Part shown: piece after piece, positions 1 to 36,281 of the stretch
Layout of the letters: each line of letters begins with the position of its first letter
Position numbering within the stretch: position 1 is the stretch's first letter
From: Nitrospira sp.
Lineage (GTDB): Bacteria > Nitrospirota > Nitrospiria > Nitrospirales > Nitrospiraceae
DNA: 36,281 nt
NCBI GenBank assembly: GCA_016788885.1
Contig: JAEURX010000013.1
Location: 123,820-160,100, forward strand
Direction of reading: 5' to 3'
Position numbers and translations under genes: made by a program
Notes under the pieces: generated by a model
Databases searched by the model: none
Seen by the model: the letters and a program-made list of their open reading frames with translations, nothing else
What the model was told of the DNA's origin: nothing

Positions 1-424
1 GGGCAGAAGGAGGAGCAGGGCGACAGAGTTATATGATATGAAGTCTCAAAATAATTATGGGTCATGTTCATGATCTGAGGAATGTTCATTTTCCTGAAGT
101 TGAACGATGGGGAAAGCTTTGGTCAGGTACGATTTGCAAGTGCTGTTGGTGCAGTCTGATCAGGACGGAGGAGGAAATGCCGCGCTAGAATGAAAGGCCA
201 GCGGCTCTGATGAAGGGGGTTATAGATCGGAGACCTGCAGACGGATGACTGTGCACAGAACACGGGAGCGAAGGTGGACGAATTGATTGTGAGCGGAATG
301 GGGCAGGTTTGCCGGGTGAACGTACTCGAGTTGGCGAATTGCCTCACGAGTCACACACGAATAACACAGACAGCCCCTTCCGTCGAAGCGGCTGTCACAA
401 GTACCGAGTAAGTTATTGATTGAT
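1..424. other. Flank outside the element, no supported gene
   Basis: This is the chromosomal side beyond the distal att copy, so it would originally have lain directly downstream of tRNA-Lys. A 74-codon open frame on the minus strand (123-347) has no recognisable motif and no clear ribosome binding site. I see no RNA gene or convincing terminator here. Confidence 0.4.
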
Positions 425-472
425 TTTGGTGGGCCGTGTAGGGGTCGAACCTACGGCCCGCTGATTAAGAGT
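425..472. repeat. Distal att site (attL): displaced tRNA-Lys 3' end
   Basis: These 48 bases are identical to 13511-13558 and include the CCA end, the T arm and the anticodon loop of tRNA-Lys read on the minus strand. The match stops just 5' of the anticodon, so this copy has no D arm and is not a functional tRNA. This is the usual product of tyrosine-recombinase integration into a tRNA 3' end. Confidence 0.92.
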
Positions 473-481
473 GAATGCGAG

Positions 482-516
482 GAGATGGCTCAATTCATTG
501 TAAATTGGGCCATCTC
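482..516. terminator. Terminator-like hairpin next to attL
   Basis: A 14-bp inverted repeat (482-495 with 503-516, one G-T wobble) encloses a 7-nt loop. It begins 10 bp inside the distal att site. Neither side has a run of T, so it may be a Rho-type terminator, an RNA processing site or a recombination accessory structure rather than a classical intrinsic terminator. Confidence 0.45.
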
Positions 517-770
517 TACTTCAGTACAAGGGATTAGGGCATAGGCTCTCTGGTTGTATTTGTTCCTCTTTCTCGCGTGCCAGTGCCTTTTGGCGGAACG
601 CTTAACACCTCTTTAACACCAACTTCTTCCTATTGTTTCCTGCTGCGACGGCCGGGGAAGTATCAGCAAAAATTCTTGCCAGAAGGGTCGGTTCACAAAC
701 TTCTATGGCGTCGGCAAAGCCCGGCCTCTCCTCGCGACACTAAAAAAAATCTGAAAACCATTTTTTGAAG

Positions 771-2017
771 TGGTCGGCCCCGCCGTTTTCGTTCCAATCG
801 GAGAGAGAGTTTCCGGCATCATGCCCCTTAAGGGAGGAAGGAGGATGCCGTGAAACGCACACGCTTCAGTGTCAAGCACGTCGTGGCGGTGCTCAAACGG
901 CCGGAGTTGTGAGCCTCGGTTGCGGACCTCATCCGTCATCTCGGGATTACCGAGCAGACGTTCGATCGCTGGAAGCGGCGATATGCCGGCCTGGAATCCG
1001 AGCACGTCCGCCAGTTCAAACAGCTCCAGGAGGAACATGCGAAGCTCAAACGGCTGGTCGCAGACTTGTCACTGGATCAAGTGATGCTACAGGACGGGTT
1101 CGTAAAAAAATGGTACGGCCCTCGCAGCAGCGGGTCGTGGCGCAATACCTGGGTACGGCCTATTCGATCATTGAACGCCGTGCTTGTCAAACCGTCCGCT
1201 GTGCGAGGGCCAATTATCGCTATCGCAGTTACCGGAATCCTCGCAACGAGCTCTGCCAGCGAATCCGGGAGATGGCCCAGACCCGTGTCCGCTCCGGGTA
1301 CCGGAAAATTTGGGTCCTCCTGAATCGAGAAGGCTAGATCGTGGGCAAGCTGCTGGTCTATTGCCTGTACCGGGAAGAAGGCTTGACGCTGCGGCATCGG
1401 CCAGCGCGGCGGCGCAAAGCGATCGTGCCCCGCACCCACCGGCCCCCGGTCACCAGACCGAATGACGCTTGGACGCTGGACGTTGTGGCAGATCACTTGG
1501 CCAAGGGGCATCGGATTCGGGCTTAACCGTCGTGGATGGCTGGACCCAAGAACGGGTGGCCATTGAGGTAGGCCAGCGGCTCCGTAGCGAGCACGTCGTG
1601 TAGGGGTTGAATCGACTCACCGCGCAACGCGGTGCACCTAGGCGACGCTTCTGCGATCATGGCAGCGAGTGTTGCGGTCAACTGGTCGATCTCTGAGCCT
1701 ATCAGTACCAGGTGCACATCGACTGCTCACGACCCGAAAAGTCCACGGACAACGCTTATGTGGAATCCTTCAACGCGACGGTCCGGCGGAAATGTCTCAA
1801 TGTGCGCTGGTTCGAATCGCTTCATGAAACCCAAGAGCGCATTGAGGCTTGGAGGCGAGAGTATAATGAGAATCGCTCTCACTGGGCACTCCAGGATCAA
1901 ACGCCAGCCGAATTTGCCAAGCGGGCGGCCGAGAATCCGCTCTGCACCCCCGCTCTCACTGCTGGAGACTCTTCCTAGAATTGGTGCAGAAATCGTGGGC
2001 TGGCCAGTGGCAGTCCA
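771..2017 (+). mobile_element. Decayed IS3-family insertion sequence
   Basis: About 1.25 kb, the normal IS3-family length, containing an orfA-like and an orfB-like reading frame in order, both broken. Weak inverted ends are visible: 771 onward begins TGGTCGGCCCC and the complement of 2017 backward begins TGGACTGCCAC. The ends are approximate because they share only about 8 of 12 bases. Confidence 0.6.
850..1978 (+). pseudogene. IS3-family transposase (orfA + orfB), broken
   Basis: orfA starts at a GTG (850) and reads through an HTH of the type FSVKHVVAVL...GITEQTFDRWKRRY, followed by the coiled LKRLVADLSLD segment typical of IS3 orfA. It has an in-frame TGA at about codon 21. A run of seven A at 1103-1109 sits where IS3 elements place the programmed -1 frameshift. 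orfB follows in the next frame (HTH_21-like region, then PNDAWTLDVVAD and ALTVVDGWT of the rve/DDE integrase core). It is broken by a TAG at about 1335, a frameshift near 1525 and further stops near 1601 and 1697. The end (DNAYVESFNATVRRKCLN, then YNENRSHWAL) carries the conserved final Glu region. The gene is certainly inactive. The family call is firm; the subgroup is not. Confidence 0.85.
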
Positions 2018-2142
2018 GACTAACATTCCATCTGGACCAATTCAGCCCGGCTAGGTCAGTGCAGTTAGACCGAAAGACTGTCTACAACGCTGTTTATAAA
2101 CTGACTGGCGAAAAGGTGGCGAGTTGTAAATATAGGAAAAGT

Positions 2143-2194
2143 TGGAGCGAGAAACGGGATTTGAACCGGCGGCTCTTGCCTTGGAAAGGCGTCT
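2143..2194 (-). other. tRNA-Gly(TCC)-like 3' fragment, possible fossil att site
   Basis: Read on the minus strand, this stretch ends in an acceptor-like strand followed by T and CCA. It has a T loop TTCAAAT with a partly mispaired T stem, and a loop TTTCCAA whose centre TCC would be a glycine anticodon. No D arm or 5' acceptor strand follows in 2195-2225, so this is only the 3' half. Such halves are what tRNA-targeting integrases leave behind. It lies inside the tRNA-Lys element, so it may record a second, now decayed element. The isotype is inferred from the anticodon and acceptor only. Confidence 0.5.
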
Positions 2195-2299
2195 AAAGCG
2201 CAATATTATCAATGCTTTGAGAAAGTTTGCATTTCATCGATCACTAGATTTTTTCAGCACTTAGCAAATGGACCACCTATATAGGCGGTGAGCCTTAGA

Positions 2300-2416
2300 T
2301 GTGAAGATCACCGCATCCTTCTCGAGCTGCCGGCAAAGGTCGCCGACGGGGGTACCGCTGTCGGCTTGGCGGAGTGCATAGACGATCTGTTCTTCGGAGA
2401 ATTTCGACCGCTTCAT
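2300..2416 (-). pseudogene. IS3-family orfA, N-terminal fragment
   Basis: The minus-strand frame starting at 2416 encodes MKRSKFSEEQIVYALRQADS and continues to CRQLE, a very typical IS3-family orfA beginning with the first part of its HTH. A good ribosome binding site (AAAGGAG) lies upstream. After about 31 residues the similarity stops and the rest of the transposase is missing. Only about 120 bp of this copy survive. Confidence 0.75.
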
Positions 2417-3042
2417 CGATCCACTCCTTTCGTCAAGGACTGTCGAAGCCGCCATTCTACTCTCGTGTTAGATTGCCGTCGTTTTCGGAGGGAACGTCAA
2501 CATCGTGCGACATGGGTGAATAGGGCTTGATCCGGTCCAACTGCTGCATGGTCAACAGTATCTCGTCATTCGTGTCTACCTCCAGACAGGGTGCAACGCA
2601 GATTACTACACATCCGAAGCTCCGGTTATGCACGGTTCCCAACCGGCTAACAGCCTGCCACAGGGTTACTAAACGGCGCTCTTAACAATTCTAGTTGAAT
2701 CCAAATAGATTCAGTTATGTATCTAAATAGATTCAGTGCTAGCCCGAACCTCATACATATATTGAGACTGGCGATTGCAATAATCACTCAAAGCAATGCT
2801 TTAGAGTTGAGAGATTTTTCTGCAAGGTGAAGACCAGCATGGCACTACTTATGCTCTGCATAGAGTAAGCAATTTCAGCTCATCACTAAGACCGAGGAAT
2901 CAATTTTTGTATGATTTTAGATAGACATAACTATTACGACATCTGTCCAAGACATGATCGATCACGCATCCAAAATCCTGGCCAGTCTTGTTGAAGAATA
3001 TGACCTTTGATGCCCTTTTGAAATCTTATACAGGCAAACAAA
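2417..3042. other. Non-coding or degenerate stretch
   Basis: About 600 bp without a gene I can support. A 61-codon minus-strand frame (2457-2642) has no recognisable features. The right half is AT-rich compared with the chromosome and may hold the promoter of the cassette that begins at 3043, but no clear -35/-10 pair stands out. Confidence 0.4.
2703..2737. repeat. Two direct copies of a 13-mer
   Basis: AAATAGATTCAGT occurs at 2703-2715 and again at 2725-2737, a 22-bp period (about two helical turns). This spacing would suit a dimeric regulator upstream of the cassette, but no function is shown. Confidence 0.4.
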
Positions 3043-3513
3043 ATGGGATTGAATACGTATGGTCACTTGAGGCCAAACTATTGGAAGCATAACCATGACT
3101 CAGCTGTTTACTCGAGAGTATTTATTATTTTGCTCCTGGCCCTGTGTTTTAGTTGTGACTCTACGAGTAAACAACTCGCGACAGGAGGTTCATCCGAAGT
3201 GAACACAGGAATAGAAAAAAAGTTGGTGGGCGATTGGCTCAATTCTCATGAGGAGAATTCTGGAAAACAAATGATCTTTCGGCCCTCTACGTACCCATTT
3301 CTCCCGTCGCGCGGTCGATATGGATACCAGATAGAGAAAGGGGGGGGGCTGAAAGTGATCCGACCCGGTCCCACTGACAAGCGAGAAATTACCGACGGTA
3401 CTTGGTCTATCGAAGAAGACAGCATACTCATGCTCCGACCTGCGGGCGGAGCGTCCCTTCGTTTTCGGATTATATCCGTCGATGCCGAGCGGCTGGTTCT
3501 TGCCCCACTTTGA
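3043..3513 (+). CDS. Small exported or lipoprotein-like protein
   Basis: I do not recognise the family. The 156-residue product has a charged N-terminal stretch, then a hydrophobic segment at about residues 24-36 ending at Cys38 (LCFSC). This looks like a signal peptide with an imperfect lipobox, so the protein may be a lipoprotein or simply secreted. The mature part (GDWLNS, TDGTWSIEEDSILML, FRIISVDAERLVL) shows the spaced W and L/I strands of small lipocalin-like beta-barrels. No good ribosome binding site precedes the ATG at 3043, and the N-terminal extension before the hydrophobic segment is long, so the start is uncertain. It lies 150 bp upstream of the metalloprotease on the same strand and may belong to the same cassette. 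Confidence 0.6.
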   Translation: MGLNTYGHLRPNYWKHNHDSAVYSRVFIILLLALCFSCDSTSKQLATGGSSEVNTGIEKKLVGDWLNSHEENSGKQMIFRPSTYPFLPSRGRYGYQIEKGGGLKVIRPGPTDKREITDGTWSIEEDSILMLRPAGGASLRFRIISVDAERLVLAPL

Positions 3514-3662
3514 TATTGGCAAAACGATTCCAGTCTGCGAGGTGGGTATCCAGTTGGCTGTTTATCGGGTGACAGATGTGCAGTTTCATGAAATGCACAG
3601 CGATATGTGCACTTCCAGATTTTCACCACCTACTATAAACCAATTAACGAAGGAGGAATACT

Positions 3663-5165
3663 ATGGCCAACGAAGCTCCCCGCCGCACTTGCGGCACCCA
3701 GAACGTGCACCTGAGGTTGATGTCATCAAGCCAAGAATATGTTGCCAACCGTGCACGCAGTAATAATCATGCGCTTGAGTATGCGAGGACTCGCGGTGCA
3801 TTCCAACGGCCTGGCGTGACGGTAATCCCTGTCGTTGTACATGTTGTCTACAACATTCCAGCGCAGAATATCTCTGATGCCCAGATTAATAGCCAAATTG
3901 AAGTCCTGAACAAGGATTTCCGTAAGACTAATCCAGATATTGCCAGCCTTCCGGGTGTCTTTGCACCGTTGGCGGCTGATGCCCGTATCGAGTTCAAATT
4001 GGCAGAAAAGGACCCCGCAAACAGCCCGACCAATGGCATCACTCGTACCAGCACAGTATCGGCTTCTTTCATCGACGATGACAAGGTCAAGAGTGCCACC
4101 ACCGGGGGCCATGACGCCTGGCCGAGTGATAAGTATCTAAATCTATGGGTTTGCCCACTGGGCGGCGGATTGCTTGGGTATGCCCAATTTCCAGGTGGTC
4201 CAACTGCCACAGACGGCGTTGTGATCAATTGCACTGCCTTTGGCACAATCGGTACGGCAGCAGCACCCTTTAACCTTGGCCGAACTGCAACCCACGAAAT
4301 CGGTCATTTCCTCAATCTCAATCATATTTGGGGAGACGACGGATCCGCATGCTCAGGTACTGACTTTGTGGGAGACACACCGAATCAAGCCGGCCCAAAT
4401 TACGGCACGCCGGCTTTTCCTCATGTCACCTGTAGCAACGGCCCTAACGGTGATCTTTTTATGAACTATATGGACTACGTGGATGATCAAGCAATGTTCA
4501 TGTTCACCGCTGGCCAAATAACCCGCATGCAGGCGTGCCTTGACGGAGATCGTTCTACCCTGGGCGTTAAGAAGCTCCCAACGCTCAAGTTTGTCGACGA
4601 CCCCACGCTCAAGTTCAGGGAAGATATCACCACCAAGTTTGCCGATGACCCTTCGCTCAAGTTCGCTGACGATCCCACGCTCAAGTTCAGGGAAGATATC
4701 ACCACCAAGTTTGCCGATGACCCTTCGCTCAAGTTTGTCGACGACCCCACGCTCAAGTTCAGGGAAGATATCACCACCAAGTTTGCCGATGACGGAGGCA
4801 GCGGTTCGATCAAAGTTTTAGATGATCCCATCGGCACCGTCGGTGGCGCCGACCCGATTGGTTCCGGACCGCTGAATCCTGGAGGACCTGTTACAGGGGC
4901 CGGAATGCGCGGAGGAAGCACGCCGTTCATCCTATCTACCCCCCATCATTCCATGGCATGGAAAGGATCTTTCCCTGAGGCCTATCAGGCCCAGTTGACC
5001 AATTACGAGCAACAAATCGAGCAGTTGGAACAATTGCTATCGCAATACCAACAGAGCGAGCAGACTGGGATGCTAACGGATGCAGATCGACAACAAGCTG
5101 AGCAGATCCACCAGGAATACCAGCGTCTAGTAGGTGAGTATTCACGGATGATTCAGGGAAATTAA
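3663..5165 (+). CDS. M43 metalloprotease fused to graspetide-like repeats
   Basis: A 500-residue zinc metalloprotease of the M43 (pappalysin-type) family, starting 6 nt after a perfect AGGAGG. No signal peptide is visible. Residues about 8-60 form a leader typical of these proteins ([14 protein letters not shown]), then the fold begins ([11 protein letters not shown]). Zinc ligands are H211, H215 and H221 in [11 protein letters not shown] with E212 as catalytic base; the usual Gly at the eighth position is Asn218. The Met-turn is MNYMDY at 267-272. After the domain, residues 307-377 are nine tandem octads of form [T/S]-x-K-F-x-[D/E]-D, with a tenth variant, SIKVLDD, at 382-388. A Gly/Pro linker and a Gln-rich coiled coil (about 440-497) end the protein. 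The downstream ATP-grasp ligase suggests these repeats are cyclised through esters and amides. Protease family is firm; the modification is inferred. Confidence 0.93.
4581..4826 (+). repeat. Tandem repeat encoding ten graspetide-like units
   Basis: The 24-bp unit encodes one octad. Three successive units ([16 protein letters not shown], SLKFxDD-P) form a 72-bp higher-order block present about three times with near-identical DNA, including synonymous positions, so amplification was recent or is kept homogeneous. Acceptor positions alternate DD and ED; the x position varies among V, R and A. Thr/Ser, Lys and the acidic pair never vary. Confidence 0.92.
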
Positions 5166-5194
5166 GCGGGACTTAAAACGGGAGGAGTCGGAAA

Positions 5195-6184
5195 GTGGTA
5201 ATCATCATTTCCAGCAAATCGGACACTCATGCTTTGGCAGTACTCGAAGAACTGCGGCAAATAGACGCACCTGTTCGGCTACTGGATCTTTCCGACTTCC
5301 CTCTCCGTTCCAAGCTTTCAATGACATACACAGCGCGAAATGGTCCGCGATTTACTTTAGACACGGATACCGGTTTAATCGACTTTTCGGAGGTCAATTC
5401 CATTTGGTGGCGCCGTCCCCAACAATTTCAATTAGACCCATGCATTCAGAACCAGAGCCATGCTCAGTTCGCGTTCAATGAATCGCAGGAAGCTATCATG
5501 GGTCTATGGCAATCTCTCGATATCTTTTGGATTAATGATCCAGCCCGTGATGCAGCTGCACACCGGAAGGCATATCAGCTTAAGTTGGCACGAGAGCTTG
5601 GAATCCCCACTCCCGAGACGCTGATTACGAACGACCCTAATGCTGCTCGTCAATTCATCAAGATGAATGAGAAGACGATCTGCAAAGCCTTCTCCGCCAC
5701 ACAGGATAATTGGAGAGAAACACGCTTGGTTGGAGAACAAGAGCTAGTCAACATCGACAGTGTTCGCTTTGCTCCCGTGATCTTCCAGAGCTACATTGAA
5801 GCCATATACGATCTTCGAATTACAGTCGTTGGAGACGACATTTTCCCCGCGGCAATCCATTCACAGGAGACGGCTTACGCCGTAGATTGCCGAATTGACA
5901 TTGGCAAAGCTCGAATTGAATCCGTCAAGATTCCTGAGCTAGTACAACAGCAACTCCGCCAGTTGATGAAAATGCTTGGGCTAGTTTACGGGGCCATTGA
6001 CATGCGCCTTGAACCAGATGGCCGATATGTCTTCTTGGAAGTCAATCCCGCTGGTCAATTTCTCTTTATCGAGACTATTACCAAACAACCGATCGCCAAG
6101 AGTCTAGCTTCGCACCTAGTCGCATCGAGCGTATCCAGCAGTATGGTCAAAGCCTCAACTCATTCTGAGCACTGCACGCATTAA
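5195..6184 (+). CDS. ATP-grasp graspetide ligase (MvdC/MvdD-like)
   Basis: A 329-residue ATP-grasp enzyme of the type that makes omega-ester or omega-amide links in microviridin-like peptides. It starts at GTG 5195, 7 nt after a GGGAGGAG site and 29 bp after the protease stop, so the two are probably co-transcribed. The N-terminal domain contains the SIWWRRP strand seen in this family. The stretch WINDPARDAAAHRKAYQLKL then LGIPTPETLITNDP is characteristic of MvdC/MvdD proteins. ATP-grasp hallmarks follow: YDLRITVVG (D206, R208) and the metal-binding EVNPAGQ (E282, N284). By family, it would use ATP to activate Asp/Glu side chains of a substrate and join them to Thr/Ser or Lys side chains. No separate short precursor gene is visible, so the repeats in the adjacent protease are the likely substrate. 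Whether it makes esters, amides or both cannot be read from the sequence. Confidence 0.9.
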   Translation: MVIIISSKSDTHALAVLEELRQIDAPVRLLDLSDFPLRSKLSMTYTARNGPRFTLDTDTGLIDFSEVNSIWWRRPQQFQLDPCIQNQSHAQFAFNESQEAIMGLWQSLDIFWINDPARDAAAHRKAYQLKLARELGIPTPETLITNDPNAARQFIKMNEKTICKAFSATQDNWRETRLVGEQELVNIDSVRFAPVIFQSYIEAIYDLRITVVGDDIFPAAIHSQETAYAVDCRIDIGKARIESVKIPELVQQQLRQLMKMLGLVYGAIDMRLEPDGRYVFLEVNPAGQFLFIETITKQPIAKSLASHLVASSVSSSMVKASTHSEHCTH

Positions 6185-6279
6185 TTGAATTATGTGAAGT
6201 CATGTTGGACTTCCCAGGGTTTCACCGGCACTTTAGAATAGTCGTGAGAACAGGGGGAAGACCAATGGGTAGTCGATGG

Positions 6280-6782
6280 AAATTGCAGCATGTCCGACGG
6301 AAATACACGTTCATCAAAGCCCATCGCCAAGAGTTTGATACGGCACATGATGTGCCGCCTCCTCGACGTGTCGCGTCGCGGGTTCTATCAACGGTTACGG
6401 AACCCGCTCTCTAATCGAGCGGTGGAGGACCAGCGGCTGCCTGGCCTAATCCGCGCAGCCTATACGGCGAGCCACGGCATCTGCGGCGCCCCGCGGATCT
6501 TTCTCGATTTGCGAGAAGTCGGCGAAACGTGTAGCAAGCATCGTGTGGCTCGGATCATGAGCGCCAACAACCTGAAAGCTTGATACGGTTACCGAACGCC
6601 TCGGTACACCAGAAGCCCCACGTCTCTCCTGACGCTCAATACGCTGCAACGAGGGTTTACCGTCCCCCGGTCCAACACCGCCTGGGTTACCGACATTACA
6701 TACGTGCGCACATGGGAAGGCTGGCTCTATTTGGCTGTTGTGATGGACCTGTGCTCTCGTCGCATTGTTGGCTGGTCCACCT
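6280..6782 (+). pseudogene. IS3-family transposase orfB, broken and cut
   Basis: The reading begins with KYTFIKAHRQEFDT in one frame, shifts near 6343 to MCRLLDVSRRGFYQRL, and continues as an HTH_21-like region (YTASHGICGAPRIFLDLRE) and the start of the DDE domain ([34 protein letters not shown]). A TGA at about 6581 interrupts it. It is cut at 6782, where another IS3 left end starts. Only the first acidic residue of the DDE triad is present. It lies about 100 bp after the ATP-grasp gene. Confidence 0.85.
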
Positions 6783-7435
6783 GACCTTCCCCCCGAAAAC
6801 TAGACCCTTAGCGTGGAAGTCTACCTGTGTTGAGATGGTGTCCACAGGAGGGACACATGACTCGAAAACGGCACACGGAAGAATAAATCATTGCCTTGCT
6901 CAAGGATGCTCAAGCAGGCATTGGAGTCCACAAGCTCTGCCGTAAGCACGGCATCTCCGATGCCACCTTTTCTAAGTGGCGGATGAAATATGTCGGGCTC
7001 GAAGTGAGTGATGTGAAGAAGCTCCGCCAACTGGAGGACGAAAACCGGCGGCTCAAACAGATGGTGACGGACCAAGCGCTGGACATCCAAGCGTTAAAAG
7101 CCATCACCGCAAAAAACTGCTAGGGCCCAAGGCGAAGCGAGCGGCGGCTCAGTGGAGTACCGAGCGCTTCGGGCTCGGTCAACGACGGGTGTGCCGCCTC
7201 CTGGGCCTCGATCGCCAGACGCTCTGGTATCATAGTCGATGTCAGGACGATGCCGCATTGCGGACACGGATTTGGGAGAGTGGCGAGACGAAGCGGCGGT
7301 AAGGCTGTCTCTGGATCTATGTGCGCTTACGGCACGAGGGCTGGCGCGTGAATCATAAGAAGGTGAAACGGATCTACTATCGCAACGAGGGGCTGTCGTT
7401 ACGGCGACGGCGGCAGAAGAAGCTGGCCGCTGGCC
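6782..7435 (+). mobile_element. Second IS3-family copy, inserted into the first and truncated
   Basis: The left end at 6782 begins TGACCTTCCCCCCGAAAAC, a form common at IS3-family termini, exactly where the preceding orfB stops. Its right half is missing: similarity to a transposase ends near 7435 and no matching right inverted repeat was found. Confidence 0.7.
6857..7435 (+). pseudogene. IS3-family orfA and partial orfB, broken
   Basis: orfA (6857-7123, after a GGAGGG site) reads MTRKRHTEE, then a TAA at codon 10, then IIALLKDAQAGIGVHKLCRKHGISDATFSKWRMKY and a coiled segment (LRQLEDENRRLKQMV). A single C-to-T change in a Gln codon would explain the stop. orfB overlaps the orfA stop at 7123 (GPKAKRAAAQW...RRVCRLLGLDRQTLWYHSR), has a TAA near 7300, and ends after GWRVNHKKVKRIYYRNEGLSLRRRR, before the DDE core. 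The gene is inactive. Confidence 0.85.
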
Positions 7436-7449
7436 TACGTTTTGGGGTT

Positions 7450-7577
7450 TGGGTCATTTTCGCCACGCCATCAGGCAACGTCTTTGTGAGAAATCTCGCT
7501 AGGGGATGCTCCTACAGCGGCGCTTGTTTGGCCGTCTTGTATTCGGCAAGTACCTTCTCTATGCTCTCACGCAACAT
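7450..7577 (-). pseudogene. Possible N-terminal fragment of an McrB-like restriction gene
   Basis: From an ATG at 7577 the minus strand reads MLRESIEKVLAEYKTAKQAP, a TAG, then EHPLARFLTKTLPDGVAK. This pattern (a helix, then HPLA and a short LP segment) resembles the start of the MrcB/DUF3578 domain found at the N-terminus of some 5-methylcytosine-type restriction proteins. The frame has a stop and nothing further survives. The identification rests on about 40 residues. Confidence 0.3.
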
Positions 7578-7677
7578 TGATCACCTCACGACTTCCGGGA
7601 AAACAGGGGAATCCGGCGTACATTGAAAATAACCGTTGGATGAATCATAGATCGTTCGGCGGCAGGCTGAGTGTTAG

Positions 7678-8031
7678 ATGAAGATCGACCACAACTATCA
7701 TTGGGCTCGCCGATCCATACCAACAGACTTGTGGACCCTTGGTGAGCTCGCCCAACTTCTTGGGGTGAGTCGTCATCAAGCACGGCGCATTCTTCTAAAA
7801 TCATGCTTGCCGTGCCACCTGGTTGCCAAGCACTGGTGGGACAAGCGAACCGGTCTGGGGTTTACCAGAAAAGCATGGGCGTTACCCGTGACAGCCGCAT
7901 TGGTTCTCCTGCTTGAGCGCGTGCGGCGGCATGTGGCCTCTGACGCCAGGGCCTTAGGCGTTCCAATTCCTGCCACTCTTGAGCTGAAGATTATTGAGCT
8001 AAGAGCCACGATCCATACTCCCATCGCATAA
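7678..8031 (+). CDS. Hypothetical protein with HTH-like segment
   Basis: A 117-residue protein I do not recognise. Residues about 19-40 (TLGELAQLLGVSRHQARRIL) look like a helix-turn-helix of the MerR/excisionase sort, and the KHWWDKRTG segment could be a wing. The C-terminal half is helical with many Arg and Leu residues. No strong ribosome binding site precedes the ATG. It lies between IS debris and the replication genes of the element, so it could be an element regulator. It may be real or a chance frame in degraded DNA. Confidence 0.45.
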   Translation: MKIDHNYHWARRSIPTDLWTLGELAQLLGVSRHQARRILLKSCLPCHLVAKHWWDKRTGLGFTRKAWALPVTAALVLLLERVRRHVASDARALGVPIPATLELKIIELRATIHTPIA

Positions 8032-8563
8032 ACTCCTTCTATAGCAGTGCAACCCCGCAAGTGTTCTCCTTGGGTCGCGCGGCACAAATTTTTTTATCAT
8101 CTTGACGGCACAGTATATGTGGGGGCGACATAGCATATGTGGGGGATGGAGCCCTGTCCGAGCTCGTTTGGGACAATTTTTCAAGCGGACCAAATTTGAC
8201 ACGTATCTATCACTAGGGTATAAGGCCTTTCGAACAGTGGTGCATGGTGTCCCTGACACCGAGCTGGTATTCCCACCCTGAATAAGGCGGAATGCCAGTT
8301 CCTTTCGCACCAGCACATATCGGTTAGCTCCCACGGCATACCTTAAAACGAATGCCTTGTTTGGACGGTAGTCTCTTACAAGGTGTTTAGATGTCGTCAA
8401 TCGTAGCTTCCATCCGGCACTCCAAACTTCCACTTCATGCGTATCCCAGGCTGCTCCGTTACCGGAGTGCCTTTTGGGAGCTTCATCACGCTTCGCCGGC
8501 GTTCGTCCGTCCAGACACAGAGGTCGGTTCGTTTCTTCACGTCACCATCATGGAGGTCCTGCA
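8032..8563. other. Intergenic region of the element with short repeats
   Basis: About 530 bp without a gene I can support; the open frames on both strands lack recognisable domains. It contains a direct repeat (8115-8145) and a small perfect palindrome GGTGTC-CCT-GACACC at 8246-8260. Being directly upstream of the replication genes, it is a reasonable place for a promoter, operator or replication origin, but none can be defined. Confidence 0.35.
8115..8145. repeat. Direct repeat of ATATGTGGGGG
   Basis: The 11-mer occurs at 8115-8125 and 8135-8145, a 20-bp period close to two helical turns. It could be an operator or an iteron-like site for the element's replication or regulatory proteins. 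Confidence 0.35.
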
Positions 8564-8788
8564 ATGCAGTTACACAATGCTGGAACGGTGGCCGCAGTTA
8601 CCGGACTGCGGCAGCACAACATTTACCACCTCGCGAAGCGGGGCATGCCTCACTATCGGGCGGGGATTCGAATCCGCTTTAGTTTGACTGAGGTTTTGGG
8701 ATGGATGAAAGAGCAGGCAGTGGAACGGTTGGAGAGAGCCAGGAAAAACCCCGCACTCTCAGCTTCGCATCAGAAAGCTGAAGAATAG
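8564..8788 (+). CDS. Small HTH (excisionase-like) DNA-binding protein
   Basis: A 74-residue protein starting at ATG 8564, 7 nt after a GGAGG at 8552-8556. Residues 8-45 (TVAAVTGLRQHNIYHLAKRGMPHYRAGIRIRFSLTEVLGWM) follow the HTH_17/AlpA-Xis pattern: a helix-turn-helix, a basic loop, then the [IV]RF-x3-E-[VL]-xxW segment that ends these domains. Proteins of this type bind DNA as small regulators or as recombination directionality factors in integrative elements. It is the first gene of a plus-strand series leading into the replication genes and is one of two such proteins in the element. Confidence 0.7.
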   Translation: MQLHNAGTVAAVTGLRQHNIYHLAKRGMPHYRAGIRIRFSLTEVLGWMKEQAVERLERARKNPALSASHQKAEE

Positions 8789-8871
8789 CGAGTTGGTCCG
8801 CTGCCGAAGCGCCACTTCGGCAGCAGCCACAACAAACATTCCCTTCTTGACCCCTTGAGGAAAGGATCAAC

Positions 8872-9207
8872 ATGACACACCCTACTTTGTCCTATAGCCA
8901 TTTGCAAGCCTGGAACGCCATCGCCCAAGAGTTCAGGCGCGAGCTTTCCATTTGCACGGAGTGGAATGATCCGCTTGTCGCCGATCGCTTAGATCAGTTC
9001 GAATCACTCATTAATCGTTGTCTATTGGTGGTGCCCAAGCCGGAGGGGGCCCCTTCGTTCCCCGTTCCCCTTCAAACCTCGAATTTCGCCCAGGCATGTA
9101 CCCCAGAGGATGACGGCGACCTCCACGGCTTCGAGTCAGTAGGCAGCATTATCCAGAGGTTCGATCTTACCCAACCACCCCTCCTCCACCCAAAGGTGAA
9201 GCCGTGA
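8872..9207 (+). CDS. Hypothetical protein of the replication cluster
   Basis: A 111-residue protein with no motif I recognise. The first half is helical (YSHLQAWNAIAQEFRRELSI...ADRLDQFESLINRCLLVV), the second half Pro-rich and probably disordered. It is preceded by GAGGAAAGG at a good distance, and its stop overlaps the GTG start of the following DUF1376 gene, so the two are translationally coupled. That coupling supports a real gene serving the same replication module. Confidence 0.65.
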   Translation: MTHPTLSYSHLQAWNAIAQEFRRELSICTEWNDPLVADRLDQFESLINRCLLVVPKPEGAPSFPVPLQTSNFAQACTPEDDGDLHGFESVGSIIQRFDLTQPPLLHPKVKP

Positions 9208-9956
9208 ACCGAGCTCCTGCTTTTCAATTCTATCCTAGGACGTTGTTGGACTTTCGGGTGCAGCGCATGAGCCTCGCGGCTCAAGGAGCCTACATTCGGC
9301 TACTTGGCTACATGTGGGCAGACGGTGAGAAACAGTGTTCCATCGTAGATAACAATGAGTGCCTCGCACGTGCCCTCGGGATTCCGGTTGAAGAATGGAT
9401 GTCGCTCCGCAAGGAAATTCAATACGACGGCGATCCAATTTTTGAGGAAAAAAATGGGCTGTTAGTGTCCGCATACTTGCGAGAGGCAGCACTGAAGCAA
9501 CGCAAGTATCGGCAATTGCAGTCAAAGAAAGGGGTGCGTTCCGCTGAAGCGCGGCGCAACCAGGGTTCGTGTCGGGTTGAACCGGAGTACCAACCGAAAG
9601 GCAACTCTTCCTCTTCATCTTTATCTTCATCTTCTCTTGATTATACAGAACAAGAGAAAGCGCCAAAACTTCGGAGTGCAGCCACCAATCCAGCGGGGTT
9701 CGAAGAATTCTGGGCTGCCTATCCAAAGAAGGAAGGCCGTAAGGCATGCCTGCAGTGGTGGCGGAAGCATCGGCCATTGGCCGACCTTCTCGCCATCATG
9801 CTCGCCCAAATCGCAGCGGCCAAGCAAACCAAGAAGTGGCAGGACGAAGGAGGCAGGTACATCCCAATGCCGGCAACGTGGCTCAACCAAGAACGTTGGA
9901 ATGATGAACTGCCCTCAAAAGGTTCAATGTGCTCACAGATTGAGGTGGAGCTATGA
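9204..9956 (+). CDS. DUF1376-type replication protein
   Basis: A 250-residue protein of the DUF1376 family found in phages and integrated elements, usually beside replication genes. The N-terminal domain (about 1-95) starts FQFYPRTLLDF and contains AAQGAYIRLLGYMWADG, the family signature. A Ser-rich linker of low complexity (about 133-145) follows. The C-terminal part (FEEFWAAYPKKEGRKAC...YIPMPATWLNQERWNDE) is the short region often found at the end of phage replication-initiation proteins. The start is a GTG overlapping the previous stop, and the end overlaps the next start by four bases (ATGA). The exact role is not established; context suggests loading or initiating replication with the primase-helicase. 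Confidence 0.85.
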   Translation: MNRAPAFQFYPRTLLDFRVQRMSLAAQGAYIRLLGYMWADGEKQCSIVDNNECLARALGIPVEEWMSLRKEIQYDGDPIFEEKNGLLVSAYLREAALKQRKYRQLQSKKGVRSAEARRNQGSCRVEPEYQPKGNSSSSSLSSSSLDYTEQEKAPKLRSAATNPAGFEEFWAAYPKKEGRKACLQWWRKHRPLADLLAIMLAQIAAAKQTKKWQDEGGRYIPMPATWLNQERWNDELPSKGSMCSQIEVEL

Positions 9957-11674
9957 CCCAGGCCAAGAAAACTTTTGAGGATGTACGGATTGATCTGCAG
10001 GACCGTTCAGGAGTGGAAGTTCAGACCACTTGTCCCCAATGCAGTCACACTAGAAAGAAGGCGAAGGGGCGGTGTTTGTCCGTCAATACGATTGAAGGTG
10101 TCTGGTGTTGCCACCACTGTGGCTGGAGCGGCTCACTCAAGGCGGGCGAGGAATCTCGGTCCCAGCCCCCGAGACGGATCGTCCGCCCTTCTTTCGAAAA
10201 GCCGTCCACGGTGCCTGAGGTGCTTCATGAATGGTTTGCACGACGCGGGATTACCGAATCTATCGTGGGCCGGTATGGCATTGCTCTCCAGGATGTGTAT
10301 TTGCCGCAACGCGAGGAAGAAGTTCCGTGCATTGTCTTTCCATACATGCGAAACGACGAAGTGGTCAATCTCAAATACCGCTCGCTGGAGGGGAAAGATT
10401 TCCGACAAGTGCGCGGAGCGGAAAAAGTCTTCTATGGATTGGACGATCTAACAGAATCCTGGGCGGCAATCGTGGAAGGCGAATGCGACAAGCTGGCCCT
10501 CGCGGTGGCTGGTATCGCCAATGCGATTAGTGTTCCGGATGGCGCTCCCCCGCCCAATTCCAGGCCAAGCGATACGAAGTTTGATTTTCTCACGAATTGC
10601 GCCGCGCAGCTGGACTCCCTCAAGAAGATTGTCCTCGCCGTGGACCAGGACGCTGCAGGTCAGACCCTTGAGGCAGAGCTTGCCAGACGTTTAGGGCCCG
10701 GGCGTTGCTATCGCGTGCGGTGGCCAGAAGGCTGCAAGGACGCCAATGACGTGCTGGTCCAGAAAGGGGCCGATGAATTACGACGATGTATCGAGGAAGC
10801 CAAGCCCTACCCCCTAGAGGGGGTTTTTAGTGTGGCGGATTTGGCGGATGACGTGATGTCTCTGTACCAAGGCGGATTTCAGCGCGGGGCATCAACGGGC
10901 TGGGAGTCTGTGGACCGACATTATACGGTGCGTCCTGGGGAACTCACCGTCGTAACTGGTATCCCCTCACACGGGAAAAGTCAGTTCCTCGATGCCCTCG
11001 TGATGAATTTGGCCAAGCAGGACGATTGGCCTTTCGCGGTGTGTTCCCCCGAGAATATGCCGGTATCGCGACATGTGGCAAAGCTGACGGAGCAATATAC
11101 CGGGCAACCCTTTGGGCCCGGCGCTATGCCTCGCTGTTCTCCCCTGGTGCTTGCCGAAGCGTTGAACTGGCTAGAACACCGGTTTGTGTTTATTGCGCCA
11201 GACGAGGCCGTAACCATTCCTGCCATTCTTGAGCAGGCGAAGTTGCTGGTCGCTCGGTGCGGAATCCGGGGGTTGATTCTTGATCCATGGAACGAGTTTG
11301 AACACACCCGGCCCCACGGCCAAACGGAGACGGAATATATTTCGACATCGCTAGGCCAGCTCCGCCGATTTGCGCGTGCCTATCAGGTACATGTGTGGGT
11401 CGTGGCCCATCCTCAAAAGCTGTACCGTCTCGATGACAAGACATACCCTGTTCCAACCCCCTACGACATTAGCGGCTCAGCGCATTGGCGTAATAAGGCC
11501 GACAATTGCCTCACCGTTTGGCGCGATGAAAAGCTGCCGGACGAACCGGTGCAAATCCATGTGCAAAAAGTACGGTTTAGGGAAGTGGGTAGTCCGGGCG
11601 TAGCCTTGCTTCGGTTTAACCGCGTGACCGGGCAGTATCAGGACTACCTTCCATTCGTAGACCCTTCATCATAG
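9953..11674 (+). CDS. Primase-helicase (zinc ribbon, TOPRIM, DnaB-like)
   Basis: A 573-residue bifunctional replication protein like phage T7 gp4 or Twinkle. An N-terminal zinc ribbon has C27/C30 and C52 or C53/C56. A TOPRIM primase-type core follows, with E175 in AAIVEGECDK and D231-x-D233 in LAVDQDAAG. The RecA-like helicase half (about 290-560) has Walker A GIPSHGKS (336-343), Walker B-like GLILDPWNEF, and a DnaB-type final segment (YDISGSAHWRNKADNCLTVWR). It would unwind DNA and lay primers for replication of the excised element. It starts in a four-base overlap with DUF1376 and closes that operon. The family assignment is firm; TOPRIM activity is inferred from motifs. Confidence 0.92.
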   Translation: MTQAKKTFEDVRIDLQDRSGVEVQTTCPQCSHTRKKAKGRCLSVNTIEGVWCCHHCGWSGSLKAGEESRSQPPRRIVRPSFEKPSTVPEVLHEWFARRGITESIVGRYGIALQDVYLPQREEEVPCIVFPYMRNDEVVNLKYRSLEGKDFRQVRGAEKVFYGLDDLTESWAAIVEGECDKLALAVAGIANAISVPDGAPPPNSRPSDTKFDFLTNCAAQLDSLKKIVLAVDQDAAGQTLEAELARRLGPGRCYRVRWPEGCKDANDVLVQKGADELRRCIEEAKPYPLEGVFSVADLADDVMSLYQGGFQRGASTGWESVDRHYTVRPGELTVVTGIPSHGKSQFLDALVMNLAKQDDWPFAVCSPENMPVSRHVAKLTEQYTGQPFGPGAMPRCSPLVLAEALNWLEHRFVFIAPDEAVTIPAILEQAKLLVARCGIRGLILDPWNEFEHTRPHGQTETEYISTSLGQLRRFARAYQVHVWVVAHPQKLYRLDDKTYPVPTPYDISGSAHWRNKADNCLTVWRDEKLPDEPVQIHVQKVRFREVGSPGVALLRFNRVTGQYQDYLPFVDPSS

Positions 11675-11832
11675 AGGGCTTCGGAGACATCATGGAAACG
11701 GCATCATCGTCTAGCGTAGCCGCGATCAAATTGTGAACGGTGGACGATCTACATGATGGAAATTGAGGTTCAAAGTTGCGATTGGCTGAAGCCAGCACCG
11801 GAAAGGTGTGTAGCAGAAAGGCTAGGTAATTA

Positions 11833-12042
11833 ATGAAAGAAGACAGGACCTTTGCACGGCTCATCAGTATCAAGGAGGCTGCGGCATATACCGGCCTTTC
11901 CATCCACACCGTTTACACCATGGTCAGTCAACGGCGTATCCCTTTCGTGAAGATGGGTCGGCTCGTGAAATTTGATGTGGCCCTCCTGGATACGTGGATT
12001 AAACAGCGTACCGTTATGCCGATCAGTTCGCATCGCCCTTGA
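11833..12042 (+). CDS. AlpA/excisionase-type HTH protein
   Basis: A 69-residue protein with a complete HTH_17 domain: ISIKEAAAYTGLSIHTVYTMVSQRRIPFVKMGRLVKF, then FDVALLDTWIKQ. This group includes excisionases and AlpA-like activators in integrative elements and satellites. It lies before the XRE gene and the integrase on the same strand, 158 bp after the helicase, and probably begins the recombination control module. Whether it acts as a recombination directionality factor, a transcriptional activator or both cannot be told from sequence. Confidence 0.85.
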   Translation: MKEDRTFARLISIKEAAAYTGLSIHTVYTMVSQRRIPFVKMGRLVKFDVALLDTWIKQRTVMPISSHRP

Positions 12043-12066
12043 CAATGTATGCTTAAAGGATTACAG

Positions 12067-12315
12067 ATGGCCATGCACACACAGTTGAAGGAATGGCGTG
12101 AGAAGCGAGGCTTGAGCCTTCGACAGTTGGCAGCGAAGAGCGGGATTCATCACATGTCGCTGTACAAGCTGGAGGCGGGAAAACTCGACCCCCAGCTCTC
12201 CACGCTCCTTAAGTTGTGTGCGGCATTAAACATCACTCTTAACCAACTCGTTGGGGTGGCCAAAGAACCACGAAAAGGAGGGAAGTCCTATGGGACTCAC
12301 CAAGCGAAAGGATAG
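12067..12315 (+). CDS. XRE-family transcriptional regulator
   Basis: An 82-residue Cro/C1-type HTH protein (LKEWREKRGLSLRQLAAKSGIHHMSLYKLEAGKLDPQLSTLLKLCAALNITLNQLVG covers the whole five-helix domain). I chose ATG 12067 because AAAGGA at 12055-12060 stands 6 nt upstream; an in-frame ATG at 12049 lacks such a site. Its 3' end overlaps the integrase start by 26 bp, and the integrase ribosome binding site lies within it, implying coupling. It is the likely repressor of the element's integrase or replication genes, by analogy with other islands. Confidence 0.85.
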   Translation: MAMHTQLKEWREKRGLSLRQLAAKSGIHHMSLYKLEAGKLDPQLSTLLKLCAALNITLNQLVGVAKEPRKGGKSYGTHQAKG

Positions 12316-13498
12316 TTATTATGTCGAGTTTCCCGTCATCGAGAACGACGGGTTTTTGAGGCTTGCTCGGGGTGTCCCTCATGCCAAGCTGAAACGCTGG
12401 AAGGTGGGATGCCGAAATAAGGAGGAGGCGCGGAAGCAGGAGAGCATTATTAAAACGCATCTCCTGCAAGGCCTTCGTATTGCGCCCGAGGTTCAGCCGT
12501 CCATTGTGACCTTTGGGGAATACGCCGAGAAGTGGCTCGGGGTAGCCAAGGGCAGCCTCGCAGCAAAGACTCATGCGAACTACACCCAACTGCTTGCTCT
12601 CTATATTCTGCCCATCATGCGGGAGTGTCCTATTGCTGGCCTGACGTGGGGGACCATTAAGGCGCTCTTGGCGGTGAAACAGCAGGAAGGTCTTTCCTTG
12701 AATTCGGTGCGACTGATTCGGGCCGTCATCTCCACGATTTTGACCGATGCTGCTGATGAGGAGATTATTTCTGTTAATCCTGTACTGGGACAGCGCCGGA
12801 AACGTCGGGCCAGCCAGGTGAACGCACCTGATGTACATCCGTTGTCTTGGGAACAGAAGCAGATTTTCGAGGAGAAACTGGAGGACATGGAGCGAGCTGG
12901 GACCTTGTCGCCTGCTTATGCCATGCTGCTTCGGTTATATCTAATGACGGGCCTGCGGCCAGCAGAAGGACGGGCCTTGCAACCAGGAGACATTGACTTC
13001 CACGGCAAACGCGTACGGGTGGAACGATCGGCAACCCTGGAGAGTCATGTGAAGAATACGAAGACGGGTGAAACGCGCTGGGTAGATCTGAGCGACGGCT
13101 TACTAGAGAGGCTGAGGGGTTACCTCACGTGGATGAAAGCGGAAGCGATTGCGCAGGGACGAGAAAGCTCGTGGCTGTTCCCGTCTAAGACCGGCTCATT
13201 ACTTGATGAGAGCCATGTGGTCCGAGCCTTCCATCGTGTACTCGACGGAGCCGGATTGCCGAGGTTCCGAGTGTACGACCTGCGCCATACATTCGCCTCC
13301 TTACTCCTCTCCTCAAATGTGCCCTTGCTCTATGTTAGCCACCAACTCGGACACACCAAGCCAACGATCACCTTGAGGTATTATGCTCGCTGGATTCCGA
13401 GTGGGCAGGTGCATCGCGTCAACGTCTTAGATGCCGCTAACACGGTATTAACACCTGCCACTACCGTGACGGTAGCAGGTGTCTCGATTCCCGCCTAA
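12290..13498 (+). CDS. int: Tyrosine integrase of the tRNA-Lys element
   Basis: A 402-residue phage-type tyrosine recombinase. I chose ATG 12290, which follows AAAGGAGGG; an upstream in-frame start lacks such a site. The N-terminal arm-binding part and a SAM-like core-binding domain (EYAEKWLGVAKGSLAAKTHANY) precede the catalytic domain. Catalytic residues: R223 in MTGLRPAEGRAL, R332 in YDLRHTFAS, His in HQLGHTKP, and nucleophile Tyr365 (or 364) in LRYYARW. In the usual H-x-x-R box the first His is Tyr329, a variation known among these enzymes. The gene ends 12 bp from the tRNA-side att copy, the normal place. It catalyses integration into and excision from tRNA-Lys. Confidence 0.95.
   Translation: MGLTKRKDSYYVEFPVIENDGFLRLARGVPHAKLKRWKVGCRNKEEARKQESIIKTHLLQGLRIAPEVQPSIVTFGEYAEKWLGVAKGSLAAKTHANYTQLLALYILPIMRECPIAGLTWGTIKALLAVKQQEGLSLNSVRLIRAVISTILTDAADEEIISVNPVLGQRRKRRASQVNAPDVHPLSWEQKQIFEEKLEDMERAGTLSPAYAMLLRLYLMTGLRPAEGRALQPGDIDFHGKRVRVERSATLESHVKNTKTGETRWVDLSDGLLERLRGYLTWMKAEAIAQGRESSWLFPSKTGSLLDESHVVRAFHRVLDGAGLPRFRVYDLRHTFASLLLSSNVPLLYVSHQLGHTKPTITLRYYARWIPSGQVHRVNVLDAANTVLTPATTVTVAGVSIPA
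13451..13482. repeat. Interrupted inverted repeat at the integrase 3' end
   Basis: ACACCTG-CCA-CTACCGT is followed after one base by ACGGTAG-CAGGTGT: two perfect 7-bp stems with a 3-nt bulge, inside the last integrase codons. It lies about 30-60 bp from the att core, where arm-type or accessory protein sites are expected. It could equally fold as an RNA hairpin closing the integrase transcript. Confidence 0.4.
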
Positions 13499-13510
13499 TG
13501 TGTTGATTAA

Positions 13511-13588
<78 letters not shown>

Positions 13589-13637
13589 CACCGGTGTGCA
13601 CTATGTGTATCAATTGCGACGTGCCTGATAGAGCGAT

Positions 13638-13714
13638 TGGTGCGCCTGACAGGATTTGAACCTGTGGCCCTCAGCTCCGGAGGCTGATGCTCTATCCAGC
13701 TGAGCTACAGGCGC
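13638..13714 (-). tRNA. tRNA-Arg(CCG)
   Basis: A 77-nt cloverleaf on the minus strand: acceptor GCGCCTG paired with CAGGCGC, D arm GCTCAGCTGGATAGAGC, anticodon loop CTCCGGA with anticodon CCG, T loop TTCAAAT, and an encoded CCA. It reads CGG codons. It lies 49 bp upstream of tRNA-Lys and is probably transcribed with it. Confidence 0.96.
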
Positions 13715-13781
13715 TCCCGTCGATCAGACCAGGCACATTAGCACAGCGTTTCCGTGTCTGTCTAGGGCGTTTGTGGGCGAG

Positions 13782-14390
13782 CTAGAGGAATCCGTAGGGC
13801 AAGGGAAGTTCGTCGCCGGTTTGGAGCTGATCCTGTCCCAGTGCCGATAAGGCGGCTGCCTCATGCTCGGCTAGTCGGGCTAACTCTGCCTGGAAACTGG
13901 GTGAGAGGCGGATGATGGGAACGGCAGTCTGGACCGTGCAGGCACCATCAACCAGTCCCCTGGATTCACTCGGGATGCCCATGGTGCGACAGGTGATGGG
14001 GCGGAATGCGTAGACCTGGCAACTTCCATCGATCCCAAGGGCAGGACAGGGTAAGTCTGCGAATCGCTCGACCATCTCATCGATGGCCGGATCGGCCCAT
14101 TCGTCGAGGTAGGGTGTTGCGCGGAGCGGTGGGTAGCTCGCTTCGATCAGGCCAACCTGGCGGGCTGCGCGAGTGGTGATGGCCTCCCGTTGCGTGGGAG
14201 GTAAGCTTTCGAGGCCCAGTCGCAACGTCTTCGCGTCAAGGCGAGTTATGGGAAAGATGCCGACACAGCATGCACAACAATTAGGGCCGCATGGAATTGC
14301 CTCAAGTAGCGAGGCACGAGCACGCCGGAACCAATGGGAGGCTTCTTCGAACACGGAGGTGGAACGTGGGGAGGACGCGTCGGTCCTCAT
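13782..14390 (-). CDS. YkgJ-type cysteine-cluster protein
   Basis: A 202-residue protein of the YkgJ/CxxCxxCC family, thought to bind zinc or an Fe-S cluster. Near residues 34-43 it has CGPNCCACC, followed by the usual GIFPIT segment. Later Cys residues fit the family: C in ADLPCPAL, GSCQVYAFRP and TCRTMGIP, matching the typical C-P-x-L...G-x-C...Y-x-x-R-P-x-x-C-R pattern. It starts 5 nt after the preceding minus-strand gene stop, with GAGG in the overlap region as ribosome binding site, so the two form an operon. The function of the family is not known. Confidence 0.85.
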   Translation of the reverse strand: MRTDASSPRSTSVFEEASHWFRRARASLLEAIPCGPNCCACCVGIFPITRLDAKTLRLGLESLPPTQREAITTRAARQVGLIEASYPPLRATPYLDEWADPAIDEMVERFADLPCPALGIDGSCQVYAFRPITCRTMGIPSESRGLVDGACTVQTAVPIIRLSPSFQAELARLAEHEAAALSALGQDQLQTGDELPLPYGFL

Positions 14391-14395
14391 GATGC

Positions 14396-14953
14396 CTATT
14401 CCTCGGACAGAGAAAGATCAACGATGAGTTCTCCCTTTGGGGAGAAGAACCCTTGTCGATCAATCTGGACGATTCCGTTACAGTGCTCCTGGAAAAACTC
14501 CAGAATCCATCCGTTAAAATCGTATCCTTCTTCCGTAATATCTGCCTCAATCATGCGCGTGGTGACGATGAAGCGCGCACGGGTCACGTGTTCCTGGGCC
14601 AGGCTGGCCTCAAGGTCATCGTGGGAGGAGAGATCCTCCCGGAACTGCCGCTGTTCCTGTTCGAACAGATCTTGATAGGTGCCACGATCGCGGACGCAGA
14701 ACACCTGGATCGGCTTGTGATCCCGCGCATACCCCAGAATCACCTGAACCCACGCCCAGTCATCCAACATCACGTCGCTCATATCAGGAGGAAGGATCGG
14801 CAGCTGTCCTCGAGATTTGAGGAATTCGATCAGTAGTCGTAGCGGGGGCGCATTCTCATTCTTGCAGAACACGCGGGAGTAGATGACCGCTTCGGGCGCG
14901 GTGCCTTCCGTTGGTTGGGCTGTAGCGGGAAGAATGGGAAGTTCTCTGGCCAT
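14396..14953 (-). CDS. Conserved-looking hypothetical protein
   Basis: A 185-residue soluble protein with no family that I recognise. It has no signal peptide or membrane segment, and it is rich in acidic and aromatic residues (DDWAWVQVILGYARDHKPIQVFCVRDRGTYQDLFEQEQRQF). The middle and end look like alternating helices and strands. It is the first gene of a two-gene minus-strand unit with the YkgJ-type protein. Codon use and clean coupling suggest a real gene. Confidence 0.7.
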   Translation of the reverse strand: MARELPILPATAQPTEGTAPEAVIYSRVFCKNENAPPLRLLIEFLKSRGQLPILPPDMSDVMLDDWAWVQVILGYARDHKPIQVFCVRDRGTYQDLFEQEQRQFREDLSSHDDLEASLAQEHVTRARFIVTTRMIEADITEEGYDFNGWILEFFQEHCNGIVQIDRQGFFSPKGELIVDLSLSEE

Positions 14954-15248
14954 GGAGACGCCTCGTGATCCTGAGTGATACGCTGATTGCTAATGTCCCT
15001 GCGTACTCTACTCTCTGATCCGCTTCACGCGCAAGGGTATGGATGGTGGTTGTCGCCAGTCTGGATGCGCCTGCCCGCATGGCGGCTCTTGACAGCCCCT
15101 AGGGCTTTGGATACACTCTCGCCCTGTTTTCGGACTGATTCTGCAGACCACGCGCAGATTTCCGGCTCCACCTCTGTACGTACGAGTTTATAGATCGTAG
15201 ACCGCACAAGTCAGTTCACTTTCATTCGTTGTTCAAAGGGAGGAACGC

Positions 15249-15536
15249 ATGGCCAAGTCGATGACGAAATCGCAGATTGCTGACCATCTTGCTGGAAAGG
15301 CGGGAATTACGAAGAAGACGGCGGTCCAACTCCTGGACGATTTTGCCGCGCTTGCCTATCGCGAAGCGAAGAATGCTTTCGTCGTCCCCGGCATCGGGAA
15401 ACTGGTTCTGGCTAATCGGAAAGCACGCATGGGCCGCAATCCGCAGACCGGTGAGCCCATCAAGATTCCCGCGAAGCGCGTGGTGAAGTTCCGAGTCGCG
15501 AAGATGGCCAAAGATTCGATTCTCGGAAAGAAGTAA
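15249..15536 (+). CDS. hup: HU-family DNA-binding protein
   Basis: A 95-residue nucleoid protein of the HU/IHF family: MTKSQIADHLAGKAGITKKTAVQLLDDF forms the helical dimer body, and GIGKLVLANRKARMGRNPQTGEPIKIPAKRVVKFRVAK is the beta arm with the signature GRNPQTGE. The ending is normal. It starts 6 nt after GGGAGG and is followed at once by a strong intrinsic terminator, so it is a single-gene transcript. Some homologues have a longer, Lys-rich tail; this one does not. Confidence 0.93.
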   Translation: MAKSMTKSQIADHLAGKAGITKKTAVQLLDDFAALAYREAKNAFVVPGIGKLVLANRKARMGRNPQTGEPIKIPAKRVVKFRVAKMAKDSILGKK

Positions 15537-15562
15537 GCAGCCTCGTTCCTCTGCTGACTTAC

Positions 15563-15606
15563 GGGCCGGTGCGTTCCATGGGAAGGCACCGGCCCAGGTT
15601 TTTTCT
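15563..15606 (+). terminator. Rho-independent terminator of the HU gene
   Basis: A perfect 10-bp stem GGGCCGGTGC / GCACCGGCCC (15563-15572 and 15586-15595) with a 13-nt loop is followed by AGG and a run of seven T. It begins 26 bp after the HU stop. Confidence 0.92.
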
Positions 15607-15634
15607 GCCGGTGCCACCCGTTGGCGCGGATTCG

Positions 15635-15907
15635 CTAAAACGAGGGGGCCAGTCCGCTTCCGCCGGCGCCGTCATGTCCCACAAAACGCACCGCATCCCC
15701 ATCCTGGACGATCGAATCTTCGCTGGCAATGCGTTTGTTGATGGTGACCAAGACCTTTTTTTCCCGTAAGAGTTGGAGCATGTGACGAAGGCCACGGCCT
15801 TGCCGTTGAATGACCTGACGCACCGTAACCGGAGCGAGCAGTTCGCAGGCCAGGTCTCGTTCGCCTTCCGTCGTCTGCAGTTGTCCCATGAGGGTGATGG
15901 TTATCAT
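15635..15907 (-). CDS. MoaD/ThiS-like ubiquitin-fold protein
   Basis: A 90-residue beta-grasp protein. MITITLMGQL, LREKKVLVTINKRIASEDSIVQDGDAVRFVGHDGAGG shows the ThiS/MoaD pattern, ending in D-G-D-x-V-x-F and a Gly-Gly. Family members carry sulfur as a C-terminal thiocarboxylate for thiamine, molybdopterin or thiolation pathways. Here seven residues (SGLAPSF) follow the Gly-Gly, so either a protease exposes the di-glycine or this is a non-activated homologue. Neighbours do not reveal a pathway. It is convergent with HU. Confidence 0.75.
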   Translation of the reverse strand: MITITLMGQLQTTEGERDLACELLAPVTVRQVIQRQGRGLRHMLQLLREKKVLVTINKRIASEDSIVQDGDAVRFVGHDGAGGSGLAPSF

Positions 15908-15975
15908 GCGTTCTGAGTCCTCCGTCGGTAAGGCATCGCGTCATCCTTGGCCCCCGTTCCGGTGAGATCGGTAAA

Positions 15976-16005
15976 TTGACTCCCTTCGGCGGGCGCGGCT
16001 AATAT
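15976..16005 (+). promoter_or_regulatory. Sigma70-type promoter giving a probably leaderless mRNA
   Basis: TTGACT (15976-15981), an 18-bp spacer and TAATAT (16000-16005) match the consensus well. The ATG at 16013 stands only 7 bp after the -10 box, where transcription would start, and no ribosome binding site is present. Confidence 0.55.
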
Positions 16006-16012
16006 TATCACT

Positions 16013-16417
16013 ATGCAATCCCTGAATATCCAGCGTCCCGGGATGCCGGATCTCCAATTTGTGCTCGTGGTGTCTGCGTTGTGCACCTCCGGGTTGGAGA
16101 CGCTGAACGTGCCGGAAGACCTCCGTCGCAGGGTATTTGATGCCTGTTGGGTGCTTGTGAGTACCGATCCACCGCCTGCCAATCAGGCGGAGCGCGTGTT
16201 AGACCTTCGATTCGGTACCGAACTCACGCTTGATGCGCTTGTCGCAGCAATTCGCCAACTTTTTGCAGAGGCGGGGATTGCGACGTTGACCTGGGATCAT
16301 CCTCCCAGCGACCCCACGCGACCAAGCAGCCCGGCTGCCGCACCGCTGATTGATCGGCTGCAGAAACTGTATCCCGATCCGCCTTCTCCCCCCTCAGGTC
16401 CGTCCAGCCAACACTGA
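16013..16417 (+). CDS. Hypothetical protein, probably leaderless
   Basis: A 134-residue protein I do not recognise. The centre (VLDLRFGTELTLDALVAAIRQLFAEAGIATLTWD) looks like a small alpha/beta fold; the C-terminus is rich in Pro and Ser and probably disordered. No ribosome binding site precedes the start, but an excellent promoter places the transcript start at or next to the ATG, which supports both the gene and this start. It is followed 178 bp later by rfbC on the same strand. Confidence 0.6.
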   Translation: MQSLNIQRPGMPDLQFVLVVSALCTSGLETLNVPEDLRRRVFDACWVLVSTDPPPANQAERVLDLRFGTELTLDALVAAIRQLFAEAGIATLTWDHPPSDPTRPSSPAAAPLIDRLQKLYPDPPSPPSGPSSQH

Positions 16418-16595
16418 CCCCTTGTTGCCTGTCTCAGGGGGCACGTCAGGAGTTTCGCCACGAGTGCTCGTGAGCAACGCTCTCGCCCGCGCATATGCCG
16501 TCGACGCGATTGCTGAGGTTTTTCCCAGATCAAGTTCCCACGTTCGAAGGGATCGGGTATGATGCCCACGAGCATCACCTGATGCCGGAGGTGTC

Positions 16596-17153
16596 ATGCG
16601 GATTGTGCCGACGCCGCTCAGCGGCCTGTTTCAAATCGAACCCGATGTGTTTGGAGATGCTCGGGGGAAGTTCGTCGAGATCTTTCGGGAGTCGCGCTAT
16701 GACGCGGCATCCATTGAGAAGCCATTCGTGCAAGACAATTTTTCCTGGTCCGTGCGTGGCACGTTGCGAGGGCTCCACTATCAGCTGGGCCGTCCTCAGG
16801 GAAAATTAGTCATGGTGGTGAAAGGCTCAGTCTATGATGTAGCGGTCGACATCCGGCAGGGGTCGCCAACCTTTGGGCAGTGGTATGGGGTGGAATTGTC
16901 GGACACGACGATGCGCCAACTCTATATTCCTCCCGGCTTCGCCCACGGCTTTTGCGTGCTCAGCGAAGAGGCTGGGTTCCTGTACAAGTGTACGGATGTG
17001 TATTCCCCGGCGGATGAACGGGGCATTATCTGGAATGATCCGGAGTTGGCTATCGCCTGGCCTATCACTGCGCCACTGCTTTCGCCAAAAGATCAGGCCT
17101 ATAAGTGTCTCGCCGATATGACGACGGAGTTGCCTCGCTACATCGGTCGGTAG
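16596..17153 (+). CDS. rfbC: dTDP-4-dehydrorhamnose 3,5-epimerase
   Basis: A 185-residue RmlC/RfbC cupin. It converts dTDP-4-dehydro-6-deoxyglucose to the L-configured 4-keto sugar in dTDP-L-rhamnose synthesis. Family landmarks: FxDxRG-type FGDARGKFVE, QDNFSWSVRGTLRGLHYQ containing the catalytic His region, KLVMVVKGSVYDVAVDIR, and PPGFAHGFCVL with the second catalytic-site His, followed by YKCTDVYSPADERGIIWNDP. Length is normal. GGAGG lies 7 nt before the ATG. The other three rhamnose pathway genes are not adjacent, so it is either scattered or serves another sugar nucleotide. Confidence 0.95.
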   Translation: MRIVPTPLSGLFQIEPDVFGDARGKFVEIFRESRYDAASIEKPFVQDNFSWSVRGTLRGLHYQLGRPQGKLVMVVKGSVYDVAVDIRQGSPTFGQWYGVELSDTTMRQLYIPPGFAHGFCVLSEEAGFLYKCTDVYSPADERGIIWNDPELAIAWPITAPLLSPKDQAYKCLADMTTELPRYIGR

Positions 17154-17342
17154 CTGCAGCCGCCTCTTTGCGCCGAATCAGCTTCTGCCGCTCCCTTCTC
17201 AACCCGATGGGGTTCGCCATCCTCACTCATTCTCGATTCTCTAAGTGAAATATCTCCGGACACCTGCGGCGCGAAACCGTGTCTTGCCGTGCAATAGAGC
17301 GTCATGCTATGTAGGAATCATTCCTGTCTAGGCGCTGACGTG

Positions 17343-17759
17343 ATGACGATCAATCCGCAGGACATCCAGGTTCGATTTCGTCGACATGCCGTCCGCCTGA
17401 CGCGTCAGCGGGCGGCGATCTATGCTGCGTTGGTGGCAACCACCAGTCACCCGACTGCCGACGACTTGTACCGGATGGTCAGGCGTGAGCATCCGATGAT
17501 GTCGAGGAATACGGTCTATTACACCCTGGGGGTCCTACGGAAAGCCGGATTGGTGCAGGAAGTCAATGTGGGGCACGAGGTGGCGCGGTTCGACGGAAAC
17601 GTCACCATACACCATCACCTCATTTGTGTGCAGTGCGGTCGGATCGAAGATGTGATGGACGAAGAGCTGGACCGCTTGGAGATCTCCACTACGCAGGCCA
17701 GGGGGTTTCACATTCTCGGACATCGTGTAGAGTTTCACGGCTACTGTGTGGGCTGTTGA
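17343..17759 (+). CDS. perR: PerR-like Fur-family peroxide regulator
   Basis: A 138-residue Fur-family repressor. The winged HTH is residues about 15-80 (LTRQRAAIYAALVATTSHPTADDLYRMVRREHPMMSRNTVYYTLGVLRKAGLVQEV). Structural zinc ligands are C95/C98 and C135/C138, the last being the final residue. The regulatory metal site would use H36, D84, H90, H92 and D103, which are the PerR positions (Asp rather than Glu at the last). In PerR, peroxide oxidises a His bound to Fe and releases DNA. I chose ATG 17343, directly at the usual domain start; an upstream in-frame ATG would add 13 unrelated residues. The next gene is rubrerythrin, its expected target. Confidence 0.88.
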   Translation: MTINPQDIQVRFRRHAVRLTRQRAAIYAALVATTSHPTADDLYRMVRREHPMMSRNTVYYTLGVLRKAGLVQEVNVGHEVARFDGNVTIHHHLICVQCGRIEDVMDEELDRLEISTTQARGFHILGHRVEFHGYCVGC

Positions 17760-17830
17760 TAGGGAACGCGCGATACGTCATCGTCTCGTGGATAAATCGC
17801 CGCAGCATCCATTCACGTAAGGAGGAGAGC

Positions 17831-18259
17831 ATGGGAAACAGTTTGAAGGGCACCAAGAGTCATGAGAACCTCAAGCACGCATTTGCCGGTGAATCGCAGG
17901 CCAACCGGCGCTATCTCTATTTTGCGCGCCGCGCCGATATTGAGGGCTATCCCGACGTCGGTGGATTGTTCCGCGATACATCCGAGGCGGAAACGGGTCA
18001 TGCCTTCGGGCATTTGGATTTCCTGAAGGAAGTTGGGGATCCTGCGACTGGTGTGCCGATCGGAAATACCGAGGCCAATTTGAAATCTGCGATCGAAGGC
18101 GAAACCTACGAATACACCCAGATGTATCCAGGCATGGCCAAGACGGCGCGCGATGAAGGTTTCTCCGAATTGGCGGAATGGTTCGAGACCTTGGCGAAGG
18201 CCGAGCGGTCCCATGCCAATCGATTTACCAAGGGCCTTGATAGCTTGAAGCAGCAATAG
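17831..18259 (+). CDS. rbr: Rubrerythrin, ferritin-like domain only
   Basis: A 142-residue di-iron peroxidase-type protein. The four-helix bundle ligands are visible: E21, E54 with H57 (EAETGHA), E91/E94 ([11 protein letters not shown]) and E125 with H128 (KAERSH). The C-terminal rubredoxin domain of classical rubrerythrins is missing; the protein stops after the bundle. It would therefore need a separate electron donor. It starts 7 nt after AAGGAGGAG and lies 71 bp after PerR. The following iron-sulfur protein and DUF3501 protein are probably part of the same unit and may supply electrons. Confidence 0.93.
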
Positions 18260-18361
18260 TTTCCGGCCAAGGTCGGCCATGGGTTTGTCCGAGGTAGGGT
18301 GGGCTGCGGAATGCCGCTGCCCATCCTGCCCTGGTCGACTCGAGGACAAGGATTCCCCTCC

Positions 18362-19669
18362 GTGAAAGAACTTCGCCTGCTCCAACCCATCGATCCGTCG
18401 ACGCTCGAAAAGGAAACGCTCCGAATCTACGACGTGTGCGACGGCTGCCGACGCTGCTTTAACCTCTGTCCCTCGTTCAATACGTTGCTTGACCGGATCG
18501 ATGAGTATGACAGTGACGTGGCGAAACTGACCCCGGCGGATCACCATCGCGTCGTCGATGAATGCTACTACTGCAAATTGTGTTTCAATCACTGCCCGTA
18601 CACGCCGCCGCATCAATATGGGATCGACTTTCCGCTTTTGATGGCGGTGTGGAAAAAACGGCTGGCATCAGAGCGCGGCACGAGCTGGCGAGACTGGTTG
18701 TTGACCAGGACCGACCTTTTGGGGCGACTGAATAGCACGTTTGCGCCGCTGGTCAATTGGGGCCTCGCACAGGGGTGGGTGCGCGGACTCATGCAGTCGG
18801 TTCTGGGCGTGCACCGTGAGCGTCAGGTATTGCACTATCAGCGTGAGACGTTTGTGCGTTGGTGGGGGCAGTGGACGAAGGGCCGGAAGCCGGCGACGGC
18901 GACGGGAAAGAAGGTCGCCTTATTTGCCGGCTGCTTGGTCAACTATCAAGCCACCGATGTCGGCAAAGCGGCCGTACAAGTACTCGAGAAAAATAATGTT
19001 CATGTGGTGTTGCCTGATCAGTCCTGCTGCGGAATGCCGTCGTTTGATATTGGTGACACGGCAGCGATGGTTGCGGCGGCGGAACGGACAGTCGCGTCGC
19101 TGAAGCCTTGGGTTGACCAGGGCTATGATGTCGTGATTCCAACTCCCAGTTGCAGTCTCATGATCAAGCGTGAGTATGCGAATCTTCTGGAGGGAGAGGG
19201 GGCTCAACGAGTTGCCAGCCAGACCTATGATATCTGTGAGTACCTCATGAAGCTGAAACGTGAGGGGAACCTTGCGACGGACTTTCCCATGAATCCTGGC
19301 CGGGTGGCGTATCAGGTGCCTTGCCACTTACGAGATCAAAACATCGGCTTCAAGTCGAAGGAATTGATGGAGTGTGCCGGGGCGAAGGTTGACGTGATAG
19401 AAAAATGTTCCGGTCATGACGGGTCGTGGTCGGCCAAGACGGAATTCTTCCCGCTGTCGATGAAGATCGCGCAGAAGGCTGTTCGGCAGGTGGAGCAGGT
19501 ACCGGCCGATCTGGTTGCCTCCGACTGTCCTCTGGCGGGGTTGCAGCTTGATCAAGCCGGGGCGGCGGCCCATGTCGGAGGAGCCTCGGCGCGGCATCCC
19601 ATTCAAATTGTGCGTGATGCCTATGGGTTGCCGAGCGATCCACAGGCGTCTTCGGTTGAACAGCGTTGA
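18362..19669 (+). CDS. GlpC/HdrD-like iron-sulfur oxidoreductase
   Basis: A 435-residue protein with two 4Fe-4S motifs at the N-terminus (C26-x2-C-x2-C-x3-CP and C68-x2-C-x2-C-x3-CP) and two CCG (DUF224) domains: [10 protein letters not shown]...QSCCGMPSF and [18 protein letters not shown]...KCSGHDGSW, ending DCPLAGLQL. This is the GlpC/heterodisulfide reductase D type. Related proteins pass electrons between membrane or soluble donors and a catalytic partner. I chose GTG 18362 because the conserved part begins there; an upstream GTG (18299) adds poorly conserved residues. The gene sits between rubrerythrin and DUF3501, an arrangement suggesting peroxide reduction; the donor is unknown. Confidence 0.88.
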
Positions 19670-19689
19670 GCGCGCGAGTGACGGACGAC

Positions 19690-20283
19690 ATGATGCCACC
19701 GCTGACACAAGCCGATGTTTTGAGCCCCGATGAGTACGAGCGGCAGCGTGAGTCCTATCGGCGGCGCATTATTGAACTGAAACGCCGCCGACGGATCTCG
19801 CTCGGCGACAAAATCACATTGGTCTTCGAGAATCGCGAGACCTTACGATTCCAAGTTCAGGAAATGATCCGGGTGGAACGTATCTTGGACCCGCAGAAGA
19901 TCCAGGATGAGTTGGATGTGTACAACGCGCTCTTGCCGGCTGCCGGTGAATTGAGCGCAACGCTCTTGATTGAGCTGACGGAAGCGAACACGATGAAGGA
20001 GTGGCTGGATCGCTTCATGGGACTGGACCATGGCGAGAAGCTTGGGTTGCGAGCCGGCGGAGAACTGGTCTATGGGGAATTCGAAGGCGGGCACAGTCAT
20101 GAGACCAAAATCAGCGCGGTGCATTTTGTGCGCTTCCGTCCGACTCCAGGGATGGTAAGTGCCTTGTCTGATCAGGCTGTACGCGTGGCCCTGTCCGTTC
20201 ACCATTCCGGATACGATGCCGAAGTCGATGTGCCCTGGACGATGCGTGAGGAATGGGTGGCGGATCTCCGCCCCCGCGCATAA
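19690..20283 (+). CDS. DUF3501 protein
   Basis: A protein of about 197 residues matching the DUF3501 family (LSPDEYERQRESYRRRIIELKRRRRISLGDKITLVFENRETLRFQVQEMIRVERI, then MGLDHGEKLGLR and VHFVRFRP). Function is unknown, but in several lineages it follows rubrerythrin and the GlpC-like iron-sulfur gene. The start is uncertain: ATG 19690, ATG 19693 or a TTG at 19666 overlapping the upstream stop are possible; the conserved region begins well after all of them. The product is soluble with no signal peptide. Confidence 0.85.
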   Translation: MMPPLTQADVLSPDEYERQRESYRRRIIELKRRRRISLGDKITLVFENRETLRFQVQEMIRVERILDPQKIQDELDVYNALLPAAGELSATLLIELTEANTMKEWLDRFMGLDHGEKLGLRAGGELVYGEFEGGHSHETKISAVHFVRFRPTPGMVSALSDQAVRVALSVHHSGYDAEVDVPWTMREEWVADLRPRA

Positions 20284-20359
20284 CGCGGCTGTTTGATGTA
20301 CAATCACGGCTGTCGGCCTGAAAAATCCTTAGGGCGACGAACCTTGGCGAGTGACTACC

Positions 20360-21112
20360 ATGGCGGCTGTGCTCTTAAATAAGCGCATTGAATTTTGCGC
20401 CTCTCATCGGTATCACAAACCCGAGTGGGATGCCGCAAAGAACCGGGCGACGTTCGGAGCCTGCAATAACGATCCCGGCCATGGTCACAACTATATGTTG
20501 GAGGTGACTGTCGCGGGTGAAGTCGATCCACGCACCGGTATGGTCGTGAATCTCTTCGATCTCAAGGTGGTGTTATTGCAGGTGCTGGAAGAGTTTGATC
20601 ATAAGCATCTCAACCTAGACCTGCCCTATTTCAAGGCGCAGATTCCGACCTCAGAAAACATCGCACGTGTACTCTGGGACAAACTTGATGCCCAGCGGGA
20701 CATCGGCAAACTGCAACGCCTGTCGCTGTATGAGGACGAAGATCTCTGTGCCGATCTTACGGCGGAAGCCGGGTTGGATGTCGCGTCAGTCACGAGGCGG
20801 TATTCTTTCACGGCCGTGCATGAGGGCCACCGCGGGCATACGTGGGATGTATTTGTGTCGGTACATGGCCCGATCGATCGGGAGACCGGAATGGTGACGG
20901 ATATCGTCGCACTGGATCGGCTGGTCCACGACCGTATCCTGCTTCCATTCGAGGGGCGCGACCTTCGTATTGCGCTGGCGACTCCCTCTGTCACGGGAGA
21001 ATATCTGGCCAAGGCCGTGTGGGATCGAATTGTCTCGGTGGTTCCGGCTGGCCGCCTGCAACTCGTCAAGGTTGTTCAATCTCGAGACCTGTCCTACGAA
21101 TACTGCGGATGA
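20360..21112 (+). CDS. Tandem 6-pyruvoyl-tetrahydropterin synthase-like protein
   Basis: A 250-residue protein made of two PTPS/QueD-fold halves. Half 1 (about 1-130) is complete and closer to true PTPS than to QueD: zinc ligands H16, H41 and H43, and catalytic C35 in CNNDPGHGHNY, then GMVVNLFDLK and FDHKHLNLD. Half 2 (about 147-250) repeats the plan (FTAVHEGHRGHTWDVFVSVHG, GMVTDIVALD, PSVTGEYLAKAVWDRI) and keeps three His (154, 157, 160) but has no Cys at the catalytic place. One half could be structural, since family members act as oligomers with active sites between subunits. The likely role is a pterin or deazapurine pathway. A GTG at 20351 is an alternative start. Confidence 0.88.
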   Translation: MAAVLLNKRIEFCASHRYHKPEWDAAKNRATFGACNNDPGHGHNYMLEVTVAGEVDPRTGMVVNLFDLKVVLLQVLEEFDHKHLNLDLPYFKAQIPTSENIARVLWDKLDAQRDIGKLQRLSLYEDEDLCADLTAEAGLDVASVTRRYSFTAVHEGHRGHTWDVFVSVHGPIDRETGMVTDIVALDRLVHDRILLPFEGRDLRIALATPSVTGEYLAKAVWDRIVSVVPAGRLQLVKVVQSRDLSYEYCG

Positions 21113-21289
21113 GCCGCTGCTCCAACACCTGCAATGCCTCGCTGAACGTCCGTAACCGTTCGCCCTGGTTTTAGCTGCTTCTTTCCTCTCCCGCTTCTTT
21201 CCGCGAGAAATCACATTCGATTCGTACGGTAGGTATTGTCGAGGTGTTCGGCAGGGAGGCAGGGCGTCCATTGCCGTGACCGGATGAGC

Positions 21290-21619
21290 TTACGTGCGGA
21301 ACAGGAGATAGGCGAGGATTGCCAGAGCAAGCAGGGCCATGGCGGCAAGCATGCTCCGCGTGACGGACAGCGAACGTTGCGTTGTGCGCAACGTCGTCTG
21401 AAGGTCATCAATGGTGTTGGCCTGGACAGCGATGGTCTGTCGGTGGGCGTCAATCTGTTGGTGAAGTGCGGTGAGTATCGGATCGGTAGTCGGCTGTTCC
21501 TCAATCGGCACAGTTGCGCGAAGCTGGCTGAGAGTCTTGAGCAGCTCAGGGGCTTTATCCACGACGACCGGCAAGAGCTTTCTGGCAACCTGCAGCGCTG
21601 TGACCCACGGAATGCTCAT
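21290..21619 (-). CDS. Small C-tail-anchored coiled-coil protein
   Basis: A protein of about 109 residues that I do not recognise. The N-terminal half is helical, residues about 50-85 (DPILTALHQQIDAHRQTIAVQANTIDDLQTTLRTTQRSL) look like a coiled coil, and the last 20 residues (MLAAMALLALAILAYLLFRT) are one membrane span with a basic end. It would sit on the inner membrane with its N-terminus in the cytoplasm. The start may be 21619 or 21649. It is on the opposite strand to the MotA/MotB-like pair that follows. Confidence 0.6.
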   Translation of the reverse strand: MSIPWVTALQVARKLLPVVVDKAPELLKTLSQLRATVPIEEQPTTDPILTALHQQIDAHRQTIAVQANTIDDLQTTLRTTQRSLSVTRSMLAAMALLALAILAYLLFRT

Positions 21620-21954
21620 GCCGACCTGCCTGAATTGTGACTCATACACCTACTAACTCATTCATGACATAAGAAGGATGTGCAAATCCACCTGGCCTGA
21701 GATTCGCGAAGGGCGATGGTGAAGGCTGGAGTCATGCCGCTGGTCGAGGAGGTGTGAGCATACACGCCGGGACGGCAAAAAGGTCCCCCCAGCATCGGCA
21801 GTTCTTGCCGGGTTGCCAAGTTCCCTTCCAGGAAGCCTCTTCCAACTGACTGATTTCTCGTCGTTCCTAGAGCGCGGTTCTCTGGCTCGAATGTTGAAAA
21901 GATCCAGTCCCGGTGTAATCGCATGTGTGACTGTCTTGTGGAGGAGCAGGCGTC

Positions 21955-23187
21955 ATGATGTCTATTTGGGAATTTTTCGGCCGGGACATAACCCTCTTCG
22001 GTGAGCTGCACAGCCCGATGTTGAGTTGGCTTGGCTCCGCAGGGCTGCTGCTCTTGTTTGCGTGGCATGCCGGAAGGCTGACGTCTGCCATTGCCAGTGT
22101 GCAAGGCTGTTACACGCGAGTGTGGCCGACACTCGCCAATCTGGCGGTCAGTCGAAAAAGTCTCCAGTCTGAATGGCTGGTGGTTCCCAATCTCAGCGAT
22201 ATGAAGAAAGCTGCGAATCAGGACGGTGCTCAACCTGAACGGGTCGATCTGGACGATCTCCACACGCTGGATAAGGCAATGCGCCGGGAGCCGCGTCTTG
22301 AGCAGGCCTGGTTACACTTTCGGAAGACATTTGTGGTCGAGCGAACCGCCTGGTTCATCGAACCTAAGGTGTTCGCCACCAGAACGGCGGCGGAGTTCTT
22401 CCCGCGCGACCTGTTGAATAGCCGCTTGAATCTGGCCTTTTACCATCAGTTTCCGTCGTTGATTACCGGCGTCGGGTTGTTGTTCACATTCCTGGCGATT
22501 CTTATCGGCCTGAGCAAGCTGCATGCAGATGGCTCTCATATCGTCGGTATTCAGGGCCTGATCAATGGATTGGCCGGAAAGTTCCTGACGTCCATCGTGG
22601 GCCTGCTCTGTGCCAACGTGTTTGTGTTGCTTGAGAAGTCAGCCTTGCATCGGCTGGCAACAACGCAGCAGCAGTTTGTGACGATGGTGGACGAACTCTT
22701 TCCCCGCAAAACCATGGAGCAGATGCTGGAGAATTTCACGCCGGGGACTGGTTCCTCGCCGGCTTCTGCTGCGAAGGGCGGGATGTCCGGCGATCTCGGC
22801 GATCGGTTAGTCGGGACCCTGACGGAGCGTCTGAATCCGACCGTCACTGCGCTGAGGGAGGCCGTGGAAGCACTGGGTCGACGGGATCACGGTGGTCGGC
22901 CCGCCGCTCCAGACCGGCTGGCAGAGGAACTGTCACGGGTCATGCAGCAGACGATGGCCGTGCCGATCCAAGAGTTGAATCAGGCGATTCAGACGCTTGC
23001 TCGATCGGTTGAAGAGCTGAAACAGGAGCGGCAACCGATCTCTCACGAGCATGAGTTTGAGACGACCCTGTTCGAGGGCGAGTTCTCGCAACCGGTGGAG
23101 GAAGAGGGCACTCCCGATGACAGTATGCTCGGGTTGCGCTGGTTTGCGAACTGGCGGCAAGGCGCCTCTGTGAAGGAGGCGGCCTAA
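21955..23187 (+). CDS. ZorA-like MotA/TolQ/ExbB-family protein
   Basis: A 410-residue inner-membrane protein. One membrane span near 22-40 (MLSWLGSAGLLLLFAW) is followed by a long soluble stretch, then two more spans at about 163-185 (FPSLITGVGLLFTFLAILIGL) and 202-228 (GLAGKFLTSIVGLLCANVFVLLEK). This is the ZorA-type arrangement of MotA-family stator proteins. The C-terminal 160 residues are helical and partly coiled coil (LAEELSRVMQQTMAVPIQELNQAIQTLARSVEELKQ). It starts 8 nt after GGAGGAG. Only one base separates it from the MotB/OmpA-like gene, so they are an obligate pair forming a proton-driven membrane complex. No ZorC, ZorD or ZorE follows, so a defence role is not shown. Confidence 0.85.
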   Translation: MMSIWEFFGRDITLFGELHSPMLSWLGSAGLLLLFAWHAGRLTSAIASVQGCYTRVWPTLANLAVSRKSLQSEWLVVPNLSDMKKAANQDGAQPERVDLDDLHTLDKAMRREPRLEQAWLHFRKTFVVERTAWFIEPKVFATRTAAEFFPRDLLNSRLNLAFYHQFPSLITGVGLLFTFLAILIGLSKLHADGSHIVGIQGLINGLAGKFLTSIVGLLCANVFVLLEKSALHRLATTQQQFVTMVDELFPRKTMEQMLENFTPGTGSSPASAAKGGMSGDLGDRLVGTLTERLNPTVTALREAVEALGRRDHGGRPAAPDRLAEELSRVMQQTMAVPIQELNQAIQTLARSVEELKQERQPISHEHEFETTLFEGEFSQPVEEEGTPDDSMLGLRWFANWRQGASVKEAA

Positions 23188-23188
23188 G

Positions 23189-23941
23189 ATGCGTTCCCAC
23201 TCATCCCCGGATTCCTCGGAACAGTCGTCGGTGTTGACCATCGGGGTTACGGACTTGATGACCTCGTTGGCCGTGATTTTTATTCTCTTGTTCAGCGCGT
23301 ATGTCACCAAGGTTTCGGAAACCGAGGCGCAGACGAAAGTGTCGGTGCCTGATTCCGTGCCGGAGGTGCGGGTGGCGAAGACGATGACGGAAGATATCCG
23401 AGGAGCCTTGCGGGATCACTTTCAGCGGTTTGATCTGTCACTGGATGCGGATCCGACCGACCCCAATGTGGTGCGCATCGTCGTGCCGGACGCGTTGTTG
23501 AATTTTGAGTTTGGCAAGGGGACCCTCTCCGCGGTCGCCGATCAGTTTCTCGTGGATGCAATGCCGACCTACGCCGCGCTCTTGTGCGGGGCCATGCGGG
23601 ATCGCATTGACTCGCTGGTGATCGAAGGGCATACCGACGATCGTGGGTCGGATATCTACAATTTGAAGCTGAGCCAAGAACGTTCGCTCAATGTCATGGT
23701 CAAGGGGCTGGAGGTAATCAAGGATTCGGCGCCCTGGGCCTATCGGTGTTTCCATGAGAAGACGTCCGCCAGTGGCCGGGGCCGGCAGGATTTGGTGCTG
23801 GACCAGTCCCGTGGACTGGATCGGGAGAAGAGTCGACGGGTCGTGTTTAAGATTCGCCTGCGATCGACGGATCAACTGGTAGAAGCGGGGTACAGTACAC
23901 GATCCCTCGACTCCCCGACGGTCAGTTCCCGCCTGTTCTAG
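23189..23941 (+). CDS. ZorB-like MotB/OmpA-family protein
   Basis: A 250-residue partner of the preceding stator. A single N-terminal membrane span (GVTDLMTSLAVIFILLFSAYV, about 19-39) carries Asp22 at its start, the place of the proton-carrying Asp in MotB and ZorB. The periplasmic C-terminal domain is OmpA-like and peptidoglycan-binding: FEFGKGTLSAVADQFL, then IEGHTDDRGSDIYNLKLSQERSLNVM. It follows ZorA-like with one base between. Its stop overlaps the stop region of the convergent SUMF1-fold gene by four bases. Together the pair resembles the Zorya motor, but also orphan MotAB-type pairs of unknown role. Confidence 0.87.
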   Translation: MRSHSSPDSSEQSSVLTIGVTDLMTSLAVIFILLFSAYVTKVSETEAQTKVSVPDSVPEVRVAKTMTEDIRGALRDHFQRFDLSLDADPTDPNVVRIVVPDALLNFEFGKGTLSAVADQFLVDAMPTYAALLCGAMRDRIDSLVIEGHTDDRGSDIYNLKLSQERSLNVMVKGLEVIKDSAPWAYRCFHEKTSASGRGRQDLVLDQSRGLDREKSRRVVFKIRLRSTDQLVEAGYSTRSLDSPTVSSRLF

Positions 23942-24786
23942 TGAGCGGGGGACCGTTGAGCGTCCCTCGCGCAGCGAAATCCCACATCGTTTCGCCTGGC
24001 GTCGGGTGCGTAGCCTGCGCGATTCGCCGATCGTATCGCCGTGGAGTCATTGTTCCAGGCGCCTCCCCGCAAGCTCCGGAGCGGGCCGGCCGAAGGGCCG
24101 CTCGGATTATCACGCGGGGTGAACCGGTAATACGAGGCATCGTACCAGTCAGCGACCCATTCCCAGAGATTGCCCGCCAGGTCGTAGATGCCGTCGGGAG
24201 TCTTGCCGAGCGCCAACTGTCCGACGGTACTCAGGGTGTCATACCCTCGCCACTTGGTTTGCCCTGCGTTCGTATGCCCTTTGGTCGGGTGCGCGTTGCC
24301 CCAAGGGTAGATCCGCCCTTCGGATCCTCGTGCCGCGAACTCCCATTCCGCTTCCGTCGGTAACCGCTTTCCCACCCACCGGCAGTAGTCGCGTGCATCG
24401 TACCAGTTCACGCCAATGACCGGTTTGTGCGCATGGGCGCCGAGGTCGGCCTCGTGCCACTTGAAGGGTGGGTCGGGCTTTTGTGCATGGAGAAACTCGG
24501 CGTAGCGCGAGACGGTCACTTCGTAGGCATCCAGGTAAAAGGGGTTGAGCGTGACGCGGTGGACCGGCTGCTCATCATCCTGGCCGCGATCGTCTCCCAT
24601 AGCAAACTCGCTGCCGGGGATGAGGACCATTAGTGCATCACGAGCTGGGCTGGCTGAGGCGGTATGTGGTGCAGCGGAGCCGGGAAGTGTTGGTCTTGCG
24701 AGGAAGTCGTTGCTGTGGCTCACTCCGGCGGAGAGAACCAACAGCAGTACTGCCAGGATGTAGAGGGGCGGGGAGGTGATTCGCAT
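23938..24786 (-). CDS. Exported SUMF1/formylglycine-enzyme-fold protein
   Basis: A 282-residue protein with a signal peptide (MRITSPPLYILAVLLLVLSAGVSHS) and a SUMF1/FGE-sulfatase fold: LIPGSEFAMGDDRGQDDEQPVHRVTLNPFYLDAYEVT, PVIGVNWYDARDYCRWVGKRLPTEAEWEFAARG, GNLWEWVADWYD, and RGGAWNNDSTAIRSANR...DVGFRC. The two catalytic Cys expected in the RGGSW-x-C region of true formylglycine-generating enzymes are absent, so it is unlikely to modify sulfatases; the fold is common in periplasmic proteins of other function. I chose ATG 24786 because it opens directly into the signal peptide. No sulfatase gene is nearby. Confidence 0.87.
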   Translation of the reverse strand: MRITSPPLYILAVLLLVLSAGVSHSNDFLARPTLPGSAAPHTASASPARDALMVLIPGSEFAMGDDRGQDDEQPVHRVTLNPFYLDAYEVTVSRYAEFLHAQKPDPPFKWHEADLGAHAHKPVIGVNWYDARDYCRWVGKRLPTEAEWEFAARGSEGRIYPWGNAHPTKGHTNAGQTKWRGYDTLSTVGQLALGKTPDGIYDLAGNLWEWVADWYDASYYRFTPRDNPSGPSAGPLRSLRGGAWNNDSTAIRSANRAGYAPDARRNDVGFRCARDAQRSPAH

Positions 24787-24944
24787 TGCGTGATGACCAG
24801 CCAACGGAGCGTAGGTTCAAATCGGAGCGCTGTCGATGACATTGTATCCCGTTTGCGCGAGGAAGTGTGCGTGGAGGTCTGTGTTGACGGAGCGGAAGCG
24901 TCGACGACGAGGGAGGCCTGACCACCGTCACCACACGGAGGATG

Positions 24945-25277
24945 TTACTTCACCAGGTGGTCGTTGATGAGGGCGGCGAGTTCTGTCGGTTCAACCACGC
25001 CTTCACGGGTCAACAGGAGCTTGCCGTGCGCGAAGAAATGGGTTGTGGGATAGGTTTCGAAGGTGTGGGCTTTCTTGATTTCACGGCACCGGCCGGGGAC
25101 GTGCATCTTGGCTTTGCCGATCTTGATGTCCGGGAACTTGGCGGCGATTTCTTCGAGAATGGGATCGTACTGCTTGCAGGGCTCGCACGTGGCCAGTCCA
25201 TAGGCAACCACGGCTCCGGTGCTATCGGTAAACTCTTTGTAATTCTCGTCTCGGACGTCTTGCACTGTGCCGGTCAT
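24945..25277 (-). CDS. Thioredoxin-like protein with CEPC motif
   Basis: A 110-residue cytoplasmic thioredoxin-fold protein. The redox pair is C31-E-P-C34, in place of the WCGPC of standard thioredoxin, followed by KQYDPILEEIAAKFPDIKIGKAKM and the cis-Pro region FETYPTTHFFAHGKLL. It also has a Cys at GRCREI. ATG 25277 follows GAGGAG by 5 nt; a GTG two codons upstream is less likely. It lies downstream of a peroxiredoxin on the same strand with a strong hairpin between, so it may reduce that enzyme. Confidence 0.85.
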   Translation of the reverse strand: MTGTVQDVRDENYKEFTDSTGAVVAYGLATCEPCKQYDPILEEIAAKFPDIKIGKAKMHVPGRCREIKKAHTFETYPTTHFFAHGKLLLTREGVVEPTELAALINDHLVK

Positions 25278-25303
25278 GCTCACTCCTCAGCGTGGAGCCA
25301 GGA

Positions 25304-25338
25304 CCGAGCGGGAGGCCCAACGAGGGCCTCCCGCTCGG
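25304..25338. terminator. Strong hairpin between peroxiredoxin and thioredoxin genes
   Basis: A perfect 15-bp inverted repeat (25304-25318 with 25324-25338) with a 5-nt loop. Neither side is followed by a T run, so it is not a classical intrinsic terminator. Between two minus-strand genes it could stabilise or process the mRNA or partially end transcription after the peroxiredoxin. Confidence 0.55.
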
Positions 25339-25351
25339 CGGTTCGGGGAAG

Positions 25352-25822
25352 TTAGCTCAGCTTCGCGAGGGCAGCGAGAATATCCTTGTCTTCCCGCGCC
25401 ACCTTGATTTCCTGCACCTTCACATACGCGACCTTGCCGTTCTTGTCGACAATGACCGTCGCACGCTTGCCGCAGTTCAGCGGTTCGAAATACAGGCCAT
25501 ACTTCTTCACGACTTCTCGATTGAAGTCGGAGAGGAGGCGATGCTTCAAGTCGAGGGAATCCGCCCAGGCTTTGTGGGAGAAGAAGCTGTCGCAGCTAAT
25601 GCCGAACAGTTCTGCGTGGGCGCTTTGGAACTTCGGGAAGTCATCGGTCAGGCACTTGTTTTCACCCTGACAGACCGGGCTCCAGTCGAGCGGGTAAAAC
25701 GCGAGTACCACGTTGCTCTTCCCTCTGAAATCGCTCAACTTCACGTCCTTCTGATCCTGATCCTTTAATGTGAAATCCGGCGCGGTATCGCCGACTTTAA
25801 TTTCTGCGGCCACATCACTCAT
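25352..25822 (-). CDS. Peroxiredoxin (AhpC/TSA family)
   Basis: A 156-residue thiol peroxidase. The active-site loop P44-LDWS-PV-C51 matches the P-x3-[T/S]-x2-C pattern with peroxidatic C51; the N-terminal [26 protein letters not shown] is typical. Other Cys at about 57, 74 and 118 could act as resolving residues, so it may be a 1-Cys or atypical 2-Cys enzyme. It reduces hydrogen or organic peroxides with electrons from a thiol partner, plausibly the thioredoxin-like protein encoded next. AGGAG stands upstream of the ATG. Confidence 0.92.
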
Positions 25823-25980
25823 TGAGATCCTCCTAGGTTAGATCCACGCACGTACGCAAAACTCTTTGGTGGTACCACGGCTGGAAAAACCTTGTCAACG
25901 GGGCCAGAAGGCCTACCGAAGAGGCGGACTTGGCCTAATAGTTAGATTTTCCAATGCGTTAGCTTATTCGTGCCGTCGTG

Positions 25981-26736
25981 CTAGCGAGGAGCCGTTGCGA
26001 TCTGTCTGAACGCAACCGTACGGCCGGTCGGTGCGGCGGTACGATGTTTGATGACGTGAATGGTGCGGGCAATGGCAAAGAGGTCTAATGAACTGCCGAC
26101 GGTGTGGTTGCGTCCGGTTCGCAAGACTTCGTCGGCAGCCGATTCCAGGAGCTTGATCGCGTCGGCTTCCGGGAGTCCGCGTGGCTGGATCATCTCCAGC
26201 TCATCCAGTCCGAACTTCGTGAGACCGAGTGTGTAAAACCACTCGGAACGCTGGTCATCGGCTTCCTTGTGCTGGACGGTGACATGGTCACCGGTGACAA
26301 AGACCGTTAACGGTCGATCGTTCCAATCGGAGGGGTTCAGATATTCGTGACAGGTGACATCGAACGCGGTGCCGTCGGTGAGTAACGTCAGGCCGCGAGC
26401 GAGCCGCGCGGCGACCAGGACCGTGTCGGTGCTGGTGCCTGGTGTGGTTGCAGATGGTGAGACGACACCCAGTTGCTGATGGTCCCAGGTGAGCACGGAC
26501 TGCCACTGTGCGGCGTCTGTCTCGGGCAGGCTCGTGAGCACATGGGCGCGCCATGGGCCGTGAGTGGCGCTGGCACGGCCATCCGCGTGACGATCAGTCC
26601 ACACCAGTGGGCCACCGTACTGGAGGTCGTACCAGATCGTCAGTTCGTCGAGCGACGGTGGGATACCCCGGTAGCCGACCACATACAACGGCAGTTTCGC
26701 GGGTGCAGGCTTCGGGATTTTTTTCCGAATTTTCAT
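25981..26736 (-). CDS. Hypothetical protein
   Basis: A 251-residue protein that I do not recognise. It begins with a basic, Pro- and Lys-rich stretch (MKIRKKIPKPAPAKLP) and then a mixed alpha/beta part (LYVVGYRGIPPSLDELTIWYDLQYGGPLVWTDRHADG). No signal peptide, membrane span or known catalytic motif is evident. It follows typA on the same strand, with 36 bp between, and may be co-transcribed. The composition looks like a normal soluble protein. Confidence 0.75.
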   Translation of the reverse strand: MKIRKKIPKPAPAKLPLYVVGYRGIPPSLDELTIWYDLQYGGPLVWTDRHADGRASATHGPWRAHVLTSLPETDAAQWQSVLTWDHQQLGVVSPSATTPGTSTDTVLVAARLARGLTLLTDGTAFDVTCHEYLNPSDWNDRPLTVFVTGDHVTVQHKEADDQRSEWFYTLGLTKFGLDELEMIQPRGLPEADAIKLLESAADEVLRTGRNHTVGSSLDLFAIARTIHVIKHRTAAPTGRTVAFRQIATAPR

Positions 26737-26772
26737 GCAGTCCGCATGTCAGGCTCTGCGCACTTTCCCGGA

Positions 26773-28656
26773 CTACTTGGCGCTCTTCTTCGCCTTCCGG
26801 CGGTCCTCAGGGTTCAGCAGCCGCTTTCGGAGGCGAAGATGCTTGGGCGTGACTTCGACCAGTTCGTCAGGGCCGATGTACTCCATGGCAAACTCCAGCG
26901 ACATTTCTCGCGGCGGGGTGAGGACAAGGGCCTCGTCGGTTCCGGCCGCGCGCATGTTGCTCAATTGTTTTTGCTTGCAGACATTCACGTCCAAGTCTTC
27001 ATCGCGGCTATTCTGGCCCACGATCATGCCTTGGTACACATCGACGGTTGCGCCGATAAACAACTCTCCGCGTTCCTGGGTCATGAAAAGCGCATAGGCG
27101 GTGCTGGTGCCGGCCTCGAAGGCCACCAGTGAGCCGTGCGGCGCCACGAGGAGTGCCTTCTCGTCCGCCGGGGCATAGCCGGAGAACACGTGATGCATGA
27201 TGACCGTGCCGCGGGTCTTGGCCAGCAGAATGTTCTTCAGGCCGATAATGCCACGAGTCGGAATGTGATATTCGATGTGCATTTCGCTTGAGGCTGTCTC
27301 GCCTCCGACGAGTTTCATGTGACGAAGTTCCCCGCGTCGCTTGCCGATCTCCTCAATCACCGGGCCTTGGTATTCCGCAGGCACCTGGATCGTCAGCTCT
27401 TCAAACGGTTCGGTGACGGTATCGCCGTCCCGATGCAGGATGACTTCGGGTTGCGAGATCTGCAGCTCATACCCTTCGCGCCGCATCTGTTCGATCAGGA
27501 CCCCGAGATGGAGTTCGCCTCGACCGGCCACCAGGAATCGGTCGGCGCTGTCGGTTTCCTGGACGCGCAAGGAGACGTTGGTTTCCAACTCCTTGAACAG
27601 CCGCTCGCGAAGGTGGCGTGAGGTGAGATATTTGCCTTCACGGCCGGCGAAGGGGCTGTTGTTCACGGAAAAGGTCATCTGGACGGTTGGTTCGTCGATC
27701 GTCACCCGTGGCAGCGCGACGGGATTATTGGGGTCGGCGATGGTATCCCCGATGTTTACTTCTTCCAGGCCACAGAGGGCGACAATTTCGCCGGCTTCAG
27801 CCGTTTCGATATCGGTGCGCTCAAGCCCTGAAAATACCGCAAGATCGGAAATCTTTCCCGGTACCTGGTCGCCGTCTTTCGTGAGGGTGACCACGTTTTG
27901 TCGCCGGGCAATCGAGCCCGACTGAATCTTGCCGATTCCCATTTTCCCTTTATACGAATCCTGCGCCAGGGCCAGCACCAACAGCTGAAACGGGCTGTCC
28001 CGATTGATCGCCGGTGCGGGAATCTTGTCGAGGATCGTATCCAGCAGCGGGGAGATATCCGTTCCGGGCTGCTTCAGATCGAGGGTGGCCTGCCCCTTGA
28101 TGGCCGAGGCGTAGACAATGGGGAAGTCGAGCTGTTCGTCGCTGGCTCCCAGATGGACGAACAAGTCGAAGGTGCGGTTCACGACATCATCAATCACGGC
28201 ATCCGGGCGGTCGATTTTATTGACGACGACGATCGCTTTATGTCCGAGGGCCAACGCTTTGCGCAGCACAAACGTCGTCTGCGGCATCGGTCCTTCCTTG
28301 GCATCGACGAGAATCAGCACGCCATCGACCATGCGAAGCGTACGTTCCACCTCTCCGCCGAAGTCGGCGTGCCCCGGCGTGTCGACGATGTTGATCTTGA
28401 CGCCCTTGTAGGTGACGCTGGCATTCTTGGCACGGATCGTAATGCCCCGCTCGCGCTCCTGATCCATAGAATCCATGATGCGTTCACCCATGTCATCGAT
28501 TTTTCGATGAACATGAGTCTGGCGCAGGACCGCGTCGACGAGGGTCGTCTTTCCGTGGTCGACGTGCGCGATGATGGCGATGTTGCGAATGTCGGTCCGA
28601 CGACCTTGCGGTGCATGCAGACCGGATGGGGTGGATGAGGGCGCTGAGCTGTTCAT
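26773..28656 (-). CDS. typA: Ribosome-binding translational GTPase TypA/BipA
   Basis: A 627-residue GTPase. G1 is AHVDHGKTT (residues 30-38), the switch I region has ERERGITI, G3 DTPGHADF, G4 NKIDRP and G5 ASA. Domains II and III follow ([42 protein letters not shown]), then the TypA-specific C-terminal domain ([24 protein letters not shown]). It acts on ribosome assembly and stress adaptation. The N-terminus carries about 20 extra residues (Ser/Pro-rich) before the G domain. I chose ATG 28656 because of GGAG upstream; a TTG at 28686 is possible but would lie inside the U-tract of the leader hairpin. Confidence 0.96.
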
Positions 28657-28684
28657 AGTCTCCAATGCCTGCCGTGAAAGTGCC

Positions 28685-28715
28685 AAAAAAAAGACGCCTT
28701 CCTATGAAGGCGTCT
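28685..28715 (-). terminator. Terminator-like hairpin in the typA leader
   Basis: On the minus strand a perfect 10-bp stem (28715-28706 paired with 28701-28692) with a 4-nt loop is followed by eight U (28692-28685). It ends only 29 bp before the typA ATG and on the same strand, so it looks like an intrinsic terminator placed in the leader. It could be an attenuator of typA. Confidence 0.75.
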
Positions 28716-28809
28716 AAGCCTATGGACTATACCCGACTCAAGCAGCTTCCCGCAAGTTGAATATGGAATTTACGATGGAAACTTCTCTCGACGACGATTC
28801 GCGCCTTGC

Positions 28810-28838
28810 TTGAGTTTGTCAGGTGCGCAATGTATGGT
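28810..28838 (+). promoter_or_regulatory. Possible promoter of the class A PBP gene
   Basis: TTGAGT (28810-28815), a 17-bp spacer and TATGGT (28833-28838) lie 46 bp before the ATG at 28884. The match is moderate, but position and spacing are right. Confidence 0.35.
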
Positions 28839-28883
28839 GTGATGGTCGCGGGTTGACCTCTTCCCTCGCAACTACCCTACTAC

Positions 28884-31277
28884 ATGTCCGAACTCGATCA
28901 CTTACTCGATAAGCCGGAGAAGCCTCGTCGTCGCTGGCGATGGTGGAAAGTCGCCCTGATCTGCGTCCTGCTTTCCCTGGTCCTCGGAGGCGGCGGCGCC
29001 GCCGGGATCCTCTGGTATTTTTCTCAGGACCTACCGTCCTTGGACCCCTTGCAGAACTATCAGCCCAGTCTGGTGACGCGCGTCTATTCTGATGACCGGC
29101 AGGTCATCGGCCAGTTTTTCATTGAGCGACGCTTTCTCAAGCCTATCCAAGAGATGCCGAAGAGCCTGACGCAGGCCGTGATTGCCACCGAGGATACGCG
29201 GTTTTTTGAACACCCCGGCCTGGACATCGTGGGCATTCTTCGGGCGACCTGGACGAACTTGCGCCACGGCGGCAAGAAGGTCGAAGGCGCCAGCACGATC
29301 ACCCAGCAGCTGGCCCGTTCGTTGTTTCTCTCGGCGGAGCGGACCTTCGACCGAAAAGTGCGCGAGCTCATCCTGGCGTACAAGATGGAGTTGGTCCTGA
29401 CGAAGGAACAGATTCTGGAGATGTATCTGAACCAGATCTACTTCGGGCAGGGCGCCTACGGTGTAGCCGCGGCCAGTCAGACCTACTTCGGCGAGGAGCT
29501 TTCCAAGCTCACGCTGGCAGAATCGGCCTTCCTCGCCGGGCTTCCCAAGTCACCCAGCCACTATTCGCCGTTCAAGGCCTACGATCGGGCCAAGAAGCGG
29601 CAGGAACATGTGCTCAGCCGAATGGCCGAGGCCGGGTTCATTAGTGCGGCCGATCGGGACCAGGCGATTGCAGAAAAGCTGAACTTCCGCCGCCCGGGAA
29701 GCGAGCACCTCGGTCCGTATTTCGTTGAATACATCCGGCAGCTGTTGGTGGCCAAGTTCGGGGAAGCCATGGTCTATAAGGGTGGGCTGGAAGTCTTCAC
29801 CACGCTGAATGCCGATATGCAGAAAGCGGCGGAGGCGGCTGTGTTCAATGGGCTGCGCGAGGTGGACAAGCGCCAGGGGTGGCGTGGGCCGCTCCGCACG
29901 GTCGATCTGGCGACTCTGGAAGTGCCGGCTCCTGATCCTGCCGTCAAGCTCGCCGAGGGCGATATGATGGAAGGAATCGTGACGAAGGTCGCCAAGGATC
30001 ACATCCTGGTCCAGATCGGCGGCAGTACCGGTCGCCTCGCCTTCGACGATATGGCCTGGGCTTCCAAATATCTTAAAGGAAAAGATCCCACGAAGGACGC
30101 CGTTCCGGTCAAGAACATCAAGCAACTCCTGACGCCCGGCGATGTGATCGAGGTCGGGGTGAAGAAGCTTGATAAAGATGTCGTGCATCTGCGGTTGGAA
30201 CAGACCCCGGTGGTGGAAGGGGCGCTCGTGGCTGTCGACCCGAAGACCGGCGCGATTCGCGCCATGGTCGGCGGGTATGATTTCGCCCGCAGCGAATACA
30301 ATCGTGCGGTGCTTGCCCGCCGTCAGCCGGGGTCGTCATTCAAGCCGATCATCTATGCGACGGCGATGAATCAGGGGATGAGCCCGGCAACCGTCGTGTT
30401 GGATGCCCCGGTGGTGTATGAACAGGAAGAGGAAGACAAAACCTGGAAACCTGAAAATTACGGTAAGCGGTTTCACGGCATCGTCAGCCTGCGGGAGGCC
30501 TTGATCCATTCGCACAACCTGGCGACCGTTCGCTTGCTGGACAAAGTCGGAATTCGGAACGTGATCGATTTTTCCCGGACGGTGGGTGTCGTCAGTCCGT
30601 TGGCCGCCGATCTGTCCTTGGCTCTGGGTTCGTCCAGCGTCGGGTTGATGGAGCTGGTGTCAGTCTATGGGGTGTTTGCCAATCAAGGCGTGCGCGTGGA
30701 GCCCTATGCTGTCGCGAGCGTGCAGGACAGCGGGGGGCGTACGTTGGATCAGGCGGCCATTCAGCCTCGGCAGGTGGTGTCCCGGGAGACCGCGTACTTG
30801 ATTACGAACATGATGGAAGACGTGATCCAACGTGGAACGGGCATGGCGGCAAAATCTGTCATCGACCGGCCGGTGGCAGGAAAAACCGGAACCACGAACG
30901 ACTTCACCGACGCCTGGTTTATCGGCTCGACCCCCAATTTAGCGACTGGGGCGTGGGTTGGGTTCGACGATCGGCGTCCATTGGGTGAAACCGAGTCCGG
31001 GGCGCACGCGGCCTTGCCTATTTGGATGGCCTTCATGAAAGAGGCGCTCAAGCAGCTGCCGGTCGTGCCGTTCGAAATCCCTGATGGCGTGATGTTCGTA
31101 AAGGTGGACCCCACGACCGCGCTGCTCACCGATCAGGATGAGCAGCATGGCACCGTGGAACTCTTTACCAAAGGCACCGAGCCGACGAAGAGCGCGGGCT
31201 CGAAAATCGATCCCACCGACTTTTACAAACTGGATCAACTCCAGGACAGTGTCCCCCCCCCCACGGTCGAGCCGTAA
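28884..31277 (+). CDS. mrcA: Class A penicillin-binding protein (PBP1A)
   Basis: A 797-residue bifunctional peptidoglycan synthase anchored by one N-terminal span (about 23-46). The GT51 glycosyltransferase domain shows EDTRFFEHPG with catalytic E103, EGASTITQQLAR and the RKVRELILAYKME helix with QIYFGQGAYGV. A middle OB-like domain (about 340-440) precedes the transpeptidase: SSFK with catalytic S484 and K487, SHN at 543-545 and KTGTT at 667-671. It polymerises and crosslinks the cell wall in the periplasm. It stands alone, divergent from typA. Length and order fit PBP1A. Confidence 0.96.
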   Translation: MSELDHLLDKPEKPRRRWRWWKVALICVLLSLVLGGGGAAGILWYFSQDLPSLDPLQNYQPSLVTRVYSDDRQVIGQFFIERRFLKPIQEMPKSLTQAVIATEDTRFFEHPGLDIVGILRATWTNLRHGGKKVEGASTITQQLARSLFLSAERTFDRKVRELILAYKMELVLTKEQILEMYLNQIYFGQGAYGVAAASQTYFGEELSKLTLAESAFLAGLPKSPSHYSPFKAYDRAKKRQEHVLSRMAEAGFISAADRDQAIAEKLNFRRPGSEHLGPYFVEYIRQLLVAKFGEAMVYKGGLEVFTTLNADMQKAAEAAVFNGLREVDKRQGWRGPLRTVDLATLEVPAPDPAVKLAEGDMMEGIVTKVAKDHILVQIGGSTGRLAFDDMAWASKYLKGKDPTKDAVPVKNIKQLLTPGDVIEVGVKKLDKDVVHLRLEQTPVVEGALVAVDPKTGAIRAMVGGYDFARSEYNRAVLARRQPGSSFKPIIYATAMNQGMSPATVVLDAPVVYEQEEEDKTWKPENYGKRFHGIVSLREALIHSHNLATVRLLDKVGIRNVIDFSRTVGVVSPLAADLSLALGSSSVGLMELVSVYGVFANQGVRVEPYAVASVQDSGGRTLDQAAIQPRQVVSRETAYLITNMMEDVIQRGTGMAAKSVIDRPVAGKTGTTNDFTDAWFIGSTPNLATGAWVGFDDRRPLGETESGAHAALPIWMAFMKEALKQLPVVPFEIPDGVMFVKVDPTTALLTDQDEQHGTVELFTKGTEPTKSAGSKIDPTDFYKLDQLQDSVPPPTVEP

Positions 31278-31393
31278 CGCTTCCCACACACACGAGCATT
31301 CCGTTGCACACGTGAGCATGCCCGTGCGGTATGTCCACCCGCGAGCGAGCTGTGGTGACAGTGTTCAGCGAGACGGAAACGGGGCGGGGCGGA

Positions 31394-31606
31394 TCAGGAT
31401 TGTGAATCCTGATATTCCTCGTGCCAGGCCATCTGGATTGCTTCGAGGATTTTCTCGTTTGATTTTTTGGGGTCGTCTTTGAAGTCGGGGAGGGCGACGA
31501 TCCAGGCGTGCATGTCCGTGAAGCGGATGGTCAGCGGGTCAGCATCGGGGTGTTCTTCGACTAGACGGATCGCAATATCTTCCGCATCCTGCCATTTCAA
31601 ATCCAT
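31394..31606 (-). CDS. iscX: Fe-S assembly protein IscX
   Basis: A 70-residue acidic protein matching IscX/YfhJ (MDLKWQDAEDIAIRLVEEHPDADPLTIRFTDMHAWIVALPDF then DDPKKSNEKILEAIQMAWHEE). It binds IscS and modulates sulfur transfer or serves as an iron-dependent regulator. It is the last gene of the minus-strand isc operon, 22 bp after hscA. The ferredoxin gene usually between hscA and iscX is missing here. Confidence 0.93.
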   Translation of the reverse strand: MDLKWQDAEDIAIRLVEEHPDADPLTIRFTDMHAWIVALPDFKDDPKKSNEKILEAIQMAWHEEYQDSQS

Positions 31607-31628
31607 CAGAGCTCCTTGCGTCGGGGTC

Positions 31629-33449
31629 TCAGGTCACATCAGAGATTTTTTTCCCTTGAAGTCCTTGCTTCAAGGAGTCGTCCAGCATGGCCACGGTAAG
31701 ACCTTTGGCGGCTTGCTCCAAGTCGGCCATACGTCCGCGAATGACACGGGGGTCGGTTCCCTCTTTGGCCGAGGCTAAAGCCGCGAGCGCAGTGCGAATC
31801 CTGGCGACTTCTTCTGGCTCGACGAGATGTCCGCCGTCGGACAACGATTTTTCGGTCGTGGTGATCAACGCGCCGGCATCCAGTCGGGCTTCGATGACTT
31901 TTCTTGCACTGACATCGTCCGCCGCGAATTTAAACGAGTCCTCGATCATGCGTTCGACTTCTTGATCCGACAACCCGTACGACGGTTTGACCTCGATGGA
32001 CTGCGTCTCTCCGGTCCGCATATCTTTGGCCATAACGTTGAGAATGCCGTTGGCATCGATGAGGAAGGTCACTTCGATCCGGGGTACTCCCGCCGGCAAA
32101 GGCGGAACCTTGAGACGAAAGCGGGCCAGGCTGCGATTGTCTTTTGCCAGCTCGCGCTCCCCCTGGAGAATATGGATGTCCACACCGGTTTGGCCATCGA
32201 CATAGGTCGTGAACATTTCCTTGGCGCTGGCGGGAATCGTCGTGTTTCGTCTGATCAAGCTGCTCATCACCCCGCCCATGGTTTCGATGCCCAGGGACAA
32301 CGGGGTCACGTCGAGCAGCAGCATATCGGTGGTGCCACCGCTCAGAATATCGGCTTGCACTGCAGCGCCGAGGGCGACCACTTCGTCCGGATTCAGGTCG
32401 CAGTGCGGCTGTTTGCCGAAGAGAGCCTGAACCCGTTGGCGCACGAGCGGCATGCGGGTCGAACCACCCACCAGCACGACTTCATCGATGTCAGTCGGAT
32501 TCAATTCGGAGTCTTTCAGGGCCTGGCGGCAGGGGCCAAGTGAGCGCTCAACCAAGACGCTGCAGAGCCCTTCGAGTTGATCGCGTGTCAGCTCGCGCGT
32601 GAATTGGCCTTGTTCATCCGGGAGGTCAATGCTCACGGTGGTCTTGAGTTCCTCCGACAAGCGAATCTTGGCGCGCTCCGCTTGCAAGCGCACGGCCTGC
32701 ATGTGATCGGGATGTGTGCTCAGATCCAGTCCATGCTGTGCACGGATTTCCTTCAGGAGGAGGTCGGCAATCAACTGGTCGAAGTCGTCCCCGCCCAGAT
32801 GAGTATCGCCATTGGTGGCGAGGACCTCGAAGATGCCGTTTTTTAATTTCAGGATCGAAATATCGAATGTTCCTCCGCCCAGGTCGTACACGGCGATCGT
32901 CCCTTGTGTCTTTTTCTGAAGGCCGTAGGCCAATGAGGCGGCGGTGGGCTCATTGATGATGCGCAATACTTCCAGGCCCGCGATCATGCCCGCATCTTTC
33001 GTGGCCTGCCGCTGGCTGTCATTGAAATAGGCAGGCACAGTAATGACGACCTTCGTGATACTTTCTCCGAGGAAGGCTTCGGCGCGGAGCTTGAGCTCCT
33101 TCAGAATCATTGCGGAAATCTGCGGCGGCGAGTAGGACTTCTCGCCCAGCTGGATCCGGATGACTCCGCCCTTCTCCGTGAGTGTGTAGGGAAAGTAGGT
33201 CAGTTCGCCCTGCACATCGGCCAGGCTTTTGCCCATGAAGCGTTTGACGGAATAGACCGTGCGTTCAGGATTGCGCGTGAGATGCTCTTTGGCGGGATCG
33301 CCGACGATGAGTCCATTATCGGTCAATGCGACGACAGAAGGGACCATGGCGCGTTCATGGCGGGTCGAAATAACGCGCGGAGTCCCGTTGTCCATGTAGG
33401 CAACAAGGGAGTTCGTGGTGCCGAGATCGATACCGACAATGCGTGCCAT
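31629..33449 (-). CDS. hscA: Fe-S assembly chaperone HscA (Hsp70)
   Basis: A 606-residue Hsp70-type ATPase. It begins GIDLGTTNSLVAY, contains VPAYFNDSQRQATKDAG, the phosphate loop YDLGGGTFDISIL and VVLVGGSTRMPLVR, and ends with a helical lid. The substrate domain starts LLLDVTPLSLGIETMGGVMS, and the length and operon place identify HscA rather than DnaK. With HscB it helps transfer clusters from IscU by binding its LPPVK motif, which is present in this IscU. It lies 5 bp after hscB. Confidence 0.95.
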   Translation of the reverse strand: MARIVGIDLGTTNSLVAYMDNGTPRVISTRHERAMVPSVVALTDNGLIVGDPAKEHLTRNPERTVYSVKRFMGKSLADVQGELTYFPYTLTEKGGVIRIQLGEKSYSPPQISAMILKELKLRAEAFLGESITKVVITVPAYFNDSQRQATKDAGMIAGLEVLRIINEPTAASLAYGLQKKTQGTIAVYDLGGGTFDISILKLKNGIFEVLATNGDTHLGGDDFDQLIADLLLKEIRAQHGLDLSTHPDHMQAVRLQAERAKIRLSEELKTTVSIDLPDEQGQFTRELTRDQLEGLCSVLVERSLGPCRQALKDSELNPTDIDEVVLVGGSTRMPLVRQRVQALFGKQPHCDLNPDEVVALGAAVQADILSGGTTDMLLLDVTPLSLGIETMGGVMSSLIRRNTTIPASAKEMFTTYVDGQTGVDIHILQGERELAKDNRSLARFRLKVPPLPAGVPRIEVTFLIDANGILNVMAKDMRTGETQSIEVKPSYGLSDQEVERMIEDSFKFAADDVSARKVIEARLDAGALITTTEKSLSDGGHLVEPEEVARIRTALAALASAKEGTDPRVIRGRMADLEQAAKGLTVAMLDDSLKQGLQGKKISDVT

Positions 33450-33454
33450 AGGGA

Positions 33455-34171
33455 TTAGGCGATCGTTGCGACAAGGTCGTTGACGATGTTTTTTACATAG
33501 GTGCGGTTGGAAAGAATGTCCCGCATGTCTTTGAGGATACGATTGCGTTCCGCTCGCGCCGCTTCAGTGGCTTCACCGCGGTCTTGCAAGGCATCCCATC
33601 GGCTGAACAACTGTTGAAGCCTGGCTTCCAGGTCTCGTTGCCGTTCCTCGAGATTCGTTCGATCAGCATGAAGTTTCGCTCGGAGCGTGGCGGCCTGTTC
33701 CGAAGAGCGATCGCTCTCACGGAACTCATCGAGCGTCTCTTGCAACTCAAGAATCTCTTCGAACAAATCGGCGGGCGGCGACGTGCGAATGTCTTTCACT
33801 GCGCCGGCTTCGAGATCCAATAAGTACTCGGCACGTTGAATGGGATCTCGCAGGGTGCGATAGGCAGTGTTCAGCATGGCCGAATTGCCGAGACTGATGG
33901 ACTGCTCCGCATCGCTCTTGTTCTGGTAGAAATCAGGATGGAATGCCCGGCTCAATTCGTAGAACTTGGCTTCCAGGACTTGTGTATCGATGGCAAGGCG
34001 CCGGGGCAGCCCGAAGCAGGTGAAGTAGTCGAGGTCTTTCGATACCGGTTGCACCTTGACGCAACGGTCGCAAAAGTATTCGCCGGCCATTTCCGACTGG
34101 CAATGCCAGCACATGCTGCGAGCCATCTGCAACTCGCGGCGATCGTCGGTGTTATGGGTATGTCCACTCAT
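33455..34171 (-). CDS. hscB: J-domain co-chaperone HscB with zinc-binding head
   Basis: A protein of about 238 residues. It starts with a four-Cys zinc-binding head (C21-WHC...C34-DRC, numbering from ATG 34171) like that of eukaryotic HSC20 and unlike the short E. coli HscB. The J domain follows (FTCFGLPRRLAIDTQVLEAKFYELSRAFHPDFY, HPD at 78-80), then the long HscB C-terminal helices. It brings IscU to HscA and stimulates ATP hydrolysis. The start is uncertain: ATG 34171, a GTG at 34177 or ATG 34126; only the first two keep the region before the zinc head. The operon order is iscA-hscB-hscA. Confidence 0.92.
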   Translation of the reverse strand: MSGHTHNTDDRRELQMARSMCWHCQSEMAGEYFCDRCVKVQPVSKDLDYFTCFGLPRRLAIDTQVLEAKFYELSRAFHPDFYQNKSDAEQSISLGNSAMLNTAYRTLRDPIQRAEYLLDLEAGAVKDIRTSPPADLFEEILELQETLDEFRESDRSSEQAATLRAKLHADRTNLEERQRDLEARLQQLFSRWDALQDRGEATEAARAERNRILKDMRDILSNRTYVKNIVNDLVATIA

Positions 34172-34185
34172 GTGCACTCGCTTGC

Positions 34186-34545
34186 TCAGGCCGAAAACGA
34201 TTCACCGCAGCCGCACGTTTTATTGGCATTCGGATTCACGAACTTGAAATTACCGCCCATCAGGTCCTTCTGAAAGTCCAGTTGAGTGCCTTGCAGATAG
34301 ATGGCGCTCTTGGCATCCACAATGACCTTCACGCCGTCGAATTCATACACCTGGTCGTACTGGCCGATCTTTTCATCGAAGTTGATGGTGTAGCTCAGCC
34401 CGGAACAGCCGCCTCCTTTGACGCCCAGACGGAGACCGCCTTCCTCAATGCCTTGGACATTGATGAGGCGCTTCACTTCCTTGAGCGCGGCATCGCTCAG
34501 AGTAATGACCGGGGCTTGGGCATCGGCATTCGTGGTGACGTCCAT
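34186..34545 (-). CDS. iscA: Iron-sulfur carrier IscA
   Basis: A 119-residue A-type carrier: VITLSDAALKEVKRLI, then LRLGVKGGGCSGLSYTINFD with C47, and C111-G-C113 in the C-terminal KTCGCGESF. It takes clusters from IscU and passes them to apoproteins. It lies between iscU and hscB on the minus strand, 20 bp after iscU. A well-placed AAGGAG precedes the ATG. Confidence 0.95.
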   Translation of the reverse strand: MDVTTNADAQAPVITLSDAALKEVKRLINVQGIEEGGLRLGVKGGGCSGLSYTINFDEKIGQYDQVYEFDGVKVIVDAKSAIYLQGTQLDFQKDLMGGNFKFVNPNANKTCGCGESFSA

Positions 34546-34565
34546 TGTGCGCTCCTTCCTATCGG

Positions 34566-34949
34566 TTACTTCGAGTCGGCTTTCTTTTGGTAGTCGGCGA
34601 GGGCCGCCTTAATGGCATCTTCGGCCAATACCGAGCAGTGAATCTTTACCGGGGGCAGATTCAGTTCCTGTACGATATCGGTGTTCTTGATCTTGCCGGC
34701 TTCCTCCACCGTTTTGCCTTTCAGCCACTCAGTGGCCAGGCTGGAACTGGCGATAGCGGAACCGCACCCGAAGGTTTTGAACTTCGCGTCCACGATCGTA
34801 TCGTTTTGAACCTTGATTTGGAGCTTCATGACATCTCCGCACTCCGGGGCGCCGACGATGCCTGTGCCGACCCCGTCCTCCTCCTTCTTAAAACTGCCCA
34901 TATTGCGGGGATTGTTGAAGTGGTCGACGACTTTTTCGCTGTAGGCCAT
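34566..34949 (-). CDS. iscU: Fe-S scaffold IscU
   Basis: A 127-residue scaffold. Cluster ligands are C37 (with D39), C62 and C105, and the HscA-binding LPPVK is at 98-102. It starts YSEKVVDHFNNPRNMG, a standard IscU opening. IscS delivers sulfur to it for cluster assembly. It is the second full gene in the operon, 44 bp after iscS, with GGAGG upstream of ATG. Confidence 0.96.
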   Translation of the reverse strand: MAYSEKVVDHFNNPRNMGSFKKEEDGVGTGIVGAPECGDVMKLQIKVQNDTIVDAKFKTFGCGSAIASSSLATEWLKGKTVEEAGKIKNTDIVQELNLPPVKIHCSVLAEDAIKAALADYQKKADSK

Positions 34950-34993
34950 GGTGTCCTCCGGAAAGTATCAGTCAGAATGGTGATGGTTTCAGA

Positions 34994-36211
34994 TTAATGG
35001 GCTGCCCATTGCACGGTTTTCAGGTCGATGCCTTCTTTGGCCATTTCATAGAGCGGCGACATTTCCCGCAGCTTGGTCACTGTTTCGATAATCTTCTTCG
35101 CGGCATAGTCAACCTCTTCGTCCAGCGTGAAGCGTCCCAGGCCGAATCTGATCGAGGAATGCGCCAGTTCCGCTCCGACTCCCAAGGCTCGCAAGACATA
35201 AGAAGGTTCCAGCGTCGCGGAGGTGCAGGCTGAGCCGGACGAGAGGGCGATTTCCTTGCATCCCATCAGGAGCGATTCACCTTCGACGTAGGCAAAAGAA
35301 ACGTTCAGATTGTGGGGAAGCCGTTCTGTCGGATGGCCGTTCAAATAGACATCCTCCAACGCCTTCGTGATGGTTGCATGCAGCCGGTCGCGCATGACCG
35401 AGAGCCGCGCAGCATCGGCAGCCATTTCCTGCTCGCAGAGTTCGCAGGCCTTCCCGAATCCCACAATCAAGGGCACAGGAAGCGTGCCGGAGCGCATACC
35501 ACGTTCATGCCCCCCTCCATCCATTTGAGCCGCGATGCGGACCCGGGGGTTCTTTTTTCGGACATACAGGGCGCCGATGCCCTTCGGTCCGTAAATCTTG
35601 TGGGCGCTGAAGGACATGAGGTCGATTCCCATCTCCTGCACGTCGATCGGAACCTTGCCTACGCCTTGGGTGGCATCGCAGTGAAAAAGGATGCCTTTTT
35701 CTTTGGCGATCTTCCCGATTGCCTTGATCGGGTTGATCGTGCCGATTTCGTTATTCGCGAACATGACGGAGATGAGAATGGTTTTGTCAGTGATGGCGTT
35801 ACGGACATCCTCCGGGTTCACCATGCCGAACTTGTCGACTGGGAGGTAGGTCACCTTCACGCCGCGTTTGGTTTCGAGCGTCTTCGCGGTATCTAATACC
35901 GCGCGATGCTCGGTCGAGGAGGTGATAATGTGGTCGCCCTTCTCATGGTACATCTCCACTACGCCTTTGAGGGCCAGGTTGTTGGATTCGGTGGCGCCGC
36001 TCGTGAAGACGATTTCTTTGGCATCCGCATGGATCAACTTGGCGATCTGTTTGCGCGCGGTTTCCACCCCCTCTTCAGCTTCCCATCCGAACGCGTGGTT
36101 TCGGCTGGCTGCGTTCCCGAACTTTTCCGTGAAATAGGGGAGCATTGATTCCAGCACCCGAGGGTCCATCGGGGTGGTCGCATGATTATCCAGGTAGATC
36201 GGGAACTTCAT
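34994..36211 (-). CDS. iscS: Cysteine desulfurase IscS
   Basis: A 405-residue PLP enzyme that takes sulfur from cysteine for Fe-S assembly and thiolation. PLP Lys205 lies in [10 protein letters not shown], and the persulfide Cys329 in [17 protein letters not shown], the mobile-loop position of IscS. The start [19 protein letters not shown] is normal. Its ATG overlaps the stop of the preceding gene by ATGA, implying coupling with what is likely iscR. Confidence 0.97.
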
Positions 36212-36281
36212 CGCTCGACTCCTTGTTGTTCCGCCGCGACGGATTGAATGGTGATGAGGGGGGTGCCCCCCAGCATATCTT
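36208..36281 (-). CDS. Partial upstream gene, probably iscR
   Basis: The window end cuts this gene. The minus-strand frame encodes [20 protein letters not shown] and VER before a TGA whose bases overlap the iscS ATG (ATGA). The overlap indicates a translated gene. By position in isc operons it should be the Rrf2-family regulator IscR, but no diagnostic residue remains in these 23 codons. Confidence 0.5.

What the first reader, a model, noticed from the sequence alone, without database searches (positions are those of the whole stretch)
21955..23941. ZorA/ZorB-like motor pair without Zorya effectors
The first protein has the ZorA membrane arrangement with a long cytoplasmic helical tail, and the second a MotB/OmpA layout with Asp22. 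Zorya needs ZorC/ZorD or ZorE, none of which is here; the neighbours are a tail-anchored coiled-coil protein (opposite strand) and an exported SUMF1-fold protein. This may be a new effector set or a non-defence stator.
Basis: partly seen in the sequence, partly recalled or inferred. Interest (0 to 1): 0.5.

Follow-up and report, generated by a model that had tools for sequence, protein, structure and literature searches.

The report
Core ZorAB-type motor without phage-defence effectors
A pair of genes related to the motor of a bacterial anti-phage system is carried by Nitrospira bacteria as an ordinary inherited gene pair, with a shortened tail and no DNA-cutting partners found, so it probably does a housekeeping job in the cell envelope rather than fight phages.

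Summary
The pair is real: 21955-23187 encodes a 410-aa ZorA homologue and 23189-23941 a 250-aa ZorB homologue with the channel Asp22. Sequence, trees and the ZorA model place it in the ZorAB family, apart from the genome's own MotAB, TolQR and two ExbBD sets. It is not a Zorya system: no ZorC, ZorD or ZorE match was found in the genome, and the ZorA tail has 160 aa, against 381-595 in 14 effector-linked ZorA (100 distinct short relatives: 129-206). The short form is in all 29 held genomes of the genus, syntenic in the 15 examined, under strong purifying selection, and in 89 of 395 genomes of the phylum, all in one order. Eight long-tail copies in the phylum each lie beside a ZorC-like gene; two genomes carry both forms. 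The SUMF1 and coiled-coil neighbours are synteny of the genus and its nearest genera. The short pair occurs mostly with flagellar genes (53 of 57 carriers; tree-aware p about 0.03; a urease control shows nothing). Best reading: a peptidoglycan-anchored, ion-driven ZorAB motor kept as a core gene pair, probably derived from Zorya, with a non-defence, envelope- or motility-linked role. The role is inferred.

The parts
21955..23187 (+). ZorA-like motor subunit, 410 aa: three long helices of the ZorA layout, Thr178 and Ser213 at the places of E. coli ZorA 147 and 184, short (160-aa) cytoplasmic tail
22486..22488 (+). codon of Thr178, aligned with residue 147 of the E. coli plasmid ZorA L167 (its role in the ion pathway is recalled)
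   Evidence: T in 31 of 31 short and 14 of 14 long rows
22591..22593 (+). codon of Ser213, aligned with residue 184 of L167 ZorA
   Evidence: S in 31 of 31 short and 14 of 14 long rows
23116..23172 (+). genus-conserved C-terminal peptide of ZorA (residues 388-406) behind a variable linker; predicted helix 390-403 (low confidence)
   Evidence: median dN/dS 0.072 against 0.175 for the whole tail, 24 genomes; no family-wide motif
23189..23941 (+). ZorB-like subunit, 250 aa: one membrane helix with Asp22, OmpA/MotB-type peptidoglycan-binding domain
23252..23254 (+). codon of Asp22, the ion-carrying aspartate position
23465..23863 (+). OmpA-like domain (about residues 93-225), with His148, Leu161 and Arg165 at the spacing of Zorya I ZorB H186, L199, R203
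   Evidence: residue list from PMC11890865 section 6, spacing matched by hand; Leu161 and Arg165 invariant in 28 rows, His148 is Tyr in many g6-type rows
21290..21649 (-). boundary, not part: 119-aa ORF with C-terminal hydrophobic segment, divergent from zorA
23938..24804 (-). boundary, not part: SUMF1/FGE-sulfatase-fold protein with a signal-like N-terminus, convergent, overlapping zorB by 4 bases

Best explanation
A two-gene ZorAB-family motor without defence effectors, kept as a core gene pair in Nitrospira and many related Nitrospirales. Shown by sequence: ZorAB-family membership, kept ion-pathway residues and peptidoglycan-binding domain, short tail, no ZorC/D/E match in this genome, presence in every held genome of the genus, strong purifying selection. 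Inferred from solved ZorAB: five ZorA around two ZorB; the ZorB OmpA domains grip peptidoglycan; ions passing Asp22 between ZorA Thr178 and Ser213 turn the ZorA ring. Inferred and weaker: the turning short tail acts on an unidentified cytosolic or membrane partner in place of ZorC/ZorD, in an envelope- or motility-linked task, because the pair is found mostly in genomes with flagellar genes. Probably the lineage arose from a Zorya type I-like operon by loss of zorC, zorD and some 220 or more tail residues; the opposite direction is not excluded.
For: ZorAB membership; the AF2 model of ZorA matches ZorA 8vvn_C at Z 15.1, rmsd 2.4 A over 200 residues, against at most 10.7 for ExbB/TolQ and 7.5 for PomA. 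Trees: short-tail ZorA is one side of a branch (92/92, 31 rows; ZorA+ZorB 100/100, 29 rows), apart from the genome's own stators. Tail: 100 distinct short sequences 129-206 aa, 14 long 381-595, no overlap. Effectors: a ZorC-like ORF beside 13 of 14 long copies by HMM (six of these ORFs built the HMMs), the 14th annotated as EH signature protein; none beside the short copies in hand. ZorC in 1 of 120 relatives, the long-tail G040; a match over the whole ZorD model only there. Core: 29 of 29 same-genus genomes; synteny in the 15 of these examined. Selection: median dN/dS 0.038 motor, 0.054 OmpA domain (24 ZorA and 23 ZorB, pairs with dS 0.05-1.5 only: 112 of 276 and 157 of 253). Flagella: 53 of 57 carriers have FlhA against 12 of 63 non-carriers (Fisher 1.9e-17, ignores kinship); on a TypA tree 13 independent pairs, 5.6 same way and 0.0 opposite on average, median p 0.031 (reverse test 5.8 and 0.1, p 0.039); urease control 1.9 against 3.2, p 1.
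Against: No experiment; no partner found. The flagella link has few informative pairs (p range 0.016-0.125), rests on one marker gene and hand-picked genomes, and genome size leans the same way (3.4 against 0.7, p 0.375). Three of 34 carriers on the tree lack FlhA and 12 FlhA genomes lack the pair. Holding the long forms together is not rejected (p 0.136, 0.294, 0.0985), so derivation from Zorya is not proven; outgroup branches are very long, and MotA joins the ZorAB side. The ZorB model does not separate ZorB from MotB/MotS (Z 16.0, 15.5 against 15.3). In nine genomes the match runs over one stop; I read this as the end of the gene and checked only one of them (G371, complete 405-aa ORF).
Confidence: 0.72

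Rival explanations
1. A defence system with effectors encoded elsewhere: the short ZorAB senses envelope damage by phage and recruits unlinked nucleases.
For: It keeps the residues for ion flow and the peptidoglycan-binding domain that Zorya needs (PMC11890865). A type II ZorA can be as short as 378 aa in all (8vvi).
Against: No ZorC/D/E match in the own genome; presence in 29 of 29 same-genus genomes with synteny in the 15 examined is unlike defence genes; the tail, needed for defence in both tested types (PMC11890865), is the shortened and least conserved part of ZorA. ZorF/ZorG of type III were not searched.
Confidence: 0.13
2. An auxiliary flagellar stator or flagellum-anchoring motor that works directly on the flagellar motor.
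For: Co-occurrence with FlhA.
Against: ZorA/ExbB-like three-helix layout in the model; Pfam MotA_ExbB only 11.9 bits against a cut-off of 22.9; a normal MotAB beside a CheW-like gene and FlhA lie on another contig, C18, of the same genome; 149 of 236 FlhA genomes in the phylum sample lack the short pair. Neighbours in other genera were clustered, and few were named.
Confidence: 0.12
3. A new local effector set: ZorAB with the SUMF1-fold protein and the tail-anchored coiled-coil protein form one system.
For: SUMF1 gene next to the pair in 17 of 17 loci of the genus (15) and two near genera; the coiled-coil ORF in 10 of these 17 by cluster c17.
Against: Both are on the opposite strand; the same loci share many other neighbours (read by eye as PTPS, TypA, PBP), so adjacency is plain synteny; in the loci of other genera the SUMF1 family is not next to the pair (one g10 locus, L032, has a member seven ORFs away).
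Confidence: 0.04
4. A decaying relic of a Zorya island.
For: Effectors absent, tail short.
Against: Median dN/dS 0.038 in the motor and 0.054 in the OmpA domain; no stop inside any listed match.
Confidence: 0.02

Closest known systems
Zorya type I ZorA/ZorB (Shewanella sp. ANA-3 8VVN; 8QYD, E. coli by recall)
   Same: ZorA fold, ZorB with channel Asp and OmpA domain, gene order zorA-zorB, Thr/Ser of the ion pathway
   Different: Tail 160 aa instead of 381-595; no ZorC/ZorD; core distribution; residues 86 and 89 of E. coli ZorA, a calcium site by the title of 8qyh, are His121 and Lys124 here and non-acidic in 31 of 31 short rows (effector-linked rows L155-L158 also lack the acidic residue at 86)
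ZorAB of the Zorya I operon in G040, same family (L050)
   Same: Nearest long-tail relative in the concatenated tree (support 96/71)
   Different: ZorA ORF 612 aa, followed by ZorC and ZorD
Flagellar stator MotAB
   Same: Motor superfamily; OmpA-type periplasmic domain like MotB/MotS
   Different: A subunit not MotA-like by Pfam cut-off, tree or best fold match; separate MotAB in the genome
TolQR / ExbBD
   Same: Three-helix A subunit, Z about 10
   Different: B subunit carries an OmpA domain; own TolQR and ExbBD present separately

Membership tests
Zorya anti-phage system | ZorA and ZorB homologues adjacent | tested here: met
Zorya anti-phage system | Channel Asp in ZorB and Ser/Thr in ZorA | tested here: met
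   Asp22 in 28 of 28 rows; T178 and S213 in 31 of 31 short rows
Zorya anti-phage system | Peptidoglycan-binding OmpA domain with residues tested in Zorya I | tested here: met
   H186/L199/R203 of PMC11890865 matched by spacing to His148/Leu161/Arg165 of the window; His148 is Tyr in many g6-type relatives
Zorya anti-phage system | Long rod-like ZorA tail (required for defence in types I and II, PMC11890865) | tested here: not met
   160 aa against 381-595 in 14 long forms; type II was not in that comparison, its S. kujiense tail spans residues 100-378
Zorya anti-phage system | ZorC and ZorD (type I) | tested here: not met
   whole genome; locus
Zorya anti-phage system | ZorE (type II) | tested here: not met
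   none in the own genome; 11 of 29 genus genomes have only partial matches, E 2.0e-6 to 2.2e-5 over 50-70 of 282 positions
Zorya anti-phage system | ZorF and ZorG (type III) | not tested
   no search spent; the two neighbours hit no PADLOC model
Zorya anti-phage system | Sporadic distribution typical of defence systems | tested here: not met
   29 of 29 in the genus, syntenic in the 15 examined
Zorya anti-phage system | Protection against phage | not testable with these tools
   needs experiment
Flagellar stator MotAB | MotA-type A subunit | tested here: not met
   Pfam MotA_ExbB 11.9 bits, cut-off 22.9; groups with ZorA; MotA joins the ZorAB side by a very long branch
TolQR / ExbBD | Sequence grouping with the genome's own TolQ/ExbB | tested here: not met
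5:2 ion-driven rotary motors | Pentamer around dimer, ion-driven rotation | not testable with these tools
   only monomer models made

The most novel reading that the evidence does not exclude
Reverse exaptation: a phage-defence motor was taken over as a core cell machine. In an ancestor of Nitrospirales a Zorya I-like operon lost its DNA-attacking parts and most of the ZorA rod, and the motor became a permanent, vertically inherited device of flagellated cells, turning envelope or surface load into a cytoplasmic signal.
Probability: 0.3. Interest if true: 0.72.

Novelty: new variant of a known kind. Interest (0 to 1): 0.5.

Why it matters
NCBI's ZorA and ZorB models are named anti-phage, and PADLOC models match this pair, though it stays under the NCBIfam cut-offs. 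Here is a lineage where such a motor is a core gene pair without effectors, so ZorAB alone should not be counted as Zorya. The short form lives in the same phylum as full Zorya, and in two genomes beside it: a natural experiment on what the ZorA tail is for. The Discussion of PMC11890865 (read) presents Zorya as flagellar-type machinery adapted to defence; this lineage may be the opposite step.

Tried and rejected
Graded as weak or dropped: (1) A sensor-kinase-like gene lies upstream of zorA in several genera (cluster c16), but the N-terminal parts differ; I read it as common domains. (2) A family-wide Trp/Arg C-terminal peptide: 62 of 100 short sequences have Trp in the last 40 residues, against 55% expected from composition, so only the genus-level peptide is claimed. 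(3) Flanking genes both on the opposite strand: true in the window, but over the 37 loci scored the pattern is mixed. (4) A relic: rejected by dN/dS. (5) The first TypA tree had three rows read in a wrong frame (median p 0.0625); corrected (0.031). (6) The tables and 44/81 were crossed by hand: in the phylum sample 87 of 89 short carriers have FlhA (missing in G037, G378). (7) G293 and G376, with long open frames, have ordinary short ZorA followed by ZorB. (8) Two slot-3 proteins of long-form operons (L155, L158) did not reach PADLOC ZorC at 1e-20; my own ZorC HMM matched them at 2e-31 and 4e-21. (9) Literature searches listed no paper on effector-free core ZorAB in Nitrospira; only open-licence papers are held, and a Nature paper on Zorya structure that I recall could not be read. 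(10) Short forms outside Nitrospirota were not searched systematically (one search failed).

Full report
What is there. Two ORFs lie one base apart on the + strand: 21955-23187 (410 aa) and 23189-23941 (250 aa). The first hits ZorA models (PADLOC PDLC00598, 1.2e-24) and solved ZorA chains (8qyk 1.5e-11, 8vvn 3.5e-9); it stays under the Pfam MotA_ExbB cut-off (11.9 against 22.9 bits). The second hits ZorB (PDLC00609, 7.1e-40) and the OmpA domain (4.6e-8). Both stay under the NCBIfam cut-offs for anti-phage ZorA and ZorB (best 66.1 bits against 100; 32.0 against 400). The ZorA model (mean pLDDT 68, low in the tail) matches ZorA best: 8vvn_C Z 15.1, rmsd 2.4 A over 200 residues; ExbB at most 10.7, TolQ about 10, PomA 7.5. 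The ZorB model (mean pLDDT 80) matches ZorB and MotS/MotB domains about equally (Z 16.0, 15.5; 15.3), so the fold alone does not tell them apart.

Working parts. ZorB Asp22 is invariant in 28 of 28 rows. ZorA Thr178 and Ser213 align with positions 147 and 184 of an E. coli plasmid ZorA and are kept in 31 of 31 short and 14 of 14 long rows (their role is recalled). PMC11890865 (section 6) reports that H186, L199 and R203 of a Zorya I ZorB are needed for peptidoglycan binding; by spacing these match His148, Leu161 and Arg165 of the window. Leu161 and Arg165 are invariant in 28 rows; His148 is Tyr in many g6-type rows and Phe in several Zorya I rows. Residues 86 and 89 of E. coli ZorA, a calcium site by the title of 8qyh, are His121 and Lys124 in the window and non-acidic in 31 of 31 short rows; effector-linked rows L155-L158 also lack the acidic residue at 86, so this is not diagnostic.

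The tail. Counting residues after window position 250, the window has 160. Among 100 distinct short-form sequences the range is 129-206 (median 155); among 14 long-form ZorA it is 381-595. Left out of the 100: L068, cut by a contig end; L070, divergent, tail 153; and frames open at a contig end. Type II ZorA was not in this comparison; the S. kujiense one is 378 aa in all with its extension at residues 100-378. Within the genus (24 ZorA) median dN/dS is 0.038 for the motor, 0.175 for the tail and 0.072 for a C-terminal peptide (388-406); only pairs with dS between 0.05 and 1.5 were used.

Distribution. The window's genome has one copy, besides separate MotAB, TolQR and two ExbBD sets. Of 120 relatives 58 have a match: 29 of 29 in the genus (own included), 28 others, and the long-form G040 (G009 and G031 are contig-edge fragments, and the G036 match begins at residue 34). 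ZorB was found in 56 of 120 (55 short carriers and G040); it is missing in G036 and G091, whose contigs end there. Of 395 genomes drawn from the phylum 94 match: 89 carry the short form, all in the window's order, and five only the long form; G371 and G384 carry both. In nine of the 89 the match runs over one stop codon; I take this for the end of the gene, and checked one of them, G371. The best 80 of 121 confirmed loci in the GTDB genome collection carry Nitrospira-type titles, among them Candidatus Nitrospira defluvii, except two titled Nitrosospira, whose contig lengths equal contigs of G002 and G371; the other 41 were not shown, so short forms elsewhere are not excluded. Plasmid hits: 23 of 24 and 21 of 23 are annotated as zorA; the six fetched are long forms.

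Effectors. ZorC: 1 of 120 relatives, G040 (E <= 1e-5). ZorD: 54 of 120 have a match at E <= 1e-10, but only G040 matches the whole model (20-1067 of 1071); the others match parts, mostly the helicase; the window's genome has none. ZorE: none in the own genome, partial hits in 11 of 29 genus genomes. ZorC and ZorD were not searched over the 395. A ZorC-like ORF lies next to 13 of 14 long forms by HMM (six of the ORFs built the HMMs), and next to the 14th by annotation; this includes all eight long copies found in the phylum. Six long forms have ZorD in the fetched stretch. No short-form locus in the set (window and loci from L031 on, flanks up to about 10 kb, less on small contigs) has either at E <= 1e-3. 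This contrast inside one phylum, and twice inside one genome, is the strongest result.

Neighbours. In the 15 loci examined of the genus and in two near genera the pair sits in one syntenic block (read by eye: PTPS, coiled-coil ORF in 10 of 17, zorA, zorB, SUMF1 in 17 of 17, TypA, PBP). In the loci of other genera zorA and zorB stay together but the surroundings change: KsgA-like, oxidoreductase-like, sensor kinases (names from reading, as one search failed). One g10 locus has a SUMF1-family gene seven ORFs away.

Trees. ZorA core: short forms one side of a branch (92/92), stators apart (100/99). ZorA+ZorB: short forms 100/100 and, rooted on the stators, inside the effector-linked forms, nearest to G040 (96/71); MotA joins the ZorAB side by a very long branch. 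Holding the long forms together is not rejected (p 0.136 and 0.294 for ZorA, 0.0985 for both). So loss of effectors and tail is the likelier direction, not a proven one.

A functional clue. FlhA (PF00771) in the same 120 relatives: both 53, short ZorA only 4 (G016, G031, G036, G037), FlhA only 12, neither 51. In the phylum sample 87 of 89 short carriers have FlhA, whereas 149 of 236 FlhA genomes lack the short pair (crossed by hand). To allow for kinship I built a TypA tree of 70 genomes: of 13 independent pairs differing in ZorA, FlhA goes the same way in 5.6 and the other way in 0.0 on average, median p 0.031 (0.016-0.125); the reverse test gives 5.8 and 0.1, median p 0.039 (0.008-0.375). 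Urease as an unrelated patchy gene: 1.9 same, 3.2 other, median p 1. Genome size of 3.5 Mb or more: 3.4 same, 0.7 other, median p 0.375. The link is suggestive, not strong; the genomes were hand-picked, with the discordant ones included.

Mechanism. In Zorya, ZorB is proposed to bind peptidoglycan when the wall is disturbed, ions flow, ZorA turns, and the ZorA rod recruits a nuclease; tail and peptidoglycan binding are required (PMC11890865, sections 6 and 10 read). The Nitrospira pair keeps the anchoring and turning half and lacks the recruiting half. I therefore propose a wall-anchored motor whose short tail acts on another partner in a normal envelope or motility task. Partner and task are unknown.

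What is known. Searches (listings seen) gave no paper that describes effector-free core ZorAB; the MotAB phylogeny paper PMC12505986 (passages seen) left ZorAB out of its trees; [quoted passage not shown] The library holds open-licence papers only.

Noticed in passing
window 3663-6184 (+): M43 metalloprotease ORF (PF05572, 6.7e-16) whose C-terminal part repeats a short Lys-Phe/acidic motif, followed by an MvdD-type ATP-grasp peptide maturase (TIGR04187 4e-76, under its cut-off; PF21068 5e-13): a candidate graspetide locus with core repeats fused to a peptidase.
   Followed up: partly
window 9204-13588: Likely integrated element: primase/DnaB-like helicase (9953-11674) and tyrosine integrase (12251-13498) ending 15 bases before tRNA-Lys; an ORF at 9204-9956 looks like a replication protein by reading but hit no Pfam family. 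GC is lower (0.467-0.484) at 2-4 kb and 5-6 kb.
   Followed up: partly
L050 (G040), L155-L161: Zorya I operons, some cut by contig ends, in other Nitrospirota (ZorA 612-703 aa with ZorB and ZorC-like, ZorD in six); two genomes (G371, G384) carry these beside the short core pair.
   Followed up: yes
L070 (G091) 2598-3719: A divergent short ZorA (373 aa) in another family of the order, with what reads as a ZorB start right behind it at the contig end.
   Followed up: partly
L034, L035, L039-L044, L070: A sensor-kinase-like gene lies divergently upstream of zorA in several genera, with different N-terminal parts.
   Followed up: no
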